Part shown: in pieces, positions 1 through 51,418 of the stretch
Position numbering within the stretch: position 1 is the stretch's first letter
How the letters are laid out: each line of letters starts with the position of its first letter
Assembly: GCA_017540905.1 (NCBI GenBank)
Contig: JAFYAC010000021.1
Span: 1 to 51,418 of the forward strand
Length of the DNA stretch: 51,418 nt
Origin: Kiritimatiellia bacterium
Lineage (GTDB): Bacteria > Verrucomicrobiota > Kiritimatiellia > CAIQIC01 > Lenti-01
Direction of reading: 5' to 3'
The notes under the pieces: model-generated
The model's input: the letters and a program-made list of their open reading frames with translations, nothing else
What the model was told of the DNA's origin: nothing
Database searches by the model: none
Position numbers and translations under genes: made by a program

Positions 1-407
1 CCGATCCAATCGATGGCGGCGGGACCGGCGATGAAGGAATAGTTGGCGCCGCCGTTGTTGGCGTAGATGTTGCCGCCCCAGTCGTCCCAGCCGTGGAAGT
101 AGTACTGGACGGAGGTCCCCTCCGCCAGCGCTTCGCCGGGTCGGAACTGCCAGAGGGAGTTGCCGTCGGCGTTGCCCATGTAGTCCATGGCGTGGGTGGT
201 CCAGGAACCCGCGATGCCGATGCCGACCTCGGCATGGAGGCCCCAGTAGTCCTGGTTCATGAGAATCGTGTAGGTGCCGGGGTTCGCGCCGTCGTGCGTT
301 TCGTAATCCCCGTACACGCCCATCCACCCCGGGAATCCCCGTGCGGCCCCCACACCGGCTGCGACAAGCAGCGCGGCGGTCAAGAAAGGTTTCAATTTGA
401 GTGACAT
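1..407 (-). CDS. Secreted CBM25-like protein, 3' part outside window
   Basis: The gene reads leftwards off the window edge, so only the first 135 or so residues are visible. It opens with a classic signal peptide: MSLKLK, a hydrophobic core, then an Ala-rich cleavage region near residue 23. The mature part is rich in aromatic residues, Gly and Asn, and contains WDDWGGN followed by NNGGANY. That pattern resembles the end of starch-binding CBM25/CBM53 modules (NNGG-x-NY), so a polysaccharide-binding role outside the cytoplasm is inferred. A catalytic domain could follow beyond the window. The start is the ATG at 405-407; a good promoter lies about 40 bp upstream. Family assignment rests on a short motif and is moderate at best; the open frame and signal peptide are clear. 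Confidence 0.7.
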   Translation of the reverse strand, partial: MSLKLKPFLTAALLVAAGVGAARGFPGWMGVYGDYETHDGANPGTYTILMNQDYWGLHAEVGIGIAGSWTTHAMDYMGNADGNSLWQFRPGEALAEGTSVQYYFHGWDDWGGNIYANNGGANYSFIAGPAAIDWI

Positions 408-447
408 CCTGGAGTTCCCTTCGGGGTGCAATCTTTCTTTGATTTTC

Positions 448-476
448 AACTTACGGGATTCCGCATCGGGCGTCAA
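448..476 (-). promoter_or_regulatory. Sigma70-type promoter of the CBM25-like gene
   Basis: On the minus strand, TTGACG at 471-476 and TAAGTT at 448-453 are separated by exactly 17 bp and point at the start codon at 407. The surrounding 420-540 stretch is markedly AT-richer than the rest of the window. Further upstream (528-715) I see no gene, only purine-rich sequence up to the Fic stop codon. Confidence 0.6.
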
Positions 477-487
477 CTGGTTTTTCT

Positions 488-527
488 GGAAATATTTGAA
501 ATCCCGTGATTTTACAGGAAATATTTG
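488..527. repeat. Paired GGAAATATTTG direct repeats upstream of promoter
   Basis: GGAAATATTTG occurs at 488-498 and again at 517-527, a 29-bp step of nearly three helical turns. Each contains the palindrome AAATATTT. They begin 12 bp upstream of the -35 box of the CBM25-like gene, a usual place for activator sites or UP elements. No regulator gene is adjacent. Confidence 0.4.
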
Positions 528-715
528 TGTTTTATTGCGGCCGGAGTGTGATTCACCTTGAAAACAAAGGGGGAAACAAGCGTGCGGGCCGGGTGGCGCA
601 ACGAAAGAGGGAGGAAGGCGGGAGGAGAGAGGAGGAAGGGAGGGGCGGTCTGCGGGGGCAAGGTTGAAGGAAGAAGAGCGAAGGAAGGAGGGCGGGGGGG
701 CGCGCCCCCAGAGGG

Positions 716-1909
716 TTATCCGGCTGCGGGGCGGATGGCATGGGGCGCGGGGAGGCGCGGCACGATGGCGGAGAGATTCGGCGCGTATGAATCGTCGGGG
801 CGTTTTTCGAGGAGCCGGGCGCCGACCAGGTAGTCGAGGTCGCGGACGAGGGTCGCGGAGGAAAGGCGGGCGTAGAGGAAGGCGGCCTTGGGGGAGGTCT
901 GCAGGAGGGTGCGGGGCTTGAAGGCGGCAAAGGGATCGAGCGATTCCAGGAAGGCGCGGAGGCGGGCCACCGGCTTCGCCGCCAGCTTCGAGGCCGCCAG
1001 AGTGCTTGAGACGTGCGACTGCCAGCAATAGCGGATTTGCTGGCGCTGTGCGGCGCCCAGAGTCGCATCGAGGCCGTCGAGGAGGCCGGTGACGGCATAG
1101 GCGATGAAGCCCGACAGGTCGCCGGTGCGTCCGGCTTCCGCAAGGTGCCGGTAGTACTCCGGGCGGGTCGAGTTGTAGTGGTTGGAGAGGATGTGGGAGC
1201 AGATGTCCGGGAAGCCGCCCCGGAGCAGGATGAAGAACTCCAGCAGGCGGGCGGTGCGCCCGTTCCCGTCCCCGAAGGGATGGATCCAGACGAGATAGAC
1301 GTGGGCGACGATGGCTTCCACGACCGTCGCGCGGAAATCGCGGGGGGCGTCCGGGGCGAACGCAAAGAAGTCGCGGAGCCATGCGCACAGGCGGTCCATC
1401 ATCGCGGGCACGGCGCGGTGGTCCGGCGGGCGGTAGGCGCCGACGGTGACCTCGTGCGGGCGGAACTGGCCGGGGACGGCCTGGAATTCCGGGCCGAGGT
1501 CCTTGCCGATCTGTGCATGGAGGGCGCGGACCAGTTCGGACGTGACGGGAGGGGCCAGGCGGTTCCCGACCACGTCCTCCCGCACGGCGTTCAGGGCGTC
1601 GAGGACGTTCTTGACTTCCCGCTCCTGGTACTTGCGGCTGGGGGGGATGTCGGCATCGCCGCGCTGGATGGCCGCGACTTCTTCTTCCGAAAGGGTGTTG
1701 CCCTCGATGGCCGTGGTGGACATGGCCCCCTTGACCAGCGACACGCGGAGCATCTGCTCGCGGATTTCGGGCGAGAGGGGCAGATACATCAGCGAGCGGA
1801 CGATGGCCGCGCCCTGGCCGAGCATGAAGTGGACATCCGGCGTGAGTTCCCACCGCTGGCGGAAACAGATTTGCGGATGGGTTTGCAGCTCGTTCTGTAG
1901 AATGTCCAT
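716..1909 (-). CDS. Fic family protein AMP-transferase
   Basis: 397-residue Fic protein. The catalytic signature HPFGDGNGRTARLLE (about residues 212-226) is complete, with the catalytic His, the acidic metal ligand and the phosphate-binding GNGR. Family members transfer AMP from ATP to hydroxyl side chains of target proteins. Near residue 67 the sequence TTAIEGN fits the inhibitory-helix motif (S/T)xxxE(G/N), so this looks like a self-inhibited Fic with the inhibitory helix N-terminal to the Fic core. The C-terminal 100 residues look like a winged-helix region typical of the long cytosolic Fic/DOC subgroup. The start is ATG 1909 with AAAGGAAG about 9 nt upstream. It stands alone, with no antitoxin-like small gene beside it. 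The target is unknown. Confidence 0.9.
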   Translation of the reverse strand: MDILQNELQTHPQICFRQRWELTPDVHFMLGQGAAIVRSLMYLPLSPEIREQMLRVSLVKGAMSTTAIEGNTLSEEEVAAIQRGDADIPPSRKYQEREVKNVLDALNAVREDVVGNRLAPPVTSELVRALHAQIGKDLGPEFQAVPGQFRPHEVTVGAYRPPDHRAVPAMMDRLCAWLRDFFAFAPDAPRDFRATVVEAIVAHVYLVWIHPFGDGNGRTARLLEFFILLRGGFPDICSHILSNHYNSTRPEYYRHLAEAGRTGDLSGFIAYAVTGLLDGLDATLGAAQRQQIRYCWQSHVSSTLAASKLAAKPVARLRAFLESLDPFAAFKPRTLLQTSPKAAFLYARLSSATLVRDLDYLVGARLLEKRPDDSYAPNLSAIVPRLPAPHAIRPAAG

Positions 1910-2241
1910 GATGATTCTTCCTTTTCAATTGCAATAGATTGTGGATGATTCAAGCATAGTTTGCAAGTGAAAATGTCGAATGAAATGTTGGAATGAAAAT
2001 CAGCTTCCTCCTGCAGAAGTGCGGGCGGGCCGCCCGCGCTCCGGAATTCCATCCGCATCCCTCCCTCGTTTCCATGTCCGCGGAGTGGTTTTCATGGTTT
2101 TCAATGCCGGTTCCAGCTCTCGCCAAGCCGTTCCTGTCCGCGAAGCGGGGTTCGGGATGTTCTTGTAGATTCTCCCCTCCCGCATCCCTCCCGCAATTGT
2201 CCGCCCGTAGGGCGCACCGCAAACTTGTCACTCGCCACTCG
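1910..2241. other. Intergenic stretch without a gene
   Basis: Between the Fic start and the stop of the lipoprotein gene. The first 80 bp are AT-rich and probably carry the Fic promoter, but no convincing -35/-10 pair was found. A short hairpin (GCGGGC 2021-2026, GCCCGC 2032-2037) follows, and the hairpin/heptad repeat fills the left end. Reading frames here are not gene-like. Confidence 0.5.
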
Positions 2242-2244
2242 TCA
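2201..2244. repeat. Hairpin plus heptad repeat element, copy 1
   Basis: Composite element: a small hairpin (GCCC-GTA-GGGC), the box GGGCGCACCGCA at 2210-2221, then three 7-bp units CTTGTCA, CTCGCCA, CTCGTCA at 2224-2244. The last unit contains the stop codon of the lipoprotein gene. The same order of parts recurs at 28201-28251, which argues for a dispersed repeat family rather than chance. Confidence 0.55.
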
Positions 2245-2748
2245 TCGGCGGGGGCCGTCCCAGGCGGCGAAGGCGGGACGGACGGGGTCGAGGGAGGCGG
2301 CGGGGACGAGGAGGGCGTCGGGGGTTTCGCGGACGCCGGGGACGGGAATGGGGTTGCAGCCGCGGGCGGCGGCGCCGACGGCTTCGGGCGGGAAACGGTT
2401 GCCGCAGTTCTGGCAGACGAAGCGGCCGTCGTCGCGCTGCGCGAACCAGGCGCGCGGAGAGGGCGAGCAGGCCTGGCAGGTGTTGAAGGCGATGCGGACG
2501 TTGCCGTCGCCGTCGCGGATGGCCAGGAGCTGGACCAGCGGGGCCTCCTCCTTCGGAACATTCACGTAGAGCGCCTTGTCGGAAATCCGCGAGAGCGGGA
2601 CGGCGACGAAGCCCTCTTCGCCGGGCGCGAGGGTGAGATAGGGCGATTCGGGCGCGGCGGCCTGCGGCGCGGGCGTGCCCGGGGCGCTTTCGCGGGAGCA
2701 TCCGGAAAGCGCGGCGGCGAGGAGGACGATGAGGGCGGTGTGTTTCAT
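2242..2748 (-). CDS. DUF2318-like lipoprotein with two CxxC pairs
   Basis: 168 residues with a lipoprotein signal peptide (lipobox LSGC, Cys17). The core has NTCQAC (Cys91, Cys94) and VCQNCG (Cys112, Cys115), followed by a Phe-Pro-Pro segment. This two-CxxC layout is that of DUF2318-type proteins, which accompany iron or copper transport systems and are thought to bind metal or an Fe-S centre. The start ATG overlaps the stop of the copper ATPase fusion (ATGA at 2745-2748), so the two are translationally coupled and an envelope metal-handling role with that protein is likely. Exact ligand and reaction are unknown. Confidence 0.8.
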   Translation of the reverse strand: MKHTALIVLLAAALSGCSRESAPGTPAPQAAAPESPYLTLAPGEEGFVAVPLSRISDKALYVNVPKEEAPLVQLLAIRDGDGNVRIAFNTCQACSPSPRAWFAQRDDGRFVCQNCGNRFPPEAVGAAARGCNPIPVPGVRETPDALLVPAASLDPVRPAFAAWDGPRR

Positions 2749-5700
2749 GGGCTGTCCTTTTGCGGTTCTTCGACGTGGATGCGCGCCCCGAGCATGTCCA
2801 TCCAGCAGGCGTATGCGTAGGAGCCCGGCGCGGCGGGAGTGAAGGTCACGGAGTTCTCCCCGGGGGAGATGTGGAGGCGGAAGCCAAGCCCTTCGCTGTA
2901 GAACTCGTTGTTGCACCCCGTGATCTTTTCGGGGGCGGCGCGGACGACGAGGCGGACGGGCTTTCCGGCGGCGACGGCGATGTCGGGGAAACGGTCCCAC
3001 TCGAGGTCGAACCGGACGACCTGCTCGCCGTCTTCCAGGACCGGGCGCAGGCAGTCGGCGCGCGACGCGGCGGACGGGGCCGGGACGTCGAGGCCCCACG
3101 CGCGGAGGCCGCGGACGAGCATTCCGGCGGCGAGCAGCACCATGAGGGCGGAGGCCGCGGCGGAGACGAGGGCGCGCCGCCGGGCCAGGGCGGAGGCGGC
3201 CGCGCCGAAGGCGAAGAGCAGCGGCGCGGTGCCGAGTCCGAAGCAGAGCATCCCGAGAGCGCCGCGCAGGGCGCCGCCGCTGCCCAGCGCCCAGAGTTGC
3301 ATGGCCTGGAGGGGGCCGCAGGGCATCAGCCCGGTGGCGAGTCCGAGCAGCGCCGCCCGCGCGAGGGGCGAACCGCGCCGCGGAACGGCCGGCGACGGGA
3401 GCGGGATGCGGAACAGGCGCGGGAGGCGGACGAATCCGAGCATGTGCAGGGCCATCAGCAGCATCGCCGCGCCCGCGGCGATTTGCACGCCGCCGCGGAA
3501 GGCCGCGCCGAGGGGCAGGGCGCGGCCCAGGGCGCCGGCGAGGGCACCGACGGCGGCGTAGGCGGCGATGCGGACGAGGTTGTAGACGGTGGCCGGGGCG
3601 AAGGCGGTACCGGCCCGGGACGGCGCGTCCGTCGCGCGCGGGGCGACGGCGCCCAGCAGCAGGGCACCGCACATTCCCGCGCAGTGGAGGCTCGTGAAAA
3701 GGCCGGCGAGAAACAGGGCGGCCAGGGTCGCGGTGCCGTCGACGGCGGGCACGAGGCGGAGCAGGTTCACGCCGAAGAGGCGCTGCATCCCCCACCCCGC
3801 CGCGAGGAAGAGGGCCAGGAGGCCCAGGAAAAGCAGGGGCGAAACGCGGTGGCGGGTGGCGCCGGGAGCGGCCTTGTAGCCCGCGGCGGCGACGGCGGCG
3901 ACGAGGACGGAGTCCGCGACGGGGGCGGACAGGGTGGCGACGGCGAGGCCGGTGCGGTGGTCGGCGGTGGCGGAGGCGACGCCGGGGACGGCTTCGAGGG
4001 CGTCGCGGACGCGCTTTTCGCAGTGGGAGCACATCATGCCGGTCACGGCAAGGGTGCGTGAGGCGGCGGCGGCCTTGCGGGAGGCGGCCACGGGATTCCG
4101 GACGGCGAAGTTCAGGCGCAGGGCGTTCATGACGACGCAGAAGCTGGAGAGGCTCATGGCGAGCGCGCCGAGGTCGGGGTGCATCTTCCAGCCGAAGAGG
4201 GGGACGAAGACGCCGGCGGCGAGCGGAATCAGCAGGACGTTGTAGAGGAAGGCCCAGAAGAGGTTTTCGCGGATGTTCCGCAGGGTGGCGCGCCCGAGGC
4301 GCAGGGCGGCCGCGACGTCGGCGAGGCGGCCGTGGACGAGGACCGCCCCGGCGGCGTCGATGGCGACGTCGGTACCGGCGCCGATGGCGAGGCCCAGGTC
4401 GGCGGCGGCCAGGGCGGGAGCGTCGTTGACGCCGTCGCCGACCATCGCGACGCGGCTCCCGCGCTTGAGGTCGGCCACGACGCGGTGCTTGCCATCGGGG
4501 AGGACGCCGGCGACGACTTCGTCGATGCCCGCTTCGGCCGCGACCGCGCGGGCGGTACGTTCGTTGTCGCCGGTGAGGAGCAGCACGCGCAGGCCCATGG
4601 CGCGGAGGTCGGCGACGGCGGAGGCGGCGTCGGGCTTGGGCGAGTCCGCGACGGCGATGACGCCGAGCGCGGCGCCGCCCCGCGCGAACACGAGGGGCGT
4701 GGCGCCCCGGGCGGCGGCGTCTTCGGCGGCGGCGCGCAGGGCGGGCGGGAGGACGATGCCGCGCGCGGCGGCCGCTTCGACGCTGCCGCCAAAGGCGTCC
4801 GCGCCGCCGATTCGGGCTTCGACGCCGCATCCGGGGAGCGCGCGGAAGGCTTCGGCCCGCGGTTCGCCGGGACGGTCCGCCCCGCCTTCTTCCGCCGCGC
4901 GGACGACGGCCTTGGCCAGTGGGTGTTCGCTGCCGCGTTCGAGGGCGGCGGCGAAGGCGAGCAGGGCCGCTTCCCCCCCGGCGGCGGCGGGGATTGCGGC
5001 GGTGACGCGCGGGCGTCCGGTGGTGAGGGTTCCGGTCTTGTCGAGGACGACGGTGCGGACGCGGCCCGCGGCTTCCAGGGCGGCGGCGGTTTTGAAGAGG
5101 ATCCCGCGCCGCGCGCCGACGCCGCAGCCGACCATGATGGCCACCGGCGTCGCCAGTCCCAGCGCGCAGGGGCAGCTGACGACCAGCACGGCGACGGCGC
5201 GGGCGACGGCAACGCCCGGCGCCGCGCCGAGGGCCAGCCACGCGCCCAGCGCGGCGAGGGCGAGCAACAGCACCGCCGGAACAAACACCGCCGAGACGCG
5301 GTCGGCGAGGCGCGCGATGGGGGCCTTGCTGGCGGCGGCGTCGCGCATGAGGCGGACGATTTGCGCGAGGGTCGTGTCTTCGCCCACGCGCACCGCGCGG
5401 CAGCGGAGGAAGCCGGAGCGGTTCGCCGTGGCGGCGGAGACGGACGCGCCGGGAGCCTTGTCCACGGGCACGCTTTCGCCGGTGAGGGCGGACTCGTCCA
5501 CGGCGCTTTCGCCCTCCTCGACCACGCCGTCCACGGGCACGTTCTCGCCTGGGCGCACGAGGAAGAGGTCGCCGATGCGGACCTGCGCGGCGGGGATGGT
5601 CTCTTCGCGGCCGCCGCGCAGGACGGTCGCAGTTTTGGGCGCGAGGCGCAGGAGCGCGGCGAGGGCGTCGGTGGTGCGGCCCTTGGCGCGGGCTTCGAGG

Positions 5701-6377
5701 AGCTTGCCGACGGTGATGAGCGTGACAATCATGGCGGCGCTTTCGAAGTAGTACTGCCCCATCCACGCTTCCGCCGCCGCCGTGCCGCCGAGGACCTGCG
5801 CGCGGGTCATCAGGAAGAGGACCGCCACGCTCCAGGCCCAGGCCGCGCCGGCCCCGAGGGCGACGAGGGTGTCCATGTTCGGCGCGCCGCGCAAAAGGCC
5901 GCGCAGGCCGGACGCGAAGAAGCGGCCGTTGAGCGCCAGCACCGCGCCGGAGAGCAGCAGTTGGGCGAGACCCATCGCGACATGGTTGGGTTCGGGTTGC
6001 GTGAACCACGGGGGCAGCGGCCAGCCGAGCATCATGTGCCCCATCGTCGCGTACATCAGCACGCCGAGGAGGGCCAGCGACGACGCCAGGCGGATGCGGA
6101 GCGCGCGGGTTTCGGCCCGGTTCGACACGGATCGGGCGTCCCCCTCCCCATCTCCGCGGGGGGTGGGGGCGGCGGGCCCGGCGGGGGCGGCGCCATATCC
6201 GGCGGCCTCGACGGCGGCGACGACCGCCGCGTCGTCGGCGGACCCTTCCACGGACATCTCGTTCGTCAGCAGCGACACCGCGCAATCCTCCACGCCGGGC
6301 ACGCCCCGCACGGCTTTTTCCACCCGCGCCGAACAGGCGGCGCAGCTCATTCCGGTGACGGTGAAGATACGTTTCAC
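2745..6377 (-). CDS. Copper P1B-ATPase fused to HMA-SafE-cupredoxin module
   Basis: 1210 residues in one uninterrupted frame. Order: HMA domain with GMSCAAC (Cys12, Cys15); a complete P1B ATPase with CPC about 401-403, DKTGT about 445, SEHPL and GDGVNDAP about 646-652; a second HMA-like domain with GMMCSHC near 780; a SafE/DsbD_2-type membrane domain with FTSLHCAGMCG near 891-902; and a C-terminal cupredoxin-like domain with TGCNNE near 1151 and a YACWMDM motif near 1187. CopA-type ATPases export Cu(I). Separate HMA-SafE-cupredoxin proteins are known, but joining one directly to the ATPase is unusual. I chose GTG 6377 (AAAGGA 8 nt upstream) because the in-frame extension back to 6479 is low-complexity and overlaps the upstream gene. 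Overlaps the downstream lipoprotein gene by 4 nt. Confidence 0.9.
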   Translation of the reverse strand: MKRIFTVTGMSCAACSARVEKAVRGVPGVEDCAVSLLTNEMSVEGSADDAAVVAAVEAAGYGAAPAGPAAPTPRGDGEGDARSVSNRAETRALRIRLASSLALLGVLMYATMGHMMLGWPLPPWFTQPEPNHVAMGLAQLLLSGAVLALNGRFFASGLRGLLRGAPNMDTLVALGAGAAWAWSVAVLFLMTRAQVLGGTAAAEAWMGQYYFESAAMIVTLITVGKLLEARAKGRTTDALAALLRLAPKTATVLRGGREETIPAAQVRIGDLFLVRPGENVPVDGVVEEGESAVDESALTGESVPVDKAPGASVSAATANRSGFLRCRAVRVGEDTTLAQIVRLMRDAAASKAPIARLADRVSAVFVPAVLLLALAALGAWLALGAAPGVAVARAVAVLVVSCPCALGLATPVAIMVGCGVGARRGILFKTAAALEAAGRVRTVVLDKTGTLTTGRPRVTAAIPAAAGGEAALLAFAAALERGSEHPLAKAVVRAAEEGGADRPGEPRAEAFRALPGCGVEARIGGADAFGGSVEAAAARGIVLPPALRAAAEDAAARGATPLVFARGGAALGVIAVADSPKPDAASAVADLRAMGLRVLLLTGDNERTARAVAAEAGIDEVVAGVLPDGKHRVVADLKRGSRVAMVGDGVNDAPALAAADLGLAIGAGTDVAIDAAGAVLVHGRLADVAAALRLGRATLRNIRENLFWAFLYNVLLIPLAAGVFVPLFGWKMHPDLGALAMSLSSFCVVMNALRLNFAVRNPVAASRKAAAASRTLAVTGMMCSHCEKRVRDALEAVPGVASATADHRTGLAVATLSAPVADSVLVAAVAAAGYKAAPGATRHRVSPLLFLGLLALFLAAGWGMQRLFGVNLLRLVPAVDGTATLAALFLAGLFTSLHCAGMCGALLLGAVAPRATDAPSRAGTAFAPATVYNLVRIAAYAAVGALAGALGRALPLGAAFRGGVQIAAGAAMLLMALHMLGFVRLPRLFRIPLPSPAVPRRGSPLARAALLGLATGLMPCGPLQAMQLWALGSGGALRGALGMLCFGLGTAPLLFAFGAAASALARRRALVSAAASALMVLLAAGMLVRGLRAWGLDVPAPSAASRADCLRPVLEDGEQVVRFDLEWDRFPDIAVAAGKPVRLVVRAAPEKITGCNNEFYSEGLGFRLHISPGENSVTFTPAAPGSYAYACWMDMLGARIHVEEPQKDSP

Positions 6378-6396
6378 GGGGCGGGTCCTTTCGGGG

Positions 6397-7176
6397 TCAG
6401 AGGGCGGCGTATTCGGTGAAGAAGAGGTGGAAGTCGTCCGGGGCCGCGACGTATTCGGCGCGGTGGGCGGGGGCGGCAAAGGCGCGGACGCCGCCGCGCC
6501 AGGCCAGCGGCGTGCAGAGGGGCAGCGGTTGCCAGCCGTCGCCCGCCGCGGCGAGGGGGCGGGTGGAGAGCAGCGCGGCGCCGTCGGCCTCGCGGATGTG
6601 GAGGAGTCCGGCGGCGTTGGCGTGGGCGAAGAGCTGTTCGCCGTCGTATGCGAGCAGGTTGAGCTTGTTGCCGGGGGAGAGGTCGCGGCAGAGGACGGCG
6701 AACTCGGCGAAGCGTTCTTCGGCAGTGAGGGGGCGGCCGAGGGCGTCCTGGCGGGCGTCCGCGCGGGAAAGCAGGTGCAGGAGGATGCGCTCGGAGTCGG
6801 TACGGCCTTCCTGCACGGCGAAGTAGGGGCCCAGGGCGTCGCCGCGGAAGATGGTGCCGTTGTGGGCCAGCGTCCAGACGCGCCCGCGGTTGTCGCGCCC
6901 GACGAAGGGATGGCAGTTGACGCGGTCCATCGCGCCGACGGTCGCCTTGCGGATGTGCGCGATGGCGTCCGCGGCTTCGACGGGTTCGGTCAGGCGCGCG
7001 GCGAGGTAGGGGCTGCGGGTGGCGCGGACGGGCTCCTTCTCGATGGACGGGATGCCGTCGTGGAAGGTCGCCAGGCCCCAGCCGTCGGGGTGCTCGTCGC
7101 TGTGGGAGTAGAACTCGCGCAGCAGGGCGTTGAGGCGCACGGGGCGCGCGGAGGAGAAGCCGAAGAGTTCACACAC
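6397..7176 (-). CDS. Class II glutamine amidotransferase
   Basis: 259 residues. Translation begins VCELFGFSS from GTG 7176, putting the N-terminal nucleophile Cys at position 2 as required for Ntn-type class II glutamine amidotransferases. HSDEHPDGWG, RKATVG, NCHPF and LAHNGTI are all family motifs of the YafJ/EgtC-like branch. These enzymes hydrolyse gamma-glutamyl amide bonds. The start overlaps the gshA stop by 8 nt (GTGTGTGA), so the two are coupled. EgtC of ergothioneine synthesis likewise works beside a gamma-glutamylcysteine ligase, but no egtB or egtD is here. Substrate unknown; action on a gamma-glutamyl compound made by the neighbour is an inference. Confidence 0.85.
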   Translation of the reverse strand: MCELFGFSSARPVRLNALLREFYSHSDEHPDGWGLATFHDGIPSIEKEPVRATRSPYLAARLTEPVEAADAIAHIRKATVGAMDRVNCHPFVGRDNRGRVWTLAHNGTIFRGDALGPYFAVQEGRTDSERILLHLLSRADARQDALGRPLTAEERFAEFAVLCRDLSPGNKLNLLAYDGEQLFAHANAAGLLHIREADGAALLSTRPLAAAGDGWQPLPLCTPLAWRGGVRAFAAPAHRAEYVAAPDDFHLFFTEYAAL

Positions 7177-8473
7177 GGGCGGCCTCCGGGACGGGCGCCG
7201 CGGCGGCGGCGGAGAGGGCGAGGACGGCGGAAGGGTAATCGCGGCCGGAGAGGGCGGCGAGGACGCGTTCGGCGCGGCGCGCGCCGGGGGTTTCGAGCTT
7301 GGCGCGCTGGAAGTCGAGGGCGTCGGCGACGGCGGGCGGCGGGTCGAGGGGGGAGAGGAAGGCGGCCAGGCCGTCGAGGGCGCGGCGGGCGGCGTCGCGC
7401 ACCGGCTCGGCGCGACCGTCGGGATGCAGGATGGCCGCCGAGCGCAGGTCGTGGCGGGCCGCGGCCTTGGCGTTGCGGACGGCGGCAACCTGCGCGCGGG
7501 CCGGATGCGCCGCGCGCGGCAACGCCGCCAGCCGCAGGAGCAGGAGGTGCGCAAAGGCCACGTCCCGCGCGTCCACGCCCGCCGTCGCGAAGGGGTCCAG
7601 GTCGAACATCCGCAGTTCGATGCGGTCCACGCCGCCCTCCGCCAGCGCCCCGGGCTCGTTGGGTCCGCGCGGCTTGAGGCGGACGGGATAATACAGTTCG
7701 CTGGGGGCCGCGATGAGGCCCGCTTCGGCGTGGCGGGCGACGCTGCGCGCCCAGGACGGGGCGTCGGTGTAGTCGAAGACCGGCACGAAGTCGTTCCAGT
7801 AGCCCAGCTCCGAGCAGCGGAAGGACGAAAACCCCGCGAACAGCCCCCCGCCGCCGCCGCCGCCCCCCAGCAGCGAAGCGTCCGCCACCGGGCTGGCCGA
7901 CATGAGCGCGACCAGGAGCCAGGCGGCTTCGGCGGTGCGTGCGGCGAGTTCGCAGTAGAGCGCGTCGGCGTGGTGGCGGAGGTCGCCGGCGCCGCCCGCG
8001 GCCGCGAAGTCGGCGGCCAGCAGCGACGGGCCGAAGGAGACGTTGACGTGGACGCCGCAGAAGGCCATCTTGCGGCGGCCGTAGCGGGCGGCGAGGTGTT
8101 CGCGGTAGGCGGTTTTCCCGGCGCGGGGGCCGTCAAAGCGCGCGATGGGCACGTCGTCCTCGTCCGCGAGGGGTGGCGGGTTCGAGTAGAGCCACAGGCG
8201 CTCCGGAGCGGGGCGCGCGGCGAGCGCGGCGCGGAGGGCGGCGTCGATCGATTCCAGCTCCGCGACGGCGGCGGCGGGCGTGTCGTGGACGCCCGTGTTG
8301 ATTTCGGGCTGGTTTTCGCAGAAGTCGCGCACGATGCGCGGGTCATCCGCCGGGAACGGGTGCGGCGTGAGGGCCATCCGCCCCTCCGGCGTCACCCGCA
8401 ACGCCTCGCGCTCCAGCCCGAAGCGGGCGGACCAGAAGGCGTCACGTACGGCTTTCGATTCAAGGTGGAGCAT
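7169..8473 (-). CDS. gshA: Glutamate-cysteine ligase
   Basis: 434 residues. FGLEREALRV at the N-terminus, CENQPEINTG near residue 52, and GVHVNVSFG near 145 match the ATP-dependent glutamate-cysteine ligase family (GshA and the ligase half of GshAB/GshF). It makes gamma-glutamylcysteine in the cytosol, the first step to glutathione. The length is close to a bare ligase domain; no ATP-grasp GshB half follows, so either GshB is elsewhere or gamma-glutamylcysteine itself is the product. A run of Gly codons near residue 203 is an odd local expansion. ATG 8473 lies 12 nt after the broken larE and has no obvious ribosome-binding site. It overlaps the amidotransferase gene downstream. Confidence 0.85.
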   Translation of the reverse strand: MLHLESKAVRDAFWSARFGLEREALRVTPEGRMALTPHPFPADDPRIVRDFCENQPEINTGVHDTPAAAVAELESIDAALRAALAARPAPERLWLYSNPPPLADEDDVPIARFDGPRAGKTAYREHLAARYGRRKMAFCGVHVNVSFGPSLLAADFAAAGGAGDLRHHADALYCELAARTAEAAWLLVALMSASPVADASLLGGGGGGGGLFAGFSSFRCSELGYWNDFVPVFDYTDAPSWARSVARHAEAGLIAAPSELYYPVRLKPRGPNEPGALAEGGVDRIELRMFDLDPFATAGVDARDVAFAHLLLLRLAALPRAAHPARAQVAAVRNAKAAARHDLRSAAILHPDGRAEPVRDAARRALDGLAAFLSPLDPPPAVADALDFQRAKLETPGARRAERVLAALSGRDYPSAVLALSAAAAAPVPEAARV

Positions 8474-8485
8474 GGCGGCGGCGGG

Positions 8486-8734
8486 TCAGGGGGTGCGGGT
8501 GGTTGCGTGTTCCACGCCCTCGGCGCGGCAGAAGGCGGCGGCCGCTTCCAATTCGCGCGCGGGGAACGAGCGGGAACGGGCGGTGACGGCGACCACGCGC
8601 CCGCCAAGCTCCTCTTTCGCCACGCGCAGCAGGAACGTCGAATCGACGCCGCCGGAAAACGCGATGGCGGCGGACCCGAGGCCGCACGGTTCCGCGCGCA
8701 ACGCGGCGAGCTTTCCCCAGGCGGCGGAGTTCAC
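8486..8734 (-). pseudogene. larE: Truncated LarE PP-loop fragment
   Basis: 82 codons from GTG 8734, overlapping the kinase stop as GTGA. The sequence AIAFSGGVDSTFLL is the PP-loop ATP-binding motif of LarE (sacrificial sulfur transferase for the nickel-pincer cofactor), and the following residues keep matching the LarE N-terminus. LarE is normally about 270 residues; here a stop appears after the first third, and the catalytic Cys or cluster region is absent. The next gene, gshA, begins 12 nt on, so the remainder seems deleted rather than frame-shifted. A short stand-alone PP-loop protein is possible but less likely. Confidence 0.6.
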
Positions 8735-9615
8735 CCGTGGGCTCCTTCCAGCCGGGAGACGAGCAGCGGGATCGCGCGCTCGAAGGCGACGCCGTACCAG
8801 TGGGATTCCGGCGTGGTCTCGATGGCGGCGCAGACGACGTCCGCCGCGAGCGCGGCCGCGCCGAGAGCGTCGCGGCCGCGCAGGACGGCCCCCGCGAAGA
8901 CCGCCGCGAAGAGGTCGCCCGTGCCGTGGACGTTGCGCGGGAGGCGCGGGTTGAAGTCGTAGCGGAGGGTTTCGCCGTCGGAAACCGCAGTGCCGAGTTG
9001 CACCGAATCGAACGAGACGCCCGTGAGGACGACGTTCTTTGCGCCGAGTGCGTGCAGCCCCGCGACCGTTTCCTCGACGAACGCGCGGCCGTAGCCCTCC
9101 AGCACGGGCTCCCGGCCGAGCAGCAGCGCCGCTTCGGTGAGGTTCGGCAGGAGATAGTCCGCCCCGGCGCAGAGGCGCGCCATCTGCGCGGGAAAGTCCG
9201 GGCCGAAGCCCGCGTAGAGCTTGCCGTTGTCGGCCATCGCCGGGTCCACGAAGCGCAACGCTCCCAGCGCGGCGCACGACGACAGGATCGAGAGAATCGG
9301 CCCGATTTGCTGCGGGCAGACGTAGCCCGTGTAGAACGCGTCGAAGCGGATGCCCTGCCTGCGCCACTCGGCTTCGATGCGCGGCATCTCGTCCGTCAGG
9401 TCGCGGAACGTCCACGACGGGAAGCCGCCCGTGTGGTTGGACAGCACGGCGCTCGGCAGCACCGCGCACTCCACACCGCACGCCGAAACGACCGGCAACG
9501 CCACCGTGGCCGAACACTGGCCAACGCACGAAATGTCCTGGATGGTCAGAAGCCGCTTCGGGGCGGCGGTGGTTTCCCCGAGCAGTTCGCGGGCGCGTTC
9601 GAGGGTGAGTTTCAT
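8731..9615 (-). CDS. pdxY: Pyridoxal/pyridoxamine kinase (PfkB/ribokinase fold)
   Basis: 294 residues from ATG 9615. TIQDISCVGQCS near the N-terminus, a SNHTGGF stretch, and VHGTGDLF near residue 235 (catalytic Asp in GTGD) mark the pyridoxal kinase branch of the ribokinase superfamily, close to the pyridoxamine kinases of anaerobes. It phosphorylates B6 vitamers to supply PLP, the cofactor of MetY and CysK encoded just upstream. A GTG 30 nt earlier is in frame but falls inside the terminator stem of the upstream gene, so the shorter form is preferred. First gene of a tight six-gene run that ends with the copper ATPase and lipoprotein. Confidence 0.8.
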   Translation of the reverse strand: MKLTLERARELLGETTAAPKRLLTIQDISCVGQCSATVALPVVSACGVECAVLPSAVLSNHTGGFPSWTFRDLTDEMPRIEAEWRRQGIRFDAFYTGYVCPQQIGPILSILSSCAALGALRFVDPAMADNGKLYAGFGPDFPAQMARLCAGADYLLPNLTEAALLLGREPVLEGYGRAFVEETVAGLHALGAKNVVLTGVSFDSVQLGTAVSDGETLRYDFNPRLPRNVHGTGDLFAAVFAGAVLRGRDALGAAALAADVVCAAIETTPESHWYGVAFERAIPLLVSRLEGAHG

Positions 9616-9629
9616 TGCTTGGGGGTCTT

Positions 9630-9673
9630 GGAAAGCCGCCCGCACGGCGCGGGGAGAGGCGCCGCGCGGGCGG
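9630..9673 (-). terminator. Terminator of the DUF3034 gene
   Basis: Just after the stop at 9680, arms at 9659-9673 and 9636-9650 pair over 15 positions with one G-U, closing an 8-nt loop. On the minus strand they are followed by CTTTCC, a weak U tract. Confidence 0.55.
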
Positions 9674-9679
9674 GACGGG

Positions 9680-10501
9680 CTAGAACTGGTATTGCGCGGA
9701 AAGGACGAAGCCCTCGCCCACGCCGAGGCGCGAACCGTTCTTGCCGCCCGTGTCCACGTAGGCCGCGACGAACGTCAGCGAAGGCGTGGCGAACCAGGCC
9801 GCGTGCAGATCGTAGTAGTCGTGGTTGCGCACCTTGTCCGCGTCGAGGCCGCTTTTGTATTCCGCGCCGACCGCGAGCCACGAAACCGGTATCAAGTCCA
9901 CGTTGCCGAACCAGCCGAAACCGTAGTCGCCGTGGCCGACGACGCCGTTCACCACCTCGTCCGACGCCTGGACGCCCGCGGAAAGCAGCACCGGCACGGG
10001 CGCGGAACCGATTAGCTTCGTCGCCACCGCGTAGAAGTCCGCGCCGTCCTTGTCGAGGCCGAGGGCGTCGGCGGTGGCCGCGTCGGTGTGCTTGTAGACG
10101 CCGCCGACGGAGACGGCGGGCAGCCAGGCCTGGCCGAACGCTCCGTCGGGCAGGACGTTCAGCTTGAGGCCGACGTTGTGCGTGGAGATGGAGCCGTCGC
10201 CGTATTTGTTGGCGTCAATCCAGCCGTAGCCGTAGGAGAGCTCGAGGCGGCGGAAGGCCGAGATGGCCGCCGAGGCCGCCGCCCAGTCGATGTCGGCCGA
10301 GTCGAGGCGCACGTACCAGGCGCCGACCTGCGGCGCCGAGACCGTTTGCCCGTCGTCGGCATAGGTCCCGGCAACGAAGGCGACGGGATTGAAGGCGATT
10401 CCCCCGTCGCCCTGCAGGCCGTTGAGCGGGACGCCCGCGAAGGCTGGCGCCACGGCAAGGAGAAAGGTGGAAATCGCAGTGGAAAGGATGGGTTTTTTCA
10501 T
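9680..10501 (-). CDS. DUF3034 family outer-membrane protein
   Basis: 273 residues. A Sec signal peptide (MKKPILS..., cleavage near AFA-GVPL) is followed by GLQGDGGIAFNPVAFVAG, the characteristic opening of DUF3034. The rest is alternating aromatic/polar strands and ends in QYQF; a C-terminal Phe is the usual signal for BAM-dependent insertion of an outer-membrane beta barrel. Function of the family is unknown; a porin-like or envelope role is inferred. Monocistronic by layout: a terminator follows, and 248 bp precede it. AAGAAAG lies about 10 nt upstream of the ATG. Confidence 0.8.
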   Translation of the reverse strand: MKKPILSTAISTFLLAVAPAFAGVPLNGLQGDGGIAFNPVAFVAGTYADDGQTVSAPQVGAWYVRLDSADIDWAAASAAISAFRRLELSYGYGWIDANKYGDGSISTHNVGLKLNVLPDGAFGQAWLPAVSVGGVYKHTDAATADALGLDKDGADFYAVATKLIGSAPVPVLLSAGVQASDEVVNGVVGHGDYGFGWFGNVDLIPVSWLAVGAEYKSGLDADKVRNHDYYDLHAAWFATPSLTFVAAYVDTGGKNGSRLGVGEGFVLSAQYQF

Positions 10502-10600
10502 GATGGTCGGTCTTTCTTGTTGGAATGGGTTTGATTGGTTCCAGAAAGCCGAACCGGCCGGGATGATGCTTTGATATTGTTTTGTTGTTGGTCCGCCGGT

Positions 10601-10657
10601 TCAGCCGGAAGGGTCGTTGTCGGGGTGGCACATTCGAGGTGTACATCGTTTGACCAT
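10601..10657 (-). CDS. Possible 18-residue leader peptide ORF
   Basis: ATG 10657 is preceded by a strong ribosome-binding sequence (AGAAAGGA, 6-7 nt spacing) and opens a frame MVKRCTPRMCHPDNDPSG that stops at 10601, ahead of the DUF3034 gene. It contains two Cys codons and lies beside sulfur-assimilation genes, so a leader-peptide role is conceivable. Evidence is only the ribosome-binding site and position; no attenuator structure is convincing. The rest of the 248-bp gap holds nothing else recognised. Confidence 0.2.
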   Translation of the reverse strand: MVKRCTPRMCHPDNDPSG

Positions 10658-10696
10658 GATGATTCCTTTCTGTTGGGGTGACGGGAGGTTTCAAAC

Positions 10697-10732
10697 GGGG
10701 CTGGAAACGCCGGAGTACGGAAATCCAGCCCC
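10697..10732 (-). terminator. Terminator-like hairpin after metY
   Basis: A perfect 9-bp stem (GGGGCTGGA 10697-10705 with TCCAGCCCC 10724-10732) lies 18 bp beyond the metY stop. The downstream side reads GTTTGAAACC, so the U tract is poor. Confidence 0.45.
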
Positions 10733-10749
10733 CATGTTTTCCGTGGACG

Positions 10750-12036
10750 TCAGATCGCGGCGAAGGCGCGGTCGAGTTCGGCGGTGATGTCGTCGATGTG
10801 CTCGAGGCCGATGGAGAGGCGGATGAGTTCGGGGAGAACGCCGCCCTTGCGGAGGTCTTCGTCGGAGAGCTGGGAGTGCGTCGTCGAGGCGGGGTGGATG
10901 ACGAGGGACTTGGCGTCGCCGACGTTCGCGAGCAGCGAGAAGATTTCGCCGTTGAGGGCGTCCGCGAAGGCGCGCGCTTCCTTGCTGCCGCCCTTGATGC
11001 CGAAGACGACCATTCCGCCGGCCCCGTTGGGAAGGTACTTGGCGGCGAGGTCGGGTTGGGAGAGCGAGGGGTACTTGACCCACGCGACCTTGGGGTGCTT
11101 TTCGAGGTACTTCGCGACGGCCAGCGCGTTCTCGCTGTGGCGCGCGATGCGCAGCGGCAGGGATTCGACGCCCTGCAGGAAGATCCACGCCGCGTCCGGC
11201 GCCAGCGTCGGCCCCTGGTTGCGGATGCCGACGGTCAGCAGCCGCAGGGAGAACGCCACCGGCTTGAGCGGGTCGGGCAGGTCGTGGGCGAAGCGCAGGC
11301 CGTGGTAGCCGCCGTCGGGTTCGTTGTAGAGGGCGAACTTCGGGTCGGTCCAGTCGAATTTCCCGGCGTCCACCACCACGCCGCCGATGCCCGCGCCGTG
11401 GCCACCGATCCACTTGGAAAGGGAGTGGATGACGAGGTCGGCGCCGTGGTCGATGGCGCGGAGGAGGGGCGGCGGGGTGAAGGTGGCGTCGACGACGAGC
11501 GGCAGGTGGTGTTTTTTCGCGATGGCGGCGTAGCCGTCGAGGTCCGCGATGTCGAGCGCCGGGTTGCCGACGGCTTCGACGAAGAGCAGGCGCGTCTTTC
11601 CGTTGATCGCCGCTTCGACGGCCGCGAAGTCGTTGACGGGCGTGAAGTTCACCTTGATGCCCGCGTTCGGCAGGATGGCGTCGAACTGGCTGAAGGTCCC
11701 GCCATACAGGTTGTCGGCGGCGACGATCTCGTCCCCGGCGCGCGCGATGTTCGTGACGGTGAAGAAGATCGCCGCCGTTCCGCTGGCGAGGGTCTGCGCC
11801 GTGGCGCCGCCTTCGAGCGCGGCGAGGCGCGCCGCCAGGACGTCGTTCGTCGGGTTCATCAGCCGCGCGTAGATGTTGCCCAGCTCGCGCAGCGCGAAGA
11901 GGTCCGCGCCGTGCTTGCTGTCGCGGAAGTTGTACGCCGTGGTGCGGTAGACGGGGACGGCGCGCGCCAGCGTCGCGGGATCGCCGTGGGGGTTCTGTCC
12001 GGCGTGGATCGCCAGGGTTTCGATGTGGAAGCTCAT
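10750..12036 (-). CDS. metY: O-acetylhomoserine sulfhydrylase
   Basis: 428 residues from ATG 12036, with AAAGGA 8 nt upstream. It is a Cys/Met-metabolism PLP enzyme: HSLSKWIGGHG places the Schiff-base Lys at 208, and ETLAIHAGQ, YARLMNPT and the C-terminal HPASTTHSQL are diagnostic for MetY. It joins sulfide to O-acetyl-homoserine to give homocysteine, entering methionine synthesis. It follows cysK on the same strand with an 84-bp spacer holding a tandem palindromic repeat, so the pair is probably co-transcribed and under the divergent Rrf2 regulator. In-frame upstream codons to 12084 run through that repeat and are not used here. Confidence 0.93.
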   Translation of the reverse strand: MSFHIETLAIHAGQNPHGDPATLARAVPVYRTTAYNFRDSKHGADLFALRELGNIYARLMNPTNDVLAARLAALEGGATAQTLASGTAAIFFTVTNIARAGDEIVAADNLYGGTFSQFDAILPNAGIKVNFTPVNDFAAVEAAINGKTRLLFVEAVGNPALDIADLDGYAAIAKKHHLPLVVDATFTPPPLLRAIDHGADLVIHSLSKWIGGHGAGIGGVVVDAGKFDWTDPKFALYNEPDGGYHGLRFAHDLPDPLKPVAFSLRLLTVGIRNQGPTLAPDAAWIFLQGVESLPLRIARHSENALAVAKYLEKHPKVAWVKYPSLSQPDLAAKYLPNGAGGMVVFGIKGGSKEARAFADALNGEIFSLLANVGDAKSLVIHPASTTHSQLSDEDLRKGGVLPELIRLSIGLEHIDDITAELDRAFAAI

Positions 12037-12065
12037 GGGGTTTTCCTTTGGGGTGGGGTGTTTTT

Positions 12066-12108
12066 CGATTGCAGTCGATTGCAATCGATTGCCGTCGATT
12101 GCAATCGA
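12066..12108. repeat. Four tandem 10-bp palindromic repeats
   Basis: Units CGATTGCAGT, CGATTGCAAT, CGATTGCCGT, CGATTGCAAT at 12066-12105, then CGA. Across unit borders CGATTGCAATCG is a perfect 12-bp palindrome. The period of one helical turn would put every copy on the same face of DNA; as RNA the copies could pair with each other. It lies in the cysK-metY spacer. Confidence 0.7.
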
Positions 12109-12120
12109 GCTGCGGTGGGC

Positions 12121-13050
12121 TCAGCCGGCGGTGTCGAACAGCCAGGTGGAGAGGTAGCGCTCGCCGGTGTCGGGGAGGAGCACGACGATGCGCTTGCCGG
12201 CGAACTCGGGCTTCTTGGCCAGTTCGAGCGCGGCGAAAAGGGCGGCGCCGGAGGAGATGCCGACAAGCAGGCCTTCCTCCTTCGCGGCGGCGCGGGCGGT
12301 CGCGCCGGCGTCCTCGGCGGATACCGGGATGACGCCGTCGTAGATGGACGTGTCGAGCGTCTTCGGCACGAACCCGGCGCCGATGCCCTGGATCTTGTGG
12401 GGTCCGGCGTGGCCCTGGGAGAGGACGGGGGAGGTGTCGGGCTCGACCGCGTAGATCTTGACCTCCGGGTTGGCTTCGCGGAGGGCCTTGCCGACGCCGG
12501 AGAGCGTGCCGCCGGTGCCGACGCCCGCGACGAAGACGTCCACCTTGCCGTCCGTGTCGCGCAGGATTTCCTGGCCGGTGGTGCGGTAGTGGCGCTCGGG
12601 GTTGGCCGCGTTCTCGAACTGCTGCGGGATGAGCGAGTTCGGCGTCGCCGCATGCAGCTCCTCGGCCTTGGCGATGGCGCCCTTCATGCCGTCCTTGCCG
12701 GGGGTGAGGACCAGCTCCGCGCCGTACGCGGCGGCGAGCTTGCGGCGCTCGACGCTCATCGTGTCCGGCATCGTCAGGATCAGGTGGTAGCCCTTGACCG
12801 CCGCGACCAGCGCCAAGCCGACGCCCGTGTTGCCGCTCGTCGGCTCGATCAGCGTCCCGCCCGGCTTGAGCGCGCCGGACGCCTCCGCCGCCTCGACCAT
12901 CGCCAGCGCGATGCGGTCCTTGACCGACCCGCCCGGATTGAAATACTCCACCTTGGCGACCACTTCCGCCGCGCCCTTGTTCAGGTTGCGGATGCGGACG
13001 AGCGGCGTGTTCCCGACCAGTTCGGTAATCTTTTCGTGGATGTTCGGCAT
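12121..13050 (-). CDS. cysK: Cysteine synthase (O-acetylserine sulfhydrylase)
   Basis: 309 residues from ATG 13050, with AAAAGGA upstream. PGGSVKDR holds the PLP Lys (Lys44); TSGNTGVG is the substrate-binding loop; GTGGTLSG binds the phosphate. It makes cysteine from O-acetylserine and sulfide. The final residues lack the CysE-binding Ile end, so a classical cysteine synthase complex is uncertain. First gene of the cysK-metY unit. The promoter region contains an Rrf2-type palindrome overlapping the probable -10 box, so repression by the divergent regulator is likely. Confidence 0.95.
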
Positions 13051-13086
13051 GTTGTTTTCCTTTTGGTTTTCGGTGTTTTTACATTG

Positions 13087-13108
13087 GTTATACAACCTCT
13101 TCGGTTGT
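13087..13108 (-). promoter_or_regulatory. cysK promoter -10 with overlapping operator
   Basis: On the minus strand TATAAC (13087-13092) lies 36 bp before the cysK ATG. Touching it is the palindrome ACAACC-TCTTC-GGTTGT (13092-13108). A clear -35 is not seen. A protein bound here would block the -10/-35 interval. A near copy lies in front of the regulator gene. Confidence 0.6.
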
Positions 13109-13158
13109 GAATGGCGCGGACTCTACGCGAGGGCGGCGCGCCTGTCAACAACAAAATC

Positions 13159-13175
13159 ACAACTTTTTCGGTTGC
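13159..13175 (+). promoter_or_regulatory. Second operator, in front of the Rrf2 gene
   Basis: ACAACTTTTTCGGTTGC agrees with the cysK operator at 14 of 17 positions, keeping both half-sites CAAC and GGTTG. It lies 47 bp before the rrf2 ATG, suggesting autoregulation. The rrf2 promoter itself could not be placed. Confidence 0.55.
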
Positions 13176-13221
13176 TTTTTTCGGACGCCGGGGGCAGGAT
13201 CGTTTCCGAGAGGAAAACCGA

Positions 13222-13683
13222 ATGAAAATCACCGCCCAAGTCCGCTACGCCCTGCGCATCCTCGTCGATCTCGCCGTCCGCGGCGGCGGCGCCCCGCGTC
13301 CCATCAAGGAGATCGCCGCCTCGCAGGGCATCTCCGAAAAATTCATCAGCCGCATCGCCGTCCCCCTCCGCCGCGCCGGCTTCGTCGAGAGCGAACGCGG
13401 GGCGAAAGGCGGCCTCGTCCTGGCCAAACTCCCAGAAAAAATCACCCTTCTCGACATCGCCGAAGCCCTCGACGGCCCCCTCGCGCTGGTCCCCTGCCTG
13501 GAACATCCCGGCTCCTGCCCGCGCCACGGCCGCTGCGCCGCCGAACGCGCCTGGGGCGCCGCCGACGCCGCCCTCGCCTCCGCCCTCCGCTCCACCACCC
13601 TCGCCGCCGTCGCCCGCGACGAACGCCGCTTCGCCCCGCCTGAGCCGCCGTCCGTCCCCGCCGAGCCGGATTACTGCATCTGA
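13222..13683 (+). CDS. Rrf2 family regulator with IscR-like cysteines
   Basis: 153 residues. The N-terminus (MKITAQVRYALRIL) and the winged helix ending RGAKGGL are standard for Rrf2 regulators. Three cysteines at 92, 99 and 105 sit almost exactly where IscR keeps its 2Fe-2S ligands (92, 98, 104), so an Fe-S sensor is likely, although CymR-type cysteine regulators also belong to this family. Divergent from cysK-metY, with a shared pair of operators in the 171-bp gap; control of cysteine and homocysteine synthesis is inferred. The ATG at 13222 is preceded by GAGGAAAA. An in-frame extension to 13111 runs through the second operator and is rejected. Confidence 0.9.
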   Translation: MKITAQVRYALRILVDLAVRGGGAPRPIKEIAASQGISEKFISRIAVPLRRAGFVESERGAKGGLVLAKLPEKITLLDIAEALDGPLALVPCLEHPGSCPRHGRCAAERAWGAADAALASALRSTTLAAVARDERRFAPPEPPSVPAEPDYCI

Positions 13684-13702
13684 CCAGGGCGGTCCCGCCC
13701 CC

Positions 13703-15082
13703 CTACCCCGGTTCCCCGCCGCGGGCCTTGCGTGCGGCGGCGCGGAGGTCGTTCCAGTGGGCGATGCGTTTGCGGATGACGTCTTCGTAGCCCTGGTCGG
13801 TCGGATGGTAGTAGATCTTGTCGGTCGGGACGTATTCCTGGTCCACGAAGTGCTCGGGGCCGTCGTGCGCGTACCGGTAGCCGACGTGGCCGAGGGCTTG
13901 CGCGGCCCGCTTGTTGTGCGCGTCGCGCAGGTGCCGCGGGACGGGCAGCACGCGCCCCGCCTTCACGTCCGCCATCGCTTCGGAGATTCCCGTGCAGGAG
14001 GCGTTGCTCTTCGGCGCCGTCGCAAGGTAGGTCGTCGCCTGCGCCAGCGCCAGCTGCGCTTCGGGCATCCCGACGAAATCGACGGCTTCCAGCGCCGCCA
14101 CCGCCACGGTCAGGCCGCGCGGATCGGCGTTGCCGATGTCCTCGCTCGCCAGGATGACCAGGCGGCGGGCGACGAAGCGCGGGTCCTCGCCGGCGTAGAG
14201 CATCTTGGCCAGCCAGTAGAGGGCGGCGTTGGGGTCGCTGCCGCGGACGCTCTTGATGAAGGCGGAAATGGTGTCGTAGTGGCCGTCGCCGTCGCGGTCG
14301 TACTGGACGGCCTTCTTCTGGATGCTCTCCTCCGCGGCGGCGCGGTCGATGCGGACGGTGCCGTCGTGGCTGGGCGGCGTGGTGCGGGCGGCGATTTCGA
14401 GGGCGTTGAGGGCGCGGCGGCCGTCGCCTTCGCAGACCGCGGCGAGGTGCGCTTCGGCGTCGGGTTCCAGGACGACGCGCATCCGCCCGAGCCCCTCCGG
14501 CGCGGCGAGGGCGCGGCGCAGGAGCGTGCCGACCGCCTCCGCCGACAGCGGTTCGAGCTGGAACACCTGGCTCCGCGACGTGAGCGGGTTGTTGATAAAG
14601 AAGAACGGGTTGTGCGTCGTGGCCCCGACGAGCGTGACGGCCCCTTCCTCGACGTACGGCAACAGGACGTCCTGCTGGAACTTGCTGAAGCGGTGGATTT
14701 CGTCGATGAAGAGGATGGTCCGCCGTCCCGACACCGCCAGCCGCTGCTTCGCCGCCTCCAGCGAGGCGCGCAAGCCCGCGACGTTGGAGAGCACGCCGCT
14801 GGAGCGGTCGAAGGCGCGCTTCGTCGCGTGCGCGATGACCTCGGCGAGCGACGTCTTCCCGCACCCCGGCGGCCCGTAGAGGATGAGGCTGGACAGCCGG
14901 TCCGCCTCGATGGCCCGCCGCAGGAGTTTCCCCGGCCCGAGGATGTGGTCCTGCCCGACGATGTCGTCGAGCGTGCGCGGACGCATCCGCGCCGCCAGGG
15001 GGCGGTCATCGGAGGGAAGGGAAGACGCCGACGCTGGCGCGGCCGGTTCTTCCGAATCCAAATCGTCGATCAAGTCAGCCAT
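13703..15082 (-). CDS. rarA: Replication-associated recombination protein A (AAA+ ATPase)
   Basis: 459 residues. RPRTLDDIVGQDH, Walker A GPPGCGKTS, Walker B LFIDEIHRF, and the C-terminal clamp-loader-like half with KYLATAPKSNA-type and PTDQGYED motifs identify RarA/MgsA (WRNIP1 family). It acts at stalled replication forks and binds SSB and DNA ends. Start taken at ATG 15082 (MADLIDDLD), where similarity to the family begins after a short acidic lead; no strong ribosome-binding site. Convergent with the Rrf2 gene; the STAS gene ends 56 bp upstream on the same strand. Confidence 0.93.
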   Translation of the reverse strand: MADLIDDLDSEEPAAPASASSLPSDDRPLAARMRPRTLDDIVGQDHILGPGKLLRRAIEADRLSSLILYGPPGCGKTSLAEVIAHATKRAFDRSSGVLSNVAGLRASLEAAKQRLAVSGRRTILFIDEIHRFSKFQQDVLLPYVEEGAVTLVGATTHNPFFFINNPLTSRSQVFQLEPLSAEAVGTLLRRALAAPEGLGRMRVVLEPDAEAHLAAVCEGDGRRALNALEIAARTTPPSHDGTVRIDRAAAEESIQKKAVQYDRDGDGHYDTISAFIKSVRGSDPNAALYWLAKMLYAGEDPRFVARRLVILASEDIGNADPRGLTVAVAALEAVDFVGMPEAQLALAQATTYLATAPKSNASCTGISEAMADVKAGRVLPVPRHLRDAHNKRAAQALGHVGYRYAHDGPEHFVDQEYVPTDKIYYHPTDQGYEDVIRKRIAHWNDLRAAARKARGGEPG

Positions 15083-15138
15083 GCATGGCGTTTTTTCGGA
15101 CTCTTTCCAAACGGGAGCGCCCCCTCTGTGGGCCCCTT

Positions 15139-15453
15139 TTACTCGTCCAGTTTGTCCACGATGTCGAAGACGCGGTTGACCTTCGTGATTTCGAAGACCA
15201 GGCGCGGGCCTTCCTGCAAGCCCGTGAGCACCACGCGCCCGCCCAGCGACTTGGCCTTCTGGAGCACCTGCACGAGCACGCCGATGCCGCTGGAATCGAT
15301 GTGGACCATGTTGTTCAGGTCGAACACCACGTCCATGCCTTCCTTCATGCGGCCCAGGAACTCCTCGCGCGCGGCGGGGGCGACGGCCGCCACGAAGCGC
15401 CCGTCGATTGCCACGACCAACCGGTTGCCTTTTTCCGTAATAGACCAAGCCAT
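15139..15453 (-). CDS. STAS anti-anti-sigma factor, HsbA-like
   Basis: 104 residues, a single STAS domain. The loop HIDSSGIGVLV carries Ser54 at the position phosphorylated in SpoIIAA (DSSG), so it should switch between free and phosphorylated states and bind an anti-sigma or other partner only when dephosphorylated. Start ATG 15453 with AAAGGA 9 nt upstream; an extended -10 (TGC-TAGTGT, 15484-15489) may give it its own promoter. The PP2C phosphatase and HATPase needed to control it are encoded 1.5 kb upstream on the same strand with an Hpt protein, giving an HptB-HsbR-HsbA-like set. Confidence 0.88.
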   Translation of the reverse strand: MAWSITEKGNRLVVAIDGRFVAAVAPAAREEFLGRMKEGMDVVFDLNNMVHIDSSGIGVLVQVLQKAKSLGGRVVLTGLQEGPRLVFEITKVNRVFDIVDKLDE

Positions 15454-15544
15454 CTTCTTGTTCCTTTCCTTCGTCAAACCCCGACACTAGCATCTCCGTG
15501 CCGGAAAAACCAGCCGCAACTCCGCCCCGCGGCCCCCTTCCCCC

Positions 15545-16507
15545 TCACCCGAACACTTCCCAGTCCCGCCTGGCGCCGGACGGGAGACCCCGTTCCCCGC
15601 CGGAACGGATTTCCGCCTCCAGCACCGCGAACAGCCGCACCACCGGGTCCATCCCCGCCGTGCGCCACTCCCCCCACGACCGGCGCCGGGCGACCCACCG
15701 CGCGGCGTTCCGCAGCGACCGCCCCGCCCCCGCCCAACCCGCCGCGCGGACTTCCTCCGCGGCGGCCAACCAGGCCGTGCGCGCCTCCTCCCACGGACAC
15801 GGGGGGGCGGTCCGCGGGCGGAACTTCCACGCGAGCGCGGCCCGGTAGCCGTCATCGCCCAGCGCCTCCGCCCGGTCCACCGCCCGCCAGCGGTAGGCGC
15901 CGCGGGCGATCAGCCGCGCATCCCCGGCCCCCAGCACGCACTTCGCGATGTTGCGCGCAACGAAATCGTCCCCCCGGCCCTCCTCCCGCGCCAAGAGCAA
16001 CCCCGCGCCCCGGTTCGCGAGCAGCCGCACCGCCTCCGTCCATGGCAGTTCGCGCGCCCCGCGCCGCGGAATGCCCGAGAACAACCGCTCCCCCGGCGCG
16101 CCCCACGTGTCGCGGTAGCCGCGCACCAGTTCCTGGACCATCAGGCGCTCCCCGTCGTGGCGCAGCCTCGCCGGCGACTTCGCCATGAACTCCACGTCCA
16201 CGCCCAAGGCACCGGACCACTTCCGTTCCAGCGGCCGCAGCGCCTCCCCGATGGCCGCCGCGCCGCCGTCCCCGGTCCCCTCCTCCGCGATGGCGAAGAA
16301 ATCCAGGTCGTTCGACAGCCCCCCGTCCGCCATGACACCGCCCTCCCCGCGCCCGTAGCCCCCGCCCAGCACGACGCCGGCGAGCCCCTTGACCGCCAGC
16401 GCCGCCACGTCCGCCCCGATGCCCCGCACCGCTTCTTCCACGGTGCGGTCCGCCGCCGGCGACTGCCAGGCATACCCCCGCGCCCCGCTTGCCGCACACT
16501 CCTCCAT
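15545..16507 (-). CDS. Nucleotidyltransferase-fold protein of unknown role
   Basis: 320 residues. LGGGYGRGEGG at 47-57 followed by SNDLDFF at 65-71 is the GG-x-GRGE...D-x-D signature of the nucleotidyltransferase (pol-beta) fold, with Asp67 and Asp69 as likely metal ligands. The remaining helical region has no motif I know. It lies between the STAS and Hpt genes of the signalling cluster. Start ATG 16507 has GAGGA about 9 nt upstream; an in-frame TTG 15 nt earlier is less likely. Whether it modifies a signalling partner or a small molecule cannot be told. Confidence 0.7.
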   Translation of the reverse strand: MEECAASGARGYAWQSPAADRTVEEAVRGIGADVAALAVKGLAGVVLGGGYGRGEGGVMADGGLSNDLDFFAIAEEGTGDGGAAAIGEALRPLERKWSGALGVDVEFMAKSPARLRHDGERLMVQELVRGYRDTWGAPGERLFSGIPRRGARELPWTEAVRLLANRGAGLLLAREEGRGDDFVARNIAKCVLGAGDARLIARGAYRWRAVDRAEALGDDGYRAALAWKFRPRTAPPCPWEEARTAWLAAAEEVRAAGWAGAGRSLRNAARWVARRRSWGEWRTAGMDPVVRLFAVLEAEIRSGGERGLPSGARRDWEVFG

Positions 16508-16586
16508 CGCCCTGTTCCTCAAACGGTCCCGGCCAGCCGCGCCGACAAGGCCCCGGCCTTCTCCCGCCGCGCCGGCGGTACGCGGC

Positions 16587-16895
16587 TCACAGCGTCGCGA
16601 CCAGTTCCTTCAGGCGCGCGGAGAGCGCCTCCGCGCGGGCCTTGTCCTCGAGCTTGGCCGCGCCGCGGAGCTCGATGGCGACATCCGCCGACTCTTGGTC
16701 CCCGGCCATCAGCGCGTTGCCCTTGGCCGCGTGCGCCACGGCGTCCAGCACGCGCCAGTTCCCCGCCGCGGCCGCCGCGATGGCTTCCTCCGCCTTCCCC
16801 TTCATCGACCCCACGTACTCCCCGTAAATCTCCTCCACCACCGGCTCGCCGGCCCCGAACTGCTCTTCCAGAAACGCCCTGCAACACGCTTTCAT
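16587..16895 (-). CDS. Histidine phosphotransfer (Hpt) protein
   Basis: 102 residues, all helical by composition. AVAHAAKGNALMAG (52-65) is the Hpt motif H-x-x-KG with phospho-His55 and Lys58-Gly59. Such proteins carry a phosphoryl group from hybrid kinases to receiver domains. ATG 16895 has GAGAGGAG 8 nt upstream. It begins 49 nt after the receiver/PP2C protein, its obvious acceptor, matching HptB and HsbR in Pseudomonas. No hybrid histidine kinase is present in the window. Confidence 0.85.
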   Translation of the reverse strand: MKACCRAFLEEQFGAGEPVVEEIYGEYVGSMKGKAEEAIAAAAAGNWRVLDAVAHAAKGNALMAGDQESADVAIELRGAAKLEDKARAEALSARLKELVATL

Positions 16896-16944
16896 CGATC
16901 GCTCCTCTCTTTCGTTTTGCATTTTAAACCGTATCCTGCGCGGA

Positions 16945-18591
16945 TCATTCCGCGCCCGACCCCACGTGGTAGATCGTCTCGTTCAACGCCCCGTAGCGGT
17001 TCCGTTCGATGCCATGGCACATCTCCCGGACCATCAGCCGCCCGCGGCCGCGCCCGGCGCCCCCGCGGTTCGCGAGGTCGAACGCCACGTCCGTGCTGCC
17101 GGCGGCCACCTGGAGGCTCGGGTCGGGCGTGCCGCAGTCCCACACCGTGAGCTCCGCGCCCGCGCCTTCGCCCTTGAGCCGCACGCAGGCGACCTCCCGC
17201 AGCTGCTGCGGGTACTCGAACCCGTGGTCGTGCAGGTTCATCAGCTTTTCCTCCAACACCAGCTGCACCCGCGTGGAGAGCCCCGGGTCCCACCCCCGCC
17301 CCGCGCACCAAGCCTCGATTTCGCGGGCCGCGCGGTCGACGGACTCCGGAATCAGGGGCACCGCCGCGTCGAACATCCCCTCCCGCTGCAGGCGCCCGCC
17401 GAAGACCATCTCCGTCACGTCGTCGCCGAAGTACGAGTATCCCATCGCCCGGAACGCCTCCAGGCACTTGTACGGCGCCGCCACCGTCTCTCCCCGGCGC
17501 CGCGCCTCCAGGACCAGCTCGTCGCGGATCTTCACCCGTTCCGCGTCCGGCATCCGTTCCAGCCCGTCGTCGTCCCGCGAAATGTCGAGCACACCGTCCG
17601 TGTGGGCCACGCAGACCGCGGTGGGGGCCAGCGGCGTCCGCACGACGTCCTGCGGCCCGTACACCGTGCCCGGCATCAGCCCGATCGGCAGCCCGCCCCG
17701 CCGCTCCGGGTTCGCGTCCACCTGGACCTCCTGGGCGGGGTCCAGCACCGCGAGGTCGGGCGCCCCGCAGTTGATCCATTCCACGAACCCCTCGCAGGGG
17801 TGGTGGATGCAGACGAGCGCCGTCATGTACGACACCTCCGCCAGGTTCTCCCGGAAGAACCGCTGCAGCAGGTTCGCGATCTCCGCCGGGCCCGCCCGCG
17901 GCGCGCCGTCCGGCTGCTCCAGCTGGCGGAGCTGCGACTGCACCGCGGCCATGGCCAGCGCCGCGCTGACCCCGTGCCCCTGCACGTCCCCCAGCACGTA
18001 CAGCCGGCACCGGCTCCCGAACGGCACCGCCTCGTACAGGTCGCCGGAGACGCCCTCCTTGGGCACCCACAGCGTCGTGTAGAACCCGTCGCGGTCCATC
18101 TGCGTCCTCGTCGGCAGCATGCTGCGCTGCACCTGCGCCGCCAACGCGGTCGCCTGCCGGTCCTCCTCCTCCTTGCGCCGGATGATCCGCTCCACGCGGC
18201 GCGAGCCCACGATGCTCCGCACCCGGTTCAGCAGCACCTCGGCCTTCACCGATTTCGGGAGGTAGTGGCTGTTCGAGTCCTCCATGATGCGCTTGAGGAA
18301 GCCGCCGCCCTCCTCCGGGTCGAGGGCGGTCATGAAGAAAATCGGCATCGCCGCGTCCAGGCCGCGCACGATGTCGCGGAAGACGAACCCGTCCATCCCC
18401 TCCATCATGATGTCGGTGATGACCGCCCTGAACTCGCGGCACCCGTCCTGCTGGAGCATCGCGACCGCGTCCTGGACGTTCGCGACCTCCACCGCGTCGA
18501 ACCCCGATTTCCGCAGTTTCGAGCCGATGGTCATCCGGACGAGCTTTTCGTCGTCCAGCACCAGAATCTTGTTCCTGACATCGTTCGTCAT
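16945..18591 (-). CDS. Receiver-PP2C-HATPase partner-switch regulator, HsbR-like
   Basis: 548 residues in three parts. Receiver (8-125): acidic pair Asp13-Asp14, phospho-acceptor Asp60 in TDIMM, Thr88, Lys113. PP2C/SpoIIE phosphatase (about 145-375): metal Asps in VSGDLYE (184) and VLGDVQGHG (202), plus AHTDGV. HATPase_c (about 400-540): N-box EEKLMNLHDHG, Asn452. It therefore combines an RsbU-like phosphatase and an RsbW-like kinase or sequestering domain under receiver control, as in P. aeruginosa HsbR. The likely substrate is Ser54 of the STAS protein. First gene of the cluster; it has a good promoter and AAGGCG 5 nt before the ATG. Confidence 0.93.
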   Translation of the reverse strand: MTNDVRNKILVLDDEKLVRMTIGSKLRKSGFDAVEVANVQDAVAMLQQDGCREFRAVITDIMMEGMDGFVFRDIVRGLDAAMPIFFMTALDPEEGGGFLKRIMEDSNSHYLPKSVKAEVLLNRVRSIVGSRRVERIIRRKEEEDRQATALAAQVQRSMLPTRTQMDRDGFYTTLWVPKEGVSGDLYEAVPFGSRCRLYVLGDVQGHGVSAALAMAAVQSQLRQLEQPDGAPRAGPAEIANLLQRFFRENLAEVSYMTALVCIHHPCEGFVEWINCGAPDLAVLDPAQEVQVDANPERRGGLPIGLMPGTVYGPQDVVRTPLAPTAVCVAHTDGVLDISRDDDGLERMPDAERVKIRDELVLEARRRGETVAAPYKCLEAFRAMGYSYFGDDVTEMVFGGRLQREGMFDAAVPLIPESVDRAAREIEAWCAGRGWDPGLSTRVQLVLEEKLMNLHDHGFEYPQQLREVACVRLKGEGAGAELTVWDCGTPDPSLQVAAGSTDVAFDLANRGGAGRGRGRLMVREMCHGIERNRYGALNETIYHVGSGAE

Positions 18592-18616
18592 CGTTTCGCC
18601 TTGTACGCTTTCCTCT

Positions 18617-18645
18617 TACATACACCCCCCGCCCTTCCCCTTCAA
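18617..18645 (-). promoter_or_regulatory. Promoter of the signalling cluster
   Basis: Minus-strand TTGAAG (18640-18645), a 17-bp spacer, then TATGTA (18617-18622), about 25 bp before the ATG of the receiver/PP2C gene. Confidence 0.55.
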
Positions 18646-18688
18646 CCCCAATCCATCCATCCCCGGAAGAATGAAGAATGGCGCCGCC

Positions 18689-18717
18689 TTGCGCGGCGGG
18701 GGGCGGTTTGGTAGGGT
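18689..18717 (+). promoter_or_regulatory. Leaderless promoter of the ATPase-nuclease gene
   Basis: TTGCGC (18689-18694), 17-bp spacer, TAGGGT (18712-18717), then exactly 6 nt (GCGGAC) to the ATG at 18724. Transcription should start at or next to the A of the ATG; there is no room for a ribosome-binding site. Confidence 0.5.
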
Positions 18718-18723
18718 GCGGAC

Positions 18724-20292
18724 ATGAAACGGCGCTTCAACACCGCCGGGCCTTGCATCCCCGGCAAACACTACATGCTTCCCGCCCTGGACCGCATGCC
18801 CGAAATCCGGGAACTGGTCGCCGGCGAACAGTATTTCGTCATCCACGCCCCGCGCCAGACCGGCAAGACCACCGCCCTCCGGGCGCTCTGCCGCGAACTC
18901 GACGGCTCCGGCGAGATAGCCGCCGTCTACTGCACGCTGGAGGCACTCCAGGGCATGGAAGACCCCACCGAAGCCTTGCCGGCCATCCGCGACCTGCTCT
19001 TCACCAACTATCTCGCCGGCGAGGGCGAAGAGGAAGCCTCTTCCGAACAGCTCCTCCGCGAATCCTCCCCCGAGCGCTATGGGCGGGCCACCATCATCCG
19101 CAGCACTCTCAGCGATCTCTCCCGCCGCGCCGGCAAACCATTGGCGGTGTTTTTCGACGAGGCGGACTGCCTGTGCGGGCGGGCGTTGATTGCCTTCCTG
19201 CGGCAACTCCGCGACGGATACGTCAACCGCGACATGATTCCCTTCCCCGCGTCCATCGCGCTGGTCGGCATGCTCGACGTCCGCGACTACAAGACGCAAA
19301 TCCGCCCCGACGGCGAATCCCTCGGGCAGGTCAGCCCCTTCAACATCATCTCCGAGGACCTGCTGCTGCGGAACTTCACGCAGGAGGAAATCCGCGCCCT
19401 CTACGCCCAGCACACGCAGGAGACCGGCCAACCCTTCGCGCCCGGCGCGGTCGAGACGGCCATGGACTGGACCGGCGGCCAGCCCTGGCTGGTCAACGCC
19501 ATCGCCAGAGAATGCGTCGAGAAGATCCACAAGTCCGCCTGCTCCGCCCCCATCACCCCAGAAGACATCGAAACCGCGAAAGAGACCATCATCCGCCGCC
19601 GCGACACCCACGTCGACAGCCTCATGGAGCGCCTCCGCGAGCCGCGGGTCCGGCGCATCGTCGAGCCGGTCGTGTTCGGCGGCCGGCCGGCGGGCCTGTC
19701 GGTGAACGACGAAGACTACCGCTTCGTCCAGGACCTCGGCCTCCTGCGCGAAGAAAACGGCGCGCTGGTCCCCGCCAACCGGATGTACGCCGAAATCATC
19801 GGCCGCTACCTCACCCGCGACGACCAAACCCGCATGCTCCAGTCCATCCCCGACACCCCGTGGGCCACTCCCGACGGACTGGACATGCCCGGCCTCATGG
19901 CGGCCTTCCAGGCCTTCTGGCGCGAGAACGCGGGGGCCGACCGCCGCGCCTTCGACTACGGCGAAGCGACGCCCCACCTCGTCCTGATGGCGTTCCTCCA
20001 GCGCGTGACCAACGGCAACGGGCGCATCGCCCGCGAGATGGCGCTGGGCAGCGGCCGGCTCGACCTGTGCGTCGAGTTCCGCGGCCGCCGCTACGCCATC
20101 GAAGTCAAGACCGCGGAGAACTTCAAGGGCGAAAAATCCTTCGCCCAGCTGGCGAAATACCTCGACACCCTCGGCCTCGGCGAAGGCTGGATGCCGATCT
20201 TCGACCCCTCCCCCGACAAACCCTGGGACGAAAAACTCTACCTCCGCGACGTCCCCTTCGCCGGCAAGACCCTCCACCTCGTCGGCCTGTGA
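18724..20292 (+). CDS. AAA ATPase with C-terminal PD-(D/E)XK nuclease-like domain
   Basis: 522 residues. Walker A HAPRQTGKTT (about 40-49) and Walker B AVFFDEAD (about 140) open an AAA/STAND-type ATPase; a helical middle follows. The C-terminus has GSGRLDLCVEFRGRRYAIEVKT: Asp, then Glu-x-Lys across two strands, the PD-(D/E)XK nuclease core. Such ATPase-nuclease proteins are common and multiply copied in anaerobic Bacteroidota/PVC bacteria; their role is not known, defence or DNA handling being guesses. The start is fixed by a -10 box 6 nt upstream. The MBOAT gene begins 25 nt after the stop. Confidence 0.85.
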   Translation: MKRRFNTAGPCIPGKHYMLPALDRMPEIRELVAGEQYFVIHAPRQTGKTTALRALCRELDGSGEIAAVYCTLEALQGMEDPTEALPAIRDLLFTNYLAGEGEEEASSEQLLRESSPERYGRATIIRSTLSDLSRRAGKPLAVFFDEADCLCGRALIAFLRQLRDGYVNRDMIPFPASIALVGMLDVRDYKTQIRPDGESLGQVSPFNIISEDLLLRNFTQEEIRALYAQHTQETGQPFAPGAVETAMDWTGGQPWLVNAIARECVEKIHKSACSAPITPEDIETAKETIIRRRDTHVDSLMERLREPRVRRIVEPVVFGGRPAGLSVNDEDYRFVQDLGLLREENGALVPANRMYAEIIGRYLTRDDQTRMLQSIPDTPWATPDGLDMPGLMAAFQAFWRENAGADRRAFDYGEATPHLVLMAFLQRVTNGNGRIAREMALGSGRLDLCVEFRGRRYAIEVKTAENFKGEKSFAQLAKYLDTLGLGEGWMPIFDPSPDKPWDEKLYLRDVPFAGKTLHLVGL

Positions 20293-20316
20293 TTCCTTCT
20301 CCCCGCCGGACGCCCC

Positions 20317-21741
20317 ATGCATTTCACCAGCCCCGAATTCCTGATTTTCCTCCCCGTGGTGCTCTGCGCGTACTACGTCCTCTCCCGCCGCGCGCAGAAC
20401 GCCTGGCTCCTCGCGGCCAGCTACTTCTTCTACGGCTGGTGGGACTGGCGCTTCTGCTCGCTGCTCGCCCTCTCCACCGTCGTCGACTACACCTGCGCCC
20501 TCCGCATCGGGGCGGCCACCGCCGACCGCGCCCGCCGCCGCTGGCTCCTCGCGAGCCTGTGCGCGAACCTGGGCATCCTCGGCTTCTTCAAGTACTTCAA
20601 CTTCTTCGCCGACAGCGCCGCCGCGCTCCTCGCCGCCCTCGGCTTCCAGCCGCACCTGCCGGTCCTGCGCGTGGTTTTGCCGGTGGGCATCAGCTTCTAC
20701 ACGTTCCAGACGATGAGCTACACCATCGACGTCTACCGCCGCAACCTCGCCCCGACACGCAGCTTCCTCGACTTCGCGCTCTTCGTCTCCTTCTTCCCGC
20801 AGCTGGTCGCGGGCCCCATCGAGCGCGCCACCAACCTGCTCCGCCAGTTCGCGGCCCCGCGCACCGTCACGCGCCCGATGCTCGAATCCGGCTGCTTCCT
20901 GGTCCTCGTCGGCTTCTTCCGCAAGCTGGTGATCGCCGACGGCGTGGCGCCCATCGTGGATTCCGCCTTCGCCGACACCGCCGCCGCCGGATGGGGCACG
21001 CTCCTCTGCGGCGCCCTGGCCTTCTCCCTGCAAATCTACGGCGACTTCGCGGGCTACAGCGACATCGCCCGCGGCATCTCCCGGCTGCTCGGCATCGAGC
21101 TGATGGTGAACTTCCGCCAGCCCTACCTCTCCCGTTCCATCACCGAATTCTGGCGCCGCTGGCACATCTCCCTTTCCAGCTGGCTGCGCGACTACCTCTA
21201 CATCCCCCTCGGCGGCAACCGCCGCGGCACCGCCGCCACCTACCGCAACCTCATGCTGACCATGCTGCTCGGCGGCCTCTGGCACGGCGCCCGCTGGAAC
21301 TTCGTCATCTGGGGCGGCCTCCACGGACTCTTCCTCGCCGTCCACAAATGGTTCCTCGTGCGCGCCGGACGCAAGGTCGGCGCCGCGCCCCTCCCCTTCA
21401 CGGCGACCGGACTCCTCGCCACCGCCGGGACCTTCCTTCTGGTCGCCTTCGCATGGATTTTCTTCCGCGCCCAGACCTTCGCCGACGCCGCCTCCTGCAT
21501 CGCGGGCATCGCCACCCTGCGCGGCGGGCTGGCGGCCTTCCCGGCCGGACTGGCCGCGAAGGTGGCCGTCTTCGCCGCCCTGACCGCCTTCCTCGACCTC
21601 CCCGCCTACCGCCGCGACACCCAGGAAGCCCTCCTCGGCTGGCCCTGGCTCCTGCGCGGCGCCGCCTACGCCGCCATGTTCCTGCTGATCATCCTCCTGA
21701 GGCCCCTCGACGATGTCCCGTTCATCTATTTTCAGTTTTAG
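20317..21741 (+). CDS. MBOAT family O-acyltransferase, AlgI-like
   Basis: 474 residues with about ten membrane segments. SFFPQLVAGPIERA, FWRRWHISLSSWLRDYLYIPLG and LLGGLWHGARWNF are the hallmarks of AlgI/DltB-type MBOAT proteins; the His in LWHG is the catalytic one. They pass an acyl group, usually acetyl, across the membrane to an exported polysaccharide through a partner SGNH protein. The next gene overlaps by 29 nt and encodes two SGNH domains, so the two form an acylation pair. No polysaccharide synthase is nearby, so the acceptor is unknown. Confidence 0.92.
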   Translation: MHFTSPEFLIFLPVVLCAYYVLSRRAQNAWLLAASYFFYGWWDWRFCSLLALSTVVDYTCALRIGAATADRARRRWLLASLCANLGILGFFKYFNFFADSAAALLAALGFQPHLPVLRVVLPVGISFYTFQTMSYTIDVYRRNLAPTRSFLDFALFVSFFPQLVAGPIERATNLLRQFAAPRTVTRPMLESGCFLVLVGFFRKLVIADGVAPIVDSAFADTAAAGWGTLLCGALAFSLQIYGDFAGYSDIARGISRLLGIELMVNFRQPYLSRSITEFWRRWHISLSSWLRDYLYIPLGGNRRGTAATYRNLMLTMLLGGLWHGARWNFVIWGGLHGLFLAVHKWFLVRAGRKVGAAPLPFTATGLLATAGTFLLVAFAWIFFRAQTFADAASCIAGIATLRGGLAAFPAGLAAKVAVFAALTAFLDLPAYRRDTQEALLGWPWLLRGAAYAAMFLLIILLRPLDDVPFIYFQF

Positions 21742-23275
21742 CACCCTCCGCGCCTCCCTCCTACCCGGACGCGCCGTCTGGCTGGCGCTCGCGCTGGTCG
21801 CCGCCGCCGAGCTCCTCCTCCGCTTCACCGCCCCGAACCTCGGTTGGTACGAAGGCATGTCCTCGCTCCCCCAGTGGGTCTCCCGGCTCGAATGGGAACT
21901 CCGGGCCCGCCGCCCCACCACATGGCTCTTCGGCAACAGCGTCCTCGCCTACGGCGTCGACACCGACGCCCTCTCCGCGGACACCGGCCGACCCTGCATC
22001 GCCCTGCCCTTCGGCGGCGCGACCCTCGCCGGCGACGCCGCCATGATGCGCCACTTCCACCGCATGGCCCCCGAAAAACCAACCGACCTCGTCTTCTGCA
22101 TCACCAAGGACGACGTCAACCCCAACGGCGAACGCTCCTGGATCTCCAAAAAATACCTCGGCTGGGACAACCTCCCCGCGCGCCTCCATCCCGACCGCCT
22201 CTTCAAGCTCTGCTCCTCGCGGCAGACCATCATGAACACCCTCAAATCCGCCCTCCTCCGCCGCGACACCGCCGCCGCGAAAAACCCGTCCGAGCCCTCC
22301 TTCGCCGGCGTCATCCCGCCCGAAAAATACGAATACATGCGCCGCCTCATGCTCGACTACGCCGTCGACTCCGCCCCCTTCGACCAAATCTCCGCCTTCG
22401 CCGCGTCCAACCACTGCCGCGTCCACGTCGTCCTCGTTCCCGTCTCCTCCGCCTACCTCCGCTTCCACGACGACGCCCTCCCCACCTTCACCGCCGCCGA
22501 CGCCGCCGCGCGCATCTCCGACCTCTGCGCCACCCACGGATTCGCCTTCCACGACCTCTCCCGAATGGCCCCCGACGACCTCTCCCTCTACTCCGACCCC
22601 TACCACCTCACCGCCGCCGGCCGCGCCGCCTTCACCGCCCGCCTCGCCGACGCCCTCTGCGCCGACGCGGCCCCTCCCGCTCCGCCCGCCGAAGCCTCCC
22701 CCGCCCCCGCCCCCCTCCGCGTCGCCTGCATCGGCGACAGCATCACCGCCGGCGTCGGCCTCGACGCCCCCTACCCCGACCTCCTCCGCGCCCTCTCCTC
22801 CAACCGCTGGGAAGTCGCCAACTTCGGCGTCCCCGGCAAGACCCTCCTCCTCCGCTCCGGACGCGCCTGGGCCGACACCCCGGCCGCCCGCGCGGCCCTC
22901 GACTACCGCCCCGACATCGTCGTCGCCATGTTCGGCATCAACGACCTCGCCCATCCCGACATCCTCCCCGCCTTCACCGACGACGGACTCGCCGTCCTCG
23001 CCCGCTTCCGCGAAGCCAACCCCGCCGTCCGCTTCTACATCTGCACCCCCACCCCCCTCGCCCCGGCCCGGCTCGAAGCCGCCGCCAACCGCGCCATCCG
23101 CGAAACCCTCGTCCCGATGATCGAAGACCTGGCCATCCGCGCCTCCGCCCGCCTCATCCCCATCCATCTGACCTATCCCTGCACCCTCCGCCGCCTCCCC
23201 GACGGCACCCATCCCGACCAGGAAGGCGCCCGCCTCCTCGCCGCCACCATCCACTCACACCTCGCCGCCCCATGA
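21713..23275 (+). CDS. Tandem SGNH hydrolase/acetyltransferase partner of MBOAT
   Basis: 520 residues. A membrane anchor (about 18-38) is followed by a first SGNH-like domain: LFGNSVLAYG near 74 (block I Ser) and SDPYHLTAAG near 300 (block V Asp-x-x-His). After an Ala/Pro linker comes a second, complete SGNH domain: CIGDSITAG near 340, NFGVPGKT, FGINDLAHPD, and DGTHPDQEG near 503. Both lie outside the cytoplasm if the anchor is N-in. MBOAT partners such as AlgJ/AlgX carry one such domain; two in one chain is unusual. The first could add and the second remove or proof-read an acyl group, but that is speculation. Start ATG 21713 lies inside the MBOAT gene. Confidence 0.85.
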   Translation: MSRSSIFSFSTLRASLLPGRAVWLALALVAAAELLLRFTAPNLGWYEGMSSLPQWVSRLEWELRARRPTTWLFGNSVLAYGVDTDALSADTGRPCIALPFGGATLAGDAAMMRHFHRMAPEKPTDLVFCITKDDVNPNGERSWISKKYLGWDNLPARLHPDRLFKLCSSRQTIMNTLKSALLRRDTAAAKNPSEPSFAGVIPPEKYEYMRRLMLDYAVDSAPFDQISAFAASNHCRVHVVLVPVSSAYLRFHDDALPTFTAADAAARISDLCATHGFAFHDLSRMAPDDLSLYSDPYHLTAAGRAAFTARLADALCADAAPPAPPAEASPAPAPLRVACIGDSITAGVGLDAPYPDLLRALSSNRWEVANFGVPGKTLLLRSGRAWADTPAARAALDYRPDIVVAMFGINDLAHPDILPAFTDDGLAVLARFREANPAVRFYICTPTPLAPARLEAAANRAIRETLVPMIEDLAIRASARLIPIHLTYPCTLRRLPDGTHPDQEGARLLAATIHSHLAAP

Positions 23276-23355
23276 CCAGCCCCTCCCGCTGAAAGAGCGG
23301 CCCCGCAGACGACAAATAACCGCTCCCGCCCTTCATCCCCACCCCATCGACATCG

Positions 23356-23381
23356 CAGGGGCGGACTTCTGTCCGCCCCTG
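23356..23381. terminator. Bidirectional hairpin between convergent genes
   Basis: Perfect 11-bp stem CAGGGGCGGAC / GTCCGCCCCTG with a TTCT loop, between the convergent SGNH gene (ends 23275) and gltX (ends 23416). No T tract on either side, so it may be Rho-assisted. Confidence 0.5.
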
Positions 23382-23415
23382 TTCCGCGTTCCGCCCCGCT
23401 ATGCTCCCCGTTTTC

Positions 23416-24735
23416 TCACCCGAACCGTTCCAGCGTCCGCCGGATGCGGGCCAGCACCCGGTCGCGCCCCATCACTTCGAGCATCTCGAACAGCCCAGGC
23501 CCCACGCCGGTGCCGGACACCGCGACGCGCAGCGGGTGGACGAGATCGCCCATGCCGCGGCCCGTCTTCTCCGCGAAGGCGTGCAGCGACGCGTCGGAGG
23601 CCGCCGCCGAAAACTCGGGCAATCCCTCCAGCAACGCCAGCTCCTCGCGCAGCACGTCCAGCGCGCCCTCCTTGAGGAGGCGCTTGCGGACGGACTTCTC
23701 GTCGTAGGGATAGTCCTCCGTGAAGAAGAACGCCGCGTTGTCGCCCAAGTCCGTGAACAGCCGGATGCGCTCCCCCATGCAGTCGATGACGGCACGGAAG
23801 TAGGCTGGATCGATTGCGTCGTTCCACACCCCCTGGCGCTGCATCGCCTCGCGGCAGCCGGCGGCGCGGTCCTCCGGCGACAGGGCCTTGAGGTGCTGCC
23901 CGTTCATCCACAGCAACTTCGTCATGTCGAGCTGGCTCGGAGCCGAACGCACGCGGTCGAGCGTGAACGCCTCCACCAACTCGTCCCGCGTCATGACCTC
24001 CCGGTCGTCCCCCGGCGACCACCCCAGCAGCGCCAGCGAGTTGAACAGCGCCGACGGCAGAAAACCTTTCTCCCTGAACTCGCCCACGTACGCGTCCCCG
24101 TCCCGCTTCGAGTACGGCTTGCCCTGCGCGTTGACGATCATCGGCAGGTGGGCGAACTTCGGCACCGGCGCCCCAATCGCCTCGTACATCGCGATGTGCT
24201 TGAACGTGTTCTCCACGTGGTCGTCTCCGCGGATGACGTGCGTGACGCCCATCGTGATGTCGTCCACCACGTTGCCTAGGTGGAACACCGGCGACCCGTC
24301 CGACCGCACGATGACGAAATCCTTCAAATCCTCCGCCTTCTTCGTCAAATTGCCCTTGACCTCGTCGTGGTAGGTGATGTCCCGGCCCGGCATCTTGAAC
24401 ACGACGCACTCGCCCTTGCCGGTCCCGCCCTTGTCCTGCTTGTACGCGTGGCCGCTGGAGAGCAACCGCTCGGCGACCTCCAGGTGTTTCTCGCGCTGGG
24501 TGCTCTGGTAGAGGACCTCCCCGTCGTGGTCGAGCCCGAGCCATTCCATCGAATCCAGCACCGTCTTGACGGCTTCCGGCGTCGAGCGTTCCAAATCGGT
24601 ATCCTCGATGCGCAGCAGGAACTCCCCTCCGTTGTGCCGGGCGTACAGCCAGTTGTAGATGGCCGCCCTGATGTTCCCGATGTGGACGTTTCCCGTCGGA
24701 CTCGGCGCAAAGCGCGTTCGGATGCTGCTGCTCAT
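23416..24735 (-). CDS. gltX: Glutamyl-tRNA synthetase
   Basis: 439 residues. RFAPSPTGNVHIGN carries the HIGH signature, and KPYSKRDGD the KMSKS-type loop (about 237-241). EDTD and GDDHVENT are also class Ic GluRS motifs. It charges tRNA-Glu (and perhaps tRNA-Gln, if a GatCAB route exists elsewhere). Length is slightly short of the usual 460-490, mainly in the anticodon-binding domain. ATG 24735 has AAAGGAAG upstream; a TAAGAT at 24766-24771 may be its -10. Divergent from rfbC. Confidence 0.96.
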   Translation of the reverse strand: MSSSIRTRFAPSPTGNVHIGNIRAAIYNWLYARHNGGEFLLRIEDTDLERSTPEAVKTVLDSMEWLGLDHDGEVLYQSTQREKHLEVAERLLSSGHAYKQDKGGTGKGECVVFKMPGRDITYHDEVKGNLTKKAEDLKDFVIVRSDGSPVFHLGNVVDDITMGVTHVIRGDDHVENTFKHIAMYEAIGAPVPKFAHLPMIVNAQGKPYSKRDGDAYVGEFREKGFLPSALFNSLALLGWSPGDDREVMTRDELVEAFTLDRVRSAPSQLDMTKLLWMNGQHLKALSPEDRAAGCREAMQRQGVWNDAIDPAYFRAVIDCMGERIRLFTDLGDNAAFFFTEDYPYDEKSVRKRLLKEGALDVLREELALLEGLPEFSAAASDASLHAFAEKTGRGMGDLVHPLRVAVSGTGVGPGLFEMLEVMGRDRVLARIRRTLERFG

Positions 24736-24847
24736 GTTCTCTCTTCCTTTCTGGTCAATTCTCCAATCTTACCCCATCTCCCCTCCCCCGCCCAGCCAAA
24801 ACTCTTACGCGCCGCGGTCGTTTTCCGGCCCCCGCCGCGTGCAAGGC

Positions 24848-24876
24848 TTGCGGCGGACGGGGGAGTGTGGTAAACA
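24848..24876 (+). promoter_or_regulatory. Leaderless promoter of rfbC
   Basis: TTGCGG (24848-24853), 17-bp spacer, TAAACA (24871-24876), then 6 nt (GAACGC) to the ATG at 24883. No ribosome-binding sequence is present. Confidence 0.5.
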
Positions 24877-24882
24877 GAACGC

Positions 24883-25461
24883 ATGAACTTGAAATGCGAA
24901 GAGATGGCGATTCCGGGTGTACGGCTGTTCACGCCGGCGGTGTTCGGGGATGAACGCGGGTTCTTCATGCAGACCTACCAGACGCGCGAGTACGCGGCGG
25001 CGGGGCTGGACGCGGCGTTCGTGCAGGACAACATGTCCCGTTCTTGCGCGGGGACGGTCCGCGGCCTCCACTACCAGCTGAAAAATCCGCAGGCGAAGCT
25101 CGTGAGCGTCCTGCGCGGTCGGGTGCTCGACGTCGCGGTGGACATCCGCCGCGGGTCGCCGTGGTTCGGCAAGCACGTCGCGGTGGAGCTGTCGGAGGAG
25201 AACCGGCGGCAGTTCTTCATCCCGCGCGGGTTCGCGCACGGGTTCCGCGTTCTTTCGGAGTCGGCCGACTTCTTCTACAAGTGCGACAATTTCTACACGC
25301 CCGGCGACGAGTACGGCATCCGCTGGAACGACCCCGCCCTCGGCATCGACTGGCGCTGGTCGGCGGAAGAGGCCACCGCGGCGCTGACTTCGCCCAAGGA
25401 CCTCGCCGCACCCGCGCTCGCCGACGTGCCGGAAGCCAACCTGCCGGTTTACCAAGGCTGA
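24883..25461 (+). CDS. rfbC: dTDP-4-dehydrorhamnose 3,5-epimerase
   Basis: 192 residues, normal for RmlC. RGLHYQ supplies the catalytic His63, and [15 protein letters not shown] the active-site Tyr region; [15 protein letters not shown] is the usual cupin strand. It epimerises dTDP-4-keto-6-deoxyglucose at C3 and C5 in dTDP-L-rhamnose synthesis. The other rml genes are not here; the downstream comM begins 4 nt after the stop. Rhamnose destined for lipopolysaccharide or another envelope glycan is the likely end use. Confidence 0.95.
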
Positions 25462-25465
25462 CGCG

Positions 25466-27010
25466 ATGCTCTCGAAGGTGTACTCGGGGGCGGTCTTCGG
25501 GGTGGACGCCTACGAGGTCGAAATCGAGGTCGATTCGGGGCACGGCGAGCCCAAGGTGGTCGTCGTGGGGCTGCCCGACGCGGCGGTCAAGGAAAGCTCG
25601 GAGCGGGTGTGGACCGCGCTCGTCAACTCGGGCTTCCGCCCCCCGATGGCCCGCACCACCGTCAACCTCGCACCGGCCGACATCAAGAAGGAAGGCCCCA
25701 GTTTCGACCTCCCCATCGCTCTCGGCATGCTCGCTTCGTCGGACCAGATGGTGGCCCAGGGCCTGGCCGACTGGTGCGTGACGGGCGAACTCGCGCTCTC
25801 CGGCGAGGTCCGGCGCGTGCGCGGCGTCCTGCCGATGGCGCTCCGGGCGCGCGCGGAGGGACGGAAAGGCATCCTGGTCCCGCCCGAGAACGTCGAAGAG
25901 GCGGCCGTGGTGTCGGGACTCGCGGCGATTCCCGTGCGCACGTTGCGCGAGGCGGCCGAGTTCCTGGAGGGGAAGCGCCAGATCGGTGCGTTCCGCGTGG
26001 ACATGGCGGAAGCCTTCGGCGGCGGCACCCGCTACGACGACGACTACGCCGACGTCAAGGGCCAGGAGACCGCGCGCCGCGCCATCGAGGTGGCCGTTGC
26101 GGGCGGACACAACATCCTGCTCGTCGGGCCTCCCGGCACCGGCAAGTCGATGCTCGCCAAGCGGGTGCCGACCATCCTGCCGCCGCTCACCCTCGAAGAA
26201 GCGCTCGAAACCACCAAAATCCACAGCATCGCCGGCGTCCTCCCCGCCCACCGCGCGCTGGTTTCGGGCCGCCCCTTCCGCGCGCCGCACCACACGATTT
26301 CCGACGCGGGGCTCCTCGGCGGCGGAGCCCATCCCGTGCCGGGCGAAGTGAGCCTCGCGCACAACGGCGTGCTCTTCCTCGACGAGCTGCCCGAGTTCCA
26401 CCGCAACGTCCTCGAAGTCATGCGCCAGCCGCTGGAAGACGGCAAAGTGACCGTCTCGCGCGCGGCGGCGACCGTGACGTTCCCGTGTCGGTTCATGCTC
26501 GTCGCGGCGATGAACCCGTGCCCGTGCGGTCATTACGGCGACCCGCAGAAGGCCTGCCGCTGCACGCCCCTCCAGATGCAGCGCTACCGCAACAAGATTT
26601 CCGGCCCGCTCCTCGACCGCATCGACCTGCACGTCGAAGTCCCGGCCATGGAGTACCGCCAGCTCGCGTCGCTGGAGAAGGGCGAGCCGTCCGCGGCCAT
26701 CCGCGCCCGCGTCGTCGCCTCCCGCGAACGCCAGCGCGAGCGCTTCGGCGGCGGCACCGACCCCGCGGCCCCCACCTGCAACGCCGCGATGCGCGCCCGC
26801 GATGTCCCCCGCCACTGCCGCCTCGGCGAAAGCGCCAACCTGCTCCTCAAGAGCGCGATGGACGACCTCCACCTCAGCGCCCGCGCCTACGACCGCATCC
26901 TCAAGGTCGCCCGCACCATCGCCGACCTCGAGGGCCAGGCCGACATCGCCGAGGAGCACGTCGCCGAAGCCATCCAGTACCGGTCGCTCGACCGGCAGTA
27001 TTGGTCGTGA
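25466..27010 (+). CDS. comM: YifB/ComM family Mg chelatase-like ATPase
   Basis: 514 residues. N-terminal Lon-like domain ([28 protein letters not shown]), AAA+ core with GPPGTGKS near 222-229, [22 protein letters not shown] near 348 and a C-terminal lid ([23 protein letters not shown]). ComM is a hexameric helicase that promotes branch migration during natural transformation. Its presence fits DNA uptake ability but does not prove it. The next gene starts within its stop codon (GTGA at 27007-27010). Confidence 0.95.
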
Positions 27011-28116
27011 GCCGCTCCCCCCGCATCGTCTGGTACCTCACCGCCCACGGCTACGGCCACGGGGTACGCTCCACCGCCGTCATGCAGGCGTTGCGGCGCG
27101 AATGCCCCGGCGTGCGGCTCACCGTCGTTTCCACATTGCCCGAGGACTTCCTGCGCGATCGCCTGCGCGGCTTCCCCGAGGGCGACCTCTCCTTCCGGCG
27201 GGCCGCCTTCGACGTCGGCCTCGTCCAGCTCGACTCCGTGCGCGCGGACATCCCCGCCACGCTGGAAAAAGTGGAAGCCCTCCTCGCGCGCCGTCCCGCC
27301 CTGGTGGACGAAGAAACCGCCTGGCTCCGCGCATCCGCCCCTTCCGCCGTCGTCGCCGACATCCCGGCGATACCGCTGGCTGCCGCCGCGCGCGCCGGGC
27401 TGCCGCGCATCGCCATCGGCAATTTCTCCTGGGACTGGATATACGAACCCTACACCGAAACCGACTCCCGCTGGCAAGCCGCCGTCGACGCCTTCCGCGC
27501 CGACTATGCCTCGGCCGACGTTCTCCTCCAGTACCCGCTCTCCCCCGACATGTCGGCCACCTTTCCGCGGCGCATCGGCATCCCCCTGCCCGCGCGCCCC
27601 GGACGCCCCCGCCGCGCCGACCTTGCCGCCCGCACCGGTGCCGACCCGGCCCGACGCTGGATTCTCCTCTCCTTCACCACCCTCGACTGGACGCCCGACG
27701 CCCTGGCCCGCGTCGCCGCCATTGCCGACACCGAGTTCTTCACCGTCCGCCCGCTGGAGTGGCAGGGCATCCCGAACATCCACGCCGTGGACCGCGGCGA
27801 GTTCCCGTTTTCCGACATCGTGGCGACGGTGGACGCCGTCCTGAGCAAGCCCGGCTTCGGCATCCTGGCCGACTGCGCGGCCAACGGCAAACCGCTCATC
27901 TACGCCGACCGCGAAAACTTCGCCGAATACCCCGTCCTCGAACGAGCCATAAAAACCCGTTTCCGCCACGTCCACATCCCCGCCGCCGACCTCTACGCCG
28001 GCAAGCTCGCCCCCTCCCTCGACGCCCTTGCCTCCGCCCCTCCGTCCCCCTCCCGCCTCCCCCTCGGCGGCGACACCGCCGCCGCCAAGGAAATCCTCCG
28101 CCGCGCCCGCGGCTGA
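27007..28116 (+). CDS. Glycosyltransferase-like (GT-B fold) protein
   Basis: 369 residues from GTG 27007, overlapping the comM stop. It begins [14 protein letters not shown], the nucleotide-sugar-transferase-like opening also seen in the N-terminal half of plant L-arabinokinase and in MurG-like GT-B proteins. [21 protein letters not shown] in the second half is the donor-binding Rossmann motif. A UDP- or GDP-sugar transferase is likely; donor and acceptor are unknown. No sugar-kinase half is attached. Confidence 0.75.
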
Positions 28117-28200
28117 TTTCCCGTCTCCGCCCAGGGAGCCGCGCCCGAAAGCAACGCATTGCTTGTGGCTACAGTTCCGCGCCACTTCCCTTCCACCCCC

Positions 28201-28251
28201 GCCCGCAAGCGGGCGCACCGCATCTCGTCTCTCGTCACTCGTCTCTCGTCG
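28201..28251. repeat. Hairpin plus heptad repeat element, copy 2
   Basis: Hairpin GCCCGC-AA-GCGGGC (28201-28214), box GGGCGCACCGCA (28211-28222), then four 7-bp units CTCGTCT, CTCGTCA, CTCGTCT, CTCGTCG (28224-28251). Same parts in the same order as 2201-2244. It lies in the gap between two convergent genes and may aid termination. Confidence 0.6.
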
Positions 28252-28268
28252 CTGCGCCCACCGGGCGC

Positions 28269-30872
28269 TCACCCGGGGTGCGCCATTTCCTCGTCCCCGC
28301 CCTCCCGCGTTTTCTCCGTCCCTTCCTCCCCGTCCCCGGATTCTTCCCCTCCGTTCTCGCCGCCCACCAGCTTCTTGAACACGTCCAGGGTCAGGTTCTC
28401 CGCCTTCCAGGTCGGTTCCGACAGCAGTCCGCCCAGCCGGAACTCCAGCAGCCGCGTCACCGGCATCGTGGCCAGCCGCACCAGCGACGCCACCATCCCG
28501 CCCCGCAGCAACTGGACCTCCGCCACGTAATCCAGGGAATTGTCGAACCCGAACGACCCGGCGGCCTTGACGCTGTACACCGTCCCCTCCAGCCGGATGT
28601 CCTTCGAATGGATGCGGCTGTTGCGGAACGAGAAATCGCCTTCCGCCGCCGTCTGGGCGAAGGCCGAGAAGTCCGGCAGCAGCTTGTTCAGCCACGCCGT
28701 CAGGCCCGCGAACAGCTTGCTTTCCATCAGGAACCCGTTCCGGATTTCCGCCCGCCCGCTCCCCGTCACCGTGCGCCCCTGCCCCTCCCCAATCATCCCC
28801 GCGACCTGCCCGTTCAGGTACAAATCCCCCTTCAGCTTCTCCACCGGATGCCCGATCGACGCCTCCAGCAGGCGGTCGAGCTGCACCCCCTTCACCGAAT
28901 CGAGCGCCACCTCGTACCGCCACAGGTCGTCCCGCCCCAGCGAATACAGCCGCATGCTCCCCTCCGCGTGCCCGCCGTACGCCTCCGCCACCATGTTGCT
29001 CGCCGCCACGCGCCGGCCGCGCACGGAGAAATCCCACTCCGCCGAGTCCGCCTTCCACCGCCCGTACCCGAAGTCCTGCGCCGCCACGTGCCCCTCCAGG
29101 CGGTTCAGCGCAAAATTGCAGTAGTCCAGCAGCCCCGACACCCGCACCCGCGCCGGCCCTTCCAGGCGGAACGGCACGAAGAAGTTCGACACCGCCGGCG
29201 CGATCATCCGCGTCGCCGCCCGCGCGTCGATTGTGCTCTCCACGTCCATCCGCAGCGTCTGGTTGCTGAACGCCATGTGCACGTCCCCCCTCGCCCAGCC
29301 TTCCGGACGCTGCAACACCATCCCCGTCAGGTGCATCACCTCGTTCGTGATGTCCACGCGCGTCCTGAACGACTGAACCGGCTCCCCGCGCACCGCGAAA
29401 TTCGTCGCCACCCCATCCCCGTAGCAGTACACCGCCGGGTCCCCCACCGTGCCACCCGTCACCCCGCCCTCGATGGCCACCGGTTCCCCGATTTGGAACC
29501 AGTCGATGATTTCCTGGTAGTCCAACGGAAGCGCCGCCTTCGCGTGATGGGGGTTCACCGCCCCGGACCACCGGATTTCGAAACGCTTGTCCCGCTCCCG
29601 GAAAAAGCCGTTCGACACCGCCACCCGGGTCGCCCACTCCCCGTCCCCGCCCAACTGGACCTTTCCCGCGGGCAGCGTCCACACCCCGCCTTTCCGTTCC
29701 ACCTCCAGCTCGGCCTTCTCCACGTCGATCCCCCTCACCGACGCCTTCGCGAGCCACAGCTTCGCCCTGAACTCCTCCAGCGCCTTCTCCGCCGCAATCG
29801 GCCCCGTCTCCAGCTCCAGCCTCACCGGGAACCGCGCATCCCCCGCGTTCTCCGCCACCACCTCCCGCACATTGTCCGGACACAGCTCCAGCAATTCCGC
29901 CGGCGGGATCGTCTCCACCACCGACGCCCGCACCGTCCCGTCCTTCGTGTCGAACCACCCCGACGCGCCCGCGAGGCCGCCCCCCATCCGGAATTGCACC
30001 GTCGGGAACCGCAGCACCCCGTCCTCCCATTCCAGCGCCAGGTCGCATCCGTCGAATTTCCGCCCCTCCGAGACGCCCCCCTTCGGGTTCCTGAGCCTCA
30101 GGCTCGCCCGGTTCGATTCCGGATGCGCCAGGTAGACCACGAACGAGAACTCCGCCTCCGGCGGCTCCGCGAACTCCACCGCGTTCAACTCCTCCACCGC
30201 GAGCCGCACGCCGTCCGGCAACTCATCCAGCGCCTCCAGCGCCTGCGTCAGCGGGTTCGTCTTCCGCTCTTCCCCGGACGCCTCCCGGTTCTCCGGCGCG
30301 AAATACAGCGCGCCGCGCCCCTTGAAGCGGATTCCCAGGCACTCCGCCGCGAACTCCCGCAGCAACAGCGCGTGCGCGTTCGCCGTGAACCGCAGGTGGA
30401 TGCCCCGGATCTGCACCTCCCCGTCCCCGGCCCGCACCCCGTCCCCCACCGACCCGGCCCCCGGATTCGCCCTCAGCGTCCCGTCCACCACCGCCAGCAC
30501 GGGCGAGAACCGCTTCCTCCGCCACAGCGCCGCGGGGTCCGCCGCCACCGCCAACTCCTTCGCCTCCAGAAACGGCACCGCGGAATCGTCCCGTTCGTAC
30601 ATCCGCACGCCCTCCGCCACCAGGCCGCGGTCGATTTCCAGCTTGAACCTTTTGACCTGCAGGTAATACCCCTCCCGGGCCAGCCGGTCCAGGAACACCT
30701 CCGTGAAGACCGCCGGCACCCCCACGTGGTGGAGGTACGCGAACAGCGCCGCCAGCGCCAGCAGCGCCGCCAGCGCCAGCCGCACCGTCCAGCGCCCGGC
30801 CCACAGCGCCGCGCGCACCGCAATCCGCGCCGCGCCGCGCCTCCGCCGTTTCGCCTGACCTTCCTTCGCCAT
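28269..30872 (-). CDS. AsmA-like envelope protein
   Basis: 867 residues. A basic N-terminus (KRRRRGAARIAVR) and one membrane segment (about 30-48) anchor a long periplasmic beta-rich region, ending with an AsmA_2/TamB-like stretch (GSGRAEIRNGFL, SFRNSRIHSKDIRLEGT, LTLDVFKKLVGG). Proteins of this class form lipid-carrying bridges between the membranes, so a role in outer-membrane lipid supply or barrel assembly is inferred. The charged tail after 840 is low complexity. The ATG has no ribosome-binding site; a -10 box ends 6 nt before it, predicting a leaderless message. Confidence 0.8.
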   Translation of the reverse strand: MAKEGQAKRRRRGAARIAVRAALWAGRWTVRLALAALLALAALFAYLHHVGVPAVFTEVFLDRLAREGYYLQVKRFKLEIDRGLVAEGVRMYERDDSAVPFLEAKELAVAADPAALWRRKRFSPVLAVVDGTLRANPGAGSVGDGVRAGDGEVQIRGIHLRFTANAHALLLREFAAECLGIRFKGRGALYFAPENREASGEERKTNPLTQALEALDELPDGVRLAVEELNAVEFAEPPEAEFSFVVYLAHPESNRASLRLRNPKGGVSEGRKFDGCDLALEWEDGVLRFPTVQFRMGGGLAGASGWFDTKDGTVRASVVETIPPAELLELCPDNVREVVAENAGDARFPVRLELETGPIAAEKALEEFRAKLWLAKASVRGIDVEKAELEVERKGGVWTLPAGKVQLGGDGEWATRVAVSNGFFRERDKRFEIRWSGAVNPHHAKAALPLDYQEIIDWFQIGEPVAIEGGVTGGTVGDPAVYCYGDGVATNFAVRGEPVQSFRTRVDITNEVMHLTGMVLQRPEGWARGDVHMAFSNQTLRMDVESTIDARAATRMIAPAVSNFFVPFRLEGPARVRVSGLLDYCNFALNRLEGHVAAQDFGYGRWKADSAEWDFSVRGRRVAASNMVAEAYGGHAEGSMRLYSLGRDDLWRYEVALDSVKGVQLDRLLEASIGHPVEKLKGDLYLNGQVAGMIGEGQGRTVTGSGRAEIRNGFLMESKLFAGLTAWLNKLLPDFSAFAQTAAEGDFSFRNSRIHSKDIRLEGTVYSVKAAGSFGFDNSLDYVAEVQLLRGGMVASLVRLATMPVTRLLEFRLGGLLSEPTWKAENLTLDVFKKLVGGENGGEESGDGEEGTEKTREGGDEEMAHPG

Positions 30873-30878
30873 TCCCCC

Positions 30879-30906
30879 ATCCTACCCCACCCTCCCCCCG
30901 CACAAA
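30879..30906 (-). promoter_or_regulatory. Leaderless promoter of the AsmA-like gene
   Basis: Minus-strand TTTGTG (30901-30906), 16-bp spacer, TAGGAT (30879-30884), then 6 nt (GGGGGA) to the ATG at 30872. The -35 box is weaker than in the other three such promoters. Confidence 0.4.
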
Positions 30907-30981
30907 AAGCAAAAACCAACCTATCCAGTGAGATTACAGAAACACATTGACAATTCATATCAATCATGCAAAATCCAAATC

Positions 30982-31908
30982 ATGAAAACCCAAGTTCCCC
31001 GCCTCATCCGCCACACCGAATCCACCCTCTCGGCCCTCCACGGGATCCTCGGCACCACCGCCGCGCTCCGCGACAACGACTGGGTGATACTCGCCGCCAT
31101 CACCCCACCCATCCTAGCCGCCTTCGCCGTCACCGAGATCGGCGCCTGGTGCATCGGCGAAATCGGCCGCCAGGTCCGCATCCACGAAAAACGCCCCGCC
31201 TCGCCATCCCTCCGCGGAACGCCCACCCCCCAGGAACTCTCCGCCGACTGGGCCGACGAACCCCGATCCCTCGCCACCTGCCTGCGCCTCGGCTCCCGCC
31301 TGGCGGACCTCGACCCCACGCTCGACCACACCATCCTCCGCACCACCCTCCCCAACGGCAAAACCGTGTTCTGCACACGCAAGGGCGGCATGAAAGGCTG
31401 GCTTGCGGACCACCGTGTCCGCATCGGCTACTCCACCGCCATGCGCTACAAGAAGCTCGTCCAGCGCCTCCGCCGGGTGCTCCGCCTGGATGACCGCATT
31501 CCTTTCGAGTGGCTCGTCGAAGGCCTTCCCGCGCACCAAACCCTTCCCGCCGACCTCGAGGCCCCCTTTGCCGCCGCCGCCCGCCGCCTCGCCAAACTCC
31601 TCCGCGAGAACCCCACCCTCAAAGCCCTCTCCCTGCTTGCCGAAAAACAGCTCGGCATCGTACGCCTCGTGACCGTGCGGAAGGCCCCGCGGCACCGCCA
31701 TGCGGGAGGCAACAAAATGCGGAAATCGAAAGAATTTTCCGTAATCTCGCGAGGACGGGCGGCCACGGCGACGCCGGGGCGCACCGAGGCGACGAAAGCC
31801 GCCATGAGACGGCTCCTCGAAGCGGGGAATCTGTCCGGCGGAGCCCTCCATCTCCAAAACCGCATCCGGCACTGGCTTGCGGGACTGGCGGCCGGAACCA
31901 TGGGCTGA
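30982..31908 (+). CDS. Unknown protein with DUF3102-like region
   Basis: 308 residues, not recognised. Features visible: a hydrophobic stretch at about 34-58 (DNDWVILAAITPPILAAF), a middle segment GMKGWLADHRVRIGYSTA followed by MRYKKLVQRLRRVL that resembles the DUF3102/helix-turn-helix pattern (ordered, S-TA-x-RY then a basic helix), and a basic C-terminus. DNA binding is possible. The start at ATG 30982 has no ribosome-binding site; a perfect TTGACA at 30947-30952 would, with a 17-bp spacer, place a poor -10 (AAAATC) right before it. The 80-bp upstream region is the AT-richest of this neighbourhood. It stands alone between divergent AsmA-like and same-strand TPR genes. Confidence 0.55.
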   Translation: MKTQVPRLIRHTESTLSALHGILGTTAALRDNDWVILAAITPPILAAFAVTEIGAWCIGEIGRQVRIHEKRPASPSLRGTPTPQELSADWADEPRSLATCLRLGSRLADLDPTLDHTILRTTLPNGKTVFCTRKGGMKGWLADHRVRIGYSTAMRYKKLVQRLRRVLRLDDRIPFEWLVEGLPAHQTLPADLEAPFAAAARRLAKLLRENPTLKALSLLAEKQLGIVRLVTVRKAPRHRHAGGNKMRKSKEFSVISRGRAATATPGRTEATKAAMRRLLEAGNLSGGALHLQNRIRHWLAGLAAGTMG

Positions 31909-32037
31909 TTGTCCCTCCGGTCCATTTTCCCGGTCTGCATCCCGCACGGGGCGCGCCACCTCCCCACCGTTTCCTCCCCCGCCCGCGCTTTCACCCCCAT
32001 TCCCCGCCGCGGCCTTTCCCCGCCGTCGCAAAAAGGC

Positions 32038-32066
32038 GTGCAATCCCGCCGCGCATGTTCTAGCAT
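32038..32066 (+). promoter_or_regulatory. Promoter of the membrane-TPR operon
   Basis: GTGCAA (32038-32043), 17-bp spacer, TAGCAT (32061-32066). Unlike the leaderless genes, an ordinary leader with GGAGAGG lies before the ATG at 32091. Confidence 0.4.
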
Positions 32067-32090
32067 GCGACAAACCAACTTGGAGAGGTT

Positions 32091-35000
32091 ATGAGCCTGG
32101 ACAAAAACGCCAACGAAATCATCGAACGCCCCCTGCGCGGACGCTGGGGCATCCCGGCCCTCGTGGCACTGGCCTCGCTGGGGCTGTACCTTGCGACGCT
32201 GAGCCGCGGGGTGTTCCCCGGCGCCCCGGCGAAGCACCTGGTGTGGCACCTGCACCTGGACGCGTTCCCCACGCTGCTCGACCCCGTTTGGGGCTGGCTG
32301 CTGCGCGCGTGCGACCGCATGGGCGACGTGGCCCTCTGGTCGGGCGTCCTGAGCGCCGTCTGCGGGGCCCTCTGCGTGTTCCTGCTCGCGGCGCTGATGA
32401 CCCGCGTCCGCTACACGATCCATGAAAAGGAGGACCCCGCCGAAGTCGCCCGCGAGGGGCAGGCGCGCTGCCTGGCCGGCGCCGTGTCCGGCATGGCGCT
32501 TGCGGTGAGCATCCCGTTCTGGATCCACGCCACCCGCTCGATGCCGGGGACCTTCCACCTCCTGCTGCTCCTCCTGGCGACCTGGCTGTTCTCCGAGTAC
32601 CAACGCAACGGCAAGACCGAGACCCTCTATCTCTTCGGCTTCCTCTACGGCATCGGCATCCCCGAGTTCGCGACGTTCATCCTCTTCGCGCCGCTGGCGG
32701 CGGTCCTGGTCGCCCGCGCGATGCTGCAGCGCGCCTCCTTCCGCTGGAGCACGATGGTGGGCACGGCCCTGTGCGCGCTCCCGGGCATGATTCTCCTCTA
32801 CCTCCTCAACGCCAACTACCTCTGGAACGCCGACCCATCCATCCCCGTGCACCCGCTGTACACCTCGCTCCCGGCGGTTCTCTGGCGCGTGCTGGTCGAG
32901 CAGTGGCGCCTGATCGCGGGTGCCCCGATGGTCATCCTCCTCTTCGCGATGACGGCCCTCCCGTGGATGATCCTGTTCCTGATCCGCAGCAAGAAGGCCG
33001 CCTGGCGCTACAACGCCTGGCAGACCCTCCTCCGCCTGGCAGTCCTCGCCGCCGCCCTGGCCGCGGTGTTCAACACCCCCTTCTCCCCGTGGCACTTCTT
33101 CGGCATGGCCTTCCCGCTGGTGACCCCCTACCTCGTCCTGGCCGTCTGCGCCGGCGCGGTCGCGGGCGAATTCTGGGTGATGGGGCAGCCGCGCGAGCAC
33201 AGGGCGGTGGGCATCGGCCAGCCCCTGCGGAGCGTCTGCGGCTTCCTGGCGCTCGCGTTGCCGGCGGCCCTGGCGGGCGCGGGCTTCCTGAACCTGCCCG
33301 TGGCGAGCGGCCGTGCCGCCGTGCCGGTGCAGCGGGTGGTCGAACGCGCGGTGCAAACCCTGGACGGCCGCGACCTCATGCTCTCCGCGGGGGTTCTGGA
33401 CGACTGCCTGCGCGTGGAGGCCCACGCCCGCCGCATCCCGCTGCGCGTGGTTTCGCTGCCCGTGGCCGACTCCGAAGCCTACCGCGACTTCCTGTCCGGG
33501 CAGGTGTTCACGGAACCCCGGCAGCGCGCCCTCCTGCAAGTCGGCTTCAGCGCCTTCATCCAGGACTACCTGGCGAACGACGCCCACCTCGTCCGCACCA
33601 CGTCCCTCGACGCCTCCGACCTCCTCCGCGAGTTCGGCTACCTCGTCCCCGACGGCCTCGCCTACGGCGCCGTCCCCACCCCCGACCGGGCCGACTGGGA
33701 CCTGGTCCTCAACGAGCGCCTCCCGGCCTTCCGCGCCGAGATGGAAGCGCTCCAGGCGGCCGGCACCGACGCGCGGAACCCGGTCCGCGGCTACGAGCAG
33801 TACATCCTGCGCATCGCGTCCAAGACCTTCAACAACGTCGGGTTCGCCCGCGTGGAGGCCGGCGACAAGGACGGCGCAGTCCCCTTCTTCGAGACGGCCC
33901 GCGCCCTCTACCCCGACAACATCTCCGCCCTCCTCAACCTCCTCACCCTCGCGCGCGACGCCAACTCCCCCACCCTCGAAGCGCTGGAAGCCGACTGGAA
34001 CGCCCTCCGCGAGCGCGGCCTGAACAACCGCGTCATGTGGAGCCTCGGCTCCCTCTACGGCTACGTCCACAACGCCGGCTACCTCGTCCGCAACGGCATG
34101 ATGTGGGCCGTCTCCGGCCGCCCCAAGATGGCCGAGGCCGAGCTCCGCCGCGCCGCCGGCGGGCAGGCCGTCGACCCGGCCGCCAAGGCCTTCCTGGCGC
34201 GCGCGTTCCTGGCCGCGGGCGACCGCGAAACCTCGGCCCGCTACTTCGGCGAAGCCCTCGAGGACAAGCCCGGCGACGCCACCGCCCGCCTCAAGCTCGC
34301 GGAGATCGCCATGTCCGAGGGCGACCTCGATGCCGCCCGGGAGCACCTGGACGTCCTCCGCAAGGCCGGCGTCCCCGAAGAGGCCCTCGCCTTCGACAGC
34401 ATCGTCCTCGACTACCTCTCCGGCGACGCCGACGGCGCCGTCATGGCCCTCAGGGAACGCACCGCCTCGCACAAGCAGGACGTCCGCGCCTGGGCCTTCC
34501 TGGCCTACCTCACCGGCGACGGCTCCGACCCCGACACCTACGAGCGCGCCCTCAAGGCCGTCAAGAGCCTCCGCGGCGCCTCCACCGAGACCCGCCTCAT
34601 GCTGGCCGAACTCTACGCCAAGCGCCACGAATGGGCCGACGCCCGCACCGAACTCGACCAGGTCCTCCGCCTGAACCCCCGTCTCGTCAAGGCCTGGGAG
34701 ATGCTCGTGTCCGTCGACTTCGGCGAACGCAAGCGCGACCTGGCCGAGGACCACGTCCGGGCCCTCCTCACCCTCGATCCGGGCAACTACGAAGGCAACC
34801 TCATGCTCGGCTCCTTCCAGTACGAGCGCGGGCAGTACTCCCTGGCCGCCGCCTCCTACCGCACCGCCCTCGAAGCCAAGCGCACCCCCCTCGCCCTCAA
34901 CGACCTCGCCTACATCCTCATCGGCGAAGAGAACTTCGCCGAGGCCGAAAGCCTCATCGACGAAGCGTGCGCCATGGACCCCAACAACCCGCTGCTCCTC

Positions 35001-35243
35001 TCCACCCGCGGCGAACTCTACCTCCGCACCGGCCGCCTCGACGAAGCCGAGTCCGACATCCAGCAAGTCCTCTCCGTCCTGCCCGACAACCTCCAGATGA
35101 AGCTCCTCAGCGCCGAACTCTACCGCGCCCGCAACCAGACCGGCGCCGCCCGCGAACTCCTCGAGGAACTCCGCGGCCGCATCCACGAATTCGCCCCGGC
35201 CGAGCAGGCGCGCCTCCAGGATCTCCTCCGCGCCGCCGAATGA
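32091..35243 (+). CDS. Membrane-TPR protein, paralogue 1
   Basis: 1050 residues. The first 420 contain about ten membrane helices: LYLATLSRGVFPG, a loop ending VWGWLLRACDR, SAVCGALCVFLLAALM, then ATRSMPGTFHLLL (near 147) and a second helix group. The layout matches DUF2723-type GT-C proteins, but the acidic GDSGE-like first loop is replaced by GAPAKH, so glycosyl transfer is doubtful. From about 575 on there are repeated TPR helices (for example LAEIAMSEGDLDAAREHL, YERGQYSLAAASYRTALE). First of three overlapping paralogues. A scaffold that recruits partners to the inner membrane is inferred. GGAGAGG lies 2-8 nt before the ATG. Confidence 0.8.
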   Translation: MSLDKNANEIIERPLRGRWGIPALVALASLGLYLATLSRGVFPGAPAKHLVWHLHLDAFPTLLDPVWGWLLRACDRMGDVALWSGVLSAVCGALCVFLLAALMTRVRYTIHEKEDPAEVAREGQARCLAGAVSGMALAVSIPFWIHATRSMPGTFHLLLLLLATWLFSEYQRNGKTETLYLFGFLYGIGIPEFATFILFAPLAAVLVARAMLQRASFRWSTMVGTALCALPGMILLYLLNANYLWNADPSIPVHPLYTSLPAVLWRVLVEQWRLIAGAPMVILLFAMTALPWMILFLIRSKKAAWRYNAWQTLLRLAVLAAALAAVFNTPFSPWHFFGMAFPLVTPYLVLAVCAGAVAGEFWVMGQPREHRAVGIGQPLRSVCGFLALALPAALAGAGFLNLPVASGRAAVPVQRVVERAVQTLDGRDLMLSAGVLDDCLRVEAHARRIPLRVVSLPVADSEAYRDFLSGQVFTEPRQRALLQVGFSAFIQDYLANDAHLVRTTSLDASDLLREFGYLVPDGLAYGAVPTPDRADWDLVLNERLPAFRAEMEALQAAGTDARNPVRGYEQYILRIASKTFNNVGFARVEAGDKDGAVPFFETARALYPDNISALLNLLTLARDANSPTLEALEADWNALRERGLNNRVMWSLGSLYGYVHNAGYLVRNGMMWAVSGRPKMAEAELRRAAGGQAVDPAAKAFLARAFLAAGDRETSARYFGEALEDKPGDATARLKLAEIAMSEGDLDAAREHLDVLRKAGVPEEALAFDSIVLDYLSGDADGAVMALRERTASHKQDVRAWAFLAYLTGDGSDPDTYERALKAVKSLRGASTETRLMLAELYAKRHEWADARTELDQVLRLNPRLVKAWEMLVSVDFGERKRDLAEDHVRALLTLDPGNYEGNLMLGSFQYERGQYSLAAASYRTALEAKRTPLALNDLAYILIGEENFAEAESLIDEACAMDPNNPLLLSTRGELYLRTGRLDEAESDIQQVLSVLPDNLQMKLLSAELYRARNQTGAARELLEELRGRIHEFAPAEQARLQDLLRAAE

Positions 35244-38200
35244 CCCCCCTCCGGGACGAGCCGGAGCGCGGGAGCCCCGCCCGCGCGACTTCCCCTTCCC
35301 CGCCCGGGAACGCGGCTTCCGGCCGCGTCCCCCCGCCGGCGCCCGCGCCCTCCGCCCTCCTCCTCCGCCTTCCCCGCCTCCTCCCGCCCTTTTTCTTTCT
35401 CCTCTCCCTGCTGCTCTTCGGCACGCTGCTCGGCGCGGCCCCCTGCCCCGGGCAGCCCGCGCACGCACTGGTCGAGGCCCTGCGCCTGGACGGCCCCTGC
35501 GTATCCTCCGCCCCCGTCTGGGAAGCCCTCGTGCGCCTGGCCGCCCGCACCGGACTCCCCGTCCCGGCGGCGATGAACGCGTTCGCCGCCCTCTGCGGCG
35601 CCCTCGCCATCGCGATCCTCGTCTCCTTCATGCTGCGCATCCCCTACCACACCGTCACCGGGGCCATCCCCGCCGACCTGGTCCGGGAGCGGCAGGCCCG
35701 CCTCGTCGCCGCGGCCACCACGGGCCTCTTCCTCTTGGCGAGCGCCCCCTGGGCGCTCGCCTCCACGCGGTCCCTCCCGCACACCTTCCACATCCTCCTC
35801 TGCGGCATTCCCCTGTGGCTGCTCGCCCGCGCGGCCCAGACCGCCCGCGACCGCTGGCTCTTCGCCCTGGGCCTCTGCCTCTCCGCCGGCTCCCTCGAGT
35901 ACCCCGTGCTCTGGCCCCTCTTCCCGGCCATCCTCGTTGCGGTGGGCGTGATCCTCTTCCAGCAAGGCCGCGCCGGCCGTGCCCGCCCCTGGCTCCTCTG
36001 GTTCTCCGGCCTCCTCCTCGGCGCCGGCGCCTACGTCCTGATCGCCCTCCACCTCATCCGTTCCGGCCTTGCCCCCTCCGCGCCCGACGGCACGCCCGCC
36101 ACCCTGGCCACGACCCTCCTCGGCGTCCTGGCGAACCGCGCGGCCGTGTTCCTCCCCTACCGCCATCCCGGCCTCCTCTCCGCCTTCGCCGCGGCCTGGC
36201 TCCCGCTGGTGATCGTCTTCTTCGGCTCCCGCCGCTCCCCGTGGTACTATGGCAAGGACCAGATGTTCCTCCGCTCCGTACTGGCCGTTCTCGCCGTCGG
36301 ATGGCTGCTCGCCGAACTCTGGCTTGCCAGGGCCATCACCCGGACCTTCTTCTTCGCGCTGCTCCCCGACACCGCCCTCGCCCTGGCCACCGGCTCCGTC
36401 GCCGGCGAATTCTGGATCCACGGCCAGCCCCAGATGACCGACTCCGAATGGCCGGCCCGCCTCTACCGCCGGTTCCATGCCGCCCTCGCCTTCCTGCTCC
36501 CCGCCGTCCTCGCGGCCGTCCACGTCTGGCACCGCCCCGTCGCCGACGCCCGCCCCGCGGCCCTTCTGGACACCATCGCCGGGGCCCTCCTCGAACGGAC
36601 CGAACCCGGCACCCGCATCGCCGTCTTCGGCAACCAGGCCGTGCCCGGCGACGGCGGCATGACCGACCTCCTCCGCCTCCGCGACGCCGCCTGCGGCAAC
36701 CCCGTCCTCGTCTTCGACTGGTCCCGCATGCGCGAAGCCTCCTACTTCCTGTGGGTGCGCGCCCGCTGGACCGACCCCGTCCCCGCGGCCGACGCCGCCA
36801 CCCCCGCCCTGTTCTCCGCCCACATCCTCCGCCAGATGCTGGCCGGCCCGGACTCCCCCGACGCCCCCTCCCACGCCACCGCCTTCCTCCTCCCGCCCCC
36901 CGCGGCCCCGGCCGGCCTCCGGCTCGTCCCCGACGGCTGGCTCTACCGCCCCGTGCCCTCCGCCACCCCCTGGTCGCCCGTCGCGCTCCCCCCGCCGCCC
37001 CTCGACCTCTGGCGCGCCCTGGCCGGCGCCAACGCCCCGCCCTCCGCGCCCAACCCCCGCAACCCCGTCGCCGCGCACCTGTCCGCCTTCCTCGCGCTCG
37101 TCTCCCGCAACGCCGACGCCTACGGCGTCCTCCTCGCCGAATCCGGCGATGCCGACGCCGCCGGTGCCGTCTTCGCCGCGGGCCTCGACCTCTTCCCCGG
37201 CAACCTCAGCCTCCTGGTCAACAGCATCCCCCCCGACGCCGACCCCGCGCCCGCCCCCGTCTCCCCGCCGCCCGAGGACGACCACCTCGCCCGCGCCATC
37301 TACGACCGCTCCGGCCGCCTCTGGGGCCTCGACACCCTCTACGGCCCCGTCTTCGGCCCCGAACCCCGCGCCGCCCATCCCGACTGGCTCTTCGTCTGCT
37401 CCGGCATCCCGCCGGACCGCCTCGCCGCCCTGTCCGTCGAAGGCCACCTGCCCGACGACCCCCTCCCGCCCGACGTCTGGGAACGCATCTACCGTTGCGC
37501 GCTCTCCCCCGCCCCCACCTTCCCCGGCGTGTTCGCCCGCCTCCGGCAGGACCCCAGCGACCAGCAGGCGCTCCTCTGGCTCCTGCGCCTCTTCATCCGC
37601 CACCACCGGCCCGGCCTCGCCCAGTCCACCCTCGACGCCCTGGTCCGCGGCGGCCTCGACGAAGAACTCCTCCAGCCCGAAATCGCCTGCATCTCCCGCC
37701 TTCTCGGCGACATCCCCGGCTCCCTCGCCCACATCGCGCGCCACATGGACCACACCCCCTCCGACACCGCCGGATGGCTCGCCGTCCTCTGCTGGACCGC
37801 CCCCCCCGACCCACTTTTCCACCAAGCCGTCCAGACACTGGAAACCCGCGACGGCGCCGACCGCGAGACACGCCTCGCCATCGGCCTGCGCCACTGCGAA
37901 CTCCACGATTGGCGCGCCGCCCTGGACAGCTACAACCACGCCCTCCAGATCCGTTCCGCCCCGCCCATCCTCGTCCGCCTCATCACCCTCTCCCGCATCC
38001 TCCAGGACGGCTCCATCGACACCCTCCGCGCCTCCCTCCGCCGCACCGCCCCCGACCATCCCGTCCTCAAGGCCTCCGTCACCCGCCGCCCCGACACCCC
38101 CGAAGCCACCGCCCTGCGCGTCCGCGACCTCCGCGAACTCGCCCGCGCCTCCGCCCAGAACCCGGAACTGCTCAACGCCGCCTGCGAATCCATCCTCTAC

Positions 38201-38548
38201 CTCTCGCACGCCGAAGACCCCGAAATGCGTTCCTGGATGCGCGCCGCCATCGACGCCCAGCCCTGGAACCCCGTCTTCCACTGCACCCTCGCCGAAATGC
38301 TCATGACCGCCGGGGAACTGAACGAAGCCGCCCGGGAAGCCCGCCGCGCCGTCGCCTACGCGCCCGACTTCGCCCCCGCGTGGGTCCTCTCCGGCGAACT
38401 CTTCCGCCGGACCGGACGCCTCTCCGAGGCCCGCCTCTGCCTCCGCCGCGCCGAAGTCCTCCCCCAGGGCGCCCTCTCCCCCTCCCAGGCCGAACTCCTC
38501 TCCTCGCTCCGCTCCGCCCTCGCCGCCCGCCCGGCGCCCGCCCCATGA
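35240..38548 (+). CDS. Membrane-TPR protein, paralogue 2 (diverged)
   Basis: 1102 residues. Proline-rich cytoplasmic start, then the same membrane plan as its neighbours (SASRSL-type STRSLPHTFHILL near 175; GEFWIHGQPQ where paralogue 1 has GEFWVMGQPR). The C-terminal TPR part is shorter and less regular than in the other two, with long Ala/Pro segments (about 530-680), so this copy seems to have drifted. Its ATG overlaps the previous stop (ATGA at 35240-35243) and its stop overlaps the next ATG, so all three are made from one message. Confidence 0.78.
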   Translation: MTPLRDEPERGSPARATSPSPPGNAASGRVPPPAPAPSALLLRLPRLLPPFFFLLSLLLFGTLLGAAPCPGQPAHALVEALRLDGPCVSSAPVWEALVRLAARTGLPVPAAMNAFAALCGALAIAILVSFMLRIPYHTVTGAIPADLVRERQARLVAAATTGLFLLASAPWALASTRSLPHTFHILLCGIPLWLLARAAQTARDRWLFALGLCLSAGSLEYPVLWPLFPAILVAVGVILFQQGRAGRARPWLLWFSGLLLGAGAYVLIALHLIRSGLAPSAPDGTPATLATTLLGVLANRAAVFLPYRHPGLLSAFAAAWLPLVIVFFGSRRSPWYYGKDQMFLRSVLAVLAVGWLLAELWLARAITRTFFFALLPDTALALATGSVAGEFWIHGQPQMTDSEWPARLYRRFHAALAFLLPAVLAAVHVWHRPVADARPAALLDTIAGALLERTEPGTRIAVFGNQAVPGDGGMTDLLRLRDAACGNPVLVFDWSRMREASYFLWVRARWTDPVPAADAATPALFSAHILRQMLAGPDSPDAPSHATAFLLPPPAAPAGLRLVPDGWLYRPVPSATPWSPVALPPPPLDLWRALAGANAPPSAPNPRNPVAAHLSAFLALVSRNADAYGVLLAESGDADAAGAVFAAGLDLFPGNLSLLVNSIPPDADPAPAPVSPPPEDDHLARAIYDRSGRLWGLDTLYGPVFGPEPRAAHPDWLFVCSGIPPDRLAALSVEGHLPDDPLPPDVWERIYRCALSPAPTFPGVFARLRQDPSDQQALLWLLRLFIRHHRPGLAQSTLDALVRGGLDEELLQPEIACISRLLGDIPGSLAHIARHMDHTPSDTAGWLAVLCWTAPPDPLFHQAVQTLETRDGADRETRLAIGLRHCELHDWRAALDSYNHALQIRSAPPILVRLITLSRILQDGSIDTLRASLRRTAPDHPVLKASVTRRPDTPEATALRVRDLRELARASAQNPELLNAACESILYLSHAEDPEMRSWMRAAIDAQPWNPVFHCTLAEMLMTAGELNEAAREARRAVAYAPDFAPAWVLSGELFRRTGRLSEARLCLRRAEVLPQGALSPSQAELLSSLRSALAARPAPAP

Positions 38549-41500
38549 CCGCCCCCGTCCCGCCATCCCCTTCCCCCTCCCCCCGTCCCGGCTTCCTGGC
38601 CCGCACCGCGGCCCGCGCCGCCGCCCGCCTCCGCCCCGCCCGCCCGCCGGAGCGCCCCCCCACCCTGGGCAGCGTCGCGCCCGACGGCCGTTTCCAGTTC
38701 TTCCAGCCGCGCGAGGTCGACGCTTTCTTCGAGGGCCGCGACGCCCATGCCGCCATCAAGTTCGACGCCTACGCCCACCTCCATCCCCGCCGCTGGGCCA
38801 TCGACATCCTCCTCTTCTGCATCGCCCTCGCCCTCTACCTCGGCACCATGAGCTGGTCCGCCTTCCCCGGCCAGCCCACCAACGAACTGCTCTCCAAGAT
38901 GAGCGTCGAGGCCACCCCGTCCCCCACCGACTTCCTCTGGGGCTGGCTCGTGCGCGCCCTCGACCGCGTCCCGATCCTCCCCCTCCCCACCTGGATGGGC
39001 CTCTTCTCCGCCTTCTGCGGCGCCCTGACCGTCGCGATGCTCGCCGACCTGATGATGAACGTCGGCTACCTGGTCCGCAACGAACCCGCCCCCTGGTCCT
39101 TCGAGTTCGAGGCCTACGGCCGCCGCCTGTCCGCCTTCTGCGCCGGACTCTTCCTCGCCCTCTGCCCGCCTTTCTGGATTGCCTCCACCCGCTCGCTCCC
39201 GCACACCTTCCACATGGCGATGCTGATGGCCTGCGCCTGCCTCTTCTCCCGCTACCAGCACTGGGGCCGCAAGCGCGACCTCTTCGCCCTCGCCCTCCTC
39301 TACGGCGTCGGCGTCGCCGAAGCGTCGCTGTTCCTCCTGTTCCTGCCCCTCTTCGCCGTGCTGATGCTCCGCGAGCTCCTCCGCTGGAACAAGCTCTCCT
39401 CCCCCGGGCACCACCTCCTGCTCTGGGGCACCCTCGCCGCCGCCGCCGTCTCCCTCCACCTCGCCGACGCCCGCGTGCTGTTCCGGCGCGGCCTCTTCAT
39501 GGAAATCTACTCCGGCCCCTTCGACGCCCTGCTCGGCATTCTCCGCGCCCAGCTTTCCGTCGTCCCCGCCGTCAACGGCCACCCCGGGTTCATGCTCCTG
39601 GCGGCCTTCACCGCCACCCCGTGGATCATCGCCTTCCTGTTGACGCACCGCTCCCCCTGGTTCTACGAGCGCTGGGAAGTCTGCGTCCGCTTCACCTGCT
39701 TCGCCGGCCTTCTCGGCCTCCTCTACGACCTGCCCTACTCCCCCTGGCGCCTCATGGGCATGGCCCCCTTCGTCGTCGCCCCCTACCTCGTCGTCGCCGC
39801 CTCCTTCGGCTACCTGTGCGGCGAGTTCCTCATCCTCGGCGAACGCAACAAGCTCTGCGAAACCCGCCCCGTCCAGCGGGTCCTCAGGCGCATCTCCTTC
39901 GTCTTCGCCCTTTGCCTCCCCCTGGCCGTCGCCGGCGCCGCCGTCCCCAACCACCGCACCGCCGACGGCCGCTACGCCGCCCTCGTCGGGGAAGCCGCCC
40001 GCGACATCCTCTCCCGCCGCGGCGAGGGCCGCGACATCTTCTTCTCCTCCGGCCTCCTCGACAACACCCTCCGCCTCCTCACCTGGCAGCGCCGCGACCC
40101 CACCTGCTTCATCAACGCCCGCCAGCTCAACTCCCGCGCCTACCTCAAGACCCTCACCCGCTTCATCGTCGACCCCGTCCTCTCCCCCATGCTCGCCAAG
40201 GGCGACATCGTCAAGTTCCTCGACGAACTCCTCCTCAACCGCAAGGAATACTCCCGCATCGGCCTCATCGACTTCACCAACCCCGTCTTCCTCGAATACG
40301 GCGACTTCGTCCCCGACGGCTACTTCTACACCGTCGAACCCGACCTCGCCGCCATCGACTGGGACGCCCGCATCGAGCACCAGCGCCCCTTCTGGGACCT
40401 CCTCCGGCAGATTCGGGACGCCCCCATCCCCGCAACCAACCCCATGCACGGCTTCCGCAGCGCCCTCCTCCGCGTCGCCGGCAAGGGCATCGACAACTTC
40501 GCCATCGAACTCCTCCGCGCCAACCGCCCCGCCGACGCCAACGAAGTCCTCCGCATCGGCCATTCCATCGACCCCGACAACGTCTCCATCCTCCTCAACC
40601 TCGCCTCCATGGCCTCCGACTACCCGCTCGGGGACGGCTTCGACCCCGAACTCGAAGTCGACCGCATCGTCCCCCTCATCCACGGACACCGCTGGAACTG
40701 CGGCGCCAACTTCGGCTTCGTCTGGGACGCCCGCTCCTGGGTCCGCAACGGGCGCGTCTGGGCCATCTCCGCCGAAGTCCCCCGCACCCTCGCCGAGCGC
40801 CGCGGCGCCGCAAACGACTTCGAGGGGGACTCCCTCCACGCCAAGTGGTGCGACATCGCTTTCGCCCTCTACGGCGTCCCCCTCCCCGACGAAACCGCCT
40901 GCCGCAACGCCCTCGTCCGCGACGACCACGACCAGCGCGCCCTCCTCGACCTCGCCTTCCTCGCCATGCGCGCCCAGGACCTCGAAATGGCCCGCGCCTA
41001 CATCGTCGAGGCCGGCACCGTCGGCCACGCCGAAAACGACCTCTCCTTCCACCGCGCCGTCCTCCGCTACCTCCTCGGCGAAAAGGCCGAAGCCTTCGAA
41101 GCCATCCGCTTCCAGACCTCCTACGACACCCTCTCCGAGCGCCTCTGGCTCACCGACATGCTCATGGCCGAGGCCGCCTCCGACGAAAAGGAAACCCACC
41201 GCGCCCGCTCCACCCTCGCCATGTTCCGCCCCGGCACCCTCGGCGCCCACCTCTCCCTCGCCCGCCACTTCATGGACCTCAAGCTCTGGTCCCTCGCCCA
41301 GCGCGAACTCGACCGCGCCGCCGGCATCGCCCCCTCCTCCGTCATCCTCTGGGAGATGATGGGCGAAGTCGCCTCCCAGACCGGCAACGCCGCCCTCATG
41401 CAGGTCTCCCTCCGCGCCCTCCAGGCCCGCAACCCCCAGCACTACCTCAAATACCAGAACGAAGGCCTCATGGCCTACCGGCAGGGCGACCTCGAACGCG

Positions 41501-41904
41501 CCGAACGGGCCTTCCGCAACGGCATCGTCCACCAAAGGAACCCCTTCCTCCTCAACAACCTCGCCCACGTCATCGCCGAGCGCGGCGGCGACTGCCGCGA
41601 CGCCCTTTCCCTCGTCGAGGAAGCCATCCGCCGCGACCCCACCGAAATCTCCTTCCTCGCCACCCGCGCCACCGTCAACCTCCGCCTCGGCGACCCCGCC
41701 GCCACCCTCCGCGACCTCGACACCCTCGAAAACGCCGGCCAGATGACCCCCTCCCGCCTCCTCCTCCGCCTGGAAGCCCTCGTCCAACTCGGCCAATGCG
41801 AGGAAGCCCGCCGCCTCGCCCTTTCCCTCTCCCACGCCCCCGCCCTCCCCCCCGCCGCCCTCCCCCGCCTCCCCTCCCTCCTCCTCCCCTGCCCCCCCCA
41901 GTAG
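38545..41904 (+). CDS. Membrane-TPR protein, paralogue 3
   Basis: 1119 residues. An N-terminal cytoplasmic segment of about 85 residues precedes the membrane part: LYLGTMSWSAFPGQPTNEL, WGWLVRALDR, STRSLPHTFHMAM (near 214), PYSPWRLMGMAPFVVAPYLV, CGEFLILGER. TPR helices run from about 670 to the end (MAYRQGDLERAERAFRNG). It shares fully alignable motifs with paralogue 1, and the same loss of acidic first-loop residues. Stop codon at 41904; downstream is C-rich with no clear terminator. Confidence 0.8.
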   Translation: MTAPVPPSPSPSPRPGFLARTAARAAARLRPARPPERPPTLGSVAPDGRFQFFQPREVDAFFEGRDAHAAIKFDAYAHLHPRRWAIDILLFCIALALYLGTMSWSAFPGQPTNELLSKMSVEATPSPTDFLWGWLVRALDRVPILPLPTWMGLFSAFCGALTVAMLADLMMNVGYLVRNEPAPWSFEFEAYGRRLSAFCAGLFLALCPPFWIASTRSLPHTFHMAMLMACACLFSRYQHWGRKRDLFALALLYGVGVAEASLFLLFLPLFAVLMLRELLRWNKLSSPGHHLLLWGTLAAAAVSLHLADARVLFRRGLFMEIYSGPFDALLGILRAQLSVVPAVNGHPGFMLLAAFTATPWIIAFLLTHRSPWFYERWEVCVRFTCFAGLLGLLYDLPYSPWRLMGMAPFVVAPYLVVAASFGYLCGEFLILGERNKLCETRPVQRVLRRISFVFALCLPLAVAGAAVPNHRTADGRYAALVGEAARDILSRRGEGRDIFFSSGLLDNTLRLLTWQRRDPTCFINARQLNSRAYLKTLTRFIVDPVLSPMLAKGDIVKFLDELLLNRKEYSRIGLIDFTNPVFLEYGDFVPDGYFYTVEPDLAAIDWDARIEHQRPFWDLLRQIRDAPIPATNPMHGFRSALLRVAGKGIDNFAIELLRANRPADANEVLRIGHSIDPDNVSILLNLASMASDYPLGDGFDPELEVDRIVPLIHGHRWNCGANFGFVWDARSWVRNGRVWAISAEVPRTLAERRGAANDFEGDSLHAKWCDIAFALYGVPLPDETACRNALVRDDHDQRALLDLAFLAMRAQDLEMARAYIVEAGTVGHAENDLSFHRAVLRYLLGEKAEAFEAIRFQTSYDTLSERLWLTDMLMAEAASDEKETHRARSTLAMFRPGTLGAHLSLARHFMDLKLWSLAQRELDRAAGIAPSSVILWEMMGEVASQTGNAALMQVSLRALQARNPQHYLKYQNEGLMAYRQGDLERAERAFRNGIVHQRNPFLLNNLAHVIAERGGDCRDALSLVEEAIRRDPTEISFLATRATVNLRLGDPAATLRDLDTLENAGQMTPSRLLLRLEALVQLGQCEEARRLALSLSHAPALPPAALPRLPSLLLPCPPQ

Positions 41905-42167
41905 CCCCCTCCCCCCGGGGTTCGGTGCGCAGCCCCGTCCTTCCCCTCCCCCTCCTCACCGTTTTTTTCCCCCGGCCCCCCCTTCCCCCCCCTTCCTGCC
42001 CCCTCGTCGTCTCGTCCCCCCTCGTCGTTTCGTCGCCTCCCCTCCCCCCGCCGAAACGTTTCACCTCCCGCCCCACTTCCGCCTTGCGCCCGCCCCCGCC
42101 AACCCCCATGCTAGACCAAACAGCAAAGAGAAAAGCGGAAAAGAAGAAGAAAGAGAAAGGACCTCCA
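41905..42167. other. C-rich gap before the nucleoside kinase
   Basis: No gene. Very C-rich, with CTCGTC-type repeats at 42000-42034 that resemble the heptads at 2224 and 28224 but lack the hairpin and box. A possible promoter (TTGCGC about 42085, 17 bp, CATGCT about 42108) precedes the kinase, followed by a purine-rich leader. Confidence 0.4.
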
Positions 42168-43847
42168 ATGAGCCCACGCATGGTCAACGTCAAATTCGAA
42201 CACGGCCCCGAACTGCAGGTCGAATCCGGTGCCTCGGTCCGCCAGATCATGGCCAACAACGCCGACGCCTTCAAGGACCTCGGCTTCACGGCGCTCGGCG
42301 CCCTGGTGAACAACGAATTCGTCTCCGTCGAGTACCGCCTTGAGACCGACAGCGCCGTCCGCCTCCTCGGCTACCGCGACTCCTACGGCCAGCGCATCTA
42401 CCGCCACACCATCGCCTTCCTGCTCTCCAAGGTCGCGCACGAGACCTTCCCCGGATGCGACTTCGCCGTCGAGCACTCCCTTTCCAAGGGCCTCTACTGC
42501 TCCTTCCGGCTCGGCGACACCGACGCCATCTCCCCCGAGCAGCTCGCCGCCCTCGACGCCGGACTGCGCAAGCTCCTTGCCGGGCGCGCCCCCATCGACC
42601 GCGTCAAGGTGACCTTCGACGAAGCCATCGCCTACTTCACCCGCACCGACGCCAAGGACAAACTCAACCTCCTGCGCTTCAAGAACCCCTCCAAGGTCAC
42701 CGTCTACGAATGCGGCGGCTACATGGACCTCGCCAACCACCCCCTCGCCTGCAACGCCGGCGACCTGGGCGACTTCCGCCTGATCCCCTACGAAGTCGGC
42801 TTCGTCATCCTCGGCCCCGACCGCGCCGACCCGACGACCTTCCCGACCTTCGACCCCGCCCACTACATCTACGACGTCTTCAAGGGCCACAAGGAATGGG
42901 GCCGCATCGTCCGCGTCCGGACCGTCGGCGACCTCAACGAGCGCATCGCCAAGAAGAAGATCAACGACTTCATCGACGTCAACGAAGCCTACCAGGAAAA
43001 GCGCATCGCCCTCCTCGCCGAGCAGATCGCCCAGCGCAAGGGCACCGTCAAGTGGATCCTGATCGCGGGCCCCTCCTCCTCCGGCAAGACCACCTTCTCC
43101 AAGCGCCTCTCCCTGCAGCTGAAGGCGTCCGGCCTCAACGCCAAGCCCATTTCCCTGGACAACTACTTCGTCGAGCGCGGCAAGACCCCCGTCGACGAGA
43201 ACGGCGAAATCGACTACGAGCACCTCGAAGCCCTCGACCTGCCGCTGCTCGACGAACAGCTCGCGGCGCTGGACGCCGGCGAACGCGTCGAACTCCCCTA
43301 CTACAACTTCCACACCGGCATGCGCGAATTCCGCGGCGAATACATGCACATCGGGCCCGACGACGTCCTCGTCCTCGAAGGCATCCACGGCCTGAACCCG
43401 CGTCTCACCCAGCAAGTCCCGGCCGACCACAAGTTCAAGATCTACATCTCCGCCCTGACCCAGCTGAACATCGACTCCAACACCCGCATCTCCACCACCG
43501 ACAACCGGCTCATCCGCCGCATCGTCCGCGACAACAACTTCCGCAACCACCCCGCCATCAAGACCCTGGAGATGTGGCAGAAAGTCCGCCGCGGCGAAAA
43601 GCGCTGGATCTTCCCGTTCCAGAAGGAAGCCGACGTCGCCTTCAACTCGGCCCTCGACTACGAACTCGCGGTCCTGCGTCCCTTCGCCGAACCCCTCCTC
43701 GCGGAAATCAAACCCTCGATGCCCGAGTACGCCGAAGCCGTCCGCCTCCAGCAGTTCCTCTCGAACTTCCTGGTGATCCCGCCCGACCGCGTCCCGCCCA
43801 CCAGCGTCATCCGCGAATTCATCGGCCAGAGCTTCTTCCAGTACTGA
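42168..43847 (+). CDS. Nucleoside (uridine) kinase with ThrRS-like N-terminus
   Basis: 559 residues. 1-70: TGS/ubiquitin-like domain. About 75-240: a region like the second additional domain of threonyl-tRNA synthetase (HTIAFLLSKVAHETFPG, EHSLSKGLYCSF). From 290: P-loop kinase with GPSSSGKT (301-308), SLDNYFV and LEGIHGLNP, as in uridine kinase/phosphoribulokinase. This fusion is a known type (the Thermotoga TM0751 group); phosphorylation of a nucleoside is inferred and RNA binding by the N-terminus is not shown. ATG 42168 follows AAAGGA; an in-frame ATG at 42109 would add a Lys-rich stretch that is really the purine-rich leader. Ends at a strong terminator. Confidence 0.88.
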   Translation: MSPRMVNVKFEHGPELQVESGASVRQIMANNADAFKDLGFTALGALVNNEFVSVEYRLETDSAVRLLGYRDSYGQRIYRHTIAFLLSKVAHETFPGCDFAVEHSLSKGLYCSFRLGDTDAISPEQLAALDAGLRKLLAGRAPIDRVKVTFDEAIAYFTRTDAKDKLNLLRFKNPSKVTVYECGGYMDLANHPLACNAGDLGDFRLIPYEVGFVILGPDRADPTTFPTFDPAHYIYDVFKGHKEWGRIVRVRTVGDLNERIAKKKINDFIDVNEAYQEKRIALLAEQIAQRKGTVKWILIAGPSSSGKTTFSKRLSLQLKASGLNAKPISLDNYFVERGKTPVDENGEIDYEHLEALDLPLLDEQLAALDAGERVELPYYNFHTGMREFRGEYMHIGPDDVLVLEGIHGLNPRLTQQVPADHKFKIYISALTQLNIDSNTRISTTDNRLIRRIVRDNNFRNHPAIKTLEMWQKVRRGEKRWIFPFQKEADVAFNSALDYELAVLRPFAEPLLAEIKPSMPEYAEAVRLQQFLSNFLVIPPDRVPPTSVIREFIGQSFFQY

Positions 43848-43867
43848 GCCCCCTCTCAGGTTCCCCC

Positions 43868-43904
43868 GCGCCCGCCGCCCCACCCGCGGCGGGCGCTTTC
43901 CTTT
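43868..43904 (+). terminator. Rho-independent terminator after the nucleoside kinase
   Basis: Perfect 11-bp stem GCGCCCGCCGC / GCGGCGGGCGC (43868-43878, 43886-43896), 7-nt loop, followed by TTTCCTTT, 20 bp after the stop codon. Confidence 0.85.
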
Positions 43905-44264
43905 CGCTTCTTCGGGGATTTTTGTGGATCGCGGCGATGGGGCTGGGACTATGGGACCGTATGCAGGGCATGGGGTATGCGCAAGCATTCGCCCCCCTCT
44001 CGGAGAGGGGTGGATCCTGGCACCCTCCTTGATCCTTGCATTCACGGAATTCGGGAGACGGTTTCACTATAGTCCCCGAAGGACCTTTCTTTCCCCCTTC
44101 CTCCATATTGTGAGATGACAGAAAATATTGGAATTCCAACCATTTTCACAACATCTTCCCCCCCATCATTTTCCTCCCCTCCGTCCTCCGTGTTTCGCGC
44201 CGCTGGCCCGTTTTCGCAAGGCGAATCCGTATCCGATCGGCATTCCGGGCAGCCCCCCCGCCGT
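43905..44264. other. Intergenic stretch without a recognised gene
   Basis: Between the kinase terminator and the promoter of the hydrolase. A small hairpin CCCCTCT-CGG-AGAGGGG lies at 43994-44010, and ACTATAGT at 44066-44073 resembles a -10 on both strands but has no -35 partner. Open frames through it are not gene-like. A small RNA cannot be excluded. Confidence 0.35.
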
Positions 44265-44270
44265 TTGCGG

Positions 44271-44298
44271 TTGCGGCACGCCCGCGGTTCGCTACTAT
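44271..44298 (+). promoter_or_regulatory. Leaderless promoter of the alpha/beta hydrolase gene
   Basis: TTGCGG (44271-44276), 16-bp spacer, TACTAT (44293-44298), then 6 nt (GTCGCC) to the ATG at 44305. A second TTGCGG lies directly upstream at 44265-44270. No ribosome-binding site. Confidence 0.5.
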
Positions 44299-44304
44299 GT
44301 CGCC

Positions 44305-45258
44305 ATGAAACGCAACAAACCAACTCCCTCCGCCCCCGCCGTCCCGCCGCCGCGACCGCCCCTCCCCGTCCCCACGGCCGACTGGCGCTGCGCCGGCGAA
44401 CTCGTCTCCTTCGCCACCGCCCCCGACCGGCGGGGACGCATCCGCCGCCTCGACGGCTTCTACCGCGATGCCGGCCGGGGCACCCCCATCCTCCTCTTCG
44501 TCCACGGCATGGGCAGCGACTTCTACCGCTCCGCCCTCAAGAAAGCCTTCCTGGAGGCCGCGCCCGCCCTCGGCTTCTCGGTCCTCTCCTTCAACAACAC
44601 CGGTGCCGGAAGCGGCACCGAGAACGAGGACTTCCGCCGCACGCTCCCCGACCTCGACGCCGCGCTCGCCTTCGCCCGCCGCCGCGGCCACCGCACCGCC
44701 GTATGGGTCGGCCACAGCACCGGCTGCCAGAAAATCACGTTCTGGCAGGAGCGCCGCGCCCCTTCCGGCCGTACCGCCCTGGCCCTGCTCGCGCCGGCCG
44801 ACGACCATGCCATCGTCCGCGCCCAGCTCGGCCGCCGCTTCGACGCCCGCGTGGACTGGGCGCGCCGCCAGGTCGCCGCGGGCCGCCCCGAAGCCCCGGT
44901 CCCCGGCCTCTACGAGCGCTTCGGCGCGCGCCGCTTCCTGAGCGTGGCGGACCCGCGCCAGGTCGAGGCCGGCCTCTTCCGCTACGACGGCCCCCTCACC
45001 CGCTTCCGCCGCATCGCCTGCCCCGTCCTCGCCGTGTTCGGCGCAGAGGAGGAGTTCGCGCCCGTCCCGCCCGCCGAAATGCTCGCCATCCTGGCCCGCC
45101 GCACCCGGTCGTCCCATTTCGATTCATGGCTCATCCCCGAAGCCGGACACGGCTTCCACGGCTGCGAACCCGCCCTCGCCCTGGCCGTCGCCGACTGGCT
45201 CGCCCGCGCCATCGCCCCCGCCCGCAAGCGAAAGGCCCCTTCCGGAGGCACCCCGTGA
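44305..45258 (+). CDS. Alpha/beta hydrolase
   Basis: 317 residues. LLFVHGMGSDFY is the oxyanion-hole HG strand; WVGHSTGCQK carries the nucleophile Ser138; FGAEEEFAP supplies the acid and EAGHGFHG the His. Similar proteins (DUF1749-like serine hydrolases) act on small esters; no substrate can be named. The Pro-rich start is retained because the -10 box ends 6 nt before this ATG; the in-frame ATG at 44128 precedes the promoter and is rejected. Its stop overlaps the rsmD start (GTGA). Confidence 0.85.
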   Translation: MKRNKPTPSAPAVPPPRPPLPVPTADWRCAGELVSFATAPDRRGRIRRLDGFYRDAGRGTPILLFVHGMGSDFYRSALKKAFLEAAPALGFSVLSFNNTGAGSGTENEDFRRTLPDLDAALAFARRRGHRTAVWVGHSTGCQKITFWQERRAPSGRTALALLAPADDHAIVRAQLGRRFDARVDWARRQVAAGRPEAPVPGLYERFGARRFLSVADPRQVEAGLFRYDGPLTRFRRIACPVLAVFGAEEEFAPVPPAEMLAILARRTRSSHFDSWLIPEAGHGFHGCEPALALAVADWLARAIAPARKRKAPSGGTP

Positions 45259-45830
45259 GGATTGTCGCCGGCATCCTCGGCGGCCGCACCTTCCGCGCGC
45301 CGCCCGGCGACGACACCCGCCCCACGCAGGAAAAAGTCCGCGCCGCCGTCTTCTCCTCCCTCGCCGCGTACGTCCCCGGGCGCCGCGTGCTGGACCTCTT
45401 TGCCGGCAGCGGCGCCATGGGCCTCGAAGCCTGGAGCCGCGGCGCCGCCCACGTCGAGTGGGTCGAGAGCGCCCCGCCCCCCCTGCGCACGCTCAAGCGC
45501 AACCTGGCCGACCTCGGCGCACCGCCCGCCTTCCGCGTGCATGCCGTCGACGCCTTCCGCTTCCTCGAAGGCCGCCCCCCCGCCATCCCCTTCCACCTCG
45601 TGTTCGCGGATCCCCCTTACCGCGAAGCCCTCGACGGCAACTACGCCGTCCGCCTCGCCGGCCTCCTCGACCGCAACCGCTGGCTCGAACCCGGCGGCGT
45701 CTTCGTCTTCGAGACCGAAGGCCACGCCACGCCCCCCACCCTCCCCGCCTGGACCCTCCTCCGCGACCGCCACTACGGCAAAACCCGCCTCTGGATGTGG
45801 CAATTCCCCCCCGCCGCCTCCCCGGAATAG
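45255..45830 (+). CDS. rsmD: 16S rRNA guanine(966)-N2 methyltransferase
   Basis: 191 residues from GTG 45255. MRIVAGILGGRTF, RPTQEKVRAAVFSSL, DLFAGSGAMGLEAWSRGA (SAM-binding) and FADPPY near 116 (catalytic DPPY) are complete RsmD motifs. It methylates G966 of 16S rRNA on the assembling 30S subunit using SAM. The usual neighbour coaD is not here; instead it is translationally coupled to the hydrolase. Followed by a good terminator. Confidence 0.94.
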   Translation: MRIVAGILGGRTFRAPPGDDTRPTQEKVRAAVFSSLAAYVPGRRVLDLFAGSGAMGLEAWSRGAAHVEWVESAPPPLRTLKRNLADLGAPPAFRVHAVDAFRFLEGRPPAIPFHLVFADPPYREALDGNYAVRLAGLLDRNRWLEPGGVFVFETEGHATPPTLPAWTLLRDRHYGKTRLWMWQFPPAASPE

Positions 45831-45842
45831 CACAGGTTCTGC

Positions 45843-45875
45843 ACGGCCCGGTCCCCCGGGCCGTTTTCCGTTTTT
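45843..45875 (+). terminator. Rho-independent terminator after rsmD
   Basis: Perfect 9-bp stem ACGGCCCGG / CCGGGCCGT with a TCCC loop (45843-45864), running into TTTTCCGTTTTT. Starts 13 bp after the rsmD stop. Confidence 0.85.
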
Positions 45876-45894
45876 CCCCTTCCCCCCCCCGGCG

Positions 45895-46575
45895 TCACTC
45901 CGCCGGCCGCCCCACCGTCTGCGCGAACAGCGGCGTGGAGGTGGGCGGCAGGCCCAGCGCCGCCGAAATCGCCGGCGCGTCGATCATGCCGAGGAACACC
46001 GTGTGGAGCCCGTGCGCCGCGCAGTGAAGGTACACGTTCTGCCCGACGAACCCGCAATCCACCGCGGCGTACCGCAGCGCGTCCATCGGTCGGTCCTGCA
46101 TCCCCTGCCGCGCGAAATCGATCACGTACACCAGCGCCACCGGCGCCTTCACCGCGAAGTTCTCCGCCCCGGCGTTCATCCGCCCCGTGAAGCCGCGCAG
46201 GTCGGCGTCCGCGGCGCGCCGCAGCGTGTTGGCCGCCGCGTCGAAGAGGTACGCCCCGTCCGCCGTGCAGACGTACAAGTCGATTTCCTGCCGGTTGACC
46301 GCCGTCGGCGCCGTGCGCTTCTTCTCCGCGGGCCGGTTGTAGCCGTTGGCCGCCCAGAGCAGGTCGGCGAGCTCCTGCGGAGACAGCGCCGCGGACGAAA
46401 ACTCCCGGTGCGTCGCCCGCGCCGACAGCGCATCGCCCAGCGGCATCCCCCCGGACGTCGCGGGCGCCGGCAGCGCGATGTCCCCGCTCCCCGCCCCGTC
46501 AACCTCCACCCCTTCCGCCCACGCGGGCACCCCCGCCGCAACCGCAATCATGATGGCCACTGCAATCCGCTTCAT
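45895..46575 (-). CDS. Exported SagB-type nitroreductase
   Basis: 226 residues. A signal peptide (MKRIAVAIMIAVAAG, cleavage near AWA-EG) precedes an FMN nitroreductase domain of the SagB/ThcOx type: RATHREFSSAALSPQEL, WAANGYN and, near the end, AAVDCGFVGQNVYL. Cytosolic members reduce nitro or azoline groups with FMN; an exported one must receive electrons and FMN outside the cytoplasm. Two upstream genes, an anchored flavin reductase and an FMN-binding NosR-like membrane protein, are suited to that. ATG 46575 has AGGAGA 9 nt upstream. The gap to the previous gene is 46 bp. Confidence 0.85.
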   Translation of the reverse strand: MKRIAVAIMIAVAAGVPAWAEGVEVDGAGSGDIALPAPATSGGMPLGDALSARATHREFSSAALSPQELADLLWAANGYNRPAEKKRTAPTAVNRQEIDLYVCTADGAYLFDAAANTLRRAADADLRGFTGRMNAGAENFAVKAPVALVYVIDFARQGMQDRPMDALRYAAVDCGFVGQNVYLHCAAHGLHTVFLGMIDAPAISAALGLPPTSTPLFAQTVGRPAE

Positions 46576-46621
46576 CTTTTCCGTTCTCCTATGTGTTTTG
46601 CTTTTTAAATTCCACTCCATT

Positions 46622-47458
46622 TCACTTCCTGAGCGCCCGCACGACCCTCCCGACGTACATCGAGTGGATGCCCGCCGGGAAATCCGCGTAGAACGCCGCG
46701 GGCACCTCGCGGAACCCGGCCGGCTCGAACGGCGCCGCGTACATCGTCTCGCACTCCAGCACCACCTGCGCCTCCTCGTAGTACGGCGTCCCGTCGGGCG
46801 TGAACGCGGTATGCAGCCCCAGCGCGGCCGCCTTGTCGCCGTCGCGCCCCGAGTGGCTCCCCATGTACGCGAGGATGCGCGCCTGCGCGGCCTTGTCGAA
46901 CCCCATCACCGTGAACCGCCGCGCCGCGTCCATGAATTCCCGCGTGTACCGCGACTCCGCGACGTACACCGTCACCGCGTCGTTCCTCCCCCACAGCGTC
47001 CCGAGCCCGCCCCAGCCGATCGTCATGGCATTCGACTTTTCCCGGTCGCCCGCGCAGAGCAGCGCGCCGCCGCCCGTGAACCACGTGAACGGATTCACCT
47101 CGAACTCCCCGCGCACGTCGAACTCCCGGAACCCGCCCTCCGCCTTCTCCTCCGACGCCGCCCCATCTCCCGCATTCCCCGGCGCCGCCGCCCGTATCGC
47201 CGCCAGCGCCGCCTCCACGGCGCCCCCTCCGCCGCCACCCGGCGGCGGCGGCAACGTCGCCGTGCCGTGGAACGGCACATCCGTCTCCGGCCCGTCCGCA
47301 TCCACGCGCGGCGGAAGGTCCGCGGCCGCGGACCCCGTCTCCTCCACGACCGCGACCGCCACCGGTTCCGGCCGCTCCGCGGTGCGCAGCCACAGCGTCG
47401 CGCACACGCACAGCAGCGCGGCCGCCAGCAGAATGTTCAGGAAATTCGCGGATTTCAT
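46622..47458 (-). CDS. Membrane-anchored flavin reductase-like protein
   Basis: 278 residues. An uncleaved-looking hydrophobic segment at about 5-24, a Pro/Gly/Glu-rich linker to about 115, then a flavin reductase (FMN-binding split barrel) domain: LLCAGDREKSNAMTIGWGG, RYTREFMDAARRFTVMGF and a C-terminal barrel. Flavoredoxin-type proteins are normally cytosolic, so the anchor and linker, which place it outside the membrane, are unusual. It probably shuttles electrons via FMN between the NosR-like protein encoded upstream (28-bp gap) and the exported nitroreductase downstream. Confidence 0.82.
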   Translation of the reverse strand: MKSANFLNILLAAALLCVCATLWLRTAERPEPVAVAVVEETGSAAADLPPRVDADGPETDVPFHGTATLPPPPGGGGGGAVEAALAAIRAAAPGNAGDGAASEEKAEGGFREFDVRGEFEVNPFTWFTGGGALLCAGDREKSNAMTIGWGGLGTLWGRNDAVTVYVAESRYTREFMDAARRFTVMGFDKAAQARILAYMGSHSGRDGDKAAALGLHTAFTPDGTPYYEEAQVVLECETMYAAPFEPAGFREVPAAFYADFPAGIHSMYVGRVVRALRK

Positions 47459-47486
47459 CGTCAGGTCCTTTCATTTCCGTACCGTT

Positions 47487-48602
47487 TCACTCCCGGGATT
47501 CGGCGAGTTTCAGCAACGTCCCCGTGGGGCACGCGAACCGGCAGTACGCCCGCGGCACGAACGCCGACACCACGACCGCCCCCACCGCCAGCGCCGCCAC
47601 CAGCGGCGGCACCGCGCGCCACGCGAACGCCCCGAACAGCTCCCATCCCGTCCACGGCGCCGCCAGTCCGCACCACAGCGACAGCATGATGCCCGCCCAC
47701 AGCCCCCGCCTCGCCCACGACAGCGCCCGCGCCACCCCCGGCGGCACCGCCAACCGCTTCACCGGCAGCCGCGCCGCCAGCTCCTGGCACGCCCCGAAGG
47801 GGCACACGTGCAGGCAGTAGTGCGACGACTTCCCGGCCAGCGGATACAAAAACCCCATCGCCAGCAGCAGCAGCGCCGCCGCCGCGTCCGCCGGCGTCCC
47901 CGGCAGCCCCGACGCCGCCCAACCCAGCAGCCGGTCCAGCGACAAAAACAACCCGTTCCACACCCCCAGCACCGCCACGTCCAGCACCAGCAGCGCCGTC
48001 CGCCACCCCTTCCCCCTCGTACGCGGGAACAGCGGCAGCACCGCCGCCGCCACCAGCACCGCCAGCGCCGCCACCGTCGCCGCCGACGGCGCCCAATCGG
48101 CTCTCCCTCCCTTCTTCCCTTCCGCCGCCCCTTCCCCCAGCGCCCCCAGCGCCGCCTTCACGTTCGCGATGGCGGCCCGCGACGAATACGTCGCGCTCGC
48201 GACCGCGTCCACCTCCACCGCCGCCGCCTCTTCCAGCGTCATCTCGTCCCACGAATGCCACAGCCCCGCCTCGTCGAGCAGCCCGAAGAACAGCGCCGTC
48301 TCCTGGTTCGGCAGCACCGGCGCCACCGATTCCACCCGCCCGTCCCGCACCGTCACCACCACCGGCACCGCCCCCCCGTACCCCGTCACCCCGACCTCCA
48401 GCCCAGACGAATCCGCCACCCGCACCCCGTCCGCCACCACCCGCACCGCACCTCCTTCCCGCGACGCTTGTTCCCCCGCCCCCCGCCGCCCGATTTCCAT
48501 CCCTCCAATCTTCCCCGTGCGCGCCACCCCCGCCGCCGCCAGCATCAGCAGGCAGGCCGCCAATCTCAGGCCATGCGCGACGATATCCCTTCCTGGTCTC
48601 AT
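47487..48602 (-). CDS. FMN-binding, NosR-like membrane Fe-S protein
   Basis: 371 residues. After a signal anchor, an extracytoplasmic FMN-binding domain ends in VASATYSS, where Thr138 fits the site of covalent FMN attachment by ApbE. Then come about five membrane helices with YCLHVCPFGAC and YCRFACPTG, CxxxCP clusters for two 4Fe-4S centres on the membrane face, as in NosR, RnfG-like and PceC proteins. It should pass electrons across the membrane to FMN. Polytopic C-terminus; no apbE nearby. First gene of the flavin trio; GGAGAAGG sits right before the ATG. The next gene upstream ends 64 bp away. Confidence 0.87.
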   Translation of the reverse strand: MRPGRDIVAHGLRLAACLLMLAAAGVARTGKIGGMEIGRRGAGEQASREGGAVRVVADGVRVADSSGLEVGVTGYGGAVPVVVTVRDGRVESVAPVLPNQETALFFGLLDEAGLWHSWDEMTLEEAAAVEVDAVASATYSSRAAIANVKAALGALGEGAAEGKKGGRADWAPSAATVAALAVLVAAAVLPLFPRTRGKGWRTALLVLDVAVLGVWNGLFLSLDRLLGWAASGLPGTPADAAAALLLLAMGFLYPLAGKSSHYCLHVCPFGACQELAARLPVKRLAVPPGVARALSWARRGLWAGIMLSLWCGLAAPWTGWELFGAFAWRAVPPLVAALAVGAVVVSAFVPRAYCRFACPTGTLLKLAESRE

Positions 48603-48666
48603 ACCTTCTCCACGATACCAAAGCCCCCGTCTCCGCGTAAGCGCAAAACGCGCCCCCCTCCTCCCC

Positions 48667-50343
48667 TCACTTCCCGCCGTCCGCCCCGCCGAACAGCGGC
48701 AAGTCGGGCAGCACGCTCCGCAGGTCGGTGAGATCCGCCCGCCGCGCGATGTCCCGCCGTTCCGCCTGGCCGGGACGGTGGACCAGGAACGGGACGTGCG
48801 TCCGCGGCCCCCTCCGCCCCCACCGGTCGTGCACGTTGTGGTCGCTGGTCACGATGACCCACGCCTCCCGCCCCGCGGGGGTGGACGCGATGGCCTCCAG
48901 CCATACGCCCAGCACCCAGTCCGTCCCTTCGGTTTGCGGCGCCAGCCCCTCCCTCCGCCAGTACAGCGAAACCGGCAGCGGATCCCCCCCCGGTCCGACG
49001 GCGTACGGATCGTGCGGCATGTCGCAATGGATGAAAAAGAAATCCCCCGGCGACAGAGCTTCCCGCAGCAGCCTCTCCGCGCGCGCCACCAGGCTCGTCC
49101 GCTCTTCGTACCCCTGCGCCTCCGTCCGGTCGGCCAGCCCGGACACGCGGAACAGGGCGGCCAGCGGCGTCTTGCTCACATACAGCAGGTGCCGCGCGAG
49201 GTGCTCCCTCGCCGCCGTCCAGAACGTCCCCCGCCCGCCAAAAACGTGGCACCCCTGGTTGCCGTACAGCAGCGCCATGCTTTCCGTCGCGCTCCAGGTC
49301 CCCGGCAGCAGCTCCTCCCACGGCACGTACATGCCGATCGCCTGGTCCCGCCCCCCCCTCTCCCGCGCCAGGACCGGCAGCGCCCCTCCCGCGCGCTCCC
49401 GCGCCGAATGCCTCCCCTCCGCGTCCTCGCAATACCAGTCCCCGATGTCCATCCCGAACCTCCGCGGCGGCTTCTCCAGCCGCTCCTGCACGATGAAGCC
49501 CGGCAGGGACGCCCCCGTCGCCGTCCCCGCGCTCTCCGCGGCGTGGTACACGTCCGCGCTACGGCAGAACCGCGCGAAATTCGTGTACGCCTCCCGCACC
49601 TCCCCGCCGCCGTCGAACAATTCCTCGTACCCGAGCATGTCGAACATGACCACCACCACGGCCGGCTCGCCGTTCCCCTCCACCCTCGAAAAATCCAGCC
49701 CCCGCCCCCGCGCCGCATCCAGCGACGGCAGACGCCACACCGAAAAGGGCACGAACAGCACGATCGGCCACAGCAGGAGGCGGAATGCGCGCCATCCCCT
49801 CGCCGCCCCGTTCCGCCACCCCTTGAGGCACAGCGCGCAGAGCGTCCCCGCCGCCCCCGCCGTCCATACCGCCAGCCACCAAGCCTTCCCCTCCAGCCAG
49901 CCCCACCCCGTGCGCGCCGCGAGGGTCTCGTGGATGGACGGGAAATTGTTCGCCAGCGCGAGGGCCAGCCATCCCCAGAAGCTCGCGACCAACAGCGGCT
50001 TGCTCCGCGGACAAAGCCTCTCCGCCGCGAAGGCCCCCGCCCCCAGGACGCTTCCCCCCGCCAAAGTCACGGCCAGCAGCGCCCAGAAGTCCAGGTGCGT
50101 GAAATACATCGCCCACCGGTTTACCGGCCGCAGCGCCATTCCCCAGTACCCGCCCGTCAGGCAGAACGCCAAAATCCACCCCGTCAGCAACCGCCGCGGA
50201 AGCGAAGACGCCCCCCGCCATGCCTGCACCCGCCGCCCCCCCGATGCCGGCCGGCCTTCCCCGCCTTTTCCATTGTTTTCGCCCAATTCCATCCTTTTGC
50301 TCCATGTTTCCGCCAAAACGGAACCCAACCGCTTATAAACCAT
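48667..50343 (-). CDS. Membrane alkaline-phosphatase-superfamily (sulfatase-like) protein
   Basis: 558 residues. Five hydrophobic helices in the first 220 residues, then a catalytic domain with VVVVMFDMLG (metal Asp), SAGTATGASLPG (Thr in the nucleophile position, rather than the sulfatase Cys), HCDMPHDPY and VIVTSDHNVHD (metal Asp and His). That arrangement is closest to LtaS/EptA-type phosphotransferases, which modify envelope glycans or lipids; the substrate is unknown. ATG 50343 was chosen because GGAGGGGAG lies directly upstream; the longer in-frame form to 50562 runs through inverted repeats. Confidence 0.82.
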   Translation of the reverse strand: MVYKRLGSVLAETWSKRMELGENNGKGGEGRPASGGRRVQAWRGASSLPRRLLTGWILAFCLTGGYWGMALRPVNRWAMYFTHLDFWALLAVTLAGGSVLGAGAFAAERLCPRSKPLLVASFWGWLALALANNFPSIHETLAARTGWGWLEGKAWWLAVWTAGAAGTLCALCLKGWRNGAARGWRAFRLLLWPIVLFVPFSVWRLPSLDAARGRGLDFSRVEGNGEPAVVVVMFDMLGYEELFDGGGEVREAYTNFARFCRSADVYHAAESAGTATGASLPGFIVQERLEKPPRRFGMDIGDWYCEDAEGRHSARERAGGALPVLARERGGRDQAIGMYVPWEELLPGTWSATESMALLYGNQGCHVFGGRGTFWTAAREHLARHLLYVSKTPLAALFRVSGLADRTEAQGYEERTSLVARAERLLREALSPGDFFFIHCDMPHDPYAVGPGGDPLPVSLYWRREGLAPQTEGTDWVLGVWLEAIASTPAGREAWVIVTSDHNVHDRWGRRGPRTHVPFLVHRPGQAERRDIARRADLTDLRSVLPDLPLFGGADGGK

Positions 50344-50387
50344 CTCCCCTCCCCGGAGAAGCCCTTTCTTCTCCCCGTGCCGGGATT

Positions 50388-50628
50388 GGGCGCATCTCCA
50401 GTTTGTGCCCCCTCCTCCCTTCCACCTCGACTTTTGGTGCCCCTTGATTGGATGGCAAGGCCCCTGGTGGGGCGAGCCGTCCCCGGCGAGCCGGTGTGGA
50501 AGGGGACAGGAGGTCTGGAAAACCGGCAAGAACGGCTCGGCGGGGACGCCTCGCCCCACCATGCGCCCCGCGCGGGATTATGCAAGCGTGGATTTGGTCC
50601 GCCCCGTGCACAAACCGGAGATGCGCCC
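50388..50628. repeat. 241-bp segment with 21-bp terminal inverted repeats
   Basis: GGGCGCATCTCCAGTTTGTGC at 50388-50408 is repeated in reverse complement at 50608-50628 with 20 of 21 matches. The segment has no coding sequence and encloses a second inverted repeat, giving a nested palindrome. MITE-like form, but no target-site duplication was identified. Confidence 0.55.
50465..50561. repeat. Inner 29-bp imperfect inverted repeat
   Basis: The arm at 50465-50493 begins TGGTGGGGCGAGCCGTCCCC, and its partner at 50533-50561 ends GGGGACGCCTCGCCCCACCA; they differ at about two positions and are 39 bp apart. As RNA this would form a stable hairpin on either strand. Confidence 0.65.
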
Positions 50629-50853
50629 GCCGGGATTTGCCTGATGAAAACCTTTCGATTTCTTGCCGGCCAGCCCCATCATGCCAATACAAGAGTTTCA
50701 CCCGCCCCCCCCACGCGGGAGGGATGCGCTTCCGCGCGTCCGCGCGAAAGGGGCGTTCCAAGCATGTCCCTGAAGCGCCCCGTGGAGTCGGCCCGGACGA
50801 ATCCCCCCTCCGCATGCAAAACCGCGCCCGGACTGCAACGTCCGGACGCGGGC

Positions 50854-50903
50854 AAAAAAAGGTCCGCCCCAGGCTTTCGGGGGGGGGGGACACCTGGGGC
50901 GGA
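50854..50903 (-). terminator. Rho-independent terminator of the candidate sRNA
   Basis: Perfect 11-bp stem (50893-50903 with 50863-50873), loop containing 11 C on the RNA, then two C and seven U (50860-50854). Confidence 0.85.
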
Positions 50904-51021
50904 GAGTACCGACGCGTGGCCTGGGGGGGGGGAAGGCCGCAATCGCGCCGGCTTGTTGCATGGTTAGCAACAAGATGTTCAAAATGGGTTTCGCAAAGAG
51001 CAATGCCGTTTCGTGTGAAAC
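50854..51021 (-). ncRNA. Candidate small RNA with C-rich hairpin loops
   Basis: About 168 nt, bounded by its own promoter and a textbook terminator, with no credible reading frame. Predicted elements from 5' to 3': a single-stranded AU-rich start; hairpin CUUGUUGC/GCAACAAG (50974-50967 with 50959-50952, loop UAACCAU); hairpin GGCCU/AGGCC with a C10 run in the loop (50938-50918); terminator hairpin with a C11 run in its loop. Poly-C loops can pair with Shine-Dalgarno G runs, so a trans-acting regulator of translation is a plausible role. Not matched to any RNA family I know. Confidence 0.6.
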
Positions 51022-51028
51022 AGTGCGC

Positions 51029-51056
51029 ACTATACACCTTCCCTCCTCCCTGTCAA
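51029..51056 (-). promoter_or_regulatory. Strong sigma70 promoter of the candidate sRNA
   Basis: Perfect TTGACA (51051-51056), 16-bp spacer, TATAGT (51029-51034) on the minus strand: the best promoter match in the window. The start is expected near 51021. Confidence 0.75.
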
Positions 51057-51365
51057 GCGCTTTCCAAAAAAATTTTCGTTTTTCTTCCATCGGAAAAACA
51101 TGTCACACAACAAACCGCAGATTCATTCAGCATTTTCAAAATTCTTGCCACATCCAAAACCAATCGCCCTCCCTTCCCTCTTCCCTCCGCCCCCCCTATG
51201 GGTCCTGCCCCGGCCCGCTCCGCCGGGCCGTCCCCCCGCCCCCTCCCCGCGTTTCCCTCGCCCGTTCCTTTCCCCGGCCCCGCAGAATCTTCTTGAAACT
51301 CCCGCCAATCCGCGTACAACCCTCCGAAAAACTTTCCAACCCAAGGAACAACCAAAGGAACCACC
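51057..51365. other. Region upstream of tpiA
   Basis: AT-rich next to the sRNA promoter, then C/G-rich. It must hold the tpiA promoter, but no convincing -35/-10 pair was found. No gene seen. Confidence 0.4.
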
Positions 51366-51418
51366 ATGCGCAAGAAAATCGTAGCCGGCAACTGGAAGAT
51401 GAACATGACCACCGAGGA
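51366..51418 (+). CDS. tpiA: Triosephosphate isomerase, 5' end only
   Basis: Seventeen codons are visible: MRKKIVAGNWKMNMTTE. The AGNWKMN motif holds the substrate-binding Asn and catalytic Lys of triosephosphate isomerase, so the call is firm despite the truncation. The enzyme interconverts dihydroxyacetone phosphate and glyceraldehyde 3-phosphate in glycolysis. AAAGGA precedes the ATG at 51366 by 6 nt. The gene continues to the right of the window. Confidence 0.93.
   Translation, partial: MRKKIVAGNWKMNMTTE

Follow-up and report, generated by a model that had tools for sequence, protein, structure and literature searches.

An apparently uncatalogued small RNA with C-run hairpin loops in one uncultured family of Kiritimatiellae-type bacteria

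Near one end of the DNA stretch examined here (the window; 51,418 nucleotides, one whole contig of the source genome G000, whose fragmented assembly comprises 178 contigs and is 84% complete) lies a small-RNA gene that is real, apparently uncatalogued, and found in almost every genome sampled from one uncultured bacterial family. The locus almost certainly has the anatomy of a stand-alone sRNA gene that is driven by a sigma-70 promoter and ended by an intrinsic terminator. The original prediction of such a gene is now strongly supported by a conserved promoter, three covarying hairpins, a terminator, and neighboring genes that vary between genera. By analogy with known C-loop sRNAs, the C runs of 6 to 11 nucleotides that are carried on strong hairpins probably grip G-rich stretches of mRNA.

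A TTGACA/TATAGT pair with a 16-bp spacer had been put forward as the best promoter in the window, and a promoter scan of the entire window (conducted in three overlapping pieces) agrees: the site at 51056-51029 on the minus strand matches 11 of 12 positions and ranks first among five sigma-70-like sites. As predicted, it faces away from a start at 51366 that we take to be that of tpiA from the MRKKIVAGNWKMN start we associate with this gene, of which only 17 codons lie inside the window. The proposed terminator is likewise present, as a perfect 11-bp stem (12 with a closing U-G pair) followed by CC and then U7; it is not listed by an automatic terminator scan whose loop limit is 8. The segment from 50978 to 50854 folds at -56.5 kcal/mol (z -6.4), a value equaled by none of 200 shuffled sequences, and the predicted fold places the C10 and C11 runs in the loops of hairpins 2 and 3, as had been claimed (Table 1). 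In most members from other genera, the counterpart of the 5' hairpin H0 is a GGGGA/UUCCC-type hairpin.

Table 1. Features of the predicted sRNA gene, in window coordinates
Feature	Positions	Strand	Basis or conservation
-35 element TTGACA	51051..51056	-	Promoter scan and 17-member comparison
-10 element TATAGT	51029..51034	-	Promoter scan and 17-member comparison
Predicted sRNA, ~169 nt	50854..51022	-	Start placed ~7 nt past the -10 element by inference
5' hairpin H0, GUUUC/GAAAC in the window	51008..51021	-	Predicted fold
Linker with conserved UCUUU ... AUUUUGAACA	50975..51007	-	Alignment
Hairpin H1, loop UAACCAU, no C run	50952..50974	-	Fold and covariation
Hairpin H2, two-part stem, C-run loop	50909..50951	-	Two-sided changes in 9 of 13 pairs (17 members)
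C10 run, H2 loop	50923..50932	-	C6 to C11 in 17 of 17 members
Hairpin H3, intrinsic terminator stem	50863..50903	-	100% of cells paired; two-sided changes in 5 of 12 pairs
C11 run, H3 terminator loop	50879..50889	-	C7 to C11 in 17 of 17 members
Terminator U7 tract	50854..50860	-	Read from the minus strand

Two repeat structures lie nearby. At 50822-50851 on the minus strand, the sRNA terminator is followed immediately by another strong inverted repeat, with 12 pairs and a TTTT. A MITE-like element at 50388-50628 has 21-nt outer inverted repeats (95%) that flank an inner 35-nt inverted repeat (89%). Its inner core motif has 10 matches in a 379-kb sample of G000 (two of them in the window copy) and none in six other genome samples, and its outer motif has six matches in the G000 sample and two in G001.

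A DNA-level search across the GTDB family recovered the RNA from 16 of 18 genomes, including the source genome, and a covariance model built from 16 sequences found it in 17 of the 18, with G003 as the exception. This search of relatives, which had been proposed as a check, therefore came out positive, with both stems and C loops kept. Outside the family, one of 11 genomes from the same order (G021) yielded a weak covariance-model match. We attribute this match, and a second weak match in G009, to chance, given that neither matched stretch has a C-run loop. Under stricter filters, which lose weak matches, model R1 matched 8 of 240 genomes across the phylum, seven of them family members, and model R2 matched 19 of 289 genomes across the class, consisting of 17 family members plus G331 and G268 (weak matches in two of 271 non-family genomes). 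The eighth R1 genome (G054) and G331 are again ascribed to chance because the matched stretches are without a C-run loop. In G268, which belongs to another family of the class, the match, a terminator hairpin that has C9UC5 in its loop, is retained as a lead; from the same family, G168 gave no match and the match in G264 looks like chance. The G268 loci lie at about 1500-1575 (-) in L110 and about 1479-1541 (+) in L114. There are two C8UC5 sites in this genome, and the other one likewise falls within the loop of a hairpin that is strong (z -5.0). The pattern CCAGG..C7..CTGGC, which misses the window's own RNA and that of G016, is matched in 38 of 346 genomes; among 31 such loci inspected, a T run follows the match in 15, namely 14 family members and G268.

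No Rfam 15 family reaches its gathering threshold anywhere in the window. We found no description of this RNA family in Rfam 15 or in the open-access literature on sRNAs of Kiritimatiellota/Verrucomicrobia, and no sRNA work on Kiritimatiellae/Kiritimatiellota in the open-access literature, a scope outside which most subscription journals fall.

The structure is supported by base-pair covariation. In an unfitted alignment of 16 sequences, two-sided changes occur in 11 of 32 pairs, the covariation score is 0.281 compared to 0.118 for shuffled data, and 98.0% of 512 cells are paired compared to at most 41.9% when the structure is slid. When 17 rows (G017 added) are fitted to the model, a procedure that leans toward structure, two-sided compensatory changes are seen in 17 of 32 pairs, 98.9% of 543 cells are paired, and the score is 0.330 (0.130 shuffled; at most 0.102 when slid). 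Covariation is strongest in H2. The flanking signals are also shared among members. A promoter-like hexamer pair precedes 16 of the 17, and in the remaining one (G010) the contig breaks off immediately upstream of TATAGT. The -35 hexamer is TTGACA in 14 members, TTGACT in G016, and TTGCAC in G017, at a distance of 16-17 nt from the -10-like hexamer. The terminator consists of T5 to T8 behind GGACC in 16 members of alignment A3 and of T6 behind CCC in the 17th.

The sequence comparisons support the C loops as the likely working part of the RNA. Both loops hold a C run in every member, with the window carrying the longest run in H3. Column conservation is no higher in the loops (0.88 and 0.91) than in the H1 and H3 stems (0.92 and 0.96). 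Rather, the case for their importance rests on the greater variability of the H2 stems (0.79) and on G016 and G017, in which the stems differ while the C runs stay. Run length alone is within chance for this GC-rich window: C10 is matched three times, and at least three matches occur in 45 of 100 dinucleotide shuffles. The 379-kb G000 sample contains only seven G or C runs of at least 10, two of which are the H2 and H3 loops. Chance is ruled out because the RNA is conserved in 17 of 18 family genomes and shows covariation.

In working principle, the closest known RNAs are sX13, alpha-r14/NfeR1, and RepG, and the features tested place the window RNA outside both sX13 and alpha-r14. One report describes sX13 of Xanthomonas as a 115-nt RNA with three stable stems and apical C-rich loops (4C, 4C, and 5C motifs) that is active without Hfq and represses via G-rich motifs near starts, an activity that needs both its C loops and the G-rich motifs of its targets (PMC3771888). 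Compared to sX13 as portrayed there, our RNA also has three stems and apical C-rich loops, but only two of its three loops are C-rich and these contain 6 to 11 C nucleotides; the H1 loop of members is UAACCAC-like, and sX13 membership was rejected. The best Rfam match of the locus, which is sub-threshold, is alpha-r14/NfeR1 of rhizobia (RF02344). Two reports characterize it as Hfq-independent and 123 nt long, with three hairpins that keep their loops but differ in their stems, and with CCUCCUCCC in all three loops (PMC10746234, PMC3927594). On that description, three hairpins with loops kept while stems vary are common to both RNAs, whereas two of the loops here are pure C runs. The match scores 22 bits compared to a gathering cutoff of 58.8, and CCUCCUCCC is absent from the loops UAACCAU, C10, and C11; membership was thus rejected here as well. 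Finally, RepG of Helicobacter pylori is described in a further report as pairing, through a C/U-rich loop of its terminator hairpin, with homopolymeric G in a target that carries a variable-length tract (PMC8295292). The present RNA similarly has a C-run loop on its terminator hairpin but, unlike RepG in that account, itself holds the homopolymer, whose length varies between species.

Given these parallels, we favor a mechanism like that of sX13, in which the C loops pair with GGGG-type sites of a restricted group of mRNAs. An RNA of about 170 nt would be transcribed from the sigma-70-type promoter and ended at the intrinsic terminator, and each of its two stable C-loop hairpins would expose an unbroken run of 6-11 C nucleotides in a single-stranded loop. 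One C loop would pair with a GGGG-type tract located at or close to the translation start in a few mRNAs, and this pairing would lower their translation or stability without Hfq, with the two loops perhaps providing redundancy. We infer transcription, mRNA pairing, and the direction of regulation, and we give the mechanism as a whole about an even chance of being correct. A search for Hfq that was positive in five of 14 control genomes found the protein in none of the 18 family genomes, eight of which have a completeness of 90% or more and contamination of 5% or less.

The main rival to mRNA pairing is protein binding, wherein the RNA would titrate or guide a protein that recognizes C-rich single strands, such as Rho, a KH-domain protein, or a cold-shock protein. 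Rho prefers poly-C, and 6S and CsrB-type RNAs serve as decoys for other proteins. This reading accommodates the retention of C runs as loops though the H2 stem varies, the lack of any start-region preference of the loops (see below), and the near-consensus promoters, which would suit an abundant decoy. However, each RNA offers only two short sites, and the published C-loop sRNAs sX13, alpha-r14/NfeR1, and RepG, to the extent covered by the accounts cited above, work by base-pairing. We therefore consider protein binding unlikely.

A variation on the preferred mRNA-pairing mechanism, which strikes us as quite unlikely, is that slippage-prone C runs on the regulator tune the regulation of G-tract mRNAs, a mirror image of RepG and its target tlpB that operates with no detectable Hfq. 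The length of the C run (6 to 11 between species) would change easily by replication slippage, and the strength and range of regulation would then be set by the sRNA rather than by its target. The same design might also recur elsewhere in the class, as the C9UC5 loops of G268 may indicate.

The original prediction assigned the C loops a general role in masking G-rich Shine-Dalgarno (SD) sequences, as for alpha-r14. The sub-threshold structural match to that RNA (22 bits, E 0.039) and the three hairpins with a terminator agree with this role, but the start regions of the lineage do not. Using home-made gene calls (hexamer score, no SD term) whose start positions carry errors, and a G000 sample of 379 kb out of 3.5 Mb (about 11% of the genome; 277 genes), GGAGG or AGGAG is found before 55 of 218 ATG genes compared to 18.3 in shuffled sequence. 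Four of 18 genomes contain the canonical 16S end TGGATCACCTCCTTT (the other 14 may simply have no assembled 16S). An AGGAG-like SD is a poor pairing partner for a pure C run. Moreover, GGGG at -22 to -3 is scarce, preceding 26 of 218 ATG genes in G000 (35.9 shuffled), 7 of 93 in G001 (13.5), 19 of 237 in G014 (35.5), and 3 of 44 in G012 (4.4). Two relatives without the RNA gave 20 of 209 compared to 32.6 (G027) and 4 of 37 compared to 3.4 (G024); because the scarcity is also seen in G027, it is not linked to the presence of the RNA. C runs of at least 4 in the same interval are commoner than in shuffled sequence in G000 (44 of 218 compared to 31.6) and rarer in G027 (10 of 209 compared to 15.6).

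The loops also show no preference for start regions. Among 272 G000 genes, mean pairing energies at start regions and in two sets of coding windows are -8.1 compared to -9.5 and -9.1 kcal/mol for the H2 loop and -10.0 compared to -12.1 and -11.5 kcal/mol for the H3 loop, and 280 G014 genes gave the same direction. This test has low power, as an anti-SD control loop reached -8.5 compared to -8.2 and -7.9 in G000 and, with almost no preference, -8.5 compared to -8.5 and -8.2 in G014. Based on the SD type, the scarcity of G runs, and the lack of start preference, together with the absence of CCUCCUCCC from the loops, general SD masking is very unlikely.

Conserved G runs were sought among orthologs. 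Across ten genome pairs, each with 1 to 27 orthologs, three ortholog pairs have runs of at least G6 in both leaders compared to about 0.9 expected, but for two of these ortholog pairs the run seems to lie inside a promoter spacer rather than in the mRNA. Similarly, both G8 runs found within -60 to +5 in the G000 sample fall between promoter-like -35 and -10 hexamers and hence would not be part of the mRNA; six more runs of G8-G9 are located at -78 to -146. Genes that by eye resemble RNase HIII in two genera (G001 contig C96, 105473-106504; G012 contig C51, 29461-30453) both have a G8 run between -35-like and -10-like hexamers, again judged by eye. Upstream of genes, runs of at least G6 fall inside promoter-like spacers in 8 of 37 cases in G000, 6 of 31 in G014, and 0 of 12 in G001, and such spacers cover only 1.5-2% of upstream sequence (G000 and G014 samples; window, L063-L096). 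A preference for homopolymer-rich spacers may characterize promoters of the lineage. Taken together, the pairing, ortholog G-run, and G-run avoidance tests revealed no target and nothing specific to RNA-bearing genomes. With GGGG before 26 of 218 ATG starts in G000 and 19 of 237 in G014, sX13-like regulation of some mRNAs may still take place.

Another very doubtful reading is that the RNA acts as a sponge for, or partners with, another RNA with a G-rich seed or loop, which the C loops would kiss. Pre-formed C loops suit kissing and mRNA start regions are not enriched for loop pairing, but nothing points to such a partner RNA.

The neighborhood of the gene agrees with its being independent. 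In five genomes with gene calls, the nearest neighbors are not the same. G000 and G001 differ in this respect despite belonging to one genus; G014 and G012 have one neighbor in common. Among open frames over 17 loci, several of which are cut by contig ends, one upstream neighbor is common to seven loci from three genera and no cluster occurs in more than 10, and synteny is thus partial. Lack of conservation of the stems in relatives with the tpiA neighborhood had been named as a refutation; the RNA is indeed conserved, but that neighborhood is too narrow a yardstick because the RNA is kept where neighbors differ. It is exceedingly improbable that the RNA instead serves the downstream gene as a leader or attenuator, or that it encodes a small protein. 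The next called downstream gene is co-directional in the window (called start 665 nt away) but convergent in four of the five genomes with gene calls, which rules out a leader there. As for coding, 7 of 16 members have a 23-codon frame (MGL...PR) across H2-H3, and in 14 of 17 the RNA strand holds one or more stop-free frames, which GC-rich RNA of this kind commonly contains. Against a coding role, the 23-codon frame is lacking in the window and in nine of the 16, C-run length changes shift the reading frame, no frame is shared over members, and base-pair covariation fits an RNA.

Judged from its sequence, the RNA founds a new RNA family of one GTDB family of Kiritimatiellae-type bacteria. The C-loop design of Xanthomonas, rhizobia, and Helicobacter appears here without detectable Rfam kinship and with longer pure C runs, which suggests that loop-based targeting of G-rich sites has been invented repeatedly. 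For a bacterial family in which Hfq was not detected, these findings provide a well-supported sRNA family and a testable hypothesis for what it may do.
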